Shown piece by piece: positions 1 through 64,000 of a stretch of 64,000 nt of DNA. How positions within the stretch are numbered: position 1 is the stretch's first letter; each line of letters opens with the position of its first letter. The notes under the pieces are model-generated. The model saw only the letters and a list, made by a program, of their open reading frames with translations. It had not been told where the DNA came from and ran no database searches. Position numbers and translations under genes: made by a program. Origin of the DNA: Rhodococcus qingshengii (GTDB lineage Bacteria; Actinomycetota; Actinomycetes; Mycobacteriales; Mycobacteriaceae); assembly GCF_021025955.1 (NCBI RefSeq), contig NZ_JAJNCL010000003.1:248001-312000 (forward strand). The letters run 5' to 3'.

Positions 1-19
1 GAAGGCTGCCGCAAGCTGA
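1..19 (+). CDS. C-terminal end of an upstream gene (partial)
   Basis: Only the last codons are inside the window: read in the frame that starts at base 2 they give K-A-A-A-S and a TGA stop at 17-19. In related actinomycetes a short FmdB-type zinc-ribbon gene with a low-complexity Ser/Ala tail often precedes the SAF protein and mscL, and this ending would suit it. That identity is inference from synteny; five residues cannot establish it. The hairpin at 57-87 would end its transcript. Confidence 0.35.
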
Positions 20-56
20 TTTCCACAACCTCCGGGTTGTCCACAGGTTCACATCG

Positions 57-87
57 TTAGGGCCGGAAGCACCGCTTCCGGCCCTAA
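57..87. terminator. Perfect hairpin terminator between partial gene and SAF gene
   Basis: A 14-bp arm, TTAGGGCCGGAAGC (57-70), pairs perfectly with 74-87 across a 3-base loop. There is no clear T-run, as is common in actinobacterial terminators. It ends 9 bases before the SAF start codon, so the SAF gene probably starts its own transcript or uses read-through. Confidence 0.6.
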
Positions 88-96
88 CGTGCATGA

Positions 97-828
97 ATGC
101 CGTCAGTACGTTCTCGTTCGCCGAGGCGCTCCCATGCATTGCGCGCCCAGCTCGATCTCACGCCGAACACCTTCGATCGCGTCGTCGAACTGACACGCGG
201 CACACGATTTCGCTCGGCGACCGTCCGGAAGATCGCAGCCGTTGTCCTGGCTACACTCGGCGTTGTTCTTTTCTTTCGAGGCGATCCCGCGACCGACACC
301 GCCGCCGTAGTTGTCTCGAGTCGCGATCTCACTCCGGGGCAGGTGATCGCGAATTCGGATGTCGAGATCCGAGAGATCGACTCGAAACACCTTCCCGATG
401 GAGTTGTCTCCGATACCGACCTGGTAGTCGGGAGAACTGTTGCCGGCCCGATTCGCTCCGGAGAAACCGTCACCGACGTGCGTGTTCTCAGCCCACGGCT
501 GGCCGGGTTGTCGGTGGGCACCGACGACGCCCGCATCGTTCCCGTTCGACTCGCCGATGCGGCCGTTGCAGACATTTTGCGCAGCGGCGATGTCGTCGAC
601 GTCCTGACTGTCGGCCCAGACACACCCCGCACCGACACACCCAACGAATCAATTCCCGACAAGACCCCGCAGATTCTTGCCGCGGGGGCGGTCGTCGCGC
701 TGGCCACCACCTCGGAAAGTACACGTAACCAGCAGGAACAGGTGATTCTGCTGGCACTACCGACACCGGCAGCCAACGTCGTAGCCGCGGCATCTCTGTC
801 CAATGCGATCACCGTGACATTCCGCTGA
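97..828 (+). CDS. SAF-domain membrane-anchored protein (CpaB/RcpC-like)
   Basis: A 243-residue protein with a basic N-terminal segment, one membrane helix at about residues 45-60, and an external SAF domain at about 71-132 (VVVSSRDLTPGQVI, then a GETVTDVRVL-type ending). The remainder resembles the RcpC/CpaB extension. CpaB proteins belong to Flp pilus assembly, but no other pilus gene is present here. In actinobacteria single SAF proteins commonly sit beside mscL, as this one does, and their role is not established. I saw no good ribosome-binding site before the ATG at 97, so the start is uncertain; translation may be leaderless or begin further in. Confidence 0.8.
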   Translation: MPSVRSRSPRRSHALRAQLDLTPNTFDRVVELTRGTRFRSATVRKIAAVVLATLGVVLFFRGDPATDTAAVVVSSRDLTPGQVIANSDVEIREIDSKHLPDGVVSDTDLVVGRTVAGPIRSGETVTDVRVLSPRLAGLSVGTDDARIVPVRLADAAVADILRSGDVVDVLTVGPDTPRTDTPNESIPDKTPQILAAGAVVALATTSESTRNQQEQVILLALPTPAANVVAAASLSNAITVTFR

Positions 829-927
829 CCGCACAAAGCGGCCGAAGCTCCTCTAGGATTTTTCCAGTCGGTTCGGTATCAACGGACCATCTGGCACTTG
901 CCATCGGAGACTCGAGGGGACACCGAC

Positions 928-1347
928 ATGCTCAAGGGATTCAAGGATTTCCTGCTTCGCGGAAATGTGCTCGACCTGGCCGTCGCAGTTGTCGTGGGCG
1001 CAGCCTTCACCGCCATCGTCACGGCCTTCACGTCGAACATCATCAACCCACTCATCGCAGCTATCGGCGGATCCGACGAATTGGGCTGGGGGAAGGAGAT
1101 CATTGCCGGTAATTCCGAAACCTTCGTGAATATCGGCGCAGTGGTCACCGCGATCATCAACTTCATCATCATCGCAGCGGTCGTCTACTTCGTGCTGATC
1201 GTCCCCGCGAACGCGGCGAAGAAGAAGTTCGTCTCCGAGCCCGAGGACAAGGAAGCAAGCGAAACCGATCTGCTCATCCAGATCCGCGACATCCTCTCCG
1301 CCAACAGCGGCGCCGACACGGGGGCGCACGCCAAGACGCTCGAATAG
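928..1347 (+). CDS. mscL: Large-conductance mechanosensitive channel MscL
   Basis: A 139-residue MscL. Homopentamers open under membrane tension and release solutes during hypo-osmotic shock. The N-terminal amphipathic helix MLKGFKDFLLRGNVLDLAV and the pore helix TM1 (AVAVVVGAAFTAIVTAF) match the family closely. TM2 follows at about residues 70-95, and a charged cytoplasmic helix is at the C terminus. I chose the ATG at 928 because GAGGGG precedes it at normal spacing and the protein then starts exactly like known MscL; the in-frame TTG at 898 would add ten unrelated residues. The gene is convergent with moaB2 and separated from it by a strong terminator, the same arrangement as M. tuberculosis mscL/moaB2. 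Confidence 0.96.
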   Translation: MLKGFKDFLLRGNVLDLAVAVVVGAAFTAIVTAFTSNIINPLIAAIGGSDELGWGKEIIAGNSETFVNIGAVVTAIINFIIIAAVVYFVLIVPANAAKKKFVSEPEDKEASETDLLIQIRDILSANSGADTGAHAKTLE

Positions 1348-1365
1348 GCAGTGCCCACAGAACAA

Positions 1366-1403
1366 ATCAGGCCCTCGGACATTGTGTCCGAGGGCCTGAT
1401 TTT
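1366..1403. terminator. Bidirectional terminator between mscL and the mpr operon
   Basis: A perfect 16-bp inverted repeat, ATCAGGCCCTCGGACA (1366-1381) and 1385-1400, has a 3-base loop and T-rich sequence after it (TTTCT). It lies between the ends of convergent transcription units and should stop both: mscL on the plus strand and the 58-residue ORF/moaB2 operon on the minus strand. Confidence 0.88.
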
Positions 1404-1407
1404 CTAC

Positions 1408-1584
1408 TCAACCACCGTGGTGCGGGGGCCGCTGGCTGCGCAGCCAATCGTCGTCCGAGGATCGCGACGATCCTTCCGGGCCTCGCTCGTCCGACGTCGT
1501 CTCCGGAAAGACGTCCCCGAAGATGCGCGCCAGGCGCTTCTTGTCGACTGGCGGCTTCTTCGGGATATCTGGCTGCTCGGGCAA
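1408..1584 (-). CDS. Small acidic/basic protein downstream of moaB2, unknown function
   Basis: A 58-codon ORF starting with TTG at 1584, seven bases after the moaB2 stop and in the same frame. GAGGGC, inside the end of moaB2, gives a plausible ribosome-binding site about 9 bases upstream. The N terminus is Pro/Lys-rich (MPEQPDIPKKPPVDKKRLAR), followed by an IFGDVFPET segment, a Ser/Asp stretch and the end DDDWLRSQRPPHHGG. It has no signal peptide, no membrane helix and no cysteine. The ordered ending (acidic, WLR, then RPPHH) and its place before the operon terminator suggest a real gene. I do not recognise a family. Its position as last gene of the mpr operon suggests co-expression with the envelope-stress system, which is inference. 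Confidence 0.6.
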   Translation of the reverse strand: MPEQPDIPKKPPVDKKRLARIFGDVFPETTSDERGPEGSSRSSDDDWLRSQRPPHHGG

Positions 1585-1590
1585 ACCGTC

Positions 1591-2172
1591 TCAGCCCTCG
1601 AGGCTGGACAGCTCGGCGATGACGTGGCTCGCCAGTGCCGTCAGGGTTGCCATGCCGTCGCGAATTGCCGGCCTGGTCGACGCCAGATTGGCGACCACGG
1701 TGCTTCCCGAAACCCCGACGAGGCCCCGGGACAAGCCTGCTTCGAGCGATCCGGCCGAAAGACCGGAAGCACGAAGTGCTTCGGCAATTCCCGGGATCTC
1801 GCGATCGAGAACCTCAGCGGTCACGTCGGGAGTGACGTCACGCGGGGATACCCCGGTACCGCCGACCGAGATGACGAGGTCGACGCCACCGATGACTGCG
1901 GTGTTGAGAGCGTTGCGGATCTCCACTTCGTCGGCGGCGACGGCGACCGTCGCATCGACGAGAAAACCCGCTTCGTTCAGCAGTTCCGTGACCAGTGGAC
2001 CGATGGAGTCGGTGTTGTCGCCGTGGGCAGTGCGATCGTCGACGATGACGACCAGAGCGCGGCCGGCGGATGTGGCTTCGAGTTCCATGACTCCTACCGT
2101 AGTGTCCGATCCCGACGCCGTTGCGATCTGGCCGAAGATCGGGTCGATCGTCTGCTGATCGCCGAACATCAT
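1591..2172 (-). CDS. moaB2: MoaB/MogA-type molybdopterin-binding protein (MoaB2-like)
   Basis: A 193-residue protein with a MoCF-biosynthesis (MoaB/Mog) fold. The core is ALVVIVDDRTAHGDNTDSIG, VDLVISVGGTGVSPRDVTPD and GSTVVANLAS. The GGTG loop binds molybdopterin in MogA/MoaB, which adenylate molybdopterin during cofactor synthesis. Its ATG overlaps the pepD stop by four bases (ATGA), so translation is probably coupled; this supports the start at 2172 over an internal methionine at about residue 28. M. tuberculosis moaB2 (Rv0984) has the same position. Why a molybdopterin protein travels with an envelope-stress operon is not known. No other Moco gene is in the window. Confidence 0.9.
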   Translation of the reverse strand: MMFGDQQTIDPIFGQIATASGSDTTVGVMELEATSAGRALVVIVDDRTAHGDNTDSIGPLVTELLNEAGFLVDATVAVAADEVEIRNALNTAVIGGVDLVISVGGTGVSPRDVTPDVTAEVLDREIPGIAEALRASGLSAGSLEAGLSRGLVGVSGSTVVANLASTRPAIRDGMATLTALASHVIAELSSLEG

Positions 2173-3647
2173 CGGCCGCCCTGCGCCGCCGCGGTTCCCA
2201 ACGTGACGTCGACGGTCTTGGTCTGCCCGCCGTCGCTGTACGTGATCGAGACCTTGTCTCCGGGCGCATGTGAACGCACTGCCGCGATCAGCGAATCACC
2301 ATCTGCGACAACACGATCGTCGACTTTGGTGATGACTGCACCCTTCGGGATACCGGCCTTCGCGGCCGGCCCGTCAGCGGTGACATCCATGACAGTTGCG
2401 CCGTCGGCGTTGTCCTGCGACGGCACGGTCACGCCGATCATGGCTTGGGTCGCCTTGCCGGTCTTGATCAGCTCGTCGGCGACGCGGCGTGCCTGATCGA
2501 TGGGGATGGCAAAACCGAGGCCGATGGAGCCGCCCTGGGTGCCCGAAGACGCTCCGAGCGAGGCGATCGCCGTGTTGATGCCGATCAGCTGGCCGTCCAT
2601 GTTGACGAGGGCGCCACCGGAGTTACCTGGGTTGATCGCTGCGTCGGTCTGCAGAGCGTCGATGACGGTGTTCTGATTGCCGGACTCGCCGCTCGTAGAC
2701 ACCGGACGATCGAGTGCGGAGATGATGCCTTCGGTGACCGTGCCGGCCAGACCGAGCGGGGACCCGACGGCAACAACCTGCTGTCCGACCTGGACGTCGC
2801 CGGAGTTGCCGAGATCGATAGGCGTGAGGTCGTTGCGACCGTCGACCTTGATGACGGCGATGTCGGAGACGGGATCGGCACCGACCAGGGTGGCCGAGGC
2901 CTTGGTTCCGTCGGAGAACGCGACGCGAAGTTGCGCTCCCTGAGCTCCGACAACGTGGTTGTTGGTGAGGATCAGGCCGTCGGAGGACAGGATGACACCG
3001 GAACCCTCACCGCCCTGTCCCTGCGCGGTGGCCACCTCGATCTGCACGACGCTGGGCACCACCTTCGAGGCAACGGCCTGAACCGAGCCGGCAGGAGCGT
3101 TGGACGTGTTGGTGGCAGTGGGCTTCGGAGCGTTCAGCGAGTTGGTGACCGTCGCGGTTCCACCGTTGCGGTCCGCGACGACGGCACCGACCACGCCACC
3201 GACACCACCACTGACCAGGACCAGAGCGAGAGCGCCGGCAACCAGCGCCATGCGTCCTGACTTCGGCTTGGTGGTGGTCGACCCGGGGTTCGGCCCCTGC
3301 AATGGCGCGGGGATCTGATTGTGGCCCCCCGGACCGTTCGGGCCGCCGGGGCCACCAGGGTTGGGTGCGCCGTACGGAGCGTTCTGCTGGTACGCCGCCT
3401 CATGAGCACCGTGCGGGTGGCCGAAAGCCTGCGTGGGCTGCTGCGGCGCCTGCCCGAAGGCCTCGGTGGGTCGGGCAAACGACTCGGTTGGCTGCTGCGG
3501 CTGCACAGGTGGCTGTGCCTGAGGTGCTGCCGGCTGCGCCTGGGTAGTGGGCTCGTTGTTGGGCTGCTCGGGCCGGGTCGGCCCGACGTTACGGTCCTCG
3601 GTCATCGGCTCGCTTTCGTCTACGGTGACCACCGGACGGGCAGTCAC
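2169..3647 (-). CDS. pepD: HtrA/DegP-like membrane-anchored serine protease PepD
   Basis: A 492-residue protein (numbered from GTG 3647) that degrades or refolds damaged envelope proteins. Residues 1-130 are a Gln/Pro/Gly-rich cytoplasmic tail and 133-158 one membrane helix. A trypsin-like domain follows with H231 (LTNNHVV), D262 (SDIAVIKVDG) and S343 (GNSGGAL), then a C-terminal PDZ domain at about 405-485. An internal ATG at 3605 (MTEDRNVGPTRP) is an equally plausible start and would remove 14 residues. It belongs to mprA-mprB-pepD-moaB2, the order of Rv0981-Rv0984, where MprAB controls pepD and PepD feeds back on the sigma-E response. The 193-bp gap upstream could hold its own promoter. 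Confidence 0.94.
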   Translation of the reverse strand: MTARPVVTVDESEPMTEDRNVGPTRPEQPNNEPTTQAQPAAPQAQPPVQPQQPTESFARPTEAFGQAPQQPTQAFGHPHGAHEAAYQQNAPYGAPNPGGPGGPNGPGGHNQIPAPLQGPNPGSTTTKPKSGRMALVAGALALVLVSGGVGGVVGAVVADRNGGTATVTNSLNAPKPTATNTSNAPAGSVQAVASKVVPSVVQIEVATAQGQGGEGSGVILSSDGLILTNNHVVGAQGAQLRVAFSDGTKASATLVGADPVSDIAVIKVDGRNDLTPIDLGNSGDVQVGQQVVAVGSPLGLAGTVTEGIISALDRPVSTSGESGNQNTVIDALQTDAAINPGNSGGALVNMDGQLIGINTAIASLGASSGTQGGSIGLGFAIPIDQARRVADELIKTGKATQAMIGVTVPSQDNADGATVMDVTADGPAAKAGIPKGAVITKVDDRVVADGDSLIAAVRSHAPGDKVSITYSDGGQTKTVDVTLGTAAAQGGR

Positions 3648-3840
3648 AACTGTTCTGCCGACAATGCTGCCTTGCGCTGCTGAGAAGGCGCTGAGACGTG
3701 CCTGTCACTTTACCCAGAGTTCGACGTGAAAAACCGGTGTTGCCGGCTCGGCCCGAAATACTTTCGGGCCGAACGCATTACCCCGTGACCTCGGTCACCG
3801 ATACTCGGGACCGACGGGCCTGGGCGGCCGCCGGAACACG

Positions 3841-5289
3841 CTATTCGGCGCTCGGACCCGGTTCGCCGGGAAGCACGATTCGAACCAGCGCTCCCCCACG
3901 ATCTGATTCGTCGATCGCGATGGTGCCGCCGTGCTTGACGACGACCTGACGCACAATCGCAAGTCCCAGACCCGATCCCGGCATGGAGCGAGCCGCAGTC
4001 GACCGGTAGAAACGATCGAACACCAACTCCCGATCCTCCTCCGGAATGCCGGGTCCCGCATCACTTACGGTCAACTCCAACAATCCTTGGCCGACCGGAC
4101 GCATTTCGACGCGTACCTGTTCGCCCTTCGGGCTCCATTTCGCAGCGTTGTCGAGGACATTGAGCACGGCACGCGACAGGCCCGCCTGGTCTCCGTAGAC
4201 GTACCACGGAGTGGTGACCGCCTCGAACTCGATTTCGTTGCGCCTGCGCCGTGCTCGCTCGAGCGCCCGCTCGACGACGTCGCTGACGTCTACGCGCTCG
4301 TACACGGTTTCGGGCGCGTCTTCGCGGGCCAGATCGACGAGGTCGCCCACAAGAGTCGACAGTTCCTCGATCTGCGCGACGACGTCGGCGCGTAGTTCGG
4401 CCATGTCCTCGTCGGGAATCTGTGGCGCACCTGGTCGACTGGACGCGATCAGCAATTCCATGTTGGTACGCAACGAAGTCAACGGTGTGCGCAACTCGTG
4501 CCCGGCATCCGCGACGAGACGCGACTGACGCTCGCGGGACTCGGCGAGTGCCCGCAGCATCGTATTGAAACTCTCTGTCAGGCGCGCCAATTCGTCGCTG
4601 CCGGTCACGGGAATCTGCGTCAGATCGTCTGTCCGGGCGACGCGTTCGGTGGCTGCAGTCAGCCTGGCAATGGGCCGTAAACCTGTGCGGCCCACGGTAG
4701 TACCCGCCACTGCCGCGAGAATGACACCACATCCACCGACCACGAAGAGAACCCAGGCCAGACGGTCCAGTACCGCAACGGTCGGCGCGAGCCGCTGCCC
4801 GATCACCAAAGTGCTTCCGTCATGGGTTCGTTGGGCCAGCACGCGCTGGCCGTCGACGGTTCGCAGCGAGGAATCCGATTCGCCCCGCGCAACGGCATCT
4901 TCAGCTTCACCGATCGGCACGTCGGAACCGGGCGGCTGGTACGTGCTCAGATCCGAGAAGATCAGGGCAACGCTGATGTCGGTGGTGTAGAGCGTCGCGC
5001 CGGAGATGTAGCGAGGATCGAAGCGCACGACATTACTGTCGATGAGCACCGCTGCTCTGGTCCGCAACTGGTGATCGACGTCCGCGTAGAGCGCACGCGA
5101 AACCACCGCGTACGCCGCGATCGCCATGACCGCGACGGCAATGGCCACCACCGACGCAGCGAGCAGTGTCACGCGCCAACGCAGCGACACCGAACGGGTC
5201 AGTGGCATTGGCGGGCGCATCTCGACGGACGCTTGGGTGGTGGAGGATTTCTTCGGTTCGGCGTTCTTGCCGAACGGAGCGGTGATCAC
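3841..5289 (-). CDS. mprB: Envelope-stress sensor histidine kinase MprB
   Basis: A 482-residue sensor kinase. Membrane helices at about 38-62 and 172-197 enclose an extracytoplasmic sensor of about 110 residues. HAMP is at about 198-250. The dimerisation/phosphoacceptor helix carries H264 ([20 protein letters not shown]). The ATPase part shows the N box ([10 protein letters not shown]), G1 (DAGPGIPE) and G2 (GSGLGLAIV). The start overlaps the mprA stop (ATGA), so the pair is co-translated. MprB of mycobacteria senses unfolded or damaged envelope and is held off by DnaK; partner and role here follow from the close MprA match and gene order. The C-terminal tail ([10 protein letters not shown]) is short. 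Confidence 0.94.
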
Positions 5290-5972
5290 GGAGGCGTCTC
5301 CCGCAGGACGTAGCCGACTCCACGGACGGTGTGAATCAACCTCGGTTCGCCGTCCGCCTCCGTCTTACGACGCAGGTAACCGACATACACCTCGAGCGCA
5401 TTGCCGGACGTCGGGAAGTCGTATCCCCACACCTCTTCGAGAATGCGTCCACGAGTCAGCACGCGGCGCGGGTTGGCCATAAGCATTTCGAGCAGGGAGA
5501 ACTCGGTTCGGGTGAGGCTGATCGATCGTTCGCCGCGCTTGACCTCGCGGGTGACCGGGTCGAGGGTGAGGTCCTCGAACGCCATCATCTCGGAATCGGC
5601 GTCGAGATCGGGTGCGGTGCGACGCAGCAGAGCGCGTAGTCGCGCGAGCAGTTCCTCCAAGGCAAAAGGCTTGGGCAGGTAGTCGTCGGCTCCGGCGTCG
5701 AGGCCGGCGACTCGCTCGCTGACCGAATCGCGAGCGGTGAGTACCAGGATGGGCAGGTCGTCGCCGGCGCTGCGCAGTCGGCGGCACACTTCGAGTCCGT
5801 CGAGTCGCGGCATCATGACGTCGAGAACTACGGCGTCGGGCCGGTTGGCGAGGATCTTCTCGAGAGCGTCAAGCCCGTCGACCGCGAGTTCGACCGTGTA
5901 GCCGTTGAAGCTGAGCGACCGCCGAAGCGACTCGCGAACCGCCCGGTCGTCGTCGACCACCAAAATACGCAT
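5286..5972 (-). CDS. mprA: OmpR/PhoB-family response regulator MprA
   Basis: A 228-residue two-domain regulator. The receiver begins [20 protein letters not shown], with phosphoacceptor D51 in [11 protein letters not shown], the conserved Thr in LVLTARDS, and Lys in LPKPFA. The winged-helix domain contains [20 protein letters not shown] and the ending [13 protein letters not shown]. The sequence follows M. tuberculosis MprA almost residue for residue, so the orthology is strong. I place the start at the ATG at 5972, which begins directly with the receiver; the frame stays open to 6095 but the extra residues look non-coding. It leads the operon mprA-mprB. Autoregulation and control of pepD and sigma factors are known for the mycobacterial system. 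Confidence 0.95.
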
Positions 5973-6042
5973 ACCGACAGTTTGGACTGAAGTGCTGAGA
6001 TGCGGCTGAGAGGGTCCGATTCCGGGCTCCGGCGTGTCGCGA

Positions 6043-6654
6043 TCAGTCCCGGGTTCGCCGGGGTCCCGGCAGGCTCCAATGACGCCACAACGCAAGCAGT
6101 CTGAACACCGCGGCGAATGCGGTGCCGCATACCAGCGCTGCGTTGGTGGACAGTCCGGCTTGCGAGACTGTGACCACCAACGCAGCGCCGAGCAGTGCGG
6201 GAACCGCGTACAGGTCCTTGTGCAGGAGCAGCGGCACCTCGTTGACGAGGACGTCGCGGATCACTCCGCCGCCGATCGCAGCGGTCGCACCGATCAACGT
6301 CGCCGCCAGCGAACTGGCGTTGTTGTCCAGCGCGATGACGGCGCCGGTGCTCGCGAACAGGCCCATTCCCAGTGCGTCGAGCGCCAGGATTTCACGACGC
6401 AGTCGATTCAGCGGCTCGTGGAGGTAGAACACGGCGAGGGAGGTGGCGGCGGCCGTTCCGAAGTACGGCCAACTGCTCAGCGAGCTGGGCGGATGGACGC
6501 CGAGGAGAACATCGCGGACGATACCGCCGCCGATACCGGTGAACACACCCACCGAGCACACTCCGAAGATGTCGAGTCGCTTGGTGACGCCCACCAGGGC
6601 ACCCGAGGCCGCGAACGCCACGATGCCCACCAGTTCGAGGATCCTCAGCAGCAC
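6043..6654 (-). CDS. TRIC/UPF0126-family membrane protein
   Basis: A 203-residue protein of about seven membrane helices with two related halves. Each half carries the family signature GGGxxRD ([13 protein letters not shown] near residue 45 and [16 protein letters not shown] near 135). The glycine-rich kinks are typical of TRIC channels, which conduct K+ in eukaryotic and some prokaryotic members; many bacterial copies (YicG/YadS type) have no assigned role. It lies on the same strand as mprA but 70 bases upstream and is probably separate. The C terminus is basic ([13 protein letters not shown]). The family call is firm and the transport role is inferred. Confidence 0.88.
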
Positions 6655-6672
6655 CGGCCAAGGATCGCACGG

Positions 6673-6846
6673 TCAGATGCGACTCGGGTCGATCACCCCG
6701 AGTCGAACTGCTTTGACCAGTCGCCGGGGAACCCGGTGGGTCTGGCCGAAGGCCGTGACCTCGACCAGATCGGGCGCCGTCGCCTTCCACTGGGCACGGC
6801 GACTGCGCGTGTTGGAGCGGGACATCTTCCGCTTCGGAACGGCCAT
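6673..6846 (-). CDS. rpmF: 50S ribosomal protein L32 (zinc-independent form)
   Basis: A 57-residue L32 starting [20 protein letters not shown]. It lacks the CXXC pairs of zinc-binding L32. Its ATG shares a base with the L31 stop (TGATG), so translation is coupled. It is the last gene of the COG0523-L31B-L32 unit that diverges from L28-L33-S14-S18, with Zur-like boxes in the shared promoter. L32 has no single-copy essentials nearby, so this is likely the zinc-starvation ribosomal set. The C terminus is DPSRI. Confidence 0.93.
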
Positions 6847-7100
6847 CAGAGTGCCTTGCGCTTTCCGTAGCGACGCTCGAATTTCTCGACGCGTCCTGCG
6901 GTGTCCATCACGCGTTGCGCTCCGGTCCAGAACGGGTGCGAGTCGCTCGTGACATCGACGACCAGCAGCGGGTACGTGCCGCCGTCTTCCCATTCGACGG
7001 TGCGGTCACTCGTCACGGTCGATCGGGTCAGGAAGCTCTTGCCGGTGCTGGCGTCCTGGAACACCACCGGGTGGTAGTCGGGGTGCATCTGCTTCTTCAT
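6846..7100 (-). CDS. rpmE2: 50S ribosomal protein L31 type B
   Basis: An 84-residue type-B L31: [20 protein letters not shown], then [23 protein letters not shown] in the middle. The cysteine ligands of zinc-binding L31 (type A) are absent. Type-B L31 replaces the zinc form when zinc is scarce and releases zinc for other uses. The start at 7100 overlaps the end of the COG0523 gene (ATGA), so the two are translationally coupled. I rejected the upstream in-frame start at 7157 because it adds non-family residues that belong to the neighbour. Confidence 0.95.
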
Positions 7101-8350
7101 TCGTTTCCCTCTCGCGTTGATTCGGTTTCGGCATAAGGTGATTCGGATTCGTCGCACGGGTCTTCGTGGAACTCACCGAACGGGTCTTCCCAGGTGGCCC
7201 ACGACGCTTCGTGTGCCAATTCGTCGTCGGTGACCAAGGCGTGCTGCAATGTTCGGTCGATCTCGAGCGGGTTCGCACCGCAGGTCAGAATGACCATCGA
7301 GGTGTCGCGGTCACCGAAACGCTCGTCCCATTTCAAGGCCGCGAGGGCACGGCGTTCGGCTGGAACGCGCTCTCGTTGCTCCGGCGTCATCGCGGCAAGC
7401 CAGGCGTCTGCGCTGGCAACTCGCAAGCCCCCGCCGGCCGATTCGAGCCAGAGCGCTTCACCCGGTTGCGTCGCCACCCAGACGCGCCCCCGGGAGTACA
7501 CGACGCCTTCGAGCAGGACGTCGATCGCCTCGTGCAGACGCCCGGGGTGGAACGGCCGGTTCGCGGTGAACTCGACCAGCATCACTCCGCCGTCGTCGTC
7601 GAGCGGCGGCTGGCGACGCAGCAACGGTGAATGTGCGCCGGCCAGTTCACCGCGTCGCGCATCCGTCGGCACCTCGAGGAGCAGTGCCTCGATGTCGTCT
7701 CCCTCATCGAAGACGGGTACCCGCGGAGCAATGCGCGCGAGAACCGCGTTCAGGCGGGACCGCTGCCAGCCGTCGAGTCCATCGGACCCGCGTAGGACGA
7801 GCGCGTCGGCGAAGTCGACCTGACCGACGACGACCTGAGCCAGGGTGCGGTCGTCGTCGAGAGCTTCGTCGCCGGTCGCGTCGGCGAGCCAGGTCTGCGC
7901 GTCGATGCACGTCACGACGGCCTCGACGCGGACGTCGCGCTGTGCCGGTCCGTCCAGTTGGCCGACGACGCCGGTCACGACGACGTGCTCGATCGCCCAG
8001 CACAGAGCTTCGGGTTCGAGTTGGCGGTCAAGCAGCAAGACGATCCGCTGGACCGAACTGTGCGAGTGAAGCCGACGCAGCAGCGGCAGCAGGTCTTCCC
8101 TCAGGGTGCAGGAGACGCAGCCGTGGGCGAGCTCGAGGATCGTTTCGCGCTCGGACACAGTGCTGCCGGAGCCTGGGTTCCCTGCCATCGAGGTGACCGT
8201 CCGCCGGACGACTCCTTCGCGGACGTGACTCAGGTCGTGATGGACCAGAACAGTTCCGGTTCGCAGCAACGCTCGTGCCGTGTGTGGGGTGGATTCGCTC
8301 ATGCCGGCGACCAGGACCAGCGGAGTCCTGCCGTCCAGGATCGTGTTCAC
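7097..8350 (-). CDS. COG0523/CobW-family protein with degenerate P-loop, zinc-responsive
   Basis: A 417-residue protein related to COG0523 metallochaperone GTPases, which deliver metals such as zinc. Visible family features are the cysteine motif [19 protein letters not shown] (about residues 93-111) and the C-terminal CobW domain ([22 protein letters not shown], then [20 protein letters not shown]). The N-terminal P-loop is abnormal: [19 protein letters not shown] has no GxxGxGKT lysine, so GTP hydrolysis is doubtful. The C terminus is Asp/Glu/His-rich ([20 protein letters not shown]), which could bind metal. It is the first gene of a unit with L31B and L32, directly behind a Zur-like box. 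In mycobacteria, similar zinc-responsive genes are linked to ribosome remodelling; that link here is inference. Confidence 0.85.
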
Positions 8351-8366
8351 AGCGGACCTTTCTGGG

Positions 8367-8379
8367 AATGATTGTCATT
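8367..8379. promoter_or_regulatory. Zur-like box 1 (proximal to COG0523 gene)
   Basis: AATGATTGTCATT is a 5-bp inverted repeat (AATGA/TCATT) with a 3-base spacer, 17 bases upstream of the COG0523 start. It matches the AATGAT-n-TCATT core of actinobacterial Zur operators. Both divergent units encode zinc-sparing proteins, which supports Zur over another Fur-family regulator. No Zur gene is in the window. Confidence 0.8.
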
Positions 8380-8420
8380 ACCGGGGATGAACGCTACATT
8401 GATCTCATCGCATTGTCGAA

Positions 8421-8433
8421 AATGATTGTCATC
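8421..8433. promoter_or_regulatory. Zur-like box 2 (proximal to rpmB)
   Basis: AATGATTGTCATC repeats the first box with one changed end base, preceded by AA (GAAAATGATTGTCAT). It lies 22 bases upstream of the L28 ATG and 54 bases from box 1. Two boxes in one divergent promoter suggest that each unit has its own operator. Confidence 0.78.
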
Positions 8434-8454
8434 TGCAAGTTGAAAGGAACACCC

Positions 8455-8691
8455 ATGTCGGCTCACTGCCAAGTGACCGGACGTGTGCCGGGGTTCGGAA
8501 AAACCGTCTCGCACTCCCACAAGCGTTCGAACCGTCGCTGGAACCCGAACATCCAGCGCAAGACCTACGTGTTGCCCAGCGAGGGTCGCCGCATCACGCT
8601 CACTCTCTCGACCAAGGGGATCAAGACGATCGACCGCGATGGCATCGAATCCGTCGTCGCCCGGATCCGCGCACGCGGCGAGAAGGTCTGA
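8455..8691 (+). CDS. rpmB: 50S ribosomal protein L28 (cysteine-poor paralogue)
   Basis: A 78-residue L28: [20 protein letters not shown], then [21 protein letters not shown]. Only one cysteine (C5) remains where zinc-binding L28 has two CXXC pairs, so this is the zinc-independent form. The ATG follows GAAAGGAAC at good spacing. It is first gene of the unit L28-L33-S14-S18, downstream of Zur-like box 2. A primary zinc-binding L28 should exist elsewhere in the genome. Confidence 0.95.
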
Positions 8692-8695
8692 GCAG

Positions 8696-8860
8696 ATGGC
8701 GCGCAACGAGATCCGCCCGATCGTGAAACTCAAGTCCACCGCGGGCACCGGGTACACGTACGTGACCCGCAAGAACCGTCGCAACGACCCCGATCGACTT
8801 GTGCTGAAGAAGTACGACCCGGTGCTGCGAAAGCACGTCGATTTCCGAGAAGAGAAGTAG
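8696..8860 (+). CDS. rpmG: 50S ribosomal protein L33 (cysteine-free paralogue)
   Basis: A 54-residue L33: [20 protein letters not shown], then [22 protein letters not shown]. It has no cysteine, whereas zinc-binding L33 has two CXXC motifs. The start lies four bases after the L28 stop, so the genes are one operon. Binding to the 50S subunit near the E site is family knowledge. Confidence 0.95.
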
Positions 8861-8862
8861 GC

Positions 8863-9168
8863 ATGGCCAAGAAGTCGAAGATCGCCAAGAACGACCAGCG
8901 ACGGGTCATCGTCGAGCGCTACGCGGAGCAGCGGTCCGCTCTCAAGGAGACGATCCGCTCCCCGAAAAGCTCGCCCGAGGAGCGCGCGAACGCCCAAGCG
9001 ACCCTGCAACGTCTACCACGCGACGCCAGTCCGGTACGATTGCGCAATCGAGACGCTGCGGATGGACGTCCGCGCGGCCACCTGCGGAAGTTCGGGCTCT
9101 CCCGGATTCGCGTGCGAGAAATGGCGCACCGTGGGGAACTGCCTGGCGTACACAAGTCGAGCTGGTAA
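8863..9168 (+). CDS. rpsN: 30S ribosomal protein S14 (zinc-independent long form)
   Basis: A 101-residue S14 with the long N-terminal part [20 protein letters not shown] and the C-terminal [20 protein letters not shown], ending GVHKSSW. The CXXC...CXXC zinc knuckle of short S14 is missing; residues near 55-65 read [14 protein letters not shown] instead. The ATG is two bases after the L33 stop. It is the same zinc-sparing type as mycobacterial rpsN2. Confidence 0.95.
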
Positions 9169-9177
9169 GGAAGTCGG

Positions 9178-9435
9178 ATGGCAGTCAAGCGTTCACCGTC
9201 GAAGAAGCCACGCCCCGTAGAGGGTCGTAAGCCCAAGAAGAACCCGTTGTTCGCAGCGAAGATCACGCATGTCGATTACAAGGACATCAACTTGCTTCGC
9301 ACGTTCATCTCGGACCGCGGCAAGATCCGCAGCCGTCGCGTCACGGGCCTGACTCCGCAGCAGCAGCGTCAGGTCGCCGTTGCAGTGAAGAACGCACGCG
9401 AAATGGCGTTGCTCCCCTTCACCGCCGCACGGTAG
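9178..9435 (+). CDS. rpsR2: 30S ribosomal protein S18 paralogue
   Basis: An 85-residue S18: after a basic Pro/Lys-rich head, [20 protein letters not shown] then [21 protein letters not shown] are S18 signatures. The cysteine residues found in zinc-associated S18 copies are absent. The gene starts nine bases after S14, with AAGGAAG as ribosome-binding site. It closes the operon and is followed by a strong terminator at 9458-9490. Confidence 0.94.
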
Positions 9436-9457
9436 TCATACGTAGAAGTACCGAAGA

Positions 9458-9490
9458 GGTCGCGCAGTCACTCGACTGCGCGGCCTTTTT
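9458..9490 (+). terminator. Rho-independent terminator of the ribosomal-protein unit
   Basis: GGTCGCGCAGTC (9458-9469) pairs with GACTGCGCGGCC (9474-9485), with one G-T pair and a 4-base loop, and is followed directly by TTTTT. It sits 22 bases after the S18 stop and isolates the unit from the AEC permease gene. Confidence 0.92.
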
Positions 9491-9547
9491 GTTGCCCGGA
9501 CTAAGATTTCCCGAAGTCGTTCATTCCAGTCGAGAGGTGCCCGCAGC

Positions 9548-10486
9548 GTGTCGGGAGTTGTTGCGGGTTTCACCGTAATTTTTGTCGTCATCGCGGTCGG
9601 GTATCTCCTCGGCCGTCTCGGCACCCTCGGTAGCCAAGGACAGTTCGTTCTCGGTCGACTCGTCTTCTTCGTCGCGACGCCTGCCCTGCTGTTCACCACC
9701 CTCGCGTCGTCCGATCTGTCGGTGATCTTCTCGCCTACGCTCGCAGTCGCGTCCGCCACGGCCTTTGCCGTCGGCGCTTTGTACGTTCTTGTTGCAAAGC
9801 TCTGGCTCAACCGGCCGCTGCCCGAACTGACTATCGGAGCGCTGTCGGCTTCGTACGTGAATTCGGCCAACCTCGGAATCCCGATCGCGGTGTTCGTGCT
9901 CGGCGATGCCACGTTCGTCGCGCCGCTCCTGCTTTTCCAGATCGTCGTGTACTCTCCGATCGCCTTGACGGTCCTCGATCTGACGGCGCTTCGCGGCGCG
10001 GATGCCGAGAAGCTCTCGTTGATCGACACCGTCACCGCCCCGTTCAAGAACCCGATCGTGCTCGCGGGCGCAGCGGGATTAATCGTCGCGTTGGTCGGTT
10101 GGTCACCGCCCCGGCCATTGATGCAGCCTTTCGAATTGATCGGCGCCACGTCGGTACCCGGAGCGCTCTTGGCATTCGGGCTCTCGCTGTACGGCGTTCG
10201 GGTACTGGAGAAGGGCTCGAGTCCGCGCCGCGACGTCGCGCTGGCGTCGACGCTCAAGATCGTCGTCCAACCCGTGTTGGCCTATCTGATGGCGCATTTC
10301 CTCCTCGGCATCGACGGCCATCAGTTGTTCGCCATCGTGGTTGTCTCGACATTGCCGACGGCGCAGAACGTCTTCATCTACGCAAGCCGCTACCGGCGCG
10401 GAATGGTCCTCGCCCGAGACAGCGCCTTTGTCACCACTTTGGCGTCGATTCCGGCAATTGCGCTGGTCACGGCACTACTCGCTTGA
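9548..10486 (+). CDS. AEC-family transporter (auxin efflux carrier type)
   Basis: A 312-residue inner-membrane protein with about ten helices in two blocks of five. Family features are the N-terminal GYLLGRLGTLG, the conserved SASYVNSANLGIPIAVFVLGD segment around residues 98-118, and the late LPTAQNVFIYASRYRRG. Bacterial AEC members export or import small organic acids such as malate or malonate; the substrate cannot be read here. The start is a GTG at 9548, preceded by GAGAGGTG. The preceding terminator separates it from the ribosomal genes. The lipoprotein gene 20 bases downstream may be co-transcribed. Confidence 0.9.
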   Translation: MSGVVAGFTVIFVVIAVGYLLGRLGTLGSQGQFVLGRLVFFVATPALLFTTLASSDLSVIFSPTLAVASATAFAVGALYVLVAKLWLNRPLPELTIGALSASYVNSANLGIPIAVFVLGDATFVAPLLLFQIVVYSPIALTVLDLTALRGADAEKLSLIDTVTAPFKNPIVLAGAAGLIVALVGWSPPRPLMQPFELIGATSVPGALLAFGLSLYGVRVLEKGSSPRRDVALASTLKIVVQPVLAYLMAHFLLGIDGHQLFAIVVVSTLPTAQNVFIYASRYRRGMVLARDSAFVTTLASIPAIALVTALLA

Positions 10487-10505
10487 GCAGGGTTACGGTG
10501 GATTC

Positions 10506-10970
10506 ATGCGTGTACTAACCCTCGCCGTTCTGGCCTGCCTTGCTTTGGCCGGATGCGCCGTCGGGGCCCAGACAACCGGGCCGGTAGCCGCGCCGAATCC
10601 GATGGCGGCCAACGAAGCGAGTCCCGCCGACTGGTCGCTCGGAACGCCCGTTCCCGACGAGGTCGACGACAGCGAGATGGGCACGGAGTTCGACAGTCGC
10701 ACCGACATCGTGGGTGCGACGGCCACGATGTTCGAATCGTGGTCCGAGGTCGACGATCACACGGTGGCCGTCCACTTCGTGACCGGCACTCCGGAGTGCT
10801 ACGGCGCGTACGCCACCGTCGAGGAGACTGATACGACGGTGATCGTCACTCTGAGAACCGGGGCACTGCCCGAGGCCGCGGACAAGATGTGCATTCTGGT
10901 TGCCGTGTTCGGCAGCTTGGACGTCCCGCTGAGCCGACCGCTCGGCGATCGCCACGTCATCAACGGCTAG
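10506..10970 (+). CDS. Small secreted lipoprotein, unknown function
   Basis: A 154-residue protein with a lipoprotein signal: MRVLTLAVLACLALAGC, lipobox LAGC with C17. The mature part is acidic and has two further cysteines (in GTPECYGAY and DKMCILV) that may form a disulfide. The segment VHFVTGTPECYGAYATVEE followed by VTLRTGALPEA recurs in small actinobacterial lipoproteins of unknown role. I chose the ATG at 10506 since it begins exactly with the signal peptide. It follows the AEC gene by 20 bases. A gap of about 150 bases then precedes the putrescine oxidase. Confidence 0.8.
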   Translation: MRVLTLAVLACLALAGCAVGAQTTGPVAAPNPMAANEASPADWSLGTPVPDEVDDSEMGTEFDSRTDIVGATATMFESWSEVDDHTVAVHFVTGTPECYGAYATVEETDTTVIVTLRTGALPEAADKMCILVAVFGSLDVPLSRPLGDRHVING

Positions 10971-11123
10971 CCGCGCCTAAACGTCGCAAGATCAACGATC
11001 GAACACTCCGTTTCGTCAGGTGTGGTGTGCGTCTCCTCGGGACAGACTGAAAACCGACACCCGTTCACTCGCTCGTCGGCAGCTTTTCGACTCGAGCGGT
11101 GCTCAACATGAAGGAGCTCGCAA

Positions 11124-12485
11124 GTGCCTACTCTCCAGAGAGACGTTGCAATCGTCGGCGCCGGCCCCTCTGGCCTGGCAGCTGCAACCGCGCTGCGCAA
11201 GGCCGGCTTGTCCGTCGCCGTGATCGAAGCACGTGACCGTGTCGGCGGCCGCACGTGGACCGACACCATCGACGGCGCAGTCCTGGAGATCGGCGGCCAG
11301 TGGGTCTCGCCCGACCAGACCGCTTTGATCTCGCTGCTCGACGAACTCGGCCTGAAAACTTTCGAGCGCTACCGCGAGGGCGAATCCGTCTACATCTCGT
11401 CAGCGGGTGAGCGGACGCAATACACGGGCGATTCCTTCCCCACGAACGACACCACGAAGAAGGAGATGGACCGTCTCATCGACGAGATGGACGATCTTGC
11501 AGCGCAGATCGGCGCCGAGGAGCCGTGGGCACACCCCCTCGCTCGCGATCTCGACACCGTCTCGTTCAAGCAGTGGCTGATCAACCAGTCCGACGACGCC
11601 GAGGCGCGCGACAACATCGGCCTCTTCATCGCCGGCGGCATGCTCACCAAGCCCGCCCACTCGTTCTCCGCTCTGCAGGCAGTCCTGATGGCCGCCTCCG
11701 CTGGTTCGTTCTCCCACCTCGTCGACGAGGACTTCATCCTCGACAAGCGAGTTGTCGGAGGAATGCAGCAGGTATCCATCCGCATGGCCGAGGCGCTCGG
11801 TGACGACGTCTTCCTCAACGCGCCCGTGCGTACGGTGCAGTGGAACGAATCCGGCGCAACGGTGTTGGCAGACGGCGACGTTCGCGTCGAGGCAAGCCGG
11901 GTCATCCTGGCTGTACCGCCCAACCTCTACTCCCGGATCTCCTACGATCCCCCGCTGCCGCGCCGTCAGCACCAGATGCACCAGCACCAGTCCCTCGGCC
12001 TCGTCATCAAGGTGCACGCCGTGTACGAGACGCCTTTCTGGCGTGAAGACGGCCTGTCCGGCACCGGCTTCGGCGCGTCCGAGGTAGTGCAGGAGGTGTA
12101 CGACAACACCAACCACGAGGACGATCGCGGCACCCTGGTCGCTTTCGTCTCCGACGAGAAGGCCGACGCGATGTTCGAGCTTTCCGCCGAGGAGCGTAAG
12201 GCCACGATTCTGGCCTCACTCGCCCGCTACCTGGGCCCGAAAGCCGAAGAGCCGGTTGTGTACTACGAATCCGACTGGGGCTCGGAGGAATGGACACGCG
12301 GTGCCTATGCGGCGAGCTTCGACCTCGGTGGCCTGCACCGCTACGGCGCGGATTCCCGCACGCCCGTCGGCCCGATTCACTTCTCGTGTTCCGACATCGC
12401 GGCCGAGGGGTACCAGCACGTCGACGGTGCTGTCCGGATGGGTCAGCGAACCGCCGCCGACATCATCGCCCGCAGCAAGGCCTGA
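11124..12485 (+). CDS. puo: Putrescine oxidase (flavin amine oxidase)
   Basis: A 453-residue FAD enzyme that oxidises putrescine with O2 and water to 4-aminobutanal, ammonia and H2O2. The N-terminal dinucleotide fold is VAIVGAGPSGLAAATAL (residues 8-24), with E35 for ribose and the GG motif RVGGRTW. The C-terminal FAD segment is EGYQHVDGAVRMGQRTAADI. Length and sequence agree with the characterised Rhodococcus erythropolis putrescine oxidase, which has 453 residues. The start is GTG 11124 behind GAAGGAGC. It begins the polyamine block: a PucR regulator and aminobutyraldehyde dehydrogenase follow, the latter consuming its product. Confidence 0.94.
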   Translation: MPTLQRDVAIVGAGPSGLAAATALRKAGLSVAVIEARDRVGGRTWTDTIDGAVLEIGGQWVSPDQTALISLLDELGLKTFERYREGESVYISSAGERTQYTGDSFPTNDTTKKEMDRLIDEMDDLAAQIGAEEPWAHPLARDLDTVSFKQWLINQSDDAEARDNIGLFIAGGMLTKPAHSFSALQAVLMAASAGSFSHLVDEDFILDKRVVGGMQQVSIRMAEALGDDVFLNAPVRTVQWNESGATVLADGDVRVEASRVILAVPPNLYSRISYDPPLPRRQHQMHQHQSLGLVIKVHAVYETPFWREDGLSGTGFGASEVVQEVYDNTNHEDDRGTLVAFVSDEKADAMFELSAEERKATILASLARYLGPKAEEPVVYYESDWGSEEWTRGAYAASFDLGGLHRYGADSRTPVGPIHFSCSDIAAEGYQHVDGAVRMGQRTAADIIARSKA

Positions 12486-12501
12486 CGGCCGCTTTGCCAA
12501 G

Positions 12502-12547
12502 TCTCGATCATTGCCCGGCAATCACGACTGCCGGGCAATGATCGAGA
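12502..12547. terminator. Long convergent terminator overlapping the PucR gene end
   Basis: A perfect 19-bp inverted repeat (12502-12520 and 12529-12547) has an 8-base loop. It starts 16 bases after the puo stop, and the right arm lies inside the last codons of the convergent PucR gene. It can stop both transcripts. Confidence 0.88.
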
Positions 12548-14039
12548 GCAGCAGTTCCGCACGGACTCTCGCAACTTCCAGCCGACAGTCGATCAGGCTC
12601 TCCACCTTCGCCATTCGGCTTCGCAGCGTGTGTCGGTGAACGCCCATCGTGATGGCTGCCGCTTCCCAGTGCCCGTTCGCCTCGAGGAACGCGCGCAACG
12701 ACGCCAGCAGTTCGGTGCCGTTGTCACCGTCGTAATCCTCGATCGGAGTAATCATCGTTTCCGCCAGCGTGTTGAGCACTTCACGGGTGGAATCGAAAGA
12801 CAGCAGCACACTTCCGGTCAGAGCCGCGAATTCCAAAGGTTCGCCGCCGATTTCCGCCGCAGACGCACACAACTGGGACTGTTCGACGGCGACCGCCAGC
12901 GCCGCGACCACGCGTCGGGCGCTCAGGCCGACGCGAAGTGAGCGAAGATCCGACCTCGATACCCCGCTCAGTAACTCTCGGGCGAACTCGACGTCGTCGG
13001 ATCCTCGCAGCAGCACCGTGACGCGAGCGTCGTTGATCCGCGAAAACAACTGCCGGCCTGCCTTGTTCATGAACTCGGCAATCTCGCCTGCGACGCGTCC
13101 CGCGACGTCGGACGTGTCGGCAAGAACTGTCAAGCCACGGATCATTCCCTCGCCGTCCGCGGCTTGCCGGATCTGTTGCCACGCCGGCGCCGGGTCGCGC
13201 TCTTCGGTGAGCAACAGCCCGAGGGCATGCGAATTCAACTGATCCTGAGTGGCACGCAGGCGCGCAGGTTTCTCGAAGTCCAACGCCAACAACGAGTTCG
13301 CGTGACCGAGAAGTATCTGATCGACATAGCTGAGCGCAGACGCACTGATCACCGCCAGGTATCCGTACGGCATCCTCCCGACGCTGATCTGCTGCACAGC
13401 GATCGACGCTCCGGAACTGGCGAGCGTCACGCTGCTGGACGCGCCGCCCCCGAGAGTCGCTCGTAATTCGTCGATCACGTCTTGGGTCGGCAGTTGAGGT
13501 GAGCTCTCGAGAACCCGTCCGGCGACGTCGAGCAGGAGCACCGTCGCCGAAGTCGCGATCGCCAGTTCACGCACGGTCGCAGCAGTTCCGCCGGAAATGA
13601 CTGCGCGCGTCATCCGCGGTTGCGCCCGTGACGCCCGAAGGACAGCTTCGTATTCCTGCTCTGCCAACCGGCTCATCACGCGCTTGACGACGGCTGCGAA
13701 CGGTGTCGGCAGCGGCACCTCGATCAGCGGCAGTCCGATCTCGTCGGCAACCGCCACCAGATCGGCTGGGACCTCGGGGTACGAGAGTCCGGTCCCGAAC
13801 CCCACCGCCGCCACACCCGCCGCGTCGAGCATCCGGAGGTAACGGCCGCGCTTTTGCTGAGTGGACGGCAATCGAATGCCGGTGGTGAGGATGAATTCGC
13901 CGCCGGTCAACCATCGGAACGGGTCGAGCAACTCCGTGGCGTGCGCAAATGTGATTTCGCGACCGACACCCTGCGCCCCACCTTTGAGTTCCAGCGCGAG
14001 GTCCGGCTGCGCCAACATCCACCGCACAGCGATCGTCAT
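12522..14039 (-). CDS. PucR-family transcriptional regulator of polyamine genes
   Basis: A 505-residue regulator. The N-terminal PucR domain begins MTIAVRWMLAQPDLALELKG and continues through PFRWLTGGEFILTTGIRLP. The middle is a GGDEF-like/CdaR region. The C terminus carries the PucR helix-turn-helix: LRAFLEANGHWEAAAITMG then VHRHTLRSRMAKVESL. I place the start at ATG 14039, where the family N terminus begins; upstream codons to 14144 look non-coding. It lies between convergent puo and divergent aminobutyraldehyde dehydrogenase, so it likely controls one or both, with polyamine or aminoaldehyde as signal. That ligand is inference; purine, proline and GABA regulators share this fold. Confidence 0.88.
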   Translation of the reverse strand: MTIAVRWMLAQPDLALELKGGAQGVGREITFAHATELLDPFRWLTGGEFILTTGIRLPSTQQKRGRYLRMLDAAGVAAVGFGTGLSYPEVPADLVAVADEIGLPLIEVPLPTPFAAVVKRVMSRLAEQEYEAVLRASRAQPRMTRAVISGGTAATVRELAIATSATVLLLDVAGRVLESSPQLPTQDVIDELRATLGGGASSSVTLASSGASIAVQQISVGRMPYGYLAVISASALSYVDQILLGHANSLLALDFEKPARLRATQDQLNSHALGLLLTEERDPAPAWQQIRQAADGEGMIRGLTVLADTSDVAGRVAGEIAEFMNKAGRQLFSRINDARVTVLLRGSDDVEFARELLSGVSRSDLRSLRVGLSARRVVAALAVAVEQSQLCASAAEIGGEPLEFAALTGSVLLSFDSTREVLNTLAETMITPIEDYDGDNGTELLASLRAFLEANGHWEAAAITMGVHRHTLRSRMAKVESLIDCRLEVARVRAELLLSIIARQS

Positions 14040-14208
14040 GGGCTGGACTGTACAACTCGGCGCGTTGGTGATCAAAGATTTCACCTTTTTGGCAGCTGCC
14101 ATTATTTGTGAGTCAGCGCACACTTGCTCACACACGCCCCACAATGTGCGAGTTCCGTGCTGATCACCTCGGCCGGAACTCGTTCGACCTCGAGAGGAAC
14201 CGGTACCG

Positions 14209-15639
14209 ATGTCGATCGTCGTACTCGAGAACTACATCAACGGTGAATTCGTCGCCTCAGCCGCGACGGAAACGCTCGACCTGATCAACCCCGTGGACGA
14301 GAGTCTGGTCGGGCGTACGCCGATCTCCACCAAGGAAGACGTCGACGCCGCCGTCGAAGCCGCGCAGCGCGCATTCGAGACCTGGGGCAAGACGACTCCG
14401 AGCGTGCGCCAGGCCGCACTCCTCAAACTCGCCGACGCCATCGAAGCGCACAGCGACGAAATCGTCGCGGCCGAAAGCGCCAACACCGGCCAGGCCCACC
14501 AGATGATCGCGGACGAAGAGGTCAAGGTCGGAGCCGATCAGATGCGGTTCTTCGCCGGCGCCGCACGCGTTCTCGAGGGCAAGGCTGCCGGAGAGTACAT
14601 GGAGGGTTTCACCTCGTACGTCCGTCGTGAGCCGATCGGCGTCGTCGGTCAGGTCACTCCCTGGAACTACCCGTTCATGATGGCGCTGTGGAAGATCGGG
14701 CCCGCGCTCGCTGCCGGCAACACGATCGTCCTCAAGCCCAGCGACACCACACCGGGCAGCACGCTGGTCCTGGCGAAGCTCTCGAAGGGCATCCTGCCGG
14801 ACGGTGTGTTGAACGTCGTGCTCGGCAACGGCGGAACCGGCGCGACGTTGGTAGAGAACCCGGCCCTCGGTCTCGTCTCCATCACCGGTTCGGTGCGGGC
14901 AGGCATCGCCGTCGCTGTGTCCGCGGCGCAGCAACTCAAGCGCGCACACCTCGAATTGGGCGGCAAAGCCCCGGCGATCGTCTTCGGCGACGTCGACATC
15001 GAGAAGACCGCCACCGGTATCGCCGAGGCAGCGTTCTTCAACGGTGGCCAAGACTGCACCGCGGCCACTCGCGTGATCGTTCACGAGTCCATCCACGATC
15101 AGCTCGTCGAAGCCCTCATCCGGAACGCCGAGAAGTTGCGCCCCGGCGCGCCTTCCGATCCTGACGCCTTCTACGGCCCGCTCAACAACATCAACCACTT
15201 CAACGCCGTGAGCGACAAGATCGCGAACCTGCCGGCGTCGGCCAAGATCGTTACCGGCGGAAAGCGTTCGGGCGAAACCGGATTCTTCTTCGAGCCGACC
15301 GTCATCACCGGCGTCGCGCAATCGGACGACATCGTGCAGGAAGAGACTTTCGGTCCTATCCTCACAGTCCAGAGCTTCTCCGACGAGAAGGAGGCGATCA
15401 CGCTTGCCAACGACGTTCGGTTCGGCCTGGCCTCGAGCATCTGGACCAAGGATCACGGTGTCACGCAGCGCGTCTCCGCTGCTCTCGACTTCGGTGCGGT
15501 ATGGATCAACTGCCACATCCCGCTCGTCGCCGAGATGCCGCACGGCGGCTTCAAGTACTCCGGCTACGGCAAGGATCTCTCGGCCTACGGAGTCGAGGAC
15601 TACACCCGTCTCAAGCACGTCATGAGTTCGCACGACTGA
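14209..15639 (+). CDS. Aminobutyraldehyde dehydrogenase (NAD+)
   Basis: A 476-residue aldehyde dehydrogenase with general base E249 (LELGGKAP) and nucleophile C283 (GGQDCTAATR). The cofactor site is PWNYPFMMALWKIGPALAAG. The motifs GGQDCTA and PHGGFKYSGYGKDLSAYG are characteristic of 4-aminobutyraldehyde/betaine-aldehyde enzymes of the PuuC/YdcW type. It would convert 4-aminobutanal, the putrescine oxidase product, to GABA. It is transcribed divergently from the PucR gene across a 169-bp intergenic region, and GAGAGGAAC precedes its ATG. A palindromic repeat follows its stop. Confidence 0.92.
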   Translation: MSIVVLENYINGEFVASAATETLDLINPVDESLVGRTPISTKEDVDAAVEAAQRAFETWGKTTPSVRQAALLKLADAIEAHSDEIVAAESANTGQAHQMIADEEVKVGADQMRFFAGAARVLEGKAAGEYMEGFTSYVRREPIGVVGQVTPWNYPFMMALWKIGPALAAGNTIVLKPSDTTPGSTLVLAKLSKGILPDGVLNVVLGNGGTGATLVENPALGLVSITGSVRAGIAVAVSAAQQLKRAHLELGGKAPAIVFGDVDIEKTATGIAEAAFFNGGQDCTAATRVIVHESIHDQLVEALIRNAEKLRPGAPSDPDAFYGPLNNINHFNAVSDKIANLPASAKIVTGGKRSGETGFFFEPTVITGVAQSDDIVQEETFGPILTVQSFSDEKEAITLANDVRFGLASSIWTKDHGVTQRVSAALDFGAVWINCHIPLVAEMPHGGFKYSGYGKDLSAYGVEDYTRLKHVMSSHD

Positions 15640-15652
15640 GTCGCCGCCCCTC

Positions 15653-15702
15653 CTGCTGTGCGCCTTTATCAACCCCCCGCGGTTGACAAAGGCGCACAGC
15701 AG
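15653..15702. repeat. Dispersed palindromic element, copy 1
   Basis: Arms of 22 bp (15653-15674 and 15681-15702), differing at one position, flank a 6-base C-rich loop; the shared core is CTGTGCGCCTTT ... AAAGGCGCACAG. A second copy lies at 24716-24759. Between the dehydrogenase and the stress-protein gene it may act as terminator or mRNA-stabilising hairpin, but the second copy is in a divergent promoter region. Confidence 0.8.
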
Positions 15703-15729
15703 ATTCCTCCAATCCGGAAAAGAGCCACC

Positions 15730-16629
15730 ATGCGCCTTATCGTCGGATACCTCGCCACACCCAGCGGTAAAGACGGGCTGGTCCTCGGGGCCCAGCTCGC
15801 GCGCAGTCTCGGCGCGCAACTCGACATCTGCATGGTCCTCCCACCGGATCGGACACTGCCGGCCAAGGTTCCCTCGGAAGCCGGTTACGACGACATCCTC
15901 GCCGCACGTGCACACGACTGGCTCGCCGAAGCGAAAGCGTCGGTGCCCGAGGACATCCAGGTGGAAGTACACCTGAGCTTCCACGAGTCGTTTGCTCAGG
16001 GCCTACTCGACGAGGTGGACCGACTGAACGCGCTGGCGATCGTGGTGGGCGCTTCCGGCGACGGTCTGCTCGGCCGTCACGCAATAGGTTCGGTCTCGAC
16101 CGAACTGCTGCACTCCGCCCACGTCCCCGTAGCACTGGCCCCTCGCGGAACGCGGCACTCGTCGGCTACCGCAATACGAGAAGTCACCTGTGCACTCGGC
16201 ACCCGTGTCGGCGCCGACATCGTCTTGAACACCGCCGTACGCACCAGCGAACTGATGCAGGTGCCGCTGAGACTGGTCTCTCTTGTGGCGCTCGACCCCC
16301 AGAACGATCTGCGGGATCATCGCGATACCGCCGAGTCGGCCAGGGAGCGTGCACGAAATCACGCTCAGGACACACTCGACGTCGCAAGAGCCGCGCTCCC
16401 CGCGGAGTTCCCCATCGAGGTCATCATCGCCGACGGATCCACCGTGGAATCGGCAGTGCGTCAACTGGACTGGCAGGACGGCGATCTCGTGATGGTCGGT
16501 TCGAGTCGCCTCGCACAGCCCCGCAAACTTTTCCTGGGTTCCACCGCCGCCAAGATGCTGCGCGTGTTGCCCGTTCCCATGGTCGTAGTGCCCAAGCACG
16601 AATTCACCCAGCCGGAGGCACTGTCATGA
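15730..16629 (+). CDS. Tandem universal stress protein
   Basis: A 299-residue protein with two UspA domains. Domain 1 starts MRLIVGYLATPSGKDGLVLG and ends with VVGASGDGLLGRHAIGSVS; domain 2 ends with VMVGSSRLAQPRKLFLGSTA. Both carry the G-2X-G-9X-G-(S/T) ATP-binding loop pattern. The start is ATG 15730 and the gene overlaps the following permease by four bases (ATGA), so they are co-translated. Coupling of a USP to a transporter is seen for amino-acid and polyamine porters and may gate uptake; that role is inferred. The palindromic element lies just upstream and may attenuate read-through from the dehydrogenase gene. Confidence 0.9.
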   Translation: MRLIVGYLATPSGKDGLVLGAQLARSLGAQLDICMVLPPDRTLPAKVPSEAGYDDILAARAHDWLAEAKASVPEDIQVEVHLSFHESFAQGLLDEVDRLNALAIVVGASGDGLLGRHAIGSVSTELLHSAHVPVALAPRGTRHSSATAIREVTCALGTRVGADIVLNTAVRTSELMQVPLRLVSLVALDPQNDLRDHRDTAESARERARNHAQDTLDVARAALPAEFPIEVIIADGSTVESAVRQLDWQDGDLVMVGSSRLAQPRKLFLGSTAAKMLRVLPVPMVVVPKHEFTQPEALS

Positions 16630-18152
16630 CCAGCACCGAACTGAGTTCCAAAGGCCTCGCCACCGGCAAGATCGGCATGATCTCCGGCGCAGTCCTCGGA
16701 ATCTCTTCCGTGGCACCGGGTTACACCCTGACGGCCAGCATCGGATTGATCGTCGCCGCAGTCGGCCTCAAGATGCCCGCCATCTTCATCGCCGGCTTCA
16801 TCCCGATGTTCCTCACCGCGTACGCGTACCGCGAACTGAACTCCGACACTCCTGACTGTGGGGCGTCATTCACGTGGTCCACCAAGGCATTCGGACCATA
16901 CGTCGGCTGGATGTGCGGCTGGGGCATGGTGATCGCGACCATCATCGTGCTCTCGAACCTCGCTGCCATTGCCGTCGACTTCTTCTATCTGTTCATCGCA
17001 CGGGTGGTCAACAATCCCTCGATCGCCGATCTACCGGGCAACAAATTCGTCAACGTCGGCACCACGCTGGTGTTCATCGCCTTGGCCACCTGGATTGCCA
17101 GTCGAGGAATCACCACCAGCGAGCGCGTACAGTTCGCGCTCGTCGGTTTCCAGATGGTGTTGCTCGTCGTCTTCGCCGTCGTTGCTCTGGTTCACGTCGG
17201 TGCCGGCGATGCCCCGGCCGGATTGTCCTTCGACCTGAGTTGGTTCAACCCGTTCAGTGGACTCGCCATCGGCGCATTCGTCATCGGACTCACCGGATCG
17301 ATCTTCGCGTTCTGGGGCTGGGATACCTGTCTCACGCTGGGCGAGGAGTCGAAGAACCCCAAGAAGACCCCGGGCCGTGCCGGTTTGCTCTGTGTCGCAA
17401 CCATTCTCCTGACCTACCTGCTGGTCGCCGTGGCCGCGATGATGTACGCCGGCGTCGGCGAGGAAGGCCTCGGCCTCGGTAATCCCGACAACTCCGAGAA
17501 CGTCTTCGGCGCTCTGGCCGACCCGGTCTTGGGCAACTGGGGTGGAATGCTCCTGTTCCTCGCCGTATTCGTCTCTTCCGTCGCGAGCCTGCAGACCACG
17601 TTCCTGCCCGCCGCGCGAACCATGCTCGCCATGGGCGCGTACGGAGCCTTCCCCAAGAAGCTCGCCGAGGTCTCCCCGCGCTTCCTGGTGCCGTCGTACG
17701 CCACAGTCGTGGCCGGCGCTGTGACCGCCGTGTTCTACAGCGTCGTCACGTTCCTCTCCGAGAGTGCACTGCTCGATACGATCGCCGCACTCGGCATCAT
17801 GATCTGCTGGTACTACGGCATCACGGCATTCGCGTGCGTGTGGTACTTCCGCAAGACGGTGTTCGACAGCGTGCGAAACTTCGTCTTCCGGCTCGCGTTC
17901 CCGCTCATCGGGGGGCTCATGTTGTTCGCGGTGTTCGTCATTTCGGTTCAGGAGAGCATGAATCCGGACAATGCCAGCGGGGCATCGATCGGTGGCATCG
18001 GCCTGGTCTTCTTCCTCGGCTTCGGCATTCTCATTCTCGGCGCGGTCCTGATGATGGTCATGCGAGTGCGCAATCCCGCGTTCTTCGAGGGCAAGACCCT
18101 CAACCGCGACACGGAGGCTCTGCGCGACGAGAACGACCTCAGCGTGTCCTAG
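16626..18152 (+). CDS. APC-superfamily permease, probable putrescine/amino acid importer
   Basis: A 508-residue transporter with about 12 helices. The first helix motif ISSVAPGYTLTASIGLI and the helix-2/3 region CGASFTWSTKAFGPYVGWMCG place it in the amino acid-polyamine-organocation superfamily. Helix 6 is GSIFAFWGWDTCLTLGEESK. The nearest functional type by context is PuuP-like putrescine uptake, since enzymes for agmatine and putrescine degradation flank it. Substrate is inferred from this context, not from sequence. It overlaps the USP gene at the start. Its TAG stop shares the palindrome CTAG with the stop of the convergent TetR gene. Confidence 0.88.
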   Translation: MTSTELSSKGLATGKIGMISGAVLGISSVAPGYTLTASIGLIVAAVGLKMPAIFIAGFIPMFLTAYAYRELNSDTPDCGASFTWSTKAFGPYVGWMCGWGMVIATIIVLSNLAAIAVDFFYLFIARVVNNPSIADLPGNKFVNVGTTLVFIALATWIASRGITTSERVQFALVGFQMVLLVVFAVVALVHVGAGDAPAGLSFDLSWFNPFSGLAIGAFVIGLTGSIFAFWGWDTCLTLGEESKNPKKTPGRAGLLCVATILLTYLLVAVAAMMYAGVGEEGLGLGNPDNSENVFGALADPVLGNWGGMLLFLAVFVSSVASLQTTFLPAARTMLAMGAYGAFPKKLAEVSPRFLVPSYATVVAGAVTAVFYSVVTFLSESALLDTIAALGIMICWYYGITAFACVWYFRKTVFDSVRNFVFRLAFPLIGGLMLFAVFVISVQESMNPDNASGASIGGIGLVFFLGFGILILGAVLMMVMRVRNPAFFEGKTLNRDTEALRDENDLSVS

Positions 18153-18766
18153 GAGACAGTAGCTTCGGGGGCCTGCGCGATCAGGCCCGCCATCAACACG
18201 CGCAAGCCGAATTCGAAGGCGGCGTCGGCACGTTCGGGATTTTTCCCGGACGTTGCCAACGCCGCCTTCATCGCGTCGTTGGCCTCTGGCCCCGACGCCC
18301 ACTGGACATCCGGCGCCGCCAGATCCAACGCCGAACCGAGAACAAAACTGTCGACGGTTGTAATTGCATGCAGCGTTTCGGCCGGGTCGAAGCCGCCGTC
18401 CGCGAAGGCCTGCGCCAACGCGTTGTAGAGGGTGAACGCCACACCGGCTTGCACGGTTTGCGCCGTGAAGAGCGGAATCAGACGAGGATGCTCGGCGTAG
18501 CTTCGCCGATACTCGGCCGCCAGCGCCGCAACGGTCTCACTCCAGTTCCCCGAAGCCGACTCGACGTCGATTCCCGCCATCAGTTGAGCCCTCATCAGTT
18601 CGACGATCTCAGCTCGTCCGGAAACGTGGTTGTAGAGCGACGAGGGTCGAACCTTCAGTCTTGCGGCGAGTCCCGGCATGGTGAAGTCGCCGGACTCGTC
18701 CACCGACTCGATCGCTGCCTCGGTGATGATCGCCGGTGAGAGCAGTCGTTGCGATGGCCGCGGCAT
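18149..18766 (-). CDS. TetR-family repressor of the agmatine genes
   Basis: A 205-residue regulator. The N-terminal helix-turn-helix is SGDFTMPGLAARLKVRPSSL followed by YNHVSGRAEIVELMR. The C-terminal ligand domain resembles the TetR_C_33/MAB type. I chose ATG 18766 because CAGGAGG precedes it at ideal spacing. It is divergent from the aguB-aguA pair, and a perfect palindrome sits in the 149-bp gap (18859-18875), so it most likely represses aguB-aguA and itself. Agmatine or N-carbamoylputrescine would be natural inducers, which is inference. Its stop overlaps that of the APC permease. Confidence 0.9.
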   Translation of the reverse strand: MPRPSQRLLSPAIITEAAIESVDESGDFTMPGLAARLKVRPSSLYNHVSGRAEIVELMRAQLMAGIDVESASGNWSETVAALAAEYRRSYAEHPRLIPLFTAQTVQAGVAFTLYNALAQAFADGGFDPAETLHAITTVDSFVLGSALDLAAPDVQWASGPEANDAMKAALATSGKNPERADAAFEFGLRVLMAGLIAQAPEATVS

Positions 18767-18858
18767 ATGTCCTCCTGTAGTGATCCACACCGTTCGGGGC
18801 GCCGCAAAAAACAATTCCTCGAAAGTCCTTGATCAATCAGCGCTCACCCACCATACTT

Positions 18859-18875
18859 AACGAATCGCATTCGTT
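18859..18875. promoter_or_regulatory. Probable TetR operator
   Basis: AACGAATCGCATTCGTT is a perfect 7-bp inverted repeat with a 3-base centre, located 93 bases from the TetR start and 41 bases before the aguB start. Size and symmetry suit a TetR dimer. It is the only strong palindrome I found in this intergenic region. Confidence 0.78.
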
Positions 18876-18915
18876 TTACGTTGAACGTCGAATACCCGAG
18901 CGCCGAGGAAACCCC

Positions 18916-19863
18916 ATGCTGACGATCACCGCCCTCACTCCACCCGAGTCGCTGGCCGCGACTTCGCCCTCCACGTCTGCCCCACTGCGAGTAGGTCTCG
19001 TCCAACATCGCTGGCACGAGGATCAGAACGACCTCCGCGCCGAACTGAGTGAGGGCATCGCGGCCGCAGCGAAGCTGGGAGCGGCGGTGGTGTTCCTTCC
19101 GGAGTTGACGCTCAGCCGCTACCCCGCCTCTACTCCTGCCGGGGACAATCCCGGACGCGAAGCGGAAGACCTGCTCACCGGACCCACTCTCTCCTTCGCT
19201 GCCAAGGCCGCCGCCGAGAACCAGGTCCTCGTTCATGCGTCGCTGTACGAGCGCAGCGAAGCCGAGGACGGACTGGGATTCAACACCGCGATCCTCGTCT
19301 CCCCCGGAGGTGAGCTTCTCGCTCGCACCCGCAAGCTCCACATTCCGGTGACGGCCGGGTACTACGAGGACACGTACTTCCGAGGCGGTCCGTCCGAGGA
19401 CGCATACCCCGTTCACGAGGCGCTCGGCGCCAAGTTCGGACTCCCGACGTGCTGGGACGAATGGTTCCCCGAGGTCGCTCGTGCTTACTCCCTCGCCGGT
19501 GCACAGGTTCTGGTGTATCCGACGGCGATCGGTTCGGAGCCCGATCACCCGAACTTCGACACCCAACCACTGTGGCAGCAGGTGATCGTCGGAAACGGGA
19601 TCGCGAACGGCACGTTCATGGTTGTCCCCAATCGCCACGGCAGTGAAGGCCTCATCACCTTCTACGGTTCTTCCTTCATCTCGGACCCATACGGACGCAT
19701 CCTCGTTCAGGCTCCCCGCGACGAATCAGCCGTGCTGGTCGCCGATCTCGACCTGCAGCACCGTGAAGACTGGCTGGCACTGTTCCCATTCCTGGCAACG
19801 CGTCGTCCTGACACCTACTCGACTCTGACCGCACCGGTGAACACTGCGGGAGCCAAGCGATGA
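18916..19863 (+). CDS. aguB: N-carbamoylputrescine amidase (carbon-nitrogen hydrolase)
   Basis: A 315-residue nitrilase-superfamily enzyme with the Glu-Lys-Cys triad: E63 (FLPELTLSRYP), K140 (TRKLHIP) and C179 (LPTCWDEWFPE). CWDEWFPE is typical of N-carbamoylputrescine amidases, which release putrescine, CO2 and ammonia. The first 20 residues before APLRVGLVQHRWHED are an unstructured extension. The ATG at 18916 is used; the frame is open to 18829 but those codons fall in the promoter and operator. It overlaps aguA by four bases (ATGA). With AguA it makes the agmatine-to-putrescine route. Confidence 0.93.
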   Translation: MLTITALTPPESLAATSPSTSAPLRVGLVQHRWHEDQNDLRAELSEGIAAAAKLGAAVVFLPELTLSRYPASTPAGDNPGREAEDLLTGPTLSFAAKAAAENQVLVHASLYERSEAEDGLGFNTAILVSPGGELLARTRKLHIPVTAGYYEDTYFRGGPSEDAYPVHEALGAKFGLPTCWDEWFPEVARAYSLAGAQVLVYPTAIGSEPDHPNFDTQPLWQQVIVGNGIANGTFMVVPNRHGSEGLITFYGSSFISDPYGRILVQAPRDESAVLVADLDLQHREDWLALFPFLATRRPDTYSTLTAPVNTAGAKR

Positions 19864-20885
19864 CCTGGCGCATGCCCGCGGAGAGCGAACCGCACGAACG
19901 TACCTGGATGGCGTACCCCAGCGCCGGATATTCCCTCGGGGACACCGCGGAAGAACAACACGAAGCTCGCTCGACGTGGGCTGCAGTTGCACACGCCGTC
20001 GCCGAATTCGAGCCGGTCACCGTCGTCGTCGATCCCGCCGAGGTCGAAGAAGCGCGAAAGTACCTGTCCGAGAAGGTAGACATCGTCGAGGCACCTCTCG
20101 ACGACGCATGGATGCGCGACATCGGACCGACGTTCGTATTGTCCGGCGAAGGCCGTCTCGGCGGAGTCGACTGGGTGTTCAACGGATGGGGCGCACAGGA
20201 TTGGGCGCAGTGGGACAAGGACTCGAAGATCGGCAGGTTTGTCGCCGAACAATCCGGTGCCCAGTTGATCGACTCACCAATCGTCAACGAGGGCGGCGGC
20301 ATTCAGGTCGACGGTCTCGGCACCGTGCTGGTCACCGAGACCGTCCAACTCGATCCGGGGCGCAATCCCGACCTGACGAAAGCGGACATCGAGGCCGAAC
20401 TCGCCCGCACTATCGGAGCCAAACACGTCATCTGGCTTCCCCGCGGATTGACCCGCGATCAGGAGACCTACGGAACGCGCGGACACGTCGACATCGTCGC
20501 GGCCATCTCTTCCCCCGGAGTGGTACTGGTCCACGACCAACGCAATCCGGTGCACCCCGACTACGCCGTCAGCAAGACGATCATCGAGTTGTTCGAACGC
20601 TCGACCGACGTCGGCGGCCGACCGTGGAAGGTCATTCGGGTACCCGCTCCCGAAATCCTGCGCGACGACCAGGGATTCGTCGACTACAGCTACATCAACC
20701 ATCTTGTGGTCAATCGGGGAGTGGTCGCCTGCAGCTTCGACGATCCGGCCGACGCCGAAGCGGTCGAGATCCTGTCAGCCGCTTACCCCGGACGCACGGT
20801 CGTCACCGTCGACGCCAGACCGCTGTTCGAACGCGGCGGCGGCATCCACTGCATCACCCAGCATCAGCCCGCTGAACAGAATTAG
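19860..20885 (+). CDS. aguA: Agmatine deiminase
   Basis: A 341-residue member of the peptidyl-arginine-deiminase/AguA family that hydrolyses agmatine to N-carbamoylputrescine and ammonia. Signature segments are ERTWMAYPS near residue 15, DDAWMRDIGPTFVL (81-94), NEGGGIQVDGLGTVLVTE and GHVDIVAA. The catalytic cysteine is C331 in GGGIHCITQHQPA near the C terminus. It is translationally coupled to aguB. The agmatine source (arginine decarboxylase) is not in the window, so agmatine is probably taken up or made elsewhere. The gene ends 11 bases before the convergent VWA gene, with no obvious terminator between. Confidence 0.95.
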   Translation: MTWRMPAESEPHERTWMAYPSAGYSLGDTAEEQHEARSTWAAVAHAVAEFEPVTVVVDPAEVEEARKYLSEKVDIVEAPLDDAWMRDIGPTFVLSGEGRLGGVDWVFNGWGAQDWAQWDKDSKIGRFVAEQSGAQLIDSPIVNEGGGIQVDGLGTVLVTETVQLDPGRNPDLTKADIEAELARTIGAKHVIWLPRGLTRDQETYGTRGHVDIVAAISSPGVVLVHDQRNPVHPDYAVSKTIIELFERSTDVGGRPWKVIRVPAPEILRDDQGFVDYSYINHLVVNRGVVACSFDDPADAEAVEILSAAYPGRTVVTVDARPLFERGGGIHCITQHQPAEQN

Positions 20886-20896
20886 CAGCGACAGAC

Positions 20897-22834
20897 CTAA
20901 CGGCGACCTCGCATGTAGTCACTCACGACGGCTGCGCCGAGGCCGTCCAGATCCGGCGCGATGACACGTCCACCCACCCGGTGCGCCATCCGGTCGACCA
21001 CCCTGGCCAGGCCTGGATCCTCACCGAGGCGGAAGAACGTGACCTTGGCGCCCAGCCTGGCCACCGCATCGAGTGCTCGAACCGTCAGACCGAGGGTTCG
21101 CGCACTCGGCGGGTAGTCGAACCTGGCTTCTCCGTCCGCTTCGAGATGAGCCGTCGGCTCACCGTCGGTGACGATCAGTACTACCGGCTGCGCATTGGAA
21201 TGGCGCCGAAGGTGCCTGGTCGCCAACAAGAGTGCGTGGTGCAGGTTGGTTCCCTGGTCCCAGGCGCCGTCCAAACCGGCAAGCTCCGACGGGCTCAGTA
21301 CGTGCGCGTGGCGTCCGAAGGCGATCAACTGCAGCTCGTCGCTACGAAATCGCGTACTCACCAGATGATTGAGCGCCAGTGCGGTGCGCTTCATCGGAAC
21401 CCAGCGATCCTCCATGACCATCGAGAACGACGTGTCCACCAACAGAGCCACGGCAGCCTGACTGCGCTGTTCGGTCTCGGCCACTTCGACATCGACGACG
21501 CTCAGCCTCACCGGCATTCGGCCCGGATCACGCAGGACGGCGTTGGTGATGGTTCTCGTGACGTCCCACGGTTCGGTGTCCCCGAATTCCCATTCGCGGG
21601 AAGCTCCGGTCGGTTCGCCCATCGCACCTGCCCGACGCGTGTCGCGTTGACCGGTTCGCGAGGACAGTTGCCCGGCGACGTCGCGCAGAGCTGTCTGCCC
21701 GAGCTGCCGCATGGCCTTGGGCGACAGGCGCCATTGACCGTCCGGTGCGCGATCGAAGAAACCCTGCTCCTGCAAAGCCTTTTCGAGGTCGGCCAGGGTG
21801 CGGGCGTCAGCAGCGGCTTCGTCGCCGAGCTGCCGCGCGAGTAGCTCGGGGTCGATGTCGTCGAGCGCTGCGCCTGCATACTGCTGCGACAGTTGGTCCG
21901 CCAACGATTCCAGCTCGGCAATGTCCTGCAGTGCGCCGGTCCCCTCGCCCAAACCCATTCCGTTGTCGCCGCGGAACTGTTGCGCTCCTTCCCAGTCCTC
22001 ACCCGGTCGAGCTGACTGAAGGTACTGGTCGAGTTGCCCCAGTTCACTCATCAGGCTCGGATCGCCGAAAGCCTGCTGCGCCAACGCATCCAACTCGTCG
22101 CGCTGCTCCTGCGAGAGCGAGTTCCGCAATCGTTGTGCGGCCGCTGCGCGCTGCGCCAACGAATCCAGAAGTTCCTCGACGTTGCGGGGGTTGTCCGGGA
22201 AGTACTGCCCGTGCTTGTCCATGAACTCTGCAAACTGCTCCGGAGTGTCGACGCCCCGAGAGTGCGCATCGAGCAGTTGATTCAGATCTGCCAGCATCTG
22301 ACGAATCTGCTCCCGATCCTCGTCGGTGGCACCCTCGAGCGCCTGCTTCATGCCCGAGAATCGCTGATCGAGGACCTCGCGTCCGAGCAGATCACGGATC
22401 TTCTCGTAATCCGCGCGAGCCTGTTCGCTGCGCCAGTTGTAGTCGGCCAGATCTTGCACGGCCTGAGCTGTCGACGGTGGCAACTCCTCGATACGCATTT
22501 CGTTGAATCGTGCGTCGTCGTCGAGAGCACGTGCCAGTTCCTTGCGCTCTTCGAGCACCGCCTTGTCGAGGAGCTTACGAACCTCGTCGAGCGTTCCGTC
22601 GAGATTGTTGCGGCGCAGCAACTCCCGTCGACGCCGGTTCGCCTGGGCGGCAAGGTCGTCGAGCCCACGCATGTCACGATTGCCTCGCCGCAGCAGCTCC
22701 CGGAGGGCATGGCGCGGCGACGTGCCGGACAGGACGTCGTCGCCGATTGCCGCCAAGGCCTCGCGCAGATCTACCGGAGGCGCCAGCGGATCGGGACCAC
22801 CGTCGTACGGCCCGTACCGCGGATTATGGATCAT
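20897..22834 (-). CDS. VWA-domain protein paired with a MoxR ATPase
   Basis: A 645-residue cytoplasmic protein. The N-terminal half (about 30-390) is long, charged and helical, rich in Glu/Arg/Gln, and likely forms coiled coils. The C-terminal quarter is a von Willebrand A domain with a MIDAS motif: VALLVDTSFSMVMEDRW, the Thr in DQGTNLHHALL and the Asp in VLIVTDGEPT. No signal peptide. Such proteins pair with a MoxR AAA+ ATPase as metal-dependent chaperones or maturation factors; the magnesium-chelatase D subunit has the same architecture, but the substrate here is unknown. It matches Rv0959 by position. It follows the MoxR gene by nine bases in one operon. Confidence 0.88.
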   Translation of the reverse strand: MIHNPRYGPYDGGPDPLAPPVDLREALAAIGDDVLSGTSPRHALRELLRRGNRDMRGLDDLAAQANRRRRELLRRNNLDGTLDEVRKLLDKAVLEERKELARALDDDARFNEMRIEELPPSTAQAVQDLADYNWRSEQARADYEKIRDLLGREVLDQRFSGMKQALEGATDEDREQIRQMLADLNQLLDAHSRGVDTPEQFAEFMDKHGQYFPDNPRNVEELLDSLAQRAAAAQRLRNSLSQEQRDELDALAQQAFGDPSLMSELGQLDQYLQSARPGEDWEGAQQFRGDNGMGLGEGTGALQDIAELESLADQLSQQYAGAALDDIDPELLARQLGDEAAADARTLADLEKALQEQGFFDRAPDGQWRLSPKAMRQLGQTALRDVAGQLSSRTGQRDTRRAGAMGEPTGASREWEFGDTEPWDVTRTITNAVLRDPGRMPVRLSVVDVEVAETEQRSQAAVALLVDTSFSMVMEDRWVPMKRTALALNHLVSTRFRSDELQLIAFGRHAHVLSPSELAGLDGAWDQGTNLHHALLLATRHLRRHSNAQPVVLIVTDGEPTAHLEADGEARFDYPPSARTLGLTVRALDAVARLGAKVTFFRLGEDPGLARVVDRMAHRVGGRVIAPDLDGLGAAVVSDYMRGRR

Positions 22835-22843
22835 TACTGCCCC

Positions 22844-24220
22844 TTACGAATACACCGAGCGGCCGCCCGGGCCTTGATCTTTGGAGATCCGGCGCGCGAG
22901 GTAGAGCCCTTCAAGGGCAAGTTCGGCACCGGCGGCACGCTCGCCGTCGGATTGCGCGCCGAGACGTTCGGCTACTTCGTCCAGGACCTCGAGGTCCGGA
23001 AGCTCGTCGAGAAACGCCTTGGCCGTGACAGATTCACCGGTGACGATCGTATTGCCCATCTCCACAGCAGCAACCAGCATTCCCAGGTCGATTCCGCCGA
23101 GACGCACCCGAACGGTATCGGCCGTCGCGCGACGCAACAGGTGCTCGAGCACCTCCAGTTCGCGGCCCTCTTCGCCGGATTCGAACTCCACCTTTCCACG
23201 GAGAACCTCGACCACCGACTCGAGATCGACCGGCCGTGCGACAGGATCGGCTTCGCCGAGCACCGCCGCGCGTCGTACCGCGGCCGCACTGACCGTTTCT
23301 GCGCCGGCGACGGCAAATCGTGCCGACACACCAGATCGCTGGTCCACCGAGGTGGATTCACGAAGCAGGCGTGTAAATCTGGCAAGAATTTCGAGGAGGT
23401 AGTCGGGCACCTCGGCGGCCAGATGCGCTTCCTGCTCGATCACCGCGATCTCGCCCTCCAACTCGACCGGATAGTGAGTGCGGATCTCGGCGCCGAAGCG
23501 GTCCTTGAGCGGTGTGATGATGCGTCCACGGTTGGTGTAGTCCTCGGGGTTCGCGCTCGCGACCAGCAGGACGTCCAACGGAAGCCGGAGCGTATATCCG
23601 CGGACCTGGATGTCTCGCTCTTCCATCACGTTGAGCAACGAGACCTGGATGCGCTCGGCCAGGTCGGGAAGCTCGTTGATGGCCACGATTCCGCGATGCG
23701 CGCGAGGCACCAGACCGAAGTGAATGGTCTCCGGATCGCCGAGACTCCGGCCTTCGGCAACCTTGACGGGATCGACGTCGCCGATCAGGTCGGCGACCGA
23801 GGTGTCCGGCGTCGCCAGCTTTTCGGAGTACCGCTCGCTGCGGTGTCGCCAGGCAATTGGAAGGTTGTCCCCCAGTTCGCGGGCCCGGCGAATCGATGCC
23901 GGTGTGATCGGCTCGTACGGGTGCTCCCCCAATTCGGAGCCTTCGATGACGGGCGTCCACTCGTCGAGCAGGAGCCCGAGAGTGCGAAGCAACCTCGTCT
24001 TTCCCTGACCTCTTTCGCCGAGCAGAACCACGTCGTGGCCGGCGATCAGCGCCCGCTCGAGTTGTGGAGCGACCGTGTCCTCGAACCCGACTATCCCGGG
24101 CCAGGGGTCACGGCCGTCCCGCAACGCGGCGAGAAGGTTCTCTCGTAATTCTTCCTTGACACTTCGCTGTACGTGTCCGGAGGCGCGTAGCTCTCCGAGG
24201 GTCTTTGCGACAGTCACCAC
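22844..24220 (-). CDS. MoxR/magnesium-chelatase-type AAA+ ATPase
   Basis: A 458-residue AAA+ protein. Walker A is LGERGQGKTRLLRTLG at about 78-93. The equivalent of Walker B reads IVAINELPDLAERIQVSLLN, with Asn where Asp is usual. The sensor-1 region is DVLLVASANPEDYTNRGRII. This resembles ChlI/Rv0958-type ATPases. It would remodel a partner through the VWA protein encoded next to it. The start is a GTG pair at 24220/24217; either may be used. The M. tuberculosis order purH-Rv0958-Rv0959 is kept, with three extra genes inserted between purH and this gene. Confidence 0.9.
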   Translation of the reverse strand: MVTVAKTLGELRASGHVQRSVKEELRENLLAALRDGRDPWPGIVGFEDTVAPQLERALIAGHDVVLLGERGQGKTRLLRTLGLLLDEWTPVIEGSELGEHPYEPITPASIRRARELGDNLPIAWRHRSERYSEKLATPDTSVADLIGDVDPVKVAEGRSLGDPETIHFGLVPRAHRGIVAINELPDLAERIQVSLLNVMEERDIQVRGYTLRLPLDVLLVASANPEDYTNRGRIITPLKDRFGAEIRTHYPVELEGEIAVIEQEAHLAAEVPDYLLEILARFTRLLRESTSVDQRSGVSARFAVAGAETVSAAAVRRAAVLGEADPVARPVDLESVVEVLRGKVEFESGEEGRELEVLEHLLRRATADTVRVRLGGIDLGMLVAAVEMGNTIVTGESVTAKAFLDELPDLEVLDEVAERLGAQSDGERAAGAELALEGLYLARRISKDQGPGGRSVYS

Positions 24221-24274
24221 TCCACGCTACGAGTGTTTGCGGGGTTTCGCCTCTCGCCGAGGAAGTTCGGTCGC

Positions 24275-24691
24275 TCAGCCCTCGATGTTCTCGGGATTCA
24301 TCCAGACGATTTCCCAGATGTGGCCGTCGGGATCCTGGAAGCTGCGGCTGTACATGAAGCCGTGATCCTACGTCGCGTTTCCTTCGGAACCGCCGCTCGC
24401 GATCGCCTTGTCGACGATGGTGTCGACGGCCTCACGGGTCTCGGCCGAGAGTCCGAGGAGCGCTTCCGTCGACGTCGAGGTGTCGGCGATGCCCTTGGTG
24501 GTGAAGGTCTTGAAGAAGGGCTCGGCCAACAGCATCACGACGATGGTGTCACTGATGACCATCGACGACGCGTTCTCGTCGGAGAACTGCGTGTTCTTGG
24601 AGTATCCGAGGCCCTCGTAGAAGTTGGTGGCCTTGCCCAGGTCCTTGACGGGCAGGTTGAGGAAGAACATCGGCTGCGGGTTTGTCGCCAT
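24275..24691 (-). pseudogene. VOC/glyoxalase-family gene interrupted by an in-frame amber codon
   Basis: The reading frame starts MATNPQPMFFLNLPVKDLGK and continues through a VOC fold to ASGGSEGNAT, then meets TAG at 24370-24368. Past it, the same frame runs on for 30 sense codons as DHGFMYSRSFQDPDGHIWEI, then VWMNPENIEG and TGA at 24275. The second part is the expected family C terminus, and its Glu in HIWEIVW is the usual metal ligand. A Gln codon CAG at the stop position would restore 138 residues. The truncated product (107 residues) would lack the last strand and metal ligand. It could be a recent nonsense mutation, a read-through case or a sequencing error. MoxR lies downstream on the same strand. 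Confidence 0.85.
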
Positions 24692-24715
24692 CGAAGGTCC
24701 TTTCCGAGTGCTTGC

Positions 24716-24759
24716 TGTGCGCCTTTGTTAACCGCCGGCGGTTAATAAAGGCGCACAGT
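24716..24759. repeat. Dispersed palindromic element, copy 2
   Basis: Two 22-bp arms (24716-24737 and 24738-24759) meet without a loop and differ at one base. They share the CTGTGCGCCTTT ... AAAGGCGCACAG core with copy 1 at 15653-15702. This copy lies between divergent genes: 24 bases upstream of the VOC start and 17 bases before the DUF4126 start. A terminator role is therefore less natural here. Confidence 0.8.
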
Positions 24760-24776
24760 AGATCTAAACTCCACCC

Positions 24777-25349
24777 ATGGATACCTGGGTGTTGCCCGCC
24801 ATGCTCGGCCTCGGACTCGCCGCAGCGTCCGGAATGCGAACCTTCCTGCCGCTGTTGATGCTCAGTGCTGCGGTGCATTTCGAACTGTTCGGGGTCACCG
24901 TCGGTGAGTCGATGCGGTGGATCGGATCCACCGGCGCACTGGTGGCATTGGGAATCGCCGCAGTGGTCGAACTGGGTGCCGACCTCATTCCCTTCGTGGA
25001 CAACGCGTTGTCGGTGATCGGGAACGTCACCGGACCCATCGCCGGAGTGATCGCGGCCTGGGCGGCTTTCAGCCATCTCGATCCTGCGATAGCCGCGCTC
25101 GCGGGCATCATCGTCGGAGCGCCGACGGCATTGACGTTCAGCGCCGCCCAGACCGGTACTCGAGCGGTCAGTACGGCCACTACCGGTGGGCTGGCAAATC
25201 CTGTCATTTCCGTCATCGAAGACGTACTGACTTTCTTCACCTCGTTGATCGCGATGATCTTGCCGTTCCTGATCATTCCGCTGCTCGCCGCGCTCTTGTG
25301 GTTCAGTTGGCGTGGCTGGCGCCGTGTACGGAGTCTGCGCACCGCCTGA
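24777..25349 (+). CDS. DUF4126 membrane protein
   Basis: A 190-residue protein with four to five hydrophobic helices. The N-terminal segment GLGLAAASGMRTFLPLLMLSA, with an Arg inside the first hydrophobic region, is the DUF4126 hallmark. Later helices are IAGVIAAWAAFSHLDPAIAA and FFTSLIAMILPFLIIPLLAA, and the tail is basic. No function is established for the family. The start is ATG 24777, close behind palindromic copy 2, with little room for a promoter. The hydrolase gene 27 bases downstream is probably in the same transcript. Confidence 0.87.
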   Translation: MDTWVLPAMLGLGLAAASGMRTFLPLLMLSAAVHFELFGVTVGESMRWIGSTGALVALGIAAVVELGADLIPFVDNALSVIGNVTGPIAGVIAAWAAFSHLDPAIAALAGIIVGAPTALTFSAAQTGTRAVSTATTGGLANPVISVIEDVLTFFTSLIAMILPFLIIPLLAALLWFSWRGWRRVRSLRTA

Positions 25350-25376
25350 AGGTACGGACCTGGTAGACAAGTCGTC

Positions 25377-26345
25377 ATGTCCGACACCGAGATCTCGTTC
25401 CAATCCGGCGACGTCACCCTGTACGGGAGTCTCCGCCTGGCCGCCTCACCCGACGCCCCTGCCCCGGCCGCGCTGATCCTGGCCGGCAGCGGCCCCACCG
25501 ATCGCAACGGCGACAGCGCGCTCCTCGAAGGTGATATCGGAACCCTCCGCTTCATCGCGGATCTCCTTGAGAATCAGGGCATTTCAAGTCTGCGTTACGA
25601 CAAGCTCGGCAGTGGCGAAACCGCACTCGGCGACTACGAGATCGAAGACATCGCCGATCTCGGCTTCAACACATTTGTCGACGCCGCCTCCGACGGACTG
25701 GACTACCTCGCCGGGCAACCCGGTGTCGATCCCGAGCGCTTGTTCGTGGTCGGACACAGCGACGGTGCCGTCGTCGCACTGGCTCTCGCCACTGCGAAGG
25801 AGGGCGCAAGAGTCAGCGCCCTCGCACTGCTCGAGCCACTGAGCGTCAGGCTTCTCGATCTACTCACGACGCAGATTCACCGCCAGCTCGACGCCGTCGT
25901 CGGCGCCGGTCAGTTGCCGGTCGAACTCGCTGACGAACTGCGCGTCGCGCTTGCCGACGCCGTTGAGTCCCTGCGATCCGAGGGCACAGTTCCAGATGAT
26001 CTGCCCGAGCCGCTGCAGAATGCGGGACTCGTGCACGCCAACGCCAAGGCACTCGCCGAGGAAGACGCATTGGACCCGGTTGCGCTCGTGGCGGCGCTGC
26101 CGGCGGGCATGCCCGTTCTCACCAGCTGCTCGGACAAGGACATCCAAGTCATCCCCGCCGATGTCGCAGCGCTGGACGCCGCGCTCTCCCATACAGCGCT
26201 GACTTCCGTGCGGATGCGCAACGCCAACTTCGTACTCAAGGACATCGGCGACGAACAGTCCACCGGTGCCGACTACGTCGCGCCGCTTCCGTACTCGGCA
26301 GAGTTCTCGGAGCCCTTCACAGCGTGGGTCCGTTCGTTCTCCTGA
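25377..26345 (+). CDS. Alpha/beta hydrolase (serine aminopeptidase/esterase type)
   Basis: A 322-residue alpha/beta hydrolase. The oxyanion region is LILAGSGPTDRNGD (33-46) and the nucleophile elbow is GHSDGA with S128. The acid is likely the Asp in TSCSDKDIQVIP, and the catalytic His should be near the C-terminal ATEQSTGADY-like region, but I could not place a clear one there: the segment LKDIGDEQSTGAD carries no His. The fold family matches YqiA/Serine aminopeptidase S33 proteins, several of which act on acyl esters. The substrate is unknown. A terminator follows 40 bases after the stop. Confidence 0.82.
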   Translation: MSDTEISFQSGDVTLYGSLRLAASPDAPAPAALILAGSGPTDRNGDSALLEGDIGTLRFIADLLENQGISSLRYDKLGSGETALGDYEIEDIADLGFNTFVDAASDGLDYLAGQPGVDPERLFVVGHSDGAVVALALATAKEGARVSALALLEPLSVRLLDLLTTQIHRQLDAVVGAGQLPVELADELRVALADAVESLRSEGTVPDDLPEPLQNAGLVHANAKALAEEDALDPVALVAALPAGMPVLTSCSDKDIQVIPADVAALDAALSHTALTSVRMRNANFVLKDIGDEQSTGADYVAPLPYSAEFSEPFTAWVRSFS

Positions 26346-26382
26346 TCACGTACAGACCGAACGTCCTTTTCTTCAGGTAAAA

Positions 26383-26415
26383 AGTTCCCTCCGCGAAGCA
26401 TCGCGGAGGGACTTT
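26383..26415 (+). terminator. Terminator after the alpha/beta hydrolase gene
   Basis: CCCTCCGCGA (26388-26397) pairs with 26402-26411 across a 4-base loop, flanked by AAAAGTT on the left and CTTTCGCTTT on the right. The flanking A/T bases can extend the stem. It separates the hydrolase transcript from the leader ORF region. Confidence 0.85.
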
Positions 26416-26582
26416 CGCTTTCTACGCCTGACCTGCAACAGAGGCTCCTTCAACCCCGCAAATCCGGGGGCAGAAGTCACCTGGTGTTTACGTTCGCGGC
26501 GCTTTTTATTGGTGCGAACCCTCGATCCGTGCTGTACGGTCATCCATTAACCAGCAACGCCACCCAGAAAGGAACGGACATC

Positions 26583-26708
26583 ATGTCGCTACACCCGAAC
26601 ATCGTAACCGTACTTTCGTGGCGCAGCTGCACCGCAGACAAGCACATTTTTTCGGCCGCAATGTCGGCCAAGCACATGGGCAACAAGCGCGGTGTACCCC
26701 GAGAATGA
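26583..26708 (+). CDS. 41-residue leader ORF of a putative attenuator
   Basis: A short ORF with a good ribosome-binding site (AAAGGAACGG). The peptide begins MSLHPNIVTVLSWRSCTADK and ends KRGVPRE, is strongly basic (KHMGNKRGVPRE at the end) and shows one Trp and one Cys side by side in SWRSC. It has no signal peptide. The stop TGA (26706-26708) falls inside the first of two hairpins that precede a terminator, followed by a second ORF at 26797. This layout suits a translated leader that controls downstream transcription. There is no run of one amino acid, so the sensed condition is unclear. It may instead be an independent small protein ended by that terminator. Confidence 0.55.
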   Translation: MSLHPNIVTVLSWRSCTADKHIFSAAMSAKHMGNKRGVPRE

Positions 26709-26772
26709 TCCCCAGTTTCACCGGATTCGTTCTCGGGCACCCAGGGCAAACGCCTCGGGTGCCTTTTCTTTT
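26698..26772 (+). promoter_or_regulatory. Attenuator-like alternative hairpins with intrinsic terminator
   Basis: Hairpin 1 pairs CCCGAGAA (26698-26705) with TTCTCGGG (26730-26737), extended by inner GATCC/GGAT pairs. Hairpin 2 is an intrinsic terminator: GGCACCC (26736-26742) with GGGTGCC (26757-26763), inner AGGGC/GCCT pairs, then TTTTCTTTT. The leader segment CCCGAG can also pair with CTCGGG at 26754-26759 inside the terminator stem. The two outcomes exclude each other. The leader stop codon overlaps the first arm, so ribosome position could decide the fold. Confidence 0.6.
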
Positions 26773-26796
26773 ACCTTTCACACGCAGGAGCACCAC

Positions 26797-27018
26797 ATGA
26801 AACTTCGAGTCAACCAACTGTCCATCGCGCCGCCGTACGTCGATCTGCCCGGTGACCTCACCGGATACGCCGTCACCCTGGATCTTTCGCACTCCGACGC
26901 CGCCCACGAAGCCACCCTCGGCGCACTGATCAGCGAGATCCGCAGTCGCGGAGCCTCACGCGTCGTCATCACCGGCTCACCCCGCGAACTCCAGGGCACC
27001 CACAGCAGCGCCGCCTGA
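26797..27018 (+). CDS. Small protein of unknown function downstream of attenuator
   Basis: A 73-residue protein: MKLRVNQLSIAPPYVDLPGD, then a middle part LTGYAVTLDLSHSDAAHEAT and SEIRSRGASRVVITGSPREL. It has no cysteine, signal or membrane helix. CAGGAG precedes the ATG at normal spacing. The alternating hydrophobic strands and one amphipathic helix (ATLGALISEIRSR) suggest a small alpha/beta fold. I do not recognise a family. It lies directly after the putative attenuator at 26698-26772 and is probably its target. A hairpin at 27045-27082 follows, shared with convergent purH. Confidence 0.6.
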   Translation: MKLRVNQLSIAPPYVDLPGDLTGYAVTLDLSHSDAAHEATLGALISEIRSRGASRVVITGSPRELQGTHSSAA

Positions 27019-27044
27019 AAGTACCGGGCCGCCTGCAAGCAGAA

Positions 27045-27082
27045 CGGGCCCCGACAACCTACGAAGAGGAAGTCGAGGCCCG
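27045..27082. terminator. Probable terminator between the small gene and purH
   Basis: CGGGCC-CCGAC (27045-27055) pairs with GTCG-A-GGCCCG (27072-27082) with one mismatch near the middle, around a 16-base loop. It lies between convergent gene ends. The T-run is absent on both sides, so efficiency is uncertain. Confidence 0.5.
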
Positions 27083-27097
27083 CTGGCGAAGCAGGAA

Positions 27098-28657
27098 TCA
27101 GTGCGCGAAGTGGCGCGCACCGGTCAGATAGAGAGTGACGCCGGCTTCCTTGGCCGCTGCAATCACTTCGTTGTCGCGAACCGATCCACCCGGCTGCACA
27201 ACAGCCTTGACGCCGGCGTTGAGAAGTACCTGCAGACCGTCAGGGAACGGGAAGAACGCGTCCGAAGCCGCAACCGAACCTACGACGCGGTCACCGGCTC
27301 GCTGAACAGCCAGATGCGCTGCATCGACGCGGTTGACCTGGCCCATGCCGACGCCGACGGACGCGCCGCCGGCGGCCAGCAAGATCGCGTTGGACTTCAC
27401 CGAACGGCTGGCGCGCCAAGCAAATTCGAGGTCTGCAAGAGTCTCGGCATCGGCAGCCTCACCGTTGGCGAGAGTCCAGTTGGCCGGGTTGTCCCCGTCA
27501 GCGTCGAGGACGTCGCGCTGCTGTAGCAGAGTACCGCCCGAGATCGGACGCAGTTCGATTCCGGTAGCGGTCGGAGCGGCAGCCTTCAGAACACGAATGT
27601 TCTTCTTACGCTGCAGAACCTCGACAGCTCCGTCTTCGTACGAGGGCGCGATGACAACCTCGGTGAAGATGTCGGCGATCTGCTCGGCCAGTTCGACAGT
27701 GACCTCACGGTTGGCTGCGATGACACCACCGAAAGCACTGACCGGATCGCATGCGTGCGCCTTGCGGTGAGCATCGGCGATGTCGGTACCGATGGCGATG
27801 CCACACGGGTTGGCGTGCTTGATGATTGCCACTGCCGGATCACTGAAGTCGTACGCTGCGCGCCACGCGGCGTCAGAGTCCGTGTAGTTGTTGTACGACA
27901 TCTCCTTGCCGTGCAACTGCTCCGCCTGAGCCAAACCTGCAGGCGCTGCGGGGTTTTCGTACAGCGCGGCGTCCTGGTGCGGGTTCTCGCCGTAGCGCAG
28001 GACAGCGCTGCGGTTCCACGTGGCACCGACCCAAGCCGGGAACAGCGAACCGTCTTCGTCGGCGGCAATCGTGCTCGTCATCCAGCTTGCAACAGCGACG
28101 TCGTACGACGCAGTGTGCTGGAACGCCTGCGCCGCAAGCACAGTGCGCTCACGCAAGGTGAATCCGCCACCGGCAACGGCAGTCAGAACATCGGCGTAGC
28201 GAGCCGGATCGACCACGACGGCAACCGACGGATGGTTCTTGGCTGCAGCGCGCACCATCGACGGGCCGCCGATGTCGATCTGCTCGACGCACTCGTCCGG
28301 GCTCGCGCCCGAGGCAACCGTCTCCGTGAAGGGGTACAGGTTCACGACGACCAATTCGAAAGTCGCGATGCCGAGTTCCTCGAGCTGAGCGAGGTGATCC
28401 GGCTTGCGGGTATCGGCGAGAACGCCGGCGTGGACGCGCGGATGCAGCGTCTTCACACGGCCTTCGAGGCATTCCGGGAATCCGGTCAGAGCCTCGACCG
28501 GGGTCACGGGGATTCCGGCGTCGGCGATCTTCGACGCGGTCGAACCGGTCGAGACCAACTCGACACCGGCCTCGTGCAGGCCCGTGGCCAGCTCGATCAG
28601 ACCACTCTTGTCGTAGACGCTGACAAGTGCACGGCGCACAGCCTTGCGTTCACTCAC
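27098..28657 (-). CDS. purH: Bifunctional AICAR transformylase/IMP cyclohydrolase
   Basis: A 519-residue enzyme for the last two steps of IMP synthesis. The N-terminal MGS-like cyclohydrolase domain contains [20 protein letters not shown] and [19 protein letters not shown]. The C-terminal transformylase domain contains [13 protein letters not shown], with the catalytic Lys-His pair, and the end [20 protein letters not shown]. The length is normal for the family. It overlaps purN by eight bases and forms the backbone unit perM-purN-purH, as in M. tuberculosis Rv0955-Rv0957. Confidence 0.97.
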
Positions 28658-29285
28658 TGGGGATCACGGCCTTTCGTCCATCGGAAACCACTCCGCGCGT
28701 AGCAACAGCGGCGATGACGTCCGCCAACAACCGTCGCTCCACAATTTTGATGCGTTCATGCAACGACGACTCGGTGTCGTCGTCATGCACCGGCACAGCT
28801 TCCTGCGCCAAGATCGGCCCGGTATCAACTCCGCCGTCGACGAGATGCACCGTGGAACCGGTGACCTTCACGCCGTACGCCAGAGCGTCGGGAACCGCGT
28901 GCGCGCCGGGGAAGGCAGGCAGCAACGCGGGATGAGTGTTGATGATTCGGCCGCCGAAACGCGCGAGAAAGGTGGGGCCGAGGATCTTCATGAAACCGGC
29001 ACTGACCACCAGGTCGGGGTCGTGCTCGGCCACCGCTGCCGTCAGCGCGTCGTCCCAGTTGGCGCGATCTTCGTAAGCCTTGATCGACACTTTGAAGTAC
29101 GGAATCTTCGAATCCGCGGCGTGCTCGGCGGCGAGGCAGTCACGATCCACACCGACGGCAACGATCTCGGCCGGGTATCCGTCGGCATGCGAAGCGTCGA
29201 TCAGCGAAGTCAACAGGGTTCCCGCGCCGGAAGCGAGTACGACTACCCGCGCGATCGAGTCGCGAAATTGGACCCTGTCGGGCAT
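28650..29285 (-). CDS. purN: Phosphoribosylglycinamide formyltransferase
   Basis: Transfers the formyl group of 10-formyl-THF to GAR. The family core is [36 protein letters not shown], and [18 protein letters not shown] with the catalytic His/Asn, followed by [15 protein letters not shown] place the start at ATG 29285 ([20 protein letters not shown], 211 residues). The open frame reaches an ATG at 29369, but that codon sits inside a hairpin (29346-29369) and adds residues without family similarity. No strong ribosome-binding site is seen for either, so the start is open. It overlaps purH and follows perM. Confidence 0.94.
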
Positions 29286-29345
29286 TGTCGGCTGCGGATT
29301 GTCGGCCGAGGCAGTCAGCGCACTACTCCTGAGAACTGGAAGATG

Positions 29346-29369
29346 ATGCGGCCGGAGTATCGGCCGCAT
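29346..29369. other. Intergenic hairpin between perM and purN
   Basis: ATGCGGCC (29346-29353) and GGCCGCAT (29362-29369) form a perfect 8-bp stem with an 8-base loop, seven bases after the perM stop. There is no T-run. It may be a weak terminator or an RNA element that sets the ratio of perM to purN-purH. Confidence 0.5.
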
Positions 29370-29375
29370 GACAGC

Positions 29376-30917
29376 CTAGTCGCTGGACTCCTGAGGCTTC
29401 GAGGGCAGGTCGGTCTCCGCCTCGGACGCTGGGCCGGGTCCGGCTGCGGGGTCGGTCTCGGGTGCCGCGACAACTTCGGCCTCGACTACTTCGATTTCGA
29501 CGGTTTCTTCTGTCACGACCTGCACAGGTTCGCCTGATTCCTCGACGATTTCGGCTTCGACGACCTTGGTGACAACTACCGCAGATTCCTGGGCGAGCAC
29601 TTCGCCGGTATTCTCGTCTGCCTCTTCCGGGGCGGCCGCGGCCGTGATCGCGAGTTCGGGCTCGGATGTTCGAGCCGGTTCAGCCTCCGGCGGCGCAACC
29701 TCGTCCTTCAAGTGTCCGCGATGCGAGAACCACATCGCGAACAGCGCCGAGACGGTTCCGAACAATCCCAGCCACGCAAAAGTCAGAAGACCGAAGCCCC
29801 ACCACAGCACCTCGACGGTGCCGAACTGCCCGAGGTCTCCCCCGGCAGCAAGGGCAAGCAGAGCCATGACGACGCCGGCACCGGCCGCTGCCGTCAGCAC
29901 CGCGAGCACGCTGTCCTGCCCGGCGATGCGTCGAGCGCAATCGCGGCCGAGCATCACCCCCACCGCCGCCGGAACGATCAACAAGACCGGCCAGATTCCG
30001 CCGGCGACGCCTTCCGGAATGGCTCCGAGAAGGGGCAGCGGTGGCAGGTCTCCGCCGATGTTGCCGAACACACTGATGGAGACGTTGCCGAAATCGGCCG
30101 TCGATCCCGTCATCACCGCGGCAGCGCCGACGACCAAGTTCGGTAGATAGAGGAGCGACAACACCGTCAATCCCAGAACGCCGACAAACCCGTTGCCGCG
30201 CGCGAGCAGGTCACCGACCGTCGACCACGACACGAGCAGTGACACCACGACGGCCACGGCGCCCGCGGCCAACAGCGCTGCCGACGCGGCCGTTGCCGGT
30301 CGAACAGCGGCAGATGCCCACGGCGGAATCTCGGCGACGACGCGATCCCAGTGCGCAGCAGCAACTCCGACGGACGCGGCGATCAGGTGAATCCCTGCGA
30401 CCCAGCCGAAAGCGGCCAACGTGTTGGGGCTCGACAGCGGAATCGCCGCGGAAGCGTCGGCGACCACTGCGAGCGCGATCGCCGTGATCGTCAACGGTCC
30501 GGCGATCGCGGCCCCCACCAGGCGGAGGGTGTCGTCACGGGAGTCGGTGTGCACCGCAGTCGACGCGCATCGGCGTGCGACCACCCACATCATGACCGCC
30601 GTCGGAAGCAACGGCAGTACACCGAGTTGGACGCCGCTGATAGTCGCCGGCACTTGGTGGATGACCAACCATGTAGTGGCAATGGCGCCGAAGGTTCCGG
30701 TCAGGTCGCTGCTCGCCGATACCAAGGTGACCACAACGACGGCCGCAATCAGCAGCATCGTCAGGCCCGACGGTCGGAACGCGACAGTCAGCAGCTTGCG
30801 TGCCAGGTCCGGGTTGGGTGCCGGGCGACCGCCGCCGACGCGGCCGCCGCCAGTACGACCACGTCCGGGTCGTGCGGACGCGGGACGGGACCGGGTGCCA
30901 TCAATCAAAGAACTCAT
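29376..30917 (-). CDS. perM: PerM-like cell-division membrane protein (DUF6350)
   Basis: About 513 residues with roughly ten membrane helices between residues 40 and 400, for example LTMLLIAAVVVVTLVSA and WPVLLIVPAAVGVMLGRD. The C-terminal 120 residues are very acidic (EEVDE-, EIVEESGE- and EIEVVEAEV-type stretches) and probably cytoplasmic. It corresponds by position to M. tuberculosis PerM (Rv0955), a divisome-associated protein needed for persistence in chronic infection. ATG 30917 has GAGGGG directly abutting it, which is too close for a normal ribosome-binding site; a GTG at 30953 in the same frame is the alternative start. Confidence 0.85.
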   Translation of the reverse strand: MSSLIDGTRSRPASARPGRGRTGGGRVGGGRPAPNPDLARKLLTVAFRPSGLTMLLIAAVVVVTLVSASSDLTGTFGAIATTWLVIHQVPATISGVQLGVLPLLPTAVMMWVVARRCASTAVHTDSRDDTLRLVGAAIAGPLTITAIALAVVADASAAIPLSSPNTLAAFGWVAGIHLIAASVGVAAAHWDRVVAEIPPWASAAVRPATAASAALLAAGAVAVVVSLLVSWSTVGDLLARGNGFVGVLGLTVLSLLYLPNLVVGAAAVMTGSTADFGNVSISVFGNIGGDLPPLPLLGAIPEGVAGGIWPVLLIVPAAVGVMLGRDCARRIAGQDSVLAVLTAAAGAGVVMALLALAAGGDLGQFGTVEVLWWGFGLLTFAWLGLFGTVSALFAMWFSHRGHLKDEVAPPEAEPARTSEPELAITAAAAPEEADENTGEVLAQESAVVVTKVVEAEIVEESGEPVQVVTEETVEIEVVEAEVVAAPETDPAAGPGPASEAETDLPSKPQESSD

Positions 30918-30976
30918 CCCCTCGAGGGTTTCACTCGATAGTGCGCCGCGCACTCAGGCGCGCCGTCGGGCTCACG

Positions 30977-31016
30977 GAATGTGGCCTCCACCCGCAGCGG
31001 GTCGGAGGCCACATTC
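30977..31016. terminator. Nested hairpin after the 34-kDa antigen gene
   Basis: GAATGTGGCCTCC (30977-30989) pairs perfectly with 31004-31016; inside, ACCCG/CGGGT adds five further pairs. The result is one long stem of about 18 bp with a single bulge. It lies 24 bases after the end of the DUF5336 gene, on the minus strand, and before perM. No T-run is visible. Confidence 0.65.
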
Positions 31017-31039
31017 ATGCTCGTGAAACGAAGAAAGTA

Positions 31040-32101
31040 CTACTGCTGACGCTCGTCAGGGTTCTGGGAACCGAAGACCTTGGTCTCGGCCGCAGAATCG
31101 CTGCTGCCCTGGTCAGGTTCCGCGGGCGGCGTCGATGATTCGAACGTCGGGGGCTCGAAGCCGGTCGGCTGCTCGGTCGAGCCAGTCGGCTGCTGGTTGT
31201 AGGGCTGGCCGTAACCGCGTGGAGCGGTGAACTGGTCCGACGAGTAGCTCGGGTTCGGCTGGCCACCGGGCTGCGAGGTCAGCGGATAGTAAGACGACGT
31301 CGTTGCGGACGACGACGAGTCGGTCGGGGTCTGCGTGGGATTCTGCACCGGGTTCTGGCCGTAGGGAGATGCGCTCTGCCCATAAGGCTGCTGCGAAGCA
31401 GTCGGGTCGGCGGGGGCGGCGTGTGCTCCCCCGTATCCCTGCTGCTGCGCCTGCCCGTACTGCGGATTCTGCTGGTACTGGCCCTGCTGAGGTTGCTGCT
31501 GTGCCTGCTGAGGCTGACCGTACTGGCCCTGTCCGTAGCCCTGGGGCTGCCCCTGCTGTTGACCCTGCTGCTGACCGTAGCCCTGCGGCTGACCGTACTG
31601 CTGGGCTACCGGACGCGGCGCGGGAGCCTTCAGGATTCCGATCTCGAACAGCAAAGCGGCAACTGCGACGACGGTCTGCACGAACGAGAGAATCAGCACG
31701 ATGATCAGGCCCCAACCGAGCCCGATCTCGACGTAGTCGCTGGTACCGACCGAGAATGCGGCGAACACCAAAGAGAAGAAACCCGTGAGTGAGAGCGCTG
31801 CGGCAATACCTGCATACGACTGCTTCGGGAGCAGCGAGATCCCGGCGACAACACCGCCGGCGAAGATGAATCCGAGGCCGTAGATGCTCGACTCGAAGAA
31901 GCTCGAACTGGTGTCCAGATCGCTGCCGATTCCGCTGCTGCTTCCACTGATCGTGGTGAAGGGCGCAAAACCGAGTAGGAAGTTGATCAGGCCGAGCGCC
32001 GCGACGGCGATGAGCAGGATGAATCCGAGATTCTTGGTTCCACCGCCCGCTGCCGGCTGATTCGGTGGCCCGAAGTTGGGCCCTTGCGGCGTGAACGTCA
32101 T
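31040..32101 (-). CDS. 34-kDa antigen-family membrane protein (DUF5336)
   Basis: A 353-residue protein. The first part holds four membrane helices (NLGFILLIAVAALGLINFLL; IYGLGFIFAGGVVAGISLL; IAAALSLTGFFSLVFAAFSV; GWGLIIVLILSFVQTVVAVA). The C-terminal half (about 165-353) is a low-complexity Gln/Gly/Tyr/Pro tail with repeated QQGQPQGYG-like units, then Ser/Thr-rich. Equivalent to mycobacterial Rv0954, a divisome-associated protein of the same architecture. The ATG at 32101 follows GAGGAGA at good spacing; the frame upstream of it is open but lacks a start signal. Together with perM next door it suggests a cell-division pair. Confidence 0.88.
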   Translation of the reverse strand: MTFTPQGPNFGPPNQPAAGGGTKNLGFILLIAVAALGLINFLLGFAPFTTISGSSSGIGSDLDTSSSFFESSIYGLGFIFAGGVVAGISLLPKQSYAGIAAALSLTGFFSLVFAAFSVGTSDYVEIGLGWGLIIVLILSFVQTVVAVAALLFEIGILKAPAPRPVAQQYGQPQGYGQQQGQQQGQPQGYGQGQYGQPQQAQQQPQQGQYQQNPQYGQAQQQGYGGAHAAPADPTASQQPYGQSASPYGQNPVQNPTQTPTDSSSSATTSSYYPLTSQPGGQPNPSYSSDQFTAPRGYGQPYNQQPTGSTEQPTGFEPPTFESSTPPAEPDQGSSDSAAETKVFGSQNPDERQQ

Positions 32102-32187
32102 GACTTCTCCTCGTAGACGGCCTTCGATGGTTACCAGCGTATGTGTCTCGACTTCGCACGCTAACACCGACGGGAGACAATGGGCAG

Positions 32188-32823
32188 ATGCCCTTCACCC
32201 TCGCGCCCGGCGCCGACCATGTCGTCGAAACCGAGGTGAAGCACTCACGATTCATCGCCGCGCTTCGCCGGATCGACGACACCGACGCCGCCATGGAGTT
32301 CGTCGCGGAGCAGAAGTCGTTGTATCCCGATGCGCGCCACCATTGTTCGGCTTTCGTGATCGGATACGAGGCGAACTCACGCGTCGAGCGTGCACACGAC
32401 GACGGCGAACCGGGCGGCACTGCGGGGGTGCCGATGCTTCAGGTTCTCAAGTCTCGAGATCTGGTCGATGTGATTGTGGTCGTCACGCGCTATTTCGGCG
32501 GAATCAAGCTCGGCGCCGGCGGATTGGTTCGCGCGTATTCGGGAGCGGTCTCGGTTGCTCTCGATTCGGCCGAACTGGTGGCCAGGGAGCGGAAAATCCT
32601 GCGCACTTTGGCGATCCGGCATTCAGAGGCCGGTCGAGTGGAAGCAGAACTGAGAGCGCGGGGCGTCTCGGTGCTCGGAACTACGTATGGATCGAAAGCG
32701 GTCATGACACTCGCCGCCGGTGATGCCGACGATCTCGAATCGGTCGTCGCATCCATCACATCCGGTGCCGGGCAGTTGGAACCTGCCGGGTCGATGTGGG
32801 TCGATACCACTGTGCGTGGTTAA
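32188..32823 (+). CDS. yigZ: YigZ/IMPACT-family protein
   Basis: A 211-residue protein of the UPF0029 family. The N-terminal domain shows EVKHSRFIAALRRIDDTDAA, HHCSAFVIG, and the signature DDGEPGGTAGVPMLQVL with VTRYFGGIKLGAGGLVRAYS. The C-terminal DUF1949 domain is shorter (AGRVEAELRARGV...LAAGDADD). Homologues interact with translation factors in eukaryotes (IMPACT); a bacterial role is not settled. It is transcribed opposite to its neighbours, facing sucD. A terminator begins inside its last codons. Confidence 0.9.
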   Translation: MPFTLAPGADHVVETEVKHSRFIAALRRIDDTDAAMEFVAEQKSLYPDARHHCSAFVIGYEANSRVERAHDDGEPGGTAGVPMLQVLKSRDLVDVIVVVTRYFGGIKLGAGGLVRAYSGAVSVALDSAELVARERKILRTLAIRHSEAGRVEAELRARGVSVLGTTYGSKAVMTLAAGDADDLESVVASITSGAGQLEPAGSMWVDTTVRG

Positions 32824-32851
32824 GGAGTCCGGAGACTCCCTAACCACGCAC
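32812..32851. terminator. Convergent terminator overlapping the yigZ stop
   Basis: An 18-bp stem, GTGCGTGGTTAAGGAGTC (32812-32829) with 32834-32851, has one mismatch and a 4-base loop. The yigZ stop TAA (32821-32823) lies inside the left arm. A second small hairpin, GGGGCGAAGCCCC, follows at once, before the sucD end. It serves both convergent genes. Confidence 0.82.
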
Positions 32852-32865
32852 GGGGGCGAAGCCCC

Positions 32866-33768
32866 TTACAGGGACTGAAGAATCTCGCGAGCGAGAGCAG
32901 CAGTGGCGGACGGCGTCTTTCCGACCTTCACGCCTGCAGCTTCGAGAGCTTCCTGCTTGGCCTGAGCCGTTCCCGAGGAACCGGAGACGATGGCGCCGGC
33001 GTGGCCCATGGTCTTGCCTTCGGGAGCGGTGAAGCCTGCCACGTAGCCGACGACCGGCTTGGTGACGTTGGCCTTGATGTAATCGGCTGCACGCTCTTCG
33101 GCGTCGCCACCGATTTCACCGATCATCACAATGACCTTGGTCTCGGGATCCTTCTCGAACGCCTCGATGGCGTCGATGTGGGTGGTTCCGATGACCGGGT
33201 CGCCGCCGATGCCGATGGCGGTGGAGAAGCCGAAGTCACGGAGTTCGTACATCATCTGGTAGGTCAGGGTGCCCGACTTGGAGACCAGGCCGATGGGGCC
33301 GGTGCCTGCGATGTTGGCGGGCGTGATGCCGACGAGGGCCTCACCCGGGGTGATGATGCCGGGGCAGTTCGGTCCGATGATGCGGGTCTTCTTGCCCTTG
33401 GACTCGTTGTACGCCCAAGCGTAAGCGGAGTCCTGAACCGGGATGCCCTCGGTGATGACCACGAGAAGCGGGATCTCCGCGTCGATGGCCTCGACGATGG
33501 CGTCCTTCGAGAAGGCCGGCGGAACGAATGCGATGGAGACGTCTGCGCCGGTCTCCTTGATTGCCTCTTCGACCGTCGCGAAGACGGGGAGCTCGACAGG
33601 GGAACCGTCAGCAGCAACGTGCGAGACCGTGGTGCCGGCCTTGCGAGCGTTGACGCCGCCGACGACCTGGGTGCCGGCCTTGAGCATCAGAGCGGTGTGC
33701 TTGGTGCCCTCGCCGCCGGTGATGCCCTGGACGATGACCTTTGAATCCTTGGTGAGGAAGATTGCCAT
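32866..33768 (-). CDS. sucD: Succinyl-CoA synthetase, alpha subunit
   Basis: A 300-residue subunit of the TCA-cycle enzyme that makes ATP or GTP from succinyl-CoA. The CoA-binding N terminus contains [20 protein letters not shown] and [12 protein letters not shown]. The phospho-histidine is in [20 protein letters not shown]. Its ATG lies 15 bases after the sucC stop, so the pair is one operon. Length and motifs are normal. Confidence 0.97.
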
Positions 33769-33783
33769 TGTTCTGTGAGTCCC

Positions 33784-34953
33784 TTACTTCGCTGCGTGAG
33801 CGAGTTCGGCGGCCTTGTCGGCGGCCTCGTCCATGGTTGCGACGACCGTGACCAGCGGGTGGTTGGCCTCGGCGAGGATGCGGCGACCCTCTTCGACGTT
33901 GTTTCCGTCCAGGCGAACGACGAGCGGCTTGTTGGCCTCGTCACCCAGGGTCTTCAGTGCGCCGACGATGCCGTTGGCAACTGCGTCACACGCGGTGATG
34001 CCGCCGAAGACGTTGACGAACACGCTCTTGACCTGTGCGTCGTTGAGGATGACGTCGAGGCCGGCTGCCATGACTGCAGCGGAAGCTCCGCCGCCGATGT
34101 CGAGGAAGTTGGCGGGCTTGACGCCACCGTGGTTCTCGCCGGCGTATGCGACGACGTCCAGGGTGGACATGACCAGGCCTGCGCCGTTGCCGATGATTCC
34201 GACCTCACCGTCGAGCTTGACGTAGTTGAGGTCGTTTTCCTTGGCCTTGAGCTCGAGGGGATCGGTAGCGTCGCGATCCTCGAATGCCTCGTGGCCGGGC
34301 TGACGGAACGCTGCGTTCTCGTCCAGGGTGACCTTGCCGTCGAGAGCGAGGATCTGATCGTCAGGCGTACGAACGAGGGGGTTGACCTCGACGAGGAGTG
34401 CGTCTTCGCCGATGAAGACCTCCCACAGCTTCTGGATCGTCACGGCCGCTGCGTCGAGCACCTCTGCGGGCAGCTTTCCTGCCTCGGCGATGCTGCGCGC
34501 GAACGCGAGGTCGACGCCCTTGACTGCGTCGACGGGGATCTTGGCGAGAGCGTCGGGGTTCTCCTCGGCGGTGACCTCGATCTCGACGCCACCCTCTACC
34601 GAGCACATGGCCAGGTAGGTGCGGTTGGTGCGGTCCAGCAGGAAGGAGATGTAGTACTCCTCGGCAATGTCACTTGCCTCTGCGACCAGCAGCTTCTTGA
34701 CGACATGGCCCTTGATGTCCAGGCCCAGGATTGCCTCGGCGTTTGCCACTGCGGCATCCACGTCGGGCGAGTACTTGACGCCACCGGCCTTGCCGCGGCC
34801 GCCTACCTTGACCTGTGCCTTCACCATCACGGGCTTACCGATTTCTTCGGCAATCTCGCGTGCGCCGGCGACTGTGTCTGTAACACGTCCAGCCGAAGTC
34901 GGCACTCCGTGCTTGGCGAAGAGTTCCTTCGCCTGGTATTCGAAGAGATCCAT
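33784..34953 (-). CDS. sucC: Succinyl-CoA synthetase, beta subunit
   Basis: A 389-residue ATP-grasp subunit: [36 protein letters not shown] (nucleotide-binding), and [20 protein letters not shown]. It binds the nucleotide and succinate and pairs with SucD. The ATG at 34953 lies after a GAGCAGATG-type context; the roughly 180 bases upstream (34954-35132) contain no gene and probably hold the operon promoter. The order sucC-sucD matches Rv0951-Rv0952. Confidence 0.97.
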
Positions 34954-35132
34954 CTGCTCACCGTCTCGTCTGCGTTGTCACCCGCTCGAGGGGTAGGAGC
35001 GGGTCTGTTCTGGACTTTAACCAGTTGCCGCGTTCGGTTTGCGCCCGCATTGATGCTATGTGGCCCAAGTCACGCGCAATTGCCCAATGAGGCACGCCTC
35101 ACCGATTCGGCAAGGTGGCCACACCGAATTTG

Positions 35133-37094
35133 TCAAGCATCAGTCTCACTGATTCTTGCGCTCGAGAACGCTGCAACGAGAAGCAACACTATGCCCGCGG
35201 CTGCTGTGATCGCCCCCACCCCCACCGTTGCGTCCGATATGCGTGATGACGTGAGCGGCCACTCACTGACGTACACCAGAGCTGCCACGGCAGATCCGAT
35301 CAGCAGTACTGCGCCTTGCGTCGGCCGCGCAGACGCGGCGATCACCGCGGCGATCACGACGGCGACGCCGACAAGCAGTTGCCCCCAGACATCAATTCCC
35401 CACGGCCACTCCAGAACTGACGCCGCCCTGTACACGTCGCCTTGATAGAGCGGAAGCGCGGTTCCGATCAGGACAGCGACTGCGCCGATCCCTCCGACGA
35501 GAAGCACCAGCCCGCTCGAACCGCCGTCTGCCGACGTGTCGACGTCCTCACGTTCTGCGCTTCCCGCCAGCCAGACGAGCAGTCCCGTCGCCGCAGCAAG
35601 GAATGCCGCGCCGCAGAGCACGAAGGCACCGGCCCCCAACCCGACACCCGGTACGTCCGTCGCGATGACCGCCGACTGCATGACAGCGGCGACTCCCATC
35701 ACGACCGTGGTCCACAACACTCCGACGGCCGGACGCACCACCGCGGCGCGGCCCGGGGCAAACAGGCCCAGCGCGGCGACCAGCAGTACAGCAGCCGCGA
35801 GCAAGACAACTCGAGACGAAAGCATGGACGGTTCGGGGATGTTCTCTGGCAACGACAGGACCGGAAGGGCCACGCCCAGGGCTGCCACTGCTGCGGTGAC
35901 AACTGCGCCGCCTCCGGCAACGCGGTGAAGTCTGTTCACTCGTGCCTGCGCAGCCCGGGACTGAGCCACCATGGCTGCTTTGAGCGCCCCCTTCGTCGTC
36001 TTCGCAGGAGCGCGGACCGCACTGGCGGCGGGAATCGCATCAGCTTCGCGCCTGGACGCCAGATAGTGCGCCGAAATTCCGATGACGACGATGACCACTG
36101 CTGCCAGCGCCCCGACCACGGAACCCGATCCGACCTCGATGCGATCACCTGCCGCGAACCCCGCCACCACCCTGGTGCCGCTGACTGCCAGTGCGCCGAG
36201 ACCGACACCGATCAGCGCGCCGCAGCCGACCGGCAGCGAGATGGACGTCAATGCCGCCGCGACCGCCACCAGTACCGCGACGCCAACCAATCCCGTACCG
36301 ACAGCAGTGGCCGCCGCCGAGTCGACTAGTGGCTTCACCAGGAAGATCGGATCCTGCGAACTGAAGGAAGGACCGAACAGGGAGAGCACGAACACCACTG
36401 CGGCCAGAATCAGCAGCGCTGTCGGCCACCCACCGATCCGCCCGCCAACAGATCGCCCGTCGAATTCTGCGGCGCGAGCGCTCCCGTATCCGTCTCGTTC
36501 AGATTCACGATGGACGACCATGAGCCCGAGGACACCGGACACGACAAGAAGTCCGTGGCCCGCGAGCGTGAGGTAGGCACCCGGACCCGCTTCGATCGAA
36601 CCTGCTGAAACCGGACGGAAAAGGTCCAAGCGGTTTGCATCGATTGCGTCGACGAACAACTGGACGTCCAGAATTGCCGCCCCGAGCGCCACCGCGCCGA
36701 TACCTGCCAGGAGCCCACCGGCAAAGGCGGGTCTGCGTCCGGAGGCAAGCACTGCAACCAACGGCCCGATGATCGTGCAGACAGCGGAGAAGAGAGCTGC
36801 AGAAGTAAGAGCCCCCGCCGTGTCGATCCCACGGCCACTCCCGACTCCGACGACGGGACTGGCCGCCACTGCGACAGCTCCGAGCAGTCCGGTTGCCGCC
36901 GCGAGGGGCGCCCCGGACTTCACTCGGGGGTCGTCGATACGCGCCTGCGACGTAGTTCCAGGTGTTGTGGACACTCGATCGACGGTAGTGCCTGAACGGA
37001 CCGGTGATCCGGTTGTGACACGCGGGATCACGAAACGAGATGATTCGTCCGTTTTGCCCAGATCGGCATATTCCCAGGTCAAGCTGTGAGGCAC
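35133..37094 (-). CDS. Large polytopic membrane protein, unknown function
   Basis: A 653-residue protein with about 14-16 hydrophobic segments of Ala/Val/Gly type, for example AAATGLLGAVAVAASPVVGV and GLLVWLAGSAEREDVDT near a loop. The first 60 residues are hydrophilic. A charged loop lies near residues 355-385 (SRREADAIPAASAVRAPAKT). I see no transporter or enzyme signature. It sits between sucC and the divergent M23 peptidase gene, a place where M. tuberculosis has no equivalent. The start is GTG 37094, and other in-frame GTGs downstream are possible. The gap to the peptidase start is 112 bases. Confidence 0.75.
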   Translation of the reverse strand: MPHSLTWEYADLGKTDESSRFVIPRVTTGSPVRSGTTVDRVSTTPGTTSQARIDDPRVKSGAPLAAATGLLGAVAVAASPVVGVGSGRGIDTAGALTSAALFSAVCTIIGPLVAVLASGRRPAFAGGLLAGIGAVALGAAILDVQLFVDAIDANRLDLFRPVSAGSIEAGPGAYLTLAGHGLLVVSGVLGLMVVHRESERDGYGSARAAEFDGRSVGGRIGGWPTALLILAAVVFVLSLFGPSFSSQDPIFLVKPLVDSAAATAVGTGLVGVAVLVAVAAALTSISLPVGCGALIGVGLGALAVSGTRVVAGFAAGDRIEVGSGSVVGALAAVVIVVIGISAHYLASRREADAIPAASAVRAPAKTTKGALKAAMVAQSRAAQARVNRLHRVAGGGAVVTAAVAALGVALPVLSLPENIPEPSMLSSRVVLLAAAVLLVAALGLFAPGRAAVVRPAVGVLWTTVVMGVAAVMQSAVIATDVPGVGLGAGAFVLCGAAFLAAATGLLVWLAGSAEREDVDTSADGGSSGLVLLVGGIGAVAVLIGTALPLYQGDVYRAASVLEWPWGIDVWGQLLVGVAVVIAAVIAASARPTQGAVLLIGSAVAALVYVSEWPLTSSRISDATVGVGAITAAAGIVLLLVAAFSSARISETDA

Positions 37095-37206
37095 GTCACA
37101 TAATTGGACGGGTTTCCGCTACGGCTTGCGCCCATCGCAATCATTTCGTTACCGTCAGTCGGTCTAAGTCACGGGCTGATCACGAACTCGAGGAGAGAAC
37201 CGGCAT

Positions 37207-38229
37207 ATGCATCACCGCAGCCAGTTCACCGCTAGTAGGTTCTCGAACTCAGCTCCAGACGAGGTCACGACCACTTATCCAGCGCACTCGGCCAGGCGTT
37301 ACACCGAGACCAAAAGTTCTGAGATCTCTACCGATATGTTCACTCGAAATTCATCCTCAACGTCGTCAGATTCCGACTCTCACGAGTTCGTCGAGTCCGA
37401 CGTGATCAGCACCCCCACTTATGCCTCCTCCGCACCGACAGTCGATGTCGAATCCCCGGTTCGCCGCAGCGGTGCTCACCGACTCCCCACACCGCCCTCT
37501 GCTCTCAAGGGCCGCGCCGCCGTTCTGGCCGTTGCCGCCGGCGCAGTTGTCGCCGCGGGCCAGGCAGTCGTCAACGACGGTTCCTCCTCCGCCGCCGACC
37601 ACTCGGAAGTTGCACTCGCCAACGAGTCCTCCGCGATCGGCACCACCGCAGAACCGCAGGCCGCTCAATTCGCTCCGGCCACCTCCACGGCAGCCACCAC
37701 CGAGGCCGACGCTCCCCAGGTCCTCAACGTCGCGGCACCGACCGATCTTTCCCAGTTCAGCAACCTGCTTGCCAAGGGCCAGCGTTTCAGTGACGAGCGC
37801 GCCGCACGCGAGGCCGCTGCCCGTCGCCCGCTGTTCGTCCTGCCCGCAGTCGGAACCTTCACGTCCAACTTCGGTACCCGCTGGGGCACCCTGCACGCGG
37901 GCGTCGACATCGCCGCCCCGATCGGGACGCCCATCGTCGCCGTCGCCGACGGCAAGGTCATCGATTCGGGCCCGGCTTCCGGATTCGGCATGTGGGTCCG
38001 CCTGCAGCACGCGGACGGAACGATCACGGTCTACGGCCACATCGACACGTCGACCGTCACCGTCGGTCAGCAGGTCATGGCCGGTGACCAGATCGCCACC
38101 GTCGGCAACCGCGGCTTCTCCACCGGCCCGCACCTTCACTTCGAGGTTCACCTCGCCGGCGAGAACAAGATCGATCCCCTCCCCTGGCTCGCATCGCGCG
38201 GCATCAGCCTCGGTATCGAGCAGGACTGA
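37207..38229 (+). CDS. M23-family (LytM) peptidoglycan endopeptidase
   Basis: A 340-residue secreted or membrane-anchored protein. After a long Ser/Thr-rich N-terminal region lies one hydrophobic segment (AAVLAVAAGAVVAAGQAVV, about 99-117) and a linker. The C-terminal LytM domain has Zn ligands in TRWGTLHAGVDIAAPIGTPI and GPHLHFEVHLAG. All motif residues (HxxxD and HxH) are present, so it should be active on peptide cross-links. It matches Rv0950c by position. The ATG at 37207 follows GAGGAGAGAAC. The same sequence shows no ydaO-type riboswitch upstream. Confidence 0.92.
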   Translation: MHHRSQFTASRFSNSAPDEVTTTYPAHSARRYTETKSSEISTDMFTRNSSSTSSDSDSHEFVESDVISTPTYASSAPTVDVESPVRRSGAHRLPTPPSALKGRAAVLAVAAGAVVAAGQAVVNDGSSSAADHSEVALANESSAIGTTAEPQAAQFAPATSTAATTEADAPQVLNVAAPTDLSQFSNLLAKGQRFSDERAAREAAARRPLFVLPAVGTFTSNFGTRWGTLHAGVDIAAPIGTPIVAVADGKVIDSGPASGFGMWVRLQHADGTITVYGHIDTSTVTVGQQVMAGDQIATVGNRGFSTGPHLHFEVHLAGENKIDPLPWLASRGISLGIEQD

Positions 38230-38250
38230 TCGCAAGCCCAACACTTCTGA

Positions 38251-38296
38251 AAAAACTTCCGGCCCGCACCTTTTCAGGTGCGGGCCGGAAGTTTTT
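38251..38296. terminator. Perfect bidirectional terminator between M23 peptidase and uvrD1
   Basis: A 20-bp perfect arm (38251-38270) pairs with 38277-38296 across a 6-base loop TTTTCA. The arm begins AAAAA and ends TTTTT, so both transcripts, peptidase (+) and helicase (-), get a U-run. Confidence 0.95.
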
Positions 38297-38305
38297 GTCT
38301 GCCTT

Positions 38306-40801
38306 CTACAGCTTGACCATCGGCACACCGCCGATGAGCATCAACCGCACCTTGCCGGCGCTACCGAAGTCGATGGTAACGGTCGCGGTGGGTCCGGTGC
38401 CCTTGGTTTCGAGAACGGTACCCAGACCGTACTTGTCGTGACTGACGCGATCACCCGTGGTGAGGACCAGAACGTTGTTGCGGCCGCGCGCGGCTCCGAA
38501 ACTGGGAGTCGACGCGGCCTTGCCAGACCCTCCCCCGTAGTTCTGCCCGCCACCGTATCCCTGTCCGCCCTGGCTGCCGTAGCGGCTTCCGCTGCCGTAA
38601 CCCGGCCTGCCACTACCGAATCCACCACCGGTGCCCGGATCCTCGCGGCGCCAGTTGATCAGGTCCTCCGGGATCTCCTGAATGAATCGTGACGCCGGGT
38701 TCTGGATCGGTTGCCCCCATGCCGAACGCATGATCGCGCGCGTCAGGTACAGGCGCTGCCTGGCTCGGGTGATGCCGACGTAGGCAAGTCGACGCTCTTC
38801 GGACAGCTCTGCAGGATCGCCGAGGGCGCGCATGTGCGGGAACTGTCCGTCCTCCCAGCCGGTGACGAAGACGACCGGAAACTCGAGGCCCTTGGCGGTG
38901 TGAAGCGTCATCATGGTCACGACGCCGTCGTCAGAGTCCGGCAGTTGATCGGCGTCGGCGACAAGCGATACGCGTTCGAGGAACGCGGCGAGCGAACCCG
39001 GATCGGGTTCGCCTTCGCGCATGGCTGCCGTTTCCTCGTCGTCCGGATCTATCAGCCCCGCCGCGTTTCGTGCATCGGAACTGAATTCTCTTGCCACGCT
39101 GACGAGTTCGTTCAAGTTGTCGAGCCGAGCGCCGTCTTGAGGATCGCTGCTCGCCGCAAGTTCGGCGCGGTAGCCGGTTCGCTCGAGCACCGCCTCGGCG
39201 ACCTCACCGATGTCACCGAGTTCGAAGGGTTCGTCCTCGTCGGCCGCTGCTGTCGGCAGCAGGGCCCGCAGTCCGTCCATCATCTCGAGGAACGACGCGA
39301 TGGCCTTCTGTGAACGCGTATTGAGCAGCGCCACTTTACCTTCCGCGCCGTCGCGCAGTGCGGCGGCGAAGCTGATGTTGCGGTGCTCGGAGTGCACGGC
39401 GACGCAGGCTTCGGCTCGATCACCGATACCGCGTCGTGGTGTGTTGAGAATGCGTCGCAGGCTCACGGTGTCGTCTTCGTTGGCGAGGACGCGCAAGTAC
39501 GCGACGATGTCACGAACTTCCTTGCGTTCGTAGAAGCGAACGCCGCCGACCACCTTGTACGGCACTCCGAGTCGGATGAAGATTTCCTCGAGCGCACGTG
39601 AGGAGTTGTTGGTCCGGTAGAAGACCGCGATGTCGGCGAACTTGGTCTCGCCCTGGTCCACCAGACGATCGATCTCCGAGGCGACGAACGATGCTTCGTC
39701 GTGCTCGTTGTCTGCAACGTAACCGACGATCAGTTCGCCCTCACCGGAATCGGTCCACAGGCGCTTTTCTCGTCGTCCGGTGTTCTTGGAAATCACGGAG
39801 TTGGCCGCAGACAGAATGTTCTGCGTCGAACGGTAGTTCTGTTCGAGAAGGATGGTCCGAGCGTCCGGGTAGTCGCGTTCGAACTCTTCGATGTTGCGGA
39901 TGGTAGCTCCGCGGAATGCGTAGATCGACTGATCGGCGTCACCGACGACGCACAATTCGGCCGGGGCAACGGCGTGGTCGGACTCGCCGGCACCGCCGAC
40001 CAGTTCACGCACCAGCATGTACTGCGCGTGGTTGGTGTCCTGGTACTCGTCGACGAGCACGTGACGGAAGCGGCGACGGTAGTACTCGGCGATCTGCGGA
40101 AACGCCTGCAAGAGCGCAACGGTCTCACCGATGAGGTCGTCGAAGTCGAGTGCGTTCGCAGCTCGCAGTCGCTGTTGGTAGTGGCCATAGACCTTGGCGA
40201 TCAGTCGCGGCAGTTCCGCCGGATCCTGATCGGCCGCGACAACCGCTTCTTCCGGTCCGACGAGTTCGTTCTTGAGGTTGGAGATGTGCGTGGCGAGAAG
40301 CCGCGCGGAGAATCGTTTGGTGTCGAGCTCGAGGTCCTTCGAGATCATCGTCAGCAGTCGACGCGAGTCGTCGGAATCGTAGATCGAGAAATTCGAGTTG
40401 AGACCGGGCAGGAGCGCCGCCTGTGCCCGCAGGATGCGAACACAACTGGAGTGGAACGTCGATACCCACATGGCGTTGGCGCGCGGTCCGACAAGCGCGG
40501 CCACACGCTCACGCATCTCGGCTGCAGCCTTGTTGGTGAAGGTGATGGCCAGGATCTGACCGGGAGTGACACCCCGTTCGGCCAACAGATAGGCGATGCG
40601 ACGCGTCAGCACTGCCGTTTTGCCCGAGCCGGCACCCGCAACGATCAGCAACGGCGAACCGGCATGGACCACGGCCTCGCGTTGCTGCGGGTTGAGCCCC
40701 TCGAGGAGGGCGTCCGAACCCGCGTCGTGTCCCCGCGCGCCGCCCCCGTCGTGATGGGAATGTCCGTCGTGCTCACCGAGTGCTGCTGGGTACGTGTTCA
40801 T
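38306..40801 (-). CDS. pcrA: ATP-dependent DNA helicase UvrD1/PcrA
   Basis: An 831-residue SF1A helicase. Motifs: Q region EGLNPQQREAVVHAGSPLLI, Walker A GAGSGKTAVL, motif II/III VDEYQDTNHAQY and GDADQSIYAFRGA, and motif V/VI HTAKGLEFPVVFVTGWEDGQ with VGITRARQRLYL. The C-terminal ~100 residues include a Gly/Tyr/Ser-rich linker (GSGRPGYGSGSRYGSQGGQG) and a Tudor-like end that binds RNA polymerase or Ku in relatives. It acts in nucleotide excision repair and transcription-coupled repair. It equals M. tuberculosis Rv0949 in position. Confidence 0.96.
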   Translation of the reverse strand: MNTYPAALGEHDGHSHHDGGGARGHDAGSDALLEGLNPQQREAVVHAGSPLLIVAGAGSGKTAVLTRRIAYLLAERGVTPGQILAITFTNKAAAEMRERVAALVGPRANAMWVSTFHSSCVRILRAQAALLPGLNSNFSIYDSDDSRRLLTMISKDLELDTKRFSARLLATHISNLKNELVGPEEAVVAADQDPAELPRLIAKVYGHYQQRLRAANALDFDDLIGETVALLQAFPQIAEYYRRRFRHVLVDEYQDTNHAQYMLVRELVGGAGESDHAVAPAELCVVGDADQSIYAFRGATIRNIEEFERDYPDARTILLEQNYRSTQNILSAANSVISKNTGRREKRLWTDSGEGELIVGYVADNEHDEASFVASEIDRLVDQGETKFADIAVFYRTNNSSRALEEIFIRLGVPYKVVGGVRFYERKEVRDIVAYLRVLANEDDTVSLRRILNTPRRGIGDRAEACVAVHSEHRNISFAAALRDGAEGKVALLNTRSQKAIASFLEMMDGLRALLPTAAADEDEPFELGDIGEVAEAVLERTGYRAELAASSDPQDGARLDNLNELVSVAREFSSDARNAAGLIDPDDEETAAMREGEPDPGSLAAFLERVSLVADADQLPDSDDGVVTMMTLHTAKGLEFPVVFVTGWEDGQFPHMRALGDPAELSEERRLAYVGITRARQRLYLTRAIMRSAWGQPIQNPASRFIQEIPEDLINWRREDPGTGGGFGSGRPGYGSGSRYGSQGGQGYGGGQNYGGGSGKAASTPSFGAARGRNNVLVLTTGDRVSHDKYGLGTVLETKGTGPTATVTIDFGSAGKVRLMLIGGVPMVKL

Positions 40802-40904
40802 CGCCTGTCCACGCTACCGGCGTCCACCGACACGGTCGTCAGTGCGTCCACCTGCTGGTAGAGGCACTTGGATTCCTTGTGTCGAACATGGCAAACTGGA
40901 CGCT

Positions 40905-40994
40905 ATGTTCAGCATTTCCGTTCGCGACAACGCGGCCGACCCTGTCGGTCCGCTGTGGCGTTACTTTACGTGCCCCGGACTTCGGTGCACGTGA
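40905..40994 (+). CDS. 29-residue aromatic leader peptide of chorismate mutase
   Basis: An ORF of 29 codons, peptide MFSISVRDNAADPVGPLWRY then FTCPGLRCT. It carries Phe2 and a cluster Trp18-Arg-Tyr20-Phe21, with Cys at 23 and 28. Aromatic codons in a short leader directly before a gene of aromatic amino acid synthesis are the hallmark of ribosome-mediated attenuation. It is followed by hairpins and an intrinsic terminator at 41011-41043, then chorismate mutase. I see no strong ribosome-binding site before the ATG (GCAAACTGGACGCT), so translation could be leaderless or weak. Confidence 0.6.
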   Translation: MFSISVRDNAADPVGPLWRYFTCPGLRCT

Positions 40995-41044
40995 TCTGAA
41001 CAGCTCACCCGCCCCTGGTCCGAATCGGATCCGGGGCATTTTCG
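40968..41044 (+). promoter_or_regulatory. Putative transcription attenuator upstream of chorismate mutase
   Basis: Visible structures: hairpin A pairs ACGTGC (40968-40973) with GCACGT (40987-40992), with inner CCG/CGG. Hairpin B is GTGA-CTG/CAG-TCAC (40991-41008). The terminator pairs GCCCC (41011-41015) with GGGGC (41033-41037), with a GGTCCGA/TCGGATCC inner stem, then ATTTT. TGCCCCGGA (40971-40979) is perfectly complementary to TCCGGGGCA (41030-41038), the terminator's right arm, giving a possible antiterminator. Hairpin A and the antiterminator share a strand, and the leader peptide codons lie just upstream. Confidence 0.6.
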
Positions 41045-41117
41045 TCAGTGTGCCTGGATCGGTAACGACCCGAGCCGAGACCACGATCCACGCAGTAGGA
41101 AGAGGAGACGAATAGCA

Positions 41118-41435
41118 ATGAGCACCCAGGCTGCAGCACCCAATGGAAATACTGTAAATACTGCTCCGACAGACGTCGAGATCCCCCAGAGTGAGGCGGA
41201 GATCGACGAACTACGGAAAGAGATCGACCGCCTCGACGCCGAGATCCTCGCGGCCATCAAACGCCGCTCCGAGGTCTCCCAGATCATCGGCCGTACCCGG
41301 ATGGCATCGGGTGGTCCGCGTCTGGTGCACAGCCGGGAGATGAAGGTCCTCGAACGGTTCAACGAGCTCGGCCAGGAAGGCCACACCCTCGCGATGCTGC
41401 TCCTGCGTCTGGGCCGCGGACGCCTGGGCCACTAG
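41118..41435 (+). CDS. Chorismate mutase (AroQ delta type)
   Basis: A 105-residue intracellular chorismate mutase that converts chorismate to prephenate for Phe/Tyr synthesis. After a disordered head it reads SEAEIDELRKEIDRLDAEIL, then AAIKRRSEVSQIIGRTRMAS, with catalytic Arg/Lys positions of AroQ, and ends MLLLRLGRGRLGH. The last residues RLGRGRLGH are the tail that inserts into DAHP synthase in M. tuberculosis Rv0948c and raises activity; such a partner is likely here though not in the window. The putative attenuator precedes it. A terminator (41452-41499) follows, shared with gabD. Confidence 0.94.
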   Translation: MSTQAAAPNGNTVNTAPTDVEIPQSEAEIDELRKEIDRLDAEILAAIKRRSEVSQIIGRTRMASGGPRLVHSREMKVLERFNELGQEGHTLAMLLLRLGRGRLGH

Positions 41436-41451
41436 CGCACGTCGATCATTT

Positions 41452-41499
41452 GCGAACGGCCACATCGGACCCTCTAGTAGTCCCGATGTGGCCGTTCGC
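41452..41499. terminator. Bidirectional terminator between chorismate mutase and gabD
   Basis: A perfect 17-bp arm, GCGAACGGCCACATCGG (41452-41468), pairs with 41483-41499 around a 14-base loop. It is between convergent gene ends. Confidence 0.85.
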
Positions 41500-41506
41500 G
41501 TGTCTG

Positions 41507-42961
41507 TCAGCTCTCGAGCGCGATGTATTTCGTGTCGAGGTATTCCTCGATCCCTTCGGTCCCGCCCTCGCGGCCGAATCCGGATTCCTTCACACCACCG
41601 AACGGTGCCGCCGCGTCAGAGATCACTCCGCGGTTGACGCCGATCATTCCTGATTCCAGAGCGTCGGAAACTCGAAGTGCACGGTCAAGATCCTTCGTGA
41701 AGATGTACGCCGCCAATCCGAATTCGGTGTCGTTGGCGGCCGCGATTCCCTCGGCTTCGGTATCGAATCCGGTAATTGCGGCGACAGGTCCGAAGACTTC
41801 CTCTTTCAGAATCCGCGCACTCGCCGGAACGTCGGCCAGCACCGTGGCGGGATAGAAGTACCCTTCACCACCTGGTAATTCGCCGCCCAGTCGCACTTTC
41901 GCCCCGGCGTCCACCGCATCTGCGACCAGCTCCGCGACGGTGTCGAGCTGATTCTGGTTGATCAGCGGGCCGAGCTTGGTCTCCGGGTCGGTACCGGGTC
42001 CCATCGTGAAAGCCGCCATCTTCTCGGTCAGCTTGGTCGTGAACTCTTCACGCACCGCGTTGGCGACGTGGAAGCGGTTGGCGGCGGTGCAGGCTTCGCC
42101 CCCGTTGCGGAGCTTGGCCAGGACCGCGCCCTCGACGGCCTTGGCGACGTCCGCGTCGTCGAACACGACGAAGGGTGCGTTGCCACCCAGTTCCATCGAC
42201 GTACGGAGCAAGCGCTTCGCGGACTTCTCCACCAGCATCTTGCCGACGCCGGTCGACCCGGTGAAGGTGAGCTTGCGCAATCGCGGATCGTCGATGAGCG
42301 GGCCGGTCACTTCACCGGATTTCGACGTCGGCAACACCGAGAGGACACCGTCTGGCAGCCCTGCCTCGGCCATGAGCTGAGCGAGCAGCAGCATCGTCAA
42401 CGGGGTCTCCGAGGCGGGCTTGACGATGATCGTGCATCCGGCAGCCAAAGCCGGTCCGATCTTCCGGGTACCCATCGCCAACGGGAAATTCCAGGGCGTG
42501 ATGGCCAGACACGGTCCGACCGGCGCCTTGGTGACGAGGATCCGGCCGTTGCCCGCCGGCGCCGGGGTGTAGCGCCCGCCGATGCGAACGGCCTCCTCAC
42601 TGAACCACCGGAAGAACTCCGCCCCGTACTTCACCTCGGCTCGGCTTTCGGCGAGTGCCTTGCCCATTTCGAGGGTCATCAGCAGCGCCACGTCCTCGGC
42701 GCGCTCGGTGATCTTCTCGAAGACGGCTCGCAGGATTTCACCACGCTCGCGCGCAGGTGTGCTCGCCCATTGTGGCGAGACGGCCACTGCTTCGTCGAGC
42801 GCGCGCAGCGCGTCCGCGGGGCTCGCATCGGCGACATCGGTCAACGGTTTCCCGGTCGCCGGATCGGATACCGGGAAGGTCGCGTTGTTCTCCGCGGGGA
42901 CGAACCGGCCGCCGACGAACAACTGGGTGGGAACTGATCGAATGAATTCGAATGTGTCCAT
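41507..42961 (-). CDS. gabD: Succinate-semialdehyde dehydrogenase (NADP+ type)
   Basis: A 484-residue aldehyde dehydrogenase. Cofactor segment: AITPWNFPLAMGTRKIGPAL. The general base Glu is in SMELGGNAPFVVFDDAD and the nucleophile Cys in RNGGEACTAANRFHV. GEACTAANR plus the length of about 480 is typical of GabD, which oxidises succinate semialdehyde to succinate. It would complete putrescine-to-succinate degradation if a GABA aminotransferase exists elsewhere; that enzyme is not in this window. It diverges from pgi across 71 bases. Confidence 0.88.
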   Translation of the reverse strand: MDTFEFIRSVPTQLFVGGRFVPAENNATFPVSDPATGKPLTDVADASPADALRALDEAVAVSPQWASTPARERGEILRAVFEKITERAEDVALLMTLEMGKALAESRAEVKYGAEFFRWFSEEAVRIGGRYTPAPAGNGRILVTKAPVGPCLAITPWNFPLAMGTRKIGPALAAGCTIIVKPASETPLTMLLLAQLMAEAGLPDGVLSVLPTSKSGEVTGPLIDDPRLRKLTFTGSTGVGKMLVEKSAKRLLRTSMELGGNAPFVVFDDADVAKAVEGAVLAKLRNGGEACTAANRFHVANAVREEFTTKLTEKMAAFTMGPGTDPETKLGPLINQNQLDTVAELVADAVDAGAKVRLGGELPGGEGYFYPATVLADVPASARILKEEVFGPVAAITGFDTEAEGIAAANDTEFGLAAYIFTKDLDRALRVSDALESGMIGVNRGVISDAAAPFGGVKESGFGREGGTEGIEEYLDTKYIALES

Positions 42962-43032
42962 GGGTTACATGATGCTCGCCAGAGTCGCGTACGTCTGCGG
43001 GCGAGTAAGACTCGCGAGGAAGTTTCCAGCCG

Positions 43033-44709
43033 GTGCCACTAAAGTCGATGATCGTGAGCACTGATATCACCGGAACCTCAGCCTGGCAGAAACTGCGCGC
43101 TCATTACGCCGACATCGAAGGCGTTCACCTGCGAGAACTCTTCCAGGACGATCCAGCCCGAGGGCGAGAGCTGACGATCGACGCCGGTGATCTTCACATC
43201 GACTACAGCAAGCATCGAGTCAGCCGCGAGACTCTCGCACTGCTCGTCGACCTTGCCCGTGAGGCCGGCGTCGAGGCACGACGCGACGCGATGTTCGCGG
43301 GAGATCACATCAACACTTCGGAAGACCGCGCCGTGCTGCACACAGCGCTGCGTCTGCCGAAGGATTCTACTCTCATTGTCGACGGTCAGGACGTCGTCGC
43401 GGACGTTCACGAGGTTCTGGACGCGATGGGCGCTTTCGCGGATCGCGTGCGCAGCGGCGAGTGGACCGGCGCCACCGGCAAACGCATCCGCACCATCGTC
43501 AACATCGGCATCGGTGGTTCCGACCTCGGGCCCGTGATGGTCTATCGCGCGCTACGGCATTACGCCGACGCCGGAATCAGCGTCCGGTTCGTCTCCAACA
43601 TCGACCCTGTCGATCTGGTCGGGCAACTCGACGACCTCGATCCGGAGACGACGCTCTTCATCGTCGCGTCCAAGACCTTCTCTACCCTCGAGACACTCAC
43701 CAACGCGACCGCGGCAAAGCGTTGGCTGTTCGCCGGTCTGGGCAGCGAAGACGTCTCTGCCGTAGCCAAGCATTTCGTCGCAGTCTCCACCCACGGTGAC
43801 CGCGTGGGGGAGTTCGGCATCGACACCGCGAACATGTTCGGTTTCTGGGATTGGGTCGGCGGGCGCTACTCGGTCGACTCGGCGATCGGCTTGTCGGTCA
43901 TGTGCGCCGTCGGACCCGTTCGTTTTGCGGAGTTCCTCGACGGTTTCCACCAGATCGACACGCATTTCCGAAACCAACCGCTCGAGCAGAACGCGCCGGT
44001 CCTCCTCGGCCTCATCGGGCTCTGGTACTCCAACTTCTTCGGCGCTCAGTCCCGCGCAGTTCTGCCGTACTCCAACGACTTGTTGCGCTTTCCCGCGTAC
44101 CTGCAGCAGTTGACCATGGAATCCAACGGCAAGTCGGTGCGCGCCGACGGCTCACCGGTGACCACGTCCACCGGTGAGATCTTCTGGGGCGAGCCTGGAA
44201 CCAACGGGCAGCACGCGTTCTATCAGCTTCTGCATCAGGGCACCTGGCTCGTGCCTGCCGATTTCATCGGGTTCGCGGAATCCACCGACGATCTACCGAC
44301 AGCGGACGGCACGGGATCCATGCACGATCTGCTCATGAGTAACTTCTTCGCTCAGACCAAGGTTCTCGCGTTCGGCAAGACGGCTGAAGAGATCGCGTCG
44401 GAGGGCACGGCACCGGAGTTGGTGCCGCACAAGGTGATGCCCGGCAACCGGCCCTCGAGCACCATCTTGTCGAAGGAATTGACACCCTCGGTCGTCGGTC
44501 AGTTGATCGCCCTCTACGAGCATCAGGTATTCGTCGAAGGTGCTGTGTGGGGTGTCAATCCGTTCGATCAGTGGGGCGTCGAACTCGGCAAGACACAAGC
44601 GCTGGAACTGGGGCCTGCGCTCTCTTCCGAAGCAGCACCCGGCGACCTCGGCGACACATCTACAGACGCTCTGGTGCAGTGGTACCGCAAGGAGCGCGGA
44701 CGGGCCTGA
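43033..44709 (+). CDS. pgi: Glucose-6-phosphate isomerase
   Basis: A 558-residue cytosolic enzyme interconverting glucose-6-P and fructose-6-P. Motifs: [35 protein letters not shown], and [18 protein letters not shown] plus [13 protein letters not shown]. The catalytic Glu and His regions are intact, and the length is normal. I use the GTG at 43033 because GAGGAAG sits ten bases upstream; ATG 43048 and GTG 43054 are weaker alternatives. It corresponds to Rv0946c. The end is three bases before the convergent ApbE-like gene, with no visible terminator. Confidence 0.96.
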
Positions 44710-44711
44710 CT

Positions 44712-45524
44712 TCACGCGGCGGCTGGGCCGAACCAACTCTCCGTTGTGTACACACGTCCGGATTGGTCGACGAGCCGAGCGCGAAGCTCTTGCTGTTCAA
44801 CCCATTTGATGGCGCTGATGCCTCGGATCAACGCTGCTTCGCTCGCGGCGTACGCCCACACAGCATCGTCCGCGATCACCGAGACCTGCGCCCACTCCGT
44901 GGAGGGCCGCTCTTGGTTGGGTTCCCAGGAGGGCAGCTCTAACGCCCGCGCCGTCGCCATCGCGGTTCCGTTGATCAGCTCGACTTCGTCGCTGCCTGGC
45001 ACCGGAATCTGCCAGCCACCGGCCGGTGCATGGCCGGCAGTAGCGATCACGTCGCCGATCCGGACGGCAACGCCACATTGCAATTCGGCAGCGACTATCT
45101 GCGCGGCGCGATCGACGGTGTCCGCCTTGGCAACTCCAGTGATGTCGAACGACGCACCCCACGGCGCGTACACCACGTCACCGTCGAGCTGTACGTCCTC
45201 GAACGTCGGGGTCGGGTGCACCGGAGGGATGGATTCGTCCTCGGAGTAGTTGTCGGCAAGCGGATTGACTGCACCGCCGGTCATACGGGCCGCCCACAGC
45301 GCCGACCGCAGCAGAGCCGACATACGTCGTGTCACTTTGACCGGAGTTCCCTGAGCGAGATTCACGGCGTGAATCTCGGCGTCGCCCCGGCCAAGGTCGC
45401 ACACCGTCTCGGTTTCGTCGATGGCAGCTGCGATCAACTCGTGTGCTGCGGGCAGCGCAGCGCCTTCGGTGACGTCCACCTCCACGGCGGAATCCCACAT
45501 CGCCCACTTCTCGACACTGACCAT
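44712..45524 (-). CDS. ApbE-like flavin transferase, divergent
   Basis: A 270-residue protein with the ApbE fold: MWDSAVEVDVTEGAALPAAH in place of the usual AMGT start, AARMTGGAVNPLADNY (like TGGAFDPT), and GASFDITGVAKADTVDRAAQ (like DLGGIAKGYAVD). The canonical family binds FAD and transfers FMN to a Thr of target proteins, using a Mg site with a DxxxT/A motif near the C terminus. Here that part reads VIADDAVWAYAASEAALIRG, and the HILDP motif is not apparent. Activity is therefore uncertain. No signal peptide is seen, unlike many ApbE. The flanking region is gene-poor. Confidence 0.75.
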   Translation of the reverse strand: MVSVEKWAMWDSAVEVDVTEGAALPAAHELIAAAIDETETVCDLGRGDAEIHAVNLAQGTPVKVTRRMSALLRSALWAARMTGGAVNPLADNYSEDESIPPVHPTPTFEDVQLDGDVVYAPWGASFDITGVAKADTVDRAAQIVAAELQCGVAVRIGDVIATAGHAPAGGWQIPVPGSDEVELINGTAMATARALELPSWEPNQERPSTEWAQVSVIADDAVWAYAASEAALIRGISAIKWVEQQELRARLVDQSGRVYTTESWFGPAAA

Positions 45525-46458
45525 GCCAGTCCTGCCCTTTCAAACACCGCGTTGCAACCAGTATGCGCCGGTCAGCAAGCCCCGTGCCATAGGCCGCTGA
45601 TCAGAATCGAGGCAGGCGTGGTTCAGGTGTGCAACATATCGACAGCGATGCAGGGACGAATCGGAAGGTCTGTGCGACAGAATTGCCGCCTGCCACTGTC
45701 ACCCTCCGTGCCGCCCTGACGGGCGTCTTATTGAAGCGGGCGCCGACTAATACAGGCGCAGCAGGCAATTCCGACTCGAAAGATGCAAAGACGACACTCG
45801 ACATGTCCTACCCTTTGGTGTTGCTCCACAAGACCTGTTTGTTGTCGCCGAAGGCTGCAAAAAATCTGTCCGGGCACAGGCCGACGGCGCCGACTGCCCC
45901 GTATGAAATAGTGGAGAGCGACGAGATGTGCTGCGCTCCAAGATCGGTGACATACCAATCGGCCGCTTTTCGGAATGCGTAAACATCGATCGAAACTGCC
46001 GAGGAACACCTGACCGACCGGTCGACGCGCCCTACCGCCCTCTCGCGAACGACAAAAAGTACGCGCCCGTTACCCACTCGCGTGCGTCGAGTCGATCACC
46101 AAGTAAGGACGGCGCGCCAACTCCACGGAACGCCGCGGCCGTCGCCAGCCGGCAGTTCTCGCACGTTACAGACAGTGTCGACATGCATCGACCCTCATGC
46201 ATAGGACCGGCCGAAAGAACCTGCAGCACAACGGGGTAACCACCATCTTTTTGCTTATACGCCACCGCCGCACAGCTTGGCAAAACGAACGGTCAGTACG
46301 CGGCGAAAATCACACACTTTGCAAAGTCTTTGGAATTTCGCCGCACCAAATATTCGCAGGTGAAAGGACTTTCGACTCGAGTTCAGAATAACCGTGTCGT
46401 CTACTATGTGAAAACTGCGAAGTAGCTGTGACGCTGGGTCACGCTCGAGGGAGGAAAT
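45525..46458. other. Gene-poor stretch with relic-like short ORFs
   Basis: This 0.93-kb region has no recognisable gene. Several short minus-strand frames look faintly protein-like: one from 46184 (MSTLSVTCENCRLATAAAFR, ends ARGR* at 46032), one ending at 45808 (AFRKAADWYVTDLGAQHISS then ...VLWSNTKG*), and one from 45804 (MSSVVFASFESELPAAPVLV). They follow each other in different frames, as a decayed gene would. GC content and codon use look lower than in the neighbours. The last 200 bases hold the promoter region of the EspR-like regulator gene. I see no repeat ends, tRNA or terminator. Confidence 0.5.
46428..46442. promoter_or_regulatory. Candidate operator of the EspR-like regulator
   Basis: GTGACGCTGGGTCAC is a 5-bp inverted repeat (GTGAC/GTCAC) with a 5-base spacer, 17 bases before the GTG start and next to the ribosome-binding site GAGGGAGGAAAT. 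Its place would allow autoregulation. No regulator binding is proven. Confidence 0.45.
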
Positions 46459-46902
46459 GTGACCGATTCATTCAAGGACCGCTTGAACGCCTTGTACCCG
46501 GCCACAGCCCCTAGACTCACCAACGCACAAGTTGTGGAAGCTCTTTCACAACGAGGATGCAAGATTTCGACTCCGTACCTTTCGCAACTCCGAAGTGGCG
46601 TGCGCACAAATCCGTCGGAGCAAGTCGTTTTGGCATTGGCCGATTACTTCGGCGTAGCAGCAGAGTACTTCTTCGGCCCGACACCTCGCCAAGATCCCGA
46701 ACTGATTCCGGAAGAAGACCGTTCGGTAGTCGAAGAGTTCCACGACAGCGAATTACGTTCTCTGGCCATAAAAGCGGTCGATCTCTCCCCTGAATCGCAG
46801 GACTTGCTCTCATCCATTGCGGAGAAACTTCGCTCGTCCGAAGGACTCCCGGCCGTCCCCCCGGATTGCAGCACGTACGCCCCACCGTTCACGCGCGACT
46901 AG
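46459..46902 (+). CDS. EspR-like helix-turn-helix regulator
   Basis: A 147-residue protein of the XRE/EspR type. The N-terminal DNA-binding domain contains LTNAQVVEALSQRGCKISTP followed by YLSQLRSGVRTNPSEQVVLA and LADYFGVAAEYFFG; the C-terminal dimerisation helices contain ELRSLAIKAVDLSPESQDLL. Mycobacterial EspR (Rv3849) has the same order (SAPYLSQLRSGNRTNPS) and acts as a nucleoid-associated regulator of cell-wall and ESX-1 genes. Whether this is a full functional relative or a local regulator is unknown; no ESX genes are nearby. The start is GTG with GAGGGAGGAAAT. It overlaps the convergent ABC remnant by 14 bases. Confidence 0.85.
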   Translation: MTDSFKDRLNALYPATAPRLTNAQVVEALSQRGCKISTPYLSQLRSGVRTNPSEQVVLALADYFGVAAEYFFGPTPRQDPELIPEEDRSVVEEFHDSELRSLAIKAVDLSPESQDLLSSIAEKLRSSEGLPAVPPDCSTYAPPFTRD

Positions 46903-47692
46903 TCCAGGGTGAATGTCGGCGTGTCAACCGGCCCAATAGTCCCGAGGCGGTGACGATTCCGAGCAGTGCTGCCCCGATCAGCACGCCGAAGTCGACAGCG
47001 TAATCGGTCGGCATTCCGATGAGCAGACCCCGCAGCGCTGACACCTCGTAGCTCAGCGGGTTAATGCGGCTGAGCCACTGAACCAGCGTCGGCATGAGTT
47101 CGACCGGGTACAGCGCGTTGAAGGCAAAGAACAGCGGCACGGTGATTGTCTGGCCGATGCCCGTCAATCGACCTAGTTTGAGCACGATTCCCGCGATCGC
47201 GACCGACAGGCAGGCAAAAAACGAGGAGCCCCGGACAACGACGACCCGACCCCGAACAGTTCGAGCGGGTTCCACGTCATACTCACGCCCAGCAGTGCCG
47301 CCACGACAACGACCACCACTGCCTGGGCGACAGCGCGGATATCGGCGGCGAATGCCTTACCTGTCACCAATGCAGCGCGCAGCGTCGGCGTGACCATCAA
47401 TTTGGTGAGGACTCCCCCGTCACGCTCCCAGATGATCTGGTTTCCGTAGAAGATCGCAACAAGGAGAGCGGACTGCGGGACGTCGTACAGTCGCGCGAAC
47501 CAGGTCACATTCTCGCATGCGGTCAATGCGCTTTCGATCGAAAGCTGTTGTGGCACGTACCCGAGGCAGCGCCGCGTGGTCATCGTCGAACTTGTATGTG
47601 ACCGAGTCGATCTCGACCGCGGGTGCGCCAGGGCAATGAAAAGGCGCCGCTCGGCTCTTCCACAACTGTGTCAGCATTTCACTGAACCTCAC
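46889..47692 (-). pseudogene. Remnant of an ABC-2 exporter (fused ATPase and permease pieces)
   Basis: Three pieces in three frames, in the right order. Piece 1 (47692 to about 47580): ATPase start AVEIDSVTYKFDDD. Piece 2 (about 47583 to 47220): ATPase segment RRCLGYVPQQLSIESALTAC, then ENVTWFARLYDVP, joined directly to permease sequence IFYGNQIIWERDGGVLTKLM. Piece 3 (about 47265 to 46889): permease end FFAFNALYPVELMPTLVQWL with SRINPLSYEVSALRGLLIGM. Walker A, the ABC signature and Walker B are all absent. At least three internal deletions and two frame changes are needed to explain this. It is a dead DrrAB-type exporter, next to a MarR remnant. Confidence 0.85.
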
Positions 47693-48035
47693 CTTCTGAT
47701 CCGGCTGCTGCCAGAGCGCTCGCCAATCGAGACACGGCCAGTAGCGCAGCCTCGATACTCGTCCTGTCTCCTCCGGTCAGACTCGACAATGCTTGACCGA
47801 CAATCACACTCCGTCGATCACGCCACACTTCGACGCGGGCGCGCGTCTCATCCGAGAGCACCAATCGCCCGGCAGCCTCGGCGACGGACAGACCCGGGTT
47901 GCGTCGCAGCAACCTGACGAGTTCGATCTGGGCGCCGCCGAGCGGTCGTTCCGCAAACGGCCGCCCCGACGCCTTCCTGGTGCCCCGACGCAATTGCCCA
48001 TGCGCCTCCAGGACGTCATCCGTAAGAGGGATCGA
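47679..48035 (-). pseudogene. MarR-family regulator remnant with internal deletion
   Basis: The frame reads DDVLEAHGQLRRGTRKASGR, PFAERPLGGAQIELVRLLRR and NPGLSVAEAAGRL, then jumps to VLSDETRARVEVWRDRRSVI and VGQALSSLTGGDRTSIEAAL. In MarR relatives about 30-35 residues (recognition helix and wing) lie between AGRL and the following strand; here they are missing, in frame. There is no ATG, GTG or TTG between the upstream stop (48036-48038) and the first family residues, so the N terminus is also lost (a TTG at 47993 is the only option). DNA binding is impossible. It precedes the ABC remnant as in functional MarR-exporter operons. Confidence 0.82.
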
Positions 48036-48115
48036 TCACCCAGCGTTTTCAGCTCGTCCGCAACGGGTATCCCCGATTGCTTGTCCCGAGCACTCCCGCC
48101 CAGAACGGAGACGTC

Positions 48116-48619
48116 ATGCGCAGACAGTGGTTGTTCGCGACGGTTGCGAGTACCGCCCTCGTCCTCACCGGTTGCTCGCCCGACGCGCTCGATTCCGGGG
48201 ACAGCGCGGACAACGTCACCGCTATCTCGACGTCGCTGTCACCACCTGCCGCTGCCGATGCAGCCTTGCTGGAGACCGCCGACTCCCCGCTCGGGACGAT
48301 CGCCGTCGACGGCGAGGGCATGACGGTCTACGTCTACAACCCGGACGAGGAGAACTCCCAAGCCGGCTCGTGCGACGAAGCGTGCCTGCGTTACTGGCCC
48401 GCGGTCACCTCGGTCACCGATTCACCGATCGTCGAAGGAATCGACGCGGTGATCGGCACCGTCGACGGACCCGAGGGATCGTTCCAGATCACCGTCAACG
48501 GCAAGCCCGTCTATCGGTATCTCGACGACAAGGTTCCAGGCGACATGCTCGGGCAGAGCGTCGGCAGCCTGTGGTGGATGATCAACGCCGCCGGGAACCC
48601 TGTGTTCGAAACGGAGTAG
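48116..48619 (+). CDS. Secreted lipoprotein with Lipoprotein_15 repeats
   Basis: A 167-residue lipoprotein. The signal is MRRQWLFATVASTALVLTGC, lipobox LTGC with C20. The mature part has two Lipoprotein_15 (COG4315) repeats: LGTIAVDGEGMTVYVYNPDE with SCDEACLRYWPAV, and SFQITVNGKPVYRYLDDKVP with GDMLGQSVGSLWWMI. The two cysteines of SCDEAC are conserved in the family. Its function is unknown; relatives are extracellular and often beside regulators of redox or cell wall. It converges with ndh, three bases apart. The upstream MarR remnant is divergent, so the promoter lies in 48036-48115. Confidence 0.88.
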   Translation: MRRQWLFATVASTALVLTGCSPDALDSGDSADNVTAISTSLSPPAAADAALLETADSPLGTIAVDGEGMTVYVYNPDEENSQAGSCDEACLRYWPAVTSVTDSPIVEGIDAVIGTVDGPEGSFQITVNGKPVYRYLDDKVPGDMLGQSVGSLWWMINAAGNPVFETE

Positions 48620-48622
48620 GCG

Positions 48623-49945
48623 TCAGTTGTACGGCTGCCGAGCGGTTTCCGGGTCACCGTACGTGATTGCCCGTTCCCGACGAGTTTTCGACGCCAAGGT
48701 TGCACCCCAGTTCAGCACCGTGCTGGCGCGGTTGCGGAACCCTGCGAGAAACGCGATGTGGATGATTCCCCAGGACACCCAGCCGATGAACCCGGACAAC
48801 TGAACCGGCCCTGCCTGAAGCAACGCGTGGCGACGCGAAATGTAGGCCGCAGTTCCAAGATCGCGGTACTTGAAAGGCTTTCGGTTGGGTGCACCGTTTT
48901 CGACTGTGGCCGCGATCCTGGCCCCGGCGTGCCGGCCACCCTGCATCGCGACCTCGGCCACCCCGGCAAGTTTGTCCCGCGACATGAGGTCGCCCACCAC
49001 GTAGACGTTCGGGTGGCCGGGAACGGTCAGATCGGCTTCCACCTCGATGCGGCCACCGCCGACCTGCTTCACACCCAGCGCCGTGGCCAGTGCCTCGGCG
49101 AACGGCACTGCTTCGACGCCCGCGGTCCACAAAATCGTGCGGGTCTCGTAATGCCGCTTCTCTTTTGTCTTCTTGTCCGTCGTCTCGATGCTGGTCTCGC
49201 ACACGTCGGTGACATGCACTCCGAGGTGAGTCTCGACGCCGATCCCGTCGAGAGTACGTTTGGCGGCGGCGGAGAGCTTGCGACTGAACGACGGCAGCAC
49301 CCGGTCGTCGCCGTGGAAGAGCAGTACCCTTGCCTCGTCCGGATCGATGGACCGGAACTCGTTGGTCAGCGCGTGCATTGCCAATTCGCGGATCTGTCCA
49401 GCTAATTCGACGCCCGTGGGTCCGCCGCCAGCCACGGCGAATGTCAGCCACGGTCGACGTTCTTCCGCTGTCGGGAGAGATTCAGCCATCTCGAACGCAG
49501 CAATGAGACTGCGTCTGATCGCCAGAGCGTCGTCGAGGGTTTTCATGCCTGGCGCCCATTCGATGAACTCGTCCTGGCCGTGGTACGACTGGCGCATTCC
49601 AGCCGCCACGATCAGGTAGTCGTACGGCAATTCGAAGGTCGACCCGTCGAAGCGACTGGCAGTCAATATTCCGGCGTCCGCGTCCACCGACTTAGCCTCG
49701 CCCAGAACGACGTTGGTGTTCTTGTTGTCCTCGAGTAGATGACGCAGCGGACTTGCGATCTGCCCTTCGGAGAGCAGACCCGTGGCGCACTGGTAGAGCA
49801 GCGGCTGGAAGACGTGGCTGGTTCCCCGGTCGATCAAAACTACCTCGACGTCGGCCTTCTTGAGTCGTCTCGCCGCGTACAGCCCGCCGAAGCCGCCACC
49901 GACGATCACTACCCGGGGCTTGCCGTTCGAGATGTGGATGCTCAT
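48623..49945 (-). CDS. ndh: Type II NADH:quinone oxidoreductase
   Basis: A 440-residue non-proton-pumping NADH dehydrogenase on the inner face of the membrane. The FAD fold is KPRVVIVGGGFGGLYAARRL and the NADH fold is LTFAVAGGGPTGVELAGQIR. The quinone-side signature VYVVGDLMSRDKLAGVAEVA follows. The C-terminal amphipathic helix (SGFIGWVSWGIIHIAFLAGF) anchors it. The ATG at 49945 shares one base with the SDR stop (TGATG), so it is translated with that gene. An earlier in-frame start (50008) lies inside the SDR end and is less likely. Confidence 0.94.
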   Translation of the reverse strand: MSIHISNGKPRVVIVGGGFGGLYAARRLKKADVEVVLIDRGTSHVFQPLLYQCATGLLSEGQIASPLRHLLEDNKNTNVVLGEAKSVDADAGILTASRFDGSTFELPYDYLIVAAGMRQSYHGQDEFIEWAPGMKTLDDALAIRRSLIAAFEMAESLPTAEERRPWLTFAVAGGGPTGVELAGQIRELAMHALTNEFRSIDPDEARVLLFHGDDRVLPSFSRKLSAAAKRTLDGIGVETHLGVHVTDVCETSIETTDKKTKEKRHYETRTILWTAGVEAVPFAEALATALGVKQVGGGRIEVEADLTVPGHPNVYVVGDLMSRDKLAGVAEVAMQGGRHAGARIAATVENGAPNRKPFKYRDLGTAAYISRRHALLQAGPVQLSGFIGWVSWGIIHIAFLAGFRNRASTVLNWGATLASKTRRERAITYGDPETARQPYN

Positions 49946-50697
49946 CAGACAAACCTCGCTGTCACCGAGTTGGGCAGAAATCGTAGAGCCGCGTCTATCC
50001 CCTGCCACTTGAGGCCGGGTAGTGCCGCCCGAGTGGTTTCCTTCTCGATGGCGTCGACCATCGCGCTGACGCCTTCGTCCAAACTGGCCATGAGCGCAGC
50101 ATCGTCGCCGGCGCCGGCGGACATGTCGGTCTTGATGAAGCCTGGCAGCAACGTCGTGACCCGAATGGGTGTGCGCGACAACTCGATACTGAGCGCCTCA
50201 CCCAGAGCCGCTACCCCCGCCTTGCTCGCCGAATAGGCCGCCTTCGGCCCGGGTAGCCCCCGATCCGCGCTGATCGAGGACACGAGAACCAGGTGTCCGG
50301 CGTCCTGCGCGCGGAAGATCTCGAGCGCAGCTTCACACTGCGAGAGCGCACCGACAAAATTCGTCTGAGCTGTTGCGAGATTCGCGTGCGCTTTGCCGGT
50401 ACCGATCTTCGCGCCCTTGCCGAGCCCGGCATTGACGATCACCCGGTCCAGACCACCTAGCTCGTCGCGAAGCTCGCCGAAAACCCGGACGACGGAATCG
50501 TGTTCGGTCACATCGAGTTCGCGCACTGCAACGCTGATCGACGGGTACTTCGCCACCAACTCCTCGCGCAGTGTGTCGAGGCGATCCGTCCGCCGGGCAC
50601 ACAGCGCGAGATCGCGACCTGCTGCGGCAAATCTCCTGGCCATCTCCTCCCCGAGACCCGAACTGGCACCTGTGATCAAAATCTTCTGCCGCGTCAT
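49945..50697 (-). CDS. Short-chain dehydrogenase/reductase
   Basis: A 250-residue classical SDR. The cofactor loop is KILITGASSGLGEEMARRFA (TGxxxGxG), the NAG motif is VIVNAGLGKG, and the active site is S..Y..K in LVLVSSISADRGLPGPKAAY followed by SASKAG. Start at ATG 50697 gives exactly the family length; the frame is open far upstream through the divergent reductase gene and those codons are not used. It is co-translated with ndh, suggesting a shared quinone or lipid redox step; the substrate is unknown. Confidence 0.92.
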   Translation of the reverse strand: MTRQKILITGASSGLGEEMARRFAAAGRDLALCARRTDRLDTLREELVAKYPSISVAVRELDVTEHDSVVRVFGELRDELGGLDRVIVNAGLGKGAKIGTGKAHANLATAQTNFVGALSQCEAALEIFRAQDAGHLVLVSSISADRGLPGPKAAYSASKAGVAALGEALSIELSRTPIRVTTLLPGFIKTDMSAGAGDDAALMASLDEGVSAMVDAIEKETTRAALPGLKWQGIDAALRFLPNSVTARFV

Positions 50698-50779
50698 GGG
50701 TGCAACTGTAGCCACCATCGAGCTCTCGTACCCGGCAGTAACCGAGCGAACTCGGACCGATCCGGCATACCGTGGAGCC

Positions 50780-52189
50780 ATGACCGACGAATTCGATGTC
50801 ATCGTGATCGGCGGTGGGCCCGCCGGTGAGAACGCCGCCGCATACGCCATCGCCGGCAGCAATCGCACCGCCGCAATCGTGGAACACGAACTGGTCGGCG
50901 GTGAATGCTCGTATTGGGCTTGTATGCCCAGCAAGGCGTTACTGCGTCCAGGGCAGGTCCTCGAAGCGGCCGACGCCTTGCCCGGGATTCCGGCCGGACC
51001 GCTGGACGTCGAGGCCGTCCTGAAACGGCGCGACTCGTTCACCCACAACCACGACGATTCGTCCCAGGTCGACTGGGCGACCTCCGTGGGTATCACCGTG
51101 ATCAAAGGCCACGGAGTGATCGACGGCGAGCGAACAGTGACCGTCGACGGGACCCGTAAGCTCCGCGCCCGCCAGGCAGTCGTACTCGCCACGGGCACAA
51201 CTGCCACCGTCCCGAAGACACCGGGATTGCGCGAGGCGCTCCCGTGGACCTCGCGCGATGCGACCAACCTGCACGAGGTTCCGTCGCGAGTGGCGGTCAT
51301 CGGCGGCGGAGTCGTCGCAACGGAGTGCGCAACGTGGTTGTCGTCGTTCGGCGCTCACGTGACGCTGCTCGTGAGAGGCGATGCTCTGTTGAAATCAGCA
51401 GAACCGTTTGCCGGAACGATGGTTGCCGAAGCACTCGGCGCCCGCGGTGTGGACGTTCGACTGAGCACTGACGTCAACTCGGTGTCACGCCCCGATGCCA
51501 AGGACACCGGCGAAGGTCACATCCACAGTGGATCCGTCAGCATCGAGACATCTTCCGGCGTGATCGAGGTCGACGAGGTCATCGTCGCGGCGGGCCGCGG
51601 TCCGACATCTGCCGATCTCGGCTTGTCCGCCATCGGCCTCGAGGACGGCAAGTACGTCACCACCGACGATCATCTCTGCGCCCAAGGTGAATGGCTCTAC
51701 GCCGTCGGAGACATCAACGGTCGGTCTCCCCTCACCCACATGGGCAAGTATCAGGCGAGAGTCTGTGGAGACGTCATCGCTGCGCGGGCCGAGAGCCGGG
51801 GACTGCGGGGACCTCGATACACCGCGTCTGCGGACAACGGACAGGTACCCCAGGTGGTGTTCACCTCACCCGAAATCGCCTGGGTGGGACGCACCGAGAA
51901 GAAAGCCCGCGACGACGGCTACGACGTCGAAGTCGTCGAGATCGAACTCGTCGTCGCGGGATCCTCGCTTCTGCGCGACGAATACTCCGGGCGCGCGAAG
52001 TTGGTCATCGACAAGGCCACCGACGTGATCCTCGGCGCTACTTTTGCCGGGCCCGAAGTATCCGAACTGGTGCACGCGGCGACAATCGCGGTGGTCGGCG
52101 CCGTCCCACTCGAAACTCTCTGGCATGCGGTGCCCTCGTATCCGACGGTCAGTGAGATCTGGCTGCGATTGCTGGAGGCTCGCCGCTGA
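50780..52189 (+). CDS. Pyridine nucleotide-disulfide oxidoreductase
   Basis: A 469-residue FAD enzyme of the dihydrolipoamide dehydrogenase/mercuric reductase group. FAD motif: DVIVIGGGPAGENAAAYAIA. The redox cysteines are C43 and C48 in GGECSYWACMPSKALLRP, a variant of the usual GGTCLNVGCIPSK. NAD motif: RVAVIGGGVVATECATWL. The C terminus keeps the catalytic His-Glu in HAVPSYPTVSEIWLRLLE. Known relatives with this variant are NAD(P)H:quinone reductases of the LpdA/Rv3303c type, so a quinone or disulfide substrate is possible. It is divergent from SDR-ndh, with 82 bases between. Confidence 0.9.
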   Translation: MTDEFDVIVIGGGPAGENAAAYAIAGSNRTAAIVEHELVGGECSYWACMPSKALLRPGQVLEAADALPGIPAGPLDVEAVLKRRDSFTHNHDDSSQVDWATSVGITVIKGHGVIDGERTVTVDGTRKLRARQAVVLATGTTATVPKTPGLREALPWTSRDATNLHEVPSRVAVIGGGVVATECATWLSSFGAHVTLLVRGDALLKSAEPFAGTMVAEALGARGVDVRLSTDVNSVSRPDAKDTGEGHIHSGSVSIETSSGVIEVDEVIVAAGRGPTSADLGLSAIGLEDGKYVTTDDHLCAQGEWLYAVGDINGRSPLTHMGKYQARVCGDVIAARAESRGLRGPRYTASADNGQVPQVVFTSPEIAWVGRTEKKARDDGYDVEVVEIELVVAGSSLLRDEYSGRAKLVIDKATDVILGATFAGPEVSELVHAATIAVVGAVPLETLWHAVPSYPTVSEIWLRLLEARR

Positions 52190-52218
52190 CGCGATCCCGA
52201 AGTACGTATAGTCGCGAC

Positions 52219-53748
52219 ATGGCGTCCGACATACTTGTGACCACGGCCGACGGCACCCTTCGCGGCCGCCGGGTGGGAAAACTTCGTGCCTGGCGCGGAA
52301 TTCCCTACGCCCGGCCGCCAGTCGGAACACTGCGTCTGACGCGACCCCAGCCGGTCACGCCGTGGACCGGAGAACGCGACGCGACCAGGTTCGGCGACGC
52401 GTCTGTCCAACACAAGAAGGGGCTGTTGCTCGCGCCCGGGAAGTACCAGCCGAGCAGCGAGGACTGCCTGACGCTCAACGTGCTCGCTCCCGCGAACACC
52501 GGCAATACTCCGCGTCCCGTCATGGTTTTCATCCACGGCGGGGCGAACACCATCGGAACCTCCGCGACCGGCTTGTACTCCGGTGTGTCCCTCGTCGAAC
52601 GCGGCGACGTCGTCTACGTCTCGATCAACTACCGGCTCGGCGCTCTGGGCTACCTCGATTTCACCCCGTTCTCCACATCCGAGCGCGTATTCGACTCCAA
52701 CCTCGGACTGCGCGATCAGGTCGCGGCCCTGCAGTGGGTGCAACGCAACATCGCCGCCTTCGGTGGGGATCCTGAAAAAGTCACGATTTTCGGTGAATCC
52801 GCCGGAGCCACCGCCGTCACCACCCTGATGGCGACTCCGGCTGCCAGGGGACTATTTGTCGGGGCTATCGCCGAGAGTTCGGCTCCGGATCTGGTCTCGA
52901 GCACGCAGCGATCGCATGCCTGGGGTGCGCGTTTCGTCGAGATCCTCAATTCCGGCCTACCGCCTGCGAAGGCCCTGACCTCGGCTACAGCCGTCGAATT
53001 GGGCAGAGCTGGAAGCAGACTGGGCGCCGAGGTACTCGCGAACACACCTGGACTACATCCCTTCGGACCGGTCGTCGACGGCGATTTCCTGCCGCGCTCC
53101 CCCCTGGACGCATTCAAAGAAGGATCGGCACACCAAGTGCCGATGATCATCGGCACCAACAGACGGGAGGGGACCCTGTTCCCGAAGGTGCTCGACGCAC
53201 TCCCGACCAACCCGTCGCGCATCGACACCATGTTCGCTCTCACCGATCCCGAGGCCGGGAAGCGCATCCTCGCAACCTATCCCGGCTACCCGGACGAGCA
53301 GTCCGCGATCGACGTCGGCGGAGACGTCACGTTCTGGCACCCGTCCGTGGAGTTGATGCAAGCGCACGCACAATCGGCGCCGACATACGCCTACCGATTC
53401 GACTTCGCGCCGACGATGATGCGCTGGCTCGGCCTCGACGCCACCCACGGATTCGAGATGTTCGCGGTCTTCGGCATCGGTGACACCCTTGTCGGGCGCG
53501 GCCTCACCCTTCCCGGCGGTCGACGCGGACTGCGCGCAGTCACCGAATCCGTTCAGGGACACTGGCTTCACTTCGCCAAGCACAGCTCGCCGCGCGGATC
53601 GTGGCCGCGCTACGAGGGGCAGGAGCGTCGGACCATGATCTTCGACGAGATCGTCCGCGTCGAGAACGATCCCAGACGTGAACAACGCTTGGCCTGGGCG
53701 GGATACAGCGGTTACCGTAGCCACGGCACCGACATCTCACTACCGTGA
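52219..53748 (+). CDS. Type-B carboxylesterase, copy 1
   Basis: A 509-residue alpha/beta hydrolase of the carboxylesterase type-B family. Oxyanion hole VMVFIHGGANTIG at about 102-114, nucleophile S194 in VTIFGESAGATAV, acid in the TNRREGTLF region, and the His of ATHGFEMFAVFG. No signal peptide, so it is probably cytoplasmic. It starts 30 bases after the disulfide reductase and overlaps copy 2 by four bases (GTGA). Substrates could be xenobiotic esters or lactones; sequence does not tell. Confidence 0.92.
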   Translation: MASDILVTTADGTLRGRRVGKLRAWRGIPYARPPVGTLRLTRPQPVTPWTGERDATRFGDASVQHKKGLLLAPGKYQPSSEDCLTLNVLAPANTGNTPRPVMVFIHGGANTIGTSATGLYSGVSLVERGDVVYVSINYRLGALGYLDFTPFSTSERVFDSNLGLRDQVAALQWVQRNIAAFGGDPEKVTIFGESAGATAVTTLMATPAARGLFVGAIAESSAPDLVSSTQRSHAWGARFVEILNSGLPPAKALTSATAVELGRAGSRLGAEVLANTPGLHPFGPVVDGDFLPRSPLDAFKEGSAHQVPMIIGTNRREGTLFPKVLDALPTNPSRIDTMFALTDPEAGKRILATYPGYPDEQSAIDVGGDVTFWHPSVELMQAHAQSAPTYAYRFDFAPTMMRWLGLDATHGFEMFAVFGIGDTLVGRGLTLPGGRRGLRAVTESVQGHWLHFAKHSSPRGSWPRYEGQERRTMIFDEIVRVENDPRREQRLAWAGYSGYRSHGTDISLP

Positions 53749-55217
53749 CGAGCCCTCTCGAGGTCACTCTCGATTCCGGGGTAGTACGCGGGCGACTCGA
53801 TCGAGGACTGCGCACCTGGCGGGCAATCCCCTACGCAGCGCCCCCGAGCGGCCCTTGGAGATTTCGCGCACCTCAGGCTGTGGAGGCCTGGAATGGTGTC
53901 CGCCCCGCGGAAGAATTCGGCTCTCCGTCTCCGCAGCGCAAGAGCAACTTCGACGAGAACTCTCTGTTCGTGAACGTCGTGGCCCCACAGTTGCCTTCGG
54001 ATTCGCTGCGACCGGTCATGGTCTTCATTCACGGCGGCGCGTACAACGGCGGGAATCCGTCGACGCCCATGTACCGCGGAACGAGCCTGGTCGAACGTGG
54101 CGACATCGTCTACGTCTCGATCCAATATCGTCTCGGCGCGTTGGGCTACCTCGATTTCAGTGAATATTCCACTGCGGAACAATCATTCGACACGAACCTC
54201 GGATTGCGCGATCAGATCGCCGCGCTGACGTGGGTCCAGCGCAACATCGCCTCTTTCGGTGGTGACGCGAACGCCGTCACCGTCTTCGGTGAATCGTCCG
54301 GCGCCAACGCTGTCACAACTCTGATGGCAACGCCGACGGCCCGAGGGTTGTTTGCTCGGGCCATTGCTCAAAGTCCGCCGGCTGCTTCGGCGTACGGAAA
54401 GCATCGAGCGCATCGATGGGCGCGCGAGTTCCTCGAGATCGCAGACGCACCGGTAACCGATCCAGCCTCGTGGCTACGCTCCGCTTCGGTGAACGAACTA
54501 GTCGATGCCGGCGAAGAACTTGCGCGACGCGGCGCGGACGAAGAACCCGGAACACGGGCATTCGCCCCTGTAGTGGGTGACGACATTCTTCCCGAACACC
54601 CGCTCGACGTGTTCGCCGCCGGACGGGCCCACCCCGTTCCGCTGCTCGTCGGTTCGAATCTCCATGAGGGAAGAATCTTCCCGCGCGTTCTCGACATCTT
54701 GCCTACCAACCCGGTTCGGATCGAGAAGATGTTCTCCCACACCACCCGTGAAGTGAAAGCACGTGCGCTCGCGGCGTATCCCACGTATCCGCATCGTTTC
54801 GCTGCTGCAGATCTCGGCGGCGACATCACGTTCTGGGAACCGGCGATACTGTGTGCACAGGGTCATTGCCAGGTAGCTCCTACCTACAGTTACCGCTACG
54901 ATTTTGCGCCTCGCCTGCTCAGACTCATCGGCATGGGCGCTACCCATGCCACCGAATTGCTTGCGGTCTTCGGCCGTTCGGATGCACTCACCGCGGCCTT
55001 GACCGCGGTCGGTGGACGTCGCGGACTGGCCGCGGTGACCTCCACCATGCAGCGCCACTGGATCCATTTCAGCCGACACGGAGTGCCGGACCAGGATTGG
55101 CCCGCCTACTCCGTCCCGGAGCGGCAAACGATGATCTTCGACGAGACGTCCAGAGTGGAGAACGACCCGATGGGTGAGCGTCGACGCGCCTGGATCGGCT
55201 ACGAGCACCGACGCTGA
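53745..55217 (+). CDS. Type-B carboxylesterase, copy 2
   Basis: A 490-residue paralogue of the preceding gene with the same landmarks: VMVFIHGGAYNGG, S184 in VTVFGESSGANAV, the SNLHEGRIFPRV acid region, and GATHATELLAVFG for the His. The two share long near-identical blocks (SLVERGD-VYVSI-YRLGALGYLDF, NLGLRDQ-AAL-WVQRNIA), so they come from a tandem duplication but have diverged widely. The start GTG overlaps the copy 1 stop. Translation is coupled, and a shared role, maybe as heteromer or with different substrates, is inferred. Confidence 0.92.
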   Translation: MTSPLEVTLDSGVVRGRLDRGLRTWRAIPYAAPPSGPWRFRAPQAVEAWNGVRPAEEFGSPSPQRKSNFDENSLFVNVVAPQLPSDSLRPVMVFIHGGAYNGGNPSTPMYRGTSLVERGDIVYVSIQYRLGALGYLDFSEYSTAEQSFDTNLGLRDQIAALTWVQRNIASFGGDANAVTVFGESSGANAVTTLMATPTARGLFARAIAQSPPAASAYGKHRAHRWAREFLEIADAPVTDPASWLRSASVNELVDAGEELARRGADEEPGTRAFAPVVGDDILPEHPLDVFAAGRAHPVPLLVGSNLHEGRIFPRVLDILPTNPVRIEKMFSHTTREVKARALAAYPTYPHRFAAADLGGDITFWEPAILCAQGHCQVAPTYSYRYDFAPRLLRLIGMGATHATELLAVFGRSDALTAALTAVGGRRGLAAVTSTMQRHWIHFSRHGVPDQDWPAYSVPERQTMIFDETSRVENDPMGERRRAWIGYEHRR

Positions 55218-55224
55218 AGCCCGG

Positions 55225-55650
55225 TCAGAAGAACTGGCCTTTCACGAAACCTGCGAGCAGGACCGCGAATCCGCCCACCTCACCGAGAATCAGCAGGAAC
55301 ATTCCGAGGTGCAGGGGCGGACCGGCGGACTCGAACTGATTGTCGGTGTCCTTCATCGTACCGTGAGCGATGTAGCTGAAAATCGCTGCGAGAAAGAAGA
55401 ACACGACCACTGCGGCACTGGTCAGGTTGATCCACGTCGGCCACGCACTGAGTTCGACGAACACCGCGATCAGCAGCGTCGCAAACGAGTACATCAGGGC
55501 AGCGCGGTGGGCGATGTCGACATACGGATGGGCGAGGTGATTATCCGAGGTGGCCATCTGTTGGTACTTCCAGATTCCCAGGCACAGGGAGAGAAGGAAG
55601 ATCAGACCGGCCGCGAGCAGCGTCAGTGTCGTGTCGATCCCCAGGGTCAT
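55225..55650 (-). CDS. Four-helix membrane protein, unknown function
   Basis: A 141-residue protein with four membrane helices: TLTLLAAGLIFLLSLCLGIW, ALMYSFATLLIAVFVELSAW, LTSAAVVVFFFLAAIFSYIA and GMFLLILGEVGGFAVLLAGF. His residues occur near helices 2 and 3 (HPYVDIAHR, IAHGTMKD), but no cofactor motif is certain. It follows the cupin regulator gene with a four-base overlap (ATGA), so the two are co-translated. The gene ends seven bases from the convergent esterase. I do not recognise a characterised family. Confidence 0.8.
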   Translation of the reverse strand: MTLGIDTTLTLLAAGLIFLLSLCLGIWKYQQMATSDNHLAHPYVDIAHRAALMYSFATLLIAVFVELSAWPTWINLTSAAVVVFFFLAAIFSYIAHGTMKDTDNQFESAGPPLHLGMFLLILGEVGGFAVLLAGFVKGQFF

Positions 55651-56237
55651 CTGCTCACCCCGCAGTGCGCTTCCAGTGAGTCACCGCTGGGTGATCCAGT
55701 CGAAGGCCTGTCGTAGACGACAACCAGCACCACCGCACGATCTGCCGACACCGACCGCATCCGGTGTGGCGTATTCGCGTCGAAATACAGGCTGTCGCCG
55801 GCGTCGAGGTGCATCGTCTGCCCGGGGATTTCGAATTCGACGGAACCGGAGTGCACGAAAACGAATTCCTCCCCCGTGTGATCCATGAACTTGGGGCCCA
55901 TCACCGAGGCCGGGTGAACCACGAACGGCTGCATAGCCTTTCCGACCAGAGCCGGAGCGATCGGATCGTAGACAGAAGACTCGGCCGAGGCAGCCGGGTC
56001 GATCACCCGGTCTTTGGCACGCGCGATCGTCATGACGTTGCTCTCCATGCTGTCCGAAAACAGTTGTCCCACATCGGCATCGAGCACCCGCGCAATCTTG
56101 AGCGCTACCGCGATCGACGGCGTGCTGATGCCCCGCTCGACCTTCGAGAGGTAACTCTTCGTCAGACCGGTCTGCTCGGCCAAGCCCTCGAGCGTCAGAC
56201 CGGCGCGACGCCGATGTGTTCGCAGAAACGCTGCCAT
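55647..56237 (-). CDS. XRE-cupin transcriptional regulator
   Basis: A 196-residue regulator. The N-terminal helix-turn-helix contains LTLEGLAEQTGLTKSYLSKV followed by ERGISTPSIAVALKIARVLD. The C-terminal cupin domain contains EEFVFVHSGSVEFEIPGQTM and LDAGDSLYFDANTPHRMRSV, with the usual His/Asp/His pattern of metal or small-ligand binding. Relatives (PuuR, SutR and others) respond to polyamines, amino acids or sulfur compounds. It is divergent from the aldolase gene; a repeated ACTTTGTGTC sequence lies in the gap and is the likely operator. Confidence 0.92.
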   Translation of the reverse strand: MAAFLRTHRRRAGLTLEGLAEQTGLTKSYLSKVERGISTPSIAVALKIARVLDADVGQLFSDSMESNVMTIARAKDRVIDPAASAESSVYDPIAPALVGKAMQPFVVHPASVMGPKFMDHTGEEFVFVHSGSVEFEIPGQTMHLDAGDSLYFDANTPHRMRSVSADRAVVLVVVYDRPSTGSPSGDSLEAHCGVSR

Positions 56238-56253
56238 TCGATTCCTCTCACGA

Positions 56254-56351
56254 GACTTTGTGTCATCACCCTACCAACCGATTGACCTGCGATGATCAGC
56301 ACCATATGAACCTAAGGTTGCACATTTCCGTCGCATATGACACTTTGTGTC
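56254..56351. promoter_or_regulatory. Repeated ACTTTGTGTC sites in the divergent regulator/aldolase promoter
   Basis: ACTTTGTGTC occurs at 56255-56264 and again at 56342-56351; the second copy is part of the inverted repeat GACACTTTGTGTC (56339-56351). The palindrome AACCTAAGGTT (56309-56319) lies between. A pair of sites across a divergent promoter suits the XRE-cupin regulator. Confidence 0.6.
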
Positions 56352-56402
56352 CTATAAGCGACTGTATGTCATCGACTCCCGAGTCCCGAGAAAGGCACAC
56401 CC

Positions 56403-57188
56403 ATGACCGACACGATGCATGCGAGCAAACAAGAACTCATGGCCACCGCCGAGACGAAGATGCTCACCGAAGTAACCACCGGTAGTTGGACCCTTCGACA
56501 GAAGATCGCGCTGACCTGCAGAGCTCTGTCGGACGCCGGCCACGATTCCGGCCTTGCCGGCCAGATCTCCGCCCGCGGTGAGCGGCCTGGCACGTTTGTC
56601 ACCCAGCGACTCGGCCTCGGGTTCGACGAGATCACCGAGGAAAACCTCCTGCTGGTCAACGAGGATCTCGAGGTTCTGGACGGCGAGGGAATGCCGAACC
56701 CCGCCAACAGGTTCCACAGCTGGATCTACCGCGCCCGACCCGACGTCAACTGCATCGTCCACACGCACCCATTGCACGCGACGGCGTTGTCGATGCTCGA
56801 GATTCCCCTCGTCGTATCCCAGATGGACATCGCACCCCTCTACGACGATTGCGCATTTCTTGCCGATTGGCCCGGAGTTCCTGTGGGAAACGAGGAGGGC
56901 GAAATCATTTCGGCGGCACTCGGTGACAAGCGGGCAATTCTGCTCGCTCACCACGGCCAACTCGTCGTCGGCAATACCGTCGAAGAGGCCTGTTCCCTCG
57001 GGCATCTGATCGAGCGAGCCGCGCGGCTGCAGTTGCTGGCGATGGCGGCCGGCGACATCAAGCCACTACCGCCTCGCCTGGCGAAAGAGGCACACGATTG
57101 GACGCTGACCCCTCGGCGCAGCGAGGCGAACTTCGCGTACTACGCCCGTCGCGCTCTCCGCAATCATCCCGACACACTGACCAACTGA
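56403..57188 (+). CDS. Class II aldolase/adducin-family protein
   Basis: A 261-residue zinc aldolase-type protein. The nucleotide/substrate loop is ALTCRALSDAGHDSGLAGQI. The zinc histidines are in NCIVHTHPLHATALSMLEIP and AILLAHHGQLVVGNTVEEAC. The family includes fuculose-1-phosphate aldolase, decarboxylases and hydratases; the substrate here cannot be assigned. It has a normal ATG with GAGAAAGG before it, and a DapA-like gene follows 33 bases later in the same unit, suggesting a short degradation pathway for a hydroxy-acid or keto compound. Confidence 0.9.
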   Translation: MTDTMHASKQELMATAETKMLTEVTTGSWTLRQKIALTCRALSDAGHDSGLAGQISARGERPGTFVTQRLGLGFDEITEENLLLVNEDLEVLDGEGMPNPANRFHSWIYRARPDVNCIVHTHPLHATALSMLEIPLVVSQMDIAPLYDDCAFLADWPGVPVGNEEGEIISAALGDKRAILLAHHGQLVVGNTVEEACSLGHLIERAARLQLLAMAAGDIKPLPPRLAKEAHDWTLTPRRSEANFAYYARRALRNHPDTLTN

Positions 57189-57221
57189 ATTTCGTTTCCC
57201 ACCAACAGAACTGAGAGCCCC

Positions 57222-58124
57222 ATGAGCAGCACCATCAAGGGAATCGTCGCCTATCCCATCACCCCGTTCGACCGGGACACCGGAGCATTCGATCCCAAGC
57301 CGCTACACACGCTCCTAGACAGCATGATCAGCAGTGGTGTCGACGCGATAGCCCCACTCGGCAGCACCGGTGAGAGCGCCTATCTCGACGATGCAGAGTG
57401 GGAGTCGGTCGCTCGGGAAACTGTCGACTACGTCGACCGCCGAGTCCCCACCGTAGTCGGAGTGTCGGATCTGACGACGGCGGGAGCACTCCGCCGGGCA
57501 TCGATCGCGGCAGACGCCGGAGCCGACGCAATGATGATCCTCCCCACGTCGTACTGGCATCTGGGTGAGCAGGAGATTCGTGAACATGTCACTGTGGTAG
57601 CCGATTCCGTCGACATTCCGACGATGATCTACAACAATCCAGCCACCACCGGTATCGACATGTCGCCGGACTTTCTCGTCGATCTCGTCTCCACCGTCGA
57701 CGGCATCACGATGATCAAGGAATCCACCGGCGACATCACCCGGATGAACCGCATCAACGAACTGAGCGGTGGCACGATCCCCTTCTTCAACGGCAGCAAT
57801 CCTCTTGCACTGCAATCTTTCTCTTCCGGTGCAAACGGATGGTGCACGGCAGCCCCGTGTCTGGCCCCCGAACAGGTGGTGCACTTCTGGCGTCTACTCG
57901 AATCCGGTGATCGGTCGGGTGCCGCCGCTGTGTTCGAACAGATCGAGCCACTACTGAAGGTCCTCGTCAGTCGCGGACTGCCGTCGACGGTCAAAGCCGG
58001 GTTGGAATTTCTCGGCGTCGACGCCGGCCTTCCCCGCCGGCCCCTGCTGCCCCTCGACGACAACACCAGGATTGCTCTGTCCGATGCGTTGTCGGTGGCT
58101 CGCGGTGTAATCGTCGCGTCGTGA
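57222..58124 (+). CDS. DapA-family lyase/aldolase
   Basis: A 300-residue member of the dihydrodipicolinate synthase/N-acetylneuraminate lyase family. The Schiff-base lysine is K166 (GITMIKESTGD) and the proton-relay tyrosine is Y137 (MIYNNPATTG); the binding loop is GSTGES (47-52). DapA proper is usually with dapB, while this gene is with a class II aldolase and a cupin regulator, so it is more likely a catabolic lyase (for example on 2-keto-3-deoxy acids or hydroxyproline derivatives). This assignment is inference. Confidence 0.9.
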   Translation: MSSTIKGIVAYPITPFDRDTGAFDPKPLHTLLDSMISSGVDAIAPLGSTGESAYLDDAEWESVARETVDYVDRRVPTVVGVSDLTTAGALRRASIAADAGADAMMILPTSYWHLGEQEIREHVTVVADSVDIPTMIYNNPATTGIDMSPDFLVDLVSTVDGITMIKESTGDITRMNRINELSGGTIPFFNGSNPLALQSFSSGANGWCTAAPCLAPEQVVHFWRLLESGDRSGAAAVFEQIEPLLKVLVSRGLPSTVKAGLEFLGVDAGLPRRPLLPLDDNTRIALSDALSVARGVIVAS

Positions 58125-58183
58125 CGTGACGTGGGAGTGGGTTCCGGCAAGATGGGATGCACACCGACCGAAGGAGGGGCACC

Positions 58184-59065
58184 ATGTCCGTAGATTCACG
58201 GTCTGCGAGGATTGCCGTCACCGGCGCTACCGGTCATATCGGCGGCCTGGTGGCCGCGTCGTTGGCCGACGCCGGTGTCCCGCAGCGGCTGATCGCACGT
58301 TCGGTCAATCGATTACCGCAGCTCGCCGGTGCCGATTCTGCCGAGACCACGTACGGCGATCGCGAGCGCGCGCTCGCGGCTCTGGCCGGAATCGACACCC
58401 TTTTCATGGTGTCGGCGGCCGAAAGCGCAGATCGCCTGGATCAACATCGCACCTTCGTCGACGCCGCAGCGGCGGCCGGGGTCAGGCACATCGTGTACAC
58501 GTCGTTCCTCGGCGCCGCTCCGGACGCGACGTTCACGCTCGCTCGCGATCACTGGGTCACCGAAGAACACATCCGTGCATCTGGACTCGCATTCACCTTC
58601 CTGCGCGACAGCTTCTACCTCGATTTCCTACCCGCTCTCGCCGGCGAAGACGGTGTGATCCGCGGCCCCGCCGGGAACGGTCTCGTCGGCGCCGTAGCGC
58701 GGTCCGACATTGCTGCCGTCGCTGTCTCGGTCCTCAAGGATCTGGATTCCCATCTCGGACAGACGTACAACCTGACCGGACGGGAGGCGCTGACGCTCTC
58801 CGAGGCTGCGAGCATCATCACCGAAGTCACCGGCAAGCAGACCACGTACGTCGAGGAAACTGTCGAGGAAGCCTACGAGTCGCGGGCGTCGTACAACGCA
58901 CCCGAATGGGAGCTCGATGCTTGGGTGTCGACGTACACCGCAATCGCGCAGGGTGAATTGGCACTGATCACGGGCACTGTCGAAGAACTTGTCGGCCGGC
59001 CTCCAGTCACGCTGCGTGAATTCCTCACGGCAGAGACCGACACCACCGAGGTCGAAACCGCCTGA
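58184..59065 (+). CDS. NmrA/SDR-like NAD(P)-binding oxidoreductase
   Basis: A 293-residue atypical SDR of the NmrA/QOR2 group. The dinucleotide loop is RIAVTGATGHIGGLVAASLA. The middle has GVRHIVYTSFLGAAPDATFT, with no classical YxxxK catalytic pair, and the end ELVGRPPVTLREFLTAETD is typical of quinone reductase-like proteins. The start is ATG 58184 with AAGGAGGGG at ideal spacing; upstream in-frame codons are rejected. It overlaps the helicase gene by one base (TGATG). Confidence 0.92.
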   Translation: MSVDSRSARIAVTGATGHIGGLVAASLADAGVPQRLIARSVNRLPQLAGADSAETTYGDRERALAALAGIDTLFMVSAAESADRLDQHRTFVDAAAAAGVRHIVYTSFLGAAPDATFTLARDHWVTEEHIRASGLAFTFLRDSFYLDFLPALAGEDGVIRGPAGNGLVGAVARSDIAAVAVSVLKDLDSHLGQTYNLTGREALTLSEAASIITEVTGKQTTYVEETVEEAYESRASYNAPEWELDAWVSTYTAIAQGELALITGTVEELVGRPPVTLREFLTAETDTTEVETA

Positions 59066-60858
59066 TGCCACCACGCAAAGCAACCACGGCGCGCAAGGCT
59101 GCCGCAAAGAAGGCTGCACCGAAGAAGGCTGCTCCCAAGAGGAGTGCAAGCAAGAAGAGTGCAACCAAGAAGACCGCCGCAAAGAAGAGACCTCGCGCTG
59201 TGATGCCCGACGTTCCGACAGCCGGTCCGGGCGAACGAGTCTGGCTTCTTGACGTACCCTTTCGGACGCCGGCGCCTGGTGCGCAGTTCGTCAAGAAATG
59301 GAAGAGCTACGCGTGGGTGGGTACGGAGTTGCCCGTAGAACTCGCTCCATTCAAGGCACTCCCCTTCTCGTATCAGCAGTGGGTAGAGGACGACATCAAT
59401 GACAGCACCGGCGAACGTCCCGTTGCTGCACCCAAAATTCCTCGGCCCGAGCAGGTTTCGGGGGCCGACGCCGTCGTCGATGCCGCTCGCGCCGGCAAAC
59501 GCGGATTTCTGTTGGCAGACAATGCCGGCCTCGGTAAGACACTGATCGCAGTGATGTCGGCCAAGACGATTGCCGAAGAGCGCGGCGAAACCAACATCCT
59601 CGTCCTCGTCGATCGACCCGCACAGATCACCATTCCGCATTGGCGCTATTCCATCGCCTCGGTGGGCGACGGTGGATTCCGCTGGCTGATCATGTCGCCT
59701 GACCAACTGAAGAAACTGATCGCGCGAAACGGCCGCCCCAAGTACACGTTCGGTGTGGTGATTGCGGACGAGGCCCAGCTGTACAGCAACGACACACAGC
59801 GCACGGCTGCATTCGAGAAAGTCGCGCGCTTTTCGAATGCTCACGAGCAAGCGCCGTTCGTCCTGTCCGTGACAGCAACACCGGGACATACGCCGGCAGA
59901 TCAGCGTTACCTGGCACCGCTTTTTGCGCAGCTGCATTCAGAACCTTCGGAGTACTGGTCCGACCTGGGCGCCAGGCTGGTCGAGTCCGGCCTTCCGCTG
60001 GACAAGTCCTATGGGAAGTGGACATGGAGCACAGAGGCGAAGGAATCACCTGCGCTGCAATCTCAAGCGCTCGAGACCGTGCGTGGGTGGATGTCGAACA
60101 GTAAACCGCCCTTGATGATTCATCGACCGACGCCGTGGGGACCCGTTCCGCTCGACGGTATGCCGATCGACCTCACCCATGCCCAGCGCGCCGAGTACGA
60201 GACGGAGTGGGCCGAGTACGCCTACGAAATGGGATTGGCCCGTAAGAGCCGCAACATCGCGCGCGGCCGTGCGCTGGTTCTCCGCTACCGACAGAAAGCG
60301 GGCATGATCCGCGCCGAGTCGACGGCCCAGTGGGCGCAGGCCCAAGTCAAGGCAGGCAAGCAGGTGTTGGTGGCCGTCGAATTCGTCTCCACAGCAGGCG
60401 ATCCACTGGTCGAAATGATCGAAGCCGCCGGGATCTCGGTGGCAAAACTGTTCGGCGCGGTGCCGGACAAGGAGGGTCAACGTCTGCGGTTTCAACGCGG
60501 GGACGCACCGGTCATCGTCTTCAATGTCACGACCTCGATCTCGCTCCATGCCAACGAAGCACTCCCAGACGGCACTCACGCGTCCTCGCTGCCACGGACG
60601 GGGATCTTTCACCAACCTCGATACTCGGGAATCGCGGCAGAACAGACATTCGGTCGCTCACACCGCGACTACCAAACGTGTCCGTGGGTCATACCCTTCG
60701 GAGTGGGCACCAAGGAAGAGGACGTCGCCACGGTCATGTTGCGCAATCTCAATTCGGTCACAGGTCTGAAAGGTGGTGATCGATCCGGTCTGCGGTCGCT
60801 GTCCGAACTGCTCGGCGTCGAGTGGCTCGAGCCTGATGTCTTGACCTCGGAGGGTTGA
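59065..60858 (+). CDS. SF2-type helicase with histone-H1-like N-terminal tail
   Basis: A 597-residue protein. Residues 1-45 are a Lys/Ala/Pro tail (KKAAPKKAAPKRSASKKSAT and similar), like bacterial histone-H1-type proteins. The rest is an SF2/SNF2-like ATPase: Walker A NAGLGKTLIAVMSA (153-166), Walker B VVIADEAQLYSND (DEAQ 235-238), motif III SVTATPGHT, and motif VI-like EQTFGRSHRDYQ near the C terminus. The SNF2-like segment is short and lacks accessory domains. Such proteins occur in phage and actinobacterial genomes. It overlaps the NmrA-like gene by one base, which is odd for a DNA enzyme. A DNA-bound role (chromatin or phage response) is inferred. Confidence 0.85.
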   Translation: MPPRKATTARKAAAKKAAPKKAAPKRSASKKSATKKTAAKKRPRAVMPDVPTAGPGERVWLLDVPFRTPAPGAQFVKKWKSYAWVGTELPVELAPFKALPFSYQQWVEDDINDSTGERPVAAPKIPRPEQVSGADAVVDAARAGKRGFLLADNAGLGKTLIAVMSAKTIAEERGETNILVLVDRPAQITIPHWRYSIASVGDGGFRWLIMSPDQLKKLIARNGRPKYTFGVVIADEAQLYSNDTQRTAAFEKVARFSNAHEQAPFVLSVTATPGHTPADQRYLAPLFAQLHSEPSEYWSDLGARLVESGLPLDKSYGKWTWSTEAKESPALQSQALETVRGWMSNSKPPLMIHRPTPWGPVPLDGMPIDLTHAQRAEYETEWAEYAYEMGLARKSRNIARGRALVLRYRQKAGMIRAESTAQWAQAQVKAGKQVLVAVEFVSTAGDPLVEMIEAAGISVAKLFGAVPDKEGQRLRFQRGDAPVIVFNVTTSISLHANEALPDGTHASSLPRTGIFHQPRYSGIAAEQTFGRSHRDYQTCPWVIPFGVGTKEEDVATVMLRNLNSVTGLKGGDRSGLRSLSELLGVEWLEPDVLTSEG

Positions 60859-61056
60859 TCTTCCAATGACCGTCCAACGCGCACAAACGAACGATTTCGG
60901 AGGTTTGCCGAATTCCACTCCACCAAAACCAAATTCGGCTGACCGCTTCGTTCCTTTCAGGACCTTGGCACTCAGGTATCTGTGACCTGACGTGGCAGAC
61001 TCTTTCGAGTCGAGGTGCACCAGCCTCGAAACAGTGCCGAGAATGCGAGGGGTCCG

Positions 61057-61533
61057 ATGCGCAACATCTACCGGTCATTGATGCGCAATGTCGGCCATAC
61101 ACAATGGTTCTCGGATCTCGGCAAGGATCTGGTTCCGCTCGATCGAGCAGTACAGAGAGTGTCGGGAGGCAAGCTCTCGCTGGTCGGAGAAAACACCGTG
61201 ACTCAGCTACTGCTCACCACGACAGGCCGTAAGACCGGCCGTTCTCGCATCACGCCACTCCTGTACGCACCCGACGGCGATGCGTTTGTCGTCGTCGGTT
61301 CCAACTGGGGGCAGGATACGCATCCGGCGTGGACACTCAATTTGATGGCAAACCCCACCGCAATCGTGACAGTGAAAGGCGTCGAAATACCGGTCGGTGC
61401 GAGTCTGGCGGAGGGCGCCACGCGTAAGAAGCTGTGGGAGCTCGCGACCACCACGTGGCCGCCGTACGAAACCTACGCCGATCGAGCATTCGGGCGCCAG
61501 ATCCGCGTATTTCGACTCCAACCTGTCAAATAA
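61057..61533 (+). CDS. Deazaflavin (F420)-dependent nitroreductase-like protein (Ddn type)
   Basis: A 158-residue split beta-barrel protein. The core TQLLLTTTGRKTGRSRITPL and VVVGSNWGQDTHPAWTLNLM and the end RVFRLQPVK are signatures of Ddn/F420-dependent quinone reductases and related proteins. They use F420 to reduce quinones or nitro compounds; the native substrate is unknown. The start ATG 61057 follows GCGAGGGGTCCG. It is separate from the helicase by about 200 bases with possible promoter. The N terminus has a small amphipathic helix (YRSLMRNVGHTQWFSDLG). Confidence 0.92.
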   Translation: MRNIYRSLMRNVGHTQWFSDLGKDLVPLDRAVQRVSGGKLSLVGENTVTQLLLTTTGRKTGRSRITPLLYAPDGDAFVVVGSNWGQDTHPAWTLNLMANPTAIVTVKGVEIPVGASLAEGATRKKLWELATTTWPPYETYADRAFGRQIRVFRLQPVK

Positions 61534-61590
61534 CTGCTGCCGGGCGCAAGATGGGAAGGACCGCCCTGCCGATCTCAGGAGCATTCCCGA

Positions 61591-62370
61591 ATGTCCACAG
61601 CACTGACACACGCAGAAGACACACAGATCACAGCTTCCAACGGGCGGATCGCACTGGAGCCGAACCCCCGCCGAGTTCGAGCATTCTTCGCTGGTCACGC
61701 CGTCGCGGACACCACTCGTTCGGTATACCTTTTCGAACGCGGCCGCCTGCCGATATACTACATCCCCCTCGCGGACGTTCGCACCGAATTCCTCGTCCCG
61801 ACGTCGACGACCACCCATTGCCCGTGGAAAGGTGACGCCACCTATTGGACGATCGAGATCGGGGATAGCCGGGCCGAGGACGCCGTCTGGTCCTACCCTG
61901 AACAGTTCGACGGTTCCCTGGACTTGAGTGAGTACGTCGCATTCTATTGGGATCGCATGGACGCCTGGTACGAGGAGGATCAACAGGTCTTTGTCCACGC
62001 CCGCGATCCATACGTACGTATCGACGCACTCCCCTCGTCCCGCCACATCCAGGTTTTTGTCGGCGACGTACTGGTCGCCGAGACGACACGACCCAGACTG
62101 CTCTTCGAAACCGGACTGCCCACGCGGTACTACATTCCGAGAATCGACGTTCGCAGCGAGTACTTTGCGCCGTCCCCGACCACCACGGCCTGCCCCTACA
62201 AGGGCACTGCGTCGTATCTGTCGTTCACCGGCACAACCGAACTCGCTCCGATCGAGGATCTGGCGTGGTTCTATCCGTTCACTACCGCCGAAGCGTCCGG
62301 GATCGACGACCACGTGTCGTTCTATCCCGAACGCGTCGGCAAGATCCTGGTGGACGGTGCCGAAATCTGA
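61591..62370 (+). CDS. Tandem DUF427-domain protein
   Basis: A 259-residue protein with two DUF427 copies. Repeat 1: VRAFFAGHAVADTTRSVYLF ... TTTHCPWKGDATYWTI. Repeat 2: IQVFVGDVLVAETTRPRLLF ... TTACPYKGTASYLSFT. Each has the YYIP motif (PIYYIPLADV; TRYYIPRIDV) and a C-P-x-K-G core. Most bacterial DUF427 proteins have one copy, so this is an internal duplication; repeat 2 ends with HVSFYPERVGKILVDG. Function is unknown. It follows the Ddn-like gene by 57 bases, likely as an operon. Confidence 0.9.
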   Translation: MSTALTHAEDTQITASNGRIALEPNPRRVRAFFAGHAVADTTRSVYLFERGRLPIYYIPLADVRTEFLVPTSTTTHCPWKGDATYWTIEIGDSRAEDAVWSYPEQFDGSLDLSEYVAFYWDRMDAWYEEDQQVFVHARDPYVRIDALPSSRHIQVFVGDVLVAETTRPRLLFETGLPTRYYIPRIDVRSEYFAPSPTTTACPYKGTASYLSFTGTTELAPIEDLAWFYPFTTAEASGIDDHVSFYPERVGKILVDGAEI

Positions 62371-62400
62371 AAGGTGCGGTAGCCGAGAAGGTGTGGGTGC

Positions 62401-63633
62401 CTATCCCACCGCGACAGGGGATTCCGGGATTCGCAGCTCAGCGGTCTCCAGTCGGCGATCGTGCATCCACACCAACACCGTTGCAAGGGAGAGGACCAAC
62501 CCTGCGATGCATACTCCGTTCCAGCCGTACGACTTCCACACCACAGACCCCACTGCCGAGCCCACAGCAGCACCGACGAAGTAGGTGGTCATGTACACGG
62601 AGTTCACACGCGAACGTGCCTCGGGGACAAGGGCGTAGATCACGTTCTGATTGCTGACGTGCACTCCCTGCAGCGCGAGGTCGGCAAGGACGATGGCAAC
62701 GAGAAACCACACCACGTGAGTGGCACCGGCGACAAAGGGAAGCCACGACACCAAGAGAATCGCGATGGCGCCGCCGGTCGCCACCTGACCCAATCCCCGA
62801 TCGGCCAGTCTGCCCGCCACCGTCGCCATCGATGCTCCCGCCACACCGAGTAGTCCGACCAAGCCGATTTGAGTGTCGCTGTAGCCGAATTCGTCAGAGA
62901 GCAGAAAGGCCATCGTCGTGAAGACGGTGCTGACAGCAGCAAAAGCCAGTCCACCCATAGCCGATCGGGTTCTCAGGCGCGGCAAGTTCGCAGCCAACTT
63001 CCCTACCGAAGCAAGCGTGGCGCCGTAACCGGCCCGCGGTCGATCTGCGGAATCGGACGGCAGAGATCGCCACAATGCCACGGCCATCACCACCATCAGC
63101 ACCGCCGCCGCCTTGTAGACCGTCGACCAACCTCCCAGTCCGGAGAGTACGCCGGCAACGCTGCGCGCCAACAGGATTCCGATCAGCAGTCCACTCATGA
63201 TCGTGCCGACCACCTGACCGGACCTCTCAGGTTCGGCCAGTGAGGCGGCAAACGGAATCAGAACCTGGGCAGCGACCGAAAAAACTCCAGCGACTGCGAT
63301 TCCCACTGCCAGCGTGGCAAAGTTCGGCGCAAATCCGCTGACCGCTTGACCGGTCGCCGCCAGCAGCATGAGCCCTACCGTCAGCTTGCGCCGGTCCACC
63401 ATGTCGCCTACCGGAACCAGAAGTATCAATCCGAGTGCATACGCGACCTGTGCGATGGTCACCGTCGCGGCCGCTGCGGAGGCCGACACATTCATGTGAT
63501 CCGAGATGGAATCGAGGAGTGGCTGATTGAAATAGTTACCGCCCGCGCACAGGCCCGTCGCTGCAGCCATCAGCAGCACTATCGGTAGTCCGAGCCTCGG
63601 ACGCGCGTCGCTTGAGATCATGTCGTCAAGCAT
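62401..63633 (-). CDS. MFS-family exporter
   Basis: A 410-residue major facilitator with 12 membrane helices. The loop 2-3 signature reads VPVGDMVDRRKLTVGLML, the usual GD(x)2(D/E)R(R/K). Other helices are GLPIVLLMAAATGLCAGGNY and VVWFLVAIVLADLALQGVHV. Drug or metabolite export is the usual role for this subgroup. ATG 63633 and ATG 63621 are both possible starts; GTG 63645 less so. It diverges from a LysR gene; a palindrome between them is the likely operator. Confidence 0.9.
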   Translation of the reverse strand: MLDDMISSDARPRLGLPIVLLMAAATGLCAGGNYFNQPLLDSISDHMNVSASAAAATVTIAQVAYALGLILLVPVGDMVDRRKLTVGLMLLAATGQAVSGFAPNFATLAVGIAVAGVFSVAAQVLIPFAASLAEPERSGQVVGTIMSGLLIGILLARSVAGVLSGLGGWSTVYKAAAVLMVVMAVALWRSLPSDSADRPRAGYGATLASVGKLAANLPRLRTRSAMGGLAFAAVSTVFTTMAFLLSDEFGYSDTQIGLVGLLGVAGASMATVAGRLADRGLGQVATGGAIAILLVSWLPFVAGATHVVWFLVAIVLADLALQGVHVSNQNVIYALVPEARSRVNSVYMTTYFVGAAVGSAVGSVVWKSYGWNGVCIAGLVLSLATVLVWMHDRRLETAELRIPESPVAVG

Positions 63634-63660
63634 GACCGCCCACACCGACGCGCGTCCAAT

Positions 63661-63683
63661 AGATAGATATGCATGATCTATCT
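63661..63683. promoter_or_regulatory. LysR-type operator in the MFS/LysR divergent promoter
   Basis: AGATAGAT (63661-63668) and ATCTATCT (63676-63683) form an 8-bp inverted repeat with a 7-base centre ATGCATG, itself almost symmetric. The spacing fits a LysR box (T-N11-A). A related half site, CGATAGATTG, lies 8 bases further right. Distance to the LysR start is 22 bases. Confidence 0.75.
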
Positions 63684-63705
63684 CCAGAAACGATAGATTG
63701 GTGCA

Positions 63706-64000
63706 ATGGAACTACGTCACATCCGCTACGCCCTGGCAGTCGCGGAAGACAGACACTTCAGCCGAGCAGCCTCGCGGTTGCACGTTTCCCAGTCCGCCTT
63801 GAGTGCCCAGATCAGAGACCTCGAAAAGGAACTGGGAGTCGAATTGTTCAACCGGAACAGTCGAAACGTCGGCCTGACTGCTGCCGGCGAGGTATTTGTC
63901 GCCCGCTCCCGTGAGGTACTCGGAGCCGTGTCGAGACTCGTCAGTGATGTCTCGGCACGGAGCAACGAGCAAGTGCGGTTGACGGTCGGCATCATCACCT
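63706..64000 (+). CDS. LysR-family transcriptional regulator (partial, cut by window end)
   Basis: The first 98 residues of a LysR regulator: [40 protein letters not shown] and [20 protein letters not shown], the standard N-terminal winged helix. The effector domain begins (VRLTVGIIT) and is cut at the window edge. It is divergent from the MFS exporter and separated by 72 bases with a perfect palindrome, so it very likely regulates that exporter. The inducer is unknown. Confidence 0.93.

Follow-up and report, generated by a model that had tools for sequence, protein, structure and literature searches.

A candidate Phe/Tyr leader-peptide attenuator in front of the chorismate mutase gene csm in Rhodococcus and other actinobacteria

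Results

A short aromatic ORF precedes csm

In the window, that is, the whole 64,000-nt stretch of DNA analysed, the chorismate mutase gene csm is preceded by a 29-codon open reading frame (ORF) and by four RNA strands, partly within that ORF, with alternative predicted pairings. The features are listed here in order, with the evidence for each; strands 1 to 4 denote the successive pairing segments.

40868..40897, + strand: promoter-like pair TTGGAT, 18 nt, CAAACT (consensus match only)
40905..40994, + strand: leader peptide ORF, 29 codons and stop (sequence, homologous leaders in relatives; no space for a Shine-Dalgarno sequence)
40959..40967, + strand: CGT-TAC-TTT (Arg-Tyr-Phe), with the putative Tyr/Phe sensor codons at 40962-40967 (sequence, alignment with RFFYGYR leaders, codon counts)
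40966..40994, + strand: hairpin P1 (strands 1:2), 40966-40977 with 40983-40994, single mismatch 40974/40986 (fold, covariation)
40977..41021, + strand: predicted antiterminator (strands 2:3), 40977-40994 with 41005-41021, internal mismatches (masked fold, pair counts)
41011..41042, + strand: terminator-like hairpin (strands 3:4), 41011-41022 with 41026-41037, then ATTTT (folding, alignment)
41103..41107, + strand: Shine-Dalgarno-like AGGAG of csm (sequence)
41118..41435, + strand: csm, chorismate mutase type II, 105 aa (Pfam CM_2, 43.9 bits; cut-off 27)

The Pfam match confirms the gene assignment of the initial annotation, which had been made from the sequence alone. The neighbours of csm encode a UvrD helicase (opposite strand), an aldehyde dehydrogenase and a phosphoglucose isomerase. 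The leader translates to MFSISVRDNAADPVGPLWRYFTCPGLRCT and would place codons for Phe and Tyr, the end products of the pathway that it is predicted to regulate, in a short ORF directly before csm.

The leader ATG starts 7 nt 3' of the -10-like hexamer CAAACT, which lies within a conserved block, TGGCAAACT. If the transcript starts at the ATG, the leader would be leaderless, i.e. translated without a 5' untranslated region. A scan tool reported no sigma-70 site at 40868..40897. Among 97 chosen loci aligned to a covariance model of the element (R1), 89 carry a -10-type box 5-8 nt 5' of the leader start codon, at a distance of 6 or 7 nt in 87. A weak hairpin at 40896-40912, which overlaps the leader start codon and was flagged by a terminator scan, is probably a chance occurrence.

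The ORF is conserved across relatives, as the initial annotation had demanded of a genuine leader. The relatives' peptides before csm end in RFFYGYRxPVPV; the RFFYGYR tail is conserved in named Rhodococcus and Mycolicibacterium and reads RFPSGYR in Prescottella. Examples are MFSPPSRPLWRFFYGYRPPVPVN (R. opacus group), VFSADQRLAWRFFYGYRTPVPVA (R. triatomae), VLSPQRRFFYGYRSAVPVGI (Mycolicibacterium rhodesiae) and a leader ending in HWRFPSGYRPMVPAA (Prescottella), each followed by a stop codon. In 96 of the 97 chosen loci csm lies immediately 3' of the element, and for the single miss just 260 nt had been fetched. Of the 89 leaders read, 75 have their stop codon at model position 42, eight at 36, five at 45 and one at 37; the eight leaders stopping at 36 are those of the window, L001, L003, L004, L088 and L090, plus L096 and L268, which are of other kinds. 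The stop-position pattern yielded no leader at 8 of the 97 loci, and L091 was read there in the wrong frame.

Tryptophan had been counted as part of the sensor. W is found in Rhodococcus leaders but is missing from many mycobacterial ones (QRRFFYGYR) and from the core of the class leaders, and a Trp (trpL) attenuator, which would have conserved Trp codons, was rejected as a candidate on the same absence in many mycobacterial and other leaders.

Strands 1 to 4 are predicted to form alternative hairpins

Covariation was assessed in an alignment of 33 sequences out of 41 extracted. P1 is paired in 97.5% of cells in these relatives (slid versions, at most 46.6%), with 12 double-change cells against 1.5 in shuffles. 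Four of its pairs change on both sides: 13:39, 14:38 (AU/GC/UA), 16:36 and 17:35 (GC/UA/AU). The 2:3 pairing holds in 84.2% of cells (slid versions, at most 53.8%) and has 16 double-change cells against 6.0 in shuffles, although the number of 2:3 pairs with double changes is no higher than in shuffles (2 vs 2.0; 434/500). The terminator 3:4 is paired in 89.6% of cells; its covariation taken alone is weak (3 cells vs 1.5), and a version slid by -1 scores higher (0.115 vs 0.082). For P1 and the terminator together, 12 pairs and 47 cells are double-changed in the 97-row set, against 5.0 and 8.9 in shuffles, in an alignment that was fitted to the model and leans to the structure. Strands 1:2, 2:3 and 3:4 are alternative pairings with the sensor codons at strand 1, and the support for 2:3 is weaker than that for 1:2.

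The same 33 sequences were folded with ViennaRNA, with and without masking of strands. When the RNA ended before strand 4 and nothing was masked, P1 formed in 30 of 33 sequences; L001, L049 and L050 favoured 2:3, L001 being R. erythropolis and nearly identical to the window. Given this unmasked preference for 2:3 in three relatives, the off state may not be tight. With strand 1 masked and the RNA again ending before strand 4, 2:3 folded in all 33 sequences (10-15 pairs), and masking past the stop codon gave 3:4 in all 33. With strand 1 masked and strand 4 present, the terminator was the minimum-energy fold in the window and in L019. Because the full-length masked fold still gives the terminator, 2:3 could win only kinetically, before strand 4 is made.

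The initial annotation had read an aromatic leader peptide with mutually exclusive hairpins as an attenuator of csm, and conservation, covariation and predicted folds support this reading. Of the two small hairpins that it described, the first is P1 and is conserved, and the second (GTGA..CT..AG..TCAC) corresponds to the tip of the antiterminator predicted for 2:3.

A simple terminator scan missed 3:4 because of its short U-run, listing two sites elsewhere instead. In the window the hairpin is followed by just ATTTT, and mycobacteria have a poor U-run (CTCGTCTCTTG); some lineages have a good one, such as the R. opacus group with CTTTTTTCG. The 3:4 hairpin ends about 65 nt 5' of the csm Shine-Dalgarno sequence. 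A possible second hairpin, TGGATCG/CGATCCA (window 41055-41090), lies between the two. Of the 80 named csm loci (best matches), 33 contain the motif GATCGGnAACG, among them Nocardia loci with an eroded leader.

Rare codons are enriched in the aromatic cluster

TTT is a rare Phe codon in the window, accounting for 4 of 77 Phe codons in four of its genes. In the aromatic cluster of 48 class leaders (see below), TTT makes up 48 of 73 Phe codons and TAT 39 of 52 Tyr codons; the longest ORFs of those among these loci that exceed 2.5 kb, which may not always be true genes, have TTT at 7 of 137 and TAT at 7 of 90. Within csm itself the counts are 0 TTT of 2 Phe and 0 TAT of 28 Tyr, too few to serve as background. 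The enrichment of rare TTT and TAT suggests that stalling is tuned by codon choice. The leaders of the window's family use TTT for 39 of 56 Phe codons and TAC for 53 of 54 Tyr codons, and TAC is the choice that P1 pairing would favour.

Spread of the element in the family and in the class

At E<=1e-10, R1 matched 67 of 301 genomes of the family: 25/28 in the window's genus, 24/28 in g29, 12/14 in g10, 3/6 in g22, 2/2 in g18 and 1/1 in g12. No match at this threshold was found in the other 25 genera, and genus g3 gave no strong match among the family genomes. At E<=1e-6 the model matched 127 of 148 genomes of g29, a genus recognised as mycobacterial because the core of its genome G133 (L140) is identical to that of named M. 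rhodesiae. On conservation grounds, the element is far beyond chance. In the class, 11 of 197 genomes matched at E<=1e-5. One of these from another family, G509, has the leader VTSAATRFFYGYRPPVAVAAV, then a hairpin, a terminator and csm, which adjoins what we take, by eye, to be guaA/guaB-like genes. A class match in G569 (E 6e-6) and most family matches at E>1e-6 are taken as chance terminators. A strict codon pattern, CGNTTYTTYTAYGGNTAYCGN, found just 37 of 301 genomes (reversed control, 0) and did not match the window's own genome, since the motif varies. The class matches L294, L295 and L312 of a shorter pattern were set aside as not adjacent to csm.

In the class, csm itself was also searched for by profile (E<=1e-12), giving csm in 66 of 226 genomes, to which G658 was added. 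A leader was defined as an ORF of 8-45 codons that starts 5-7 nt after a -10-like box and contains a seven-residue stretch with two or more aromatic residues. Such a leader precedes csm at 44 of the 48 loci outside the family with 450 nt upstream; the reverse strand gave 1, and 30 shuffle rounds a mean of 0.4 (maximum 2). In three of the four misses (L366, L367, L369) the same tail, FYGGRVRSPL, belongs to a longer ORF; the fourth (L316) reads MAMVRFYPDRPPVLDAA with a poorer box. Class leaders include FLFTYGNRPAGCHGRAA (genus g49), PPFYGDRARSPLHR (f18), KFFYGNRTPAPVVV (f41), FFYYGTGSPAAVGRA (f2), RFFYALTGVRSGLGC (f14) and MLTHPTFLFTYGNRPAGCHGRAA (L351), all ending at a stop codon. Second csm or csm-like copies in some class genomes (L382-L385) have no aromatic leader; another second copy, L381, is cut by a contig end.

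A predicted hairpin starts at most 4 nt from the start of the last aromatic codon in all 44 class loci folded, with modest z-scores for P1 (mean -1.65; below -1.5 in 21 of 44). At least eight 2:3 pairs are possible at 39 of 48 class loci, and at least four of them lie in the 5' arm of the terminator at 33 of 48, counts that have no shuffle control. At least four T in the 8 nt after the hairpin occur at 17 of 48. Class terminators were located by a length-weighted search, as the first finder picked wrong hairpins in many rows; the search is still unsure for f18, in which the hairpin selected is often one that no 2:3 pair extends into.

Re-framing, erosion and loss of the leader

The clade of the window (R. 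erythropolis, Rhodococcus sp. P-2, R. globerulus and others) has leaders reading WRYFTCPG, GRYFTCAG or WHYFTSAG at the aromatic core. Aligned with leaders of the R. opacus type, they lack one base in the interval from TGG to the end of P1, which shifts the register after Arg to TAC TTT ACG TGC instead of TTT TTT TAC GGG. The R. erythropolis group carries a re-framed leader, with WRYF for WRFFYGYR and a putative TAC-TTT sensor for FFYGY, and retains P1 through compensating changes.

Of the 80 named csm loci, which are the best matches and include 48 from Nocardia, 18 have a clear RFFYGYR, RFPSGYR or RYF/HYF leader. The Nocardia loci retain box and ORF in 45 of 48 cases; the last 16 residues of these ORFs contain no aromatic residue in 21, one in 10, two in 11 and three in 3. 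A leaderless-looking ORF without an aromatic cluster is also found at nine other Rhodococcus-type loci (L030, L057, L065, L068, L069, L071, L073, L076, L077). In R. oryzae and R. maanshanensis (L014, L029), and less clearly in R. tukisamuensis (L006), the -10-like box almost abuts the csm Shine-Dalgarno sequence, as if the attenuator had been deleted as a block. An upstream scan of 30 genomes from the family's genera found two with the RFFYGYR leader; a third, L185, came from the model.

Further loci illustrate other outcomes. At L130, a mycobacterial locus, the terminator is deleted with peptide and P1 intact, which makes it a natural test of csm without attenuation. Three Nocardia loci (L013, L027, L032) share a conserved stretch around CAGGTCTGTTTCACGGTGAAAGAACCGG at the terminator's expected place, which may be another regulatory hairpin. 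L260 and L269, from two genomes with single contigs of 3.27 Mb, have kept an aromatic leader before csm, which can therefore be retained in small mycobacterial genomes.

Discussion

Proposed mechanism

We propose that the element is, very probably, a ribosome-mediated (leader-peptide) transcription attenuator of csm that senses the charging of tRNA-Phe and tRNA-Tyr. Transcription would start at or beside the leader start codon, and the ribosome would load without a Shine-Dalgarno sequence. If Phe and Tyr are plentiful, the ribosome would reach the stop codon at the end of P1 and cover strand 2, leaving 3:4 to form the terminator. If Phe or Tyr is short, the ribosome would stall on the aromatic codons that immediately precede P1 or lie at its start. 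The leading edge of a ribosome lies about 15 nt from its P site. With the last Phe or Tyr codon before P1 in the A site, it would cover about 12 nt of strand 1, and strand 2 could then pair with strand 3 before strand 4 is made. Once 2:3 has formed, no terminator would arise and csm would be transcribed. If no ribosome loads, P1 would sequester strand 2 and termination would be the default.

Alternative explanations

The initial annotation had placed the antiterminator elsewhere, pairing TGCCCCGGA (40971-40979) with TCCGGGGCA (41030-41038), i.e. strands 1 and 4. In this case, stalling on Tyr or Phe would favour termination, and the annotation had itself worried that the logic might be reversed. 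The two segments are indeed exact 9-nt complements, and 1:4 pairs in 75.8% of cells in the 33 relatives (slid versions, at most 56.2%). Among 1000 dinucleotide shuffles of the 140-nt stretch, 3.7% contain a complement of at least 9 nt; on its own the match is just mildly unusual, and it follows from strand 1 approximating the complement of 2, 2 that of 3 and 3 that of 4. The specific pairing is not conserved in the 33 relatives: column pair 20:93 is broken in 31 of them and 25:88 in 25, and none of the 33 full-length minimum-energy folds uses 1:4. In addition, P1 takes up strand 1 before strand 4 exists. We therefore regard a 1:4 antiterminator as extremely improbable. The worry over reversed logic falls with it, as the strand covered by the stalled ribosome would be strand 1, which frees strand 2, the antiterminator strand. 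Almost as doubtful is an arrest peptide, in which the nascent RFFYGYR chain would stall the ribosome on a ligand instead of by codon starvation. The non-aromatic G and R are conserved too, as expected of such a peptide, but the G-x-R codons are also the 5' strand of P1, which accounts for their conservation. G-x-R changes elsewhere (FYPDR, FFYALTG, and TCPG in the window), and leader length varies from 18 to 35 codons.

A different question is whether the hairpins end transcription by themselves. The leader ORF might control csm translation or mRNA stability instead, or termination might depend on Rho. The weak U-runs of mycobacteria and most class loci fit such a scheme, as does the separate hairpin nearer the csm Shine-Dalgarno sequence. 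However, the distance of 3:4 from that sequence, its prediction in all 33 relatives folded and the good U-run of lineages such as the R. opacus group argue against it, and we judge a mechanism without intrinsic termination to be improbable. It is also unlikely, if slightly less so, that the leader of the window is a decaying remnant and the switch defunct in the R. erythropolis group after the frame change. FFYGYR has been lost there, P1 has the mismatch 40974/40986, L001 folds 2:3 by default, and Nocardia provides a clear case of erosion. Against this, the clade keeps P1 by compensating changes (GGG:CCC to GTG:CAC, GAG:CTC), its Tyr-Phe codons stand at about the same distance from P1, and the window, L001, L003, L004, L088 and L090 retain the ORF, the -10 box and the place of the stop codon.

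Taken together, these observations favour the attenuator sensing Phe and Tyr, and its distribution points to an old origin. We consider it likely that, in a large part of the class Actinomycetia, Phe/Tyr control was ancestrally exerted at csm, through a leaderless, rare-codon-tuned aromatic attenuator (core F-Y-G-x-R with P1 directly after it) in at least 10 families of the genome set (f1, f2, f12, f14, f18, f19, f22, f32, f36, f41). By the same reading, erosion or loss of the attenuator would have followed in Nocardia and in further genera of the same family as the window. Within the R. erythropolis group, the frame would have moved by one base and the switch been kept by compensating changes, with the sensor re-made in a fixed RNA frame. 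If the attenuator works as proposed, the Phe/Tyr branch point in Rhodococcus, mycobacteria and several actinobacterial families is under transcriptional control by tRNA charging, which would offer a direct handle for aromatic-compound engineering. The intact, re-framed, eroded and deleted forms would then provide a natural series for the study of attenuator evolution.

Comparison with known systems

The Escherichia coli pheL leader has a Shine-Dalgarno sequence, unlike the leaderless-looking leader of the window; the two are compared here in layout, not in sequence relation. Both involve an aromatic leader peptide, and in pheL-pheA ribosome-mediated attenuation likewise acts on a gene with chorismate mutase activity (PMC11802643). 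E. coli pheA, however, encodes a fused chorismate mutase-prephenate dehydratase and responds to Phe-charged tRNA (PMC11802643), whereas the window has a free-standing csm behind Phe and Tyr codons. In Corynebacterium glutamicum, the AroR leader of aroF is, like ours, actinobacterial; it contains Phe-Tyr-Phe and is reported to respond to Phe limitation (PMC11802643, PMC4046766). AroR controls DAHP synthase (aroF), and the element of the window precedes csm; the AroR attenuator of aroF was ruled out as an identity for it, the gene downstream being CM_2 and not aroF. For C. glutamicum csm, the passage concerned in PMC11802643 mentions enzyme inhibition alone. The window had no gathering-level match to an Rfam family, the T-box riboswitch included.

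According to a 2005 survey of actinobacterial amino-acid genes, neither Phe nor Tyr operons were preceded by a conserved regulatory RNA structure (PMC1262725). Among the matches listed in open-licence PubMed Central, judged by titles and starts of abstracts, none described a csm leader in actinobacteria. Two other sets of actinobacterial leaders are similar in design. The attenuators of Streptomyces lividans (leu, trp, ala, ilv, met, thr) likewise combine leaderless leader peptides with hairpins; the eight leader peptides reported include none for Phe or Tyr, and the word 'chorismate' is absent from the main text (PMC8079986). In the family of the window itself, the cysteine-rich leaderless uORFs of mycobacteria are likewise short leaderless ORFs proposed as attenuators, but with cysteine codons and in front of other genes, in a paper whose main text does not contain 'chorismate' (PMC4633059). 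The csm element belongs to a known kind of regulator, and it is the target, the leaderless-looking start, the rare codons and the class-wide spread that make it worth reporting.
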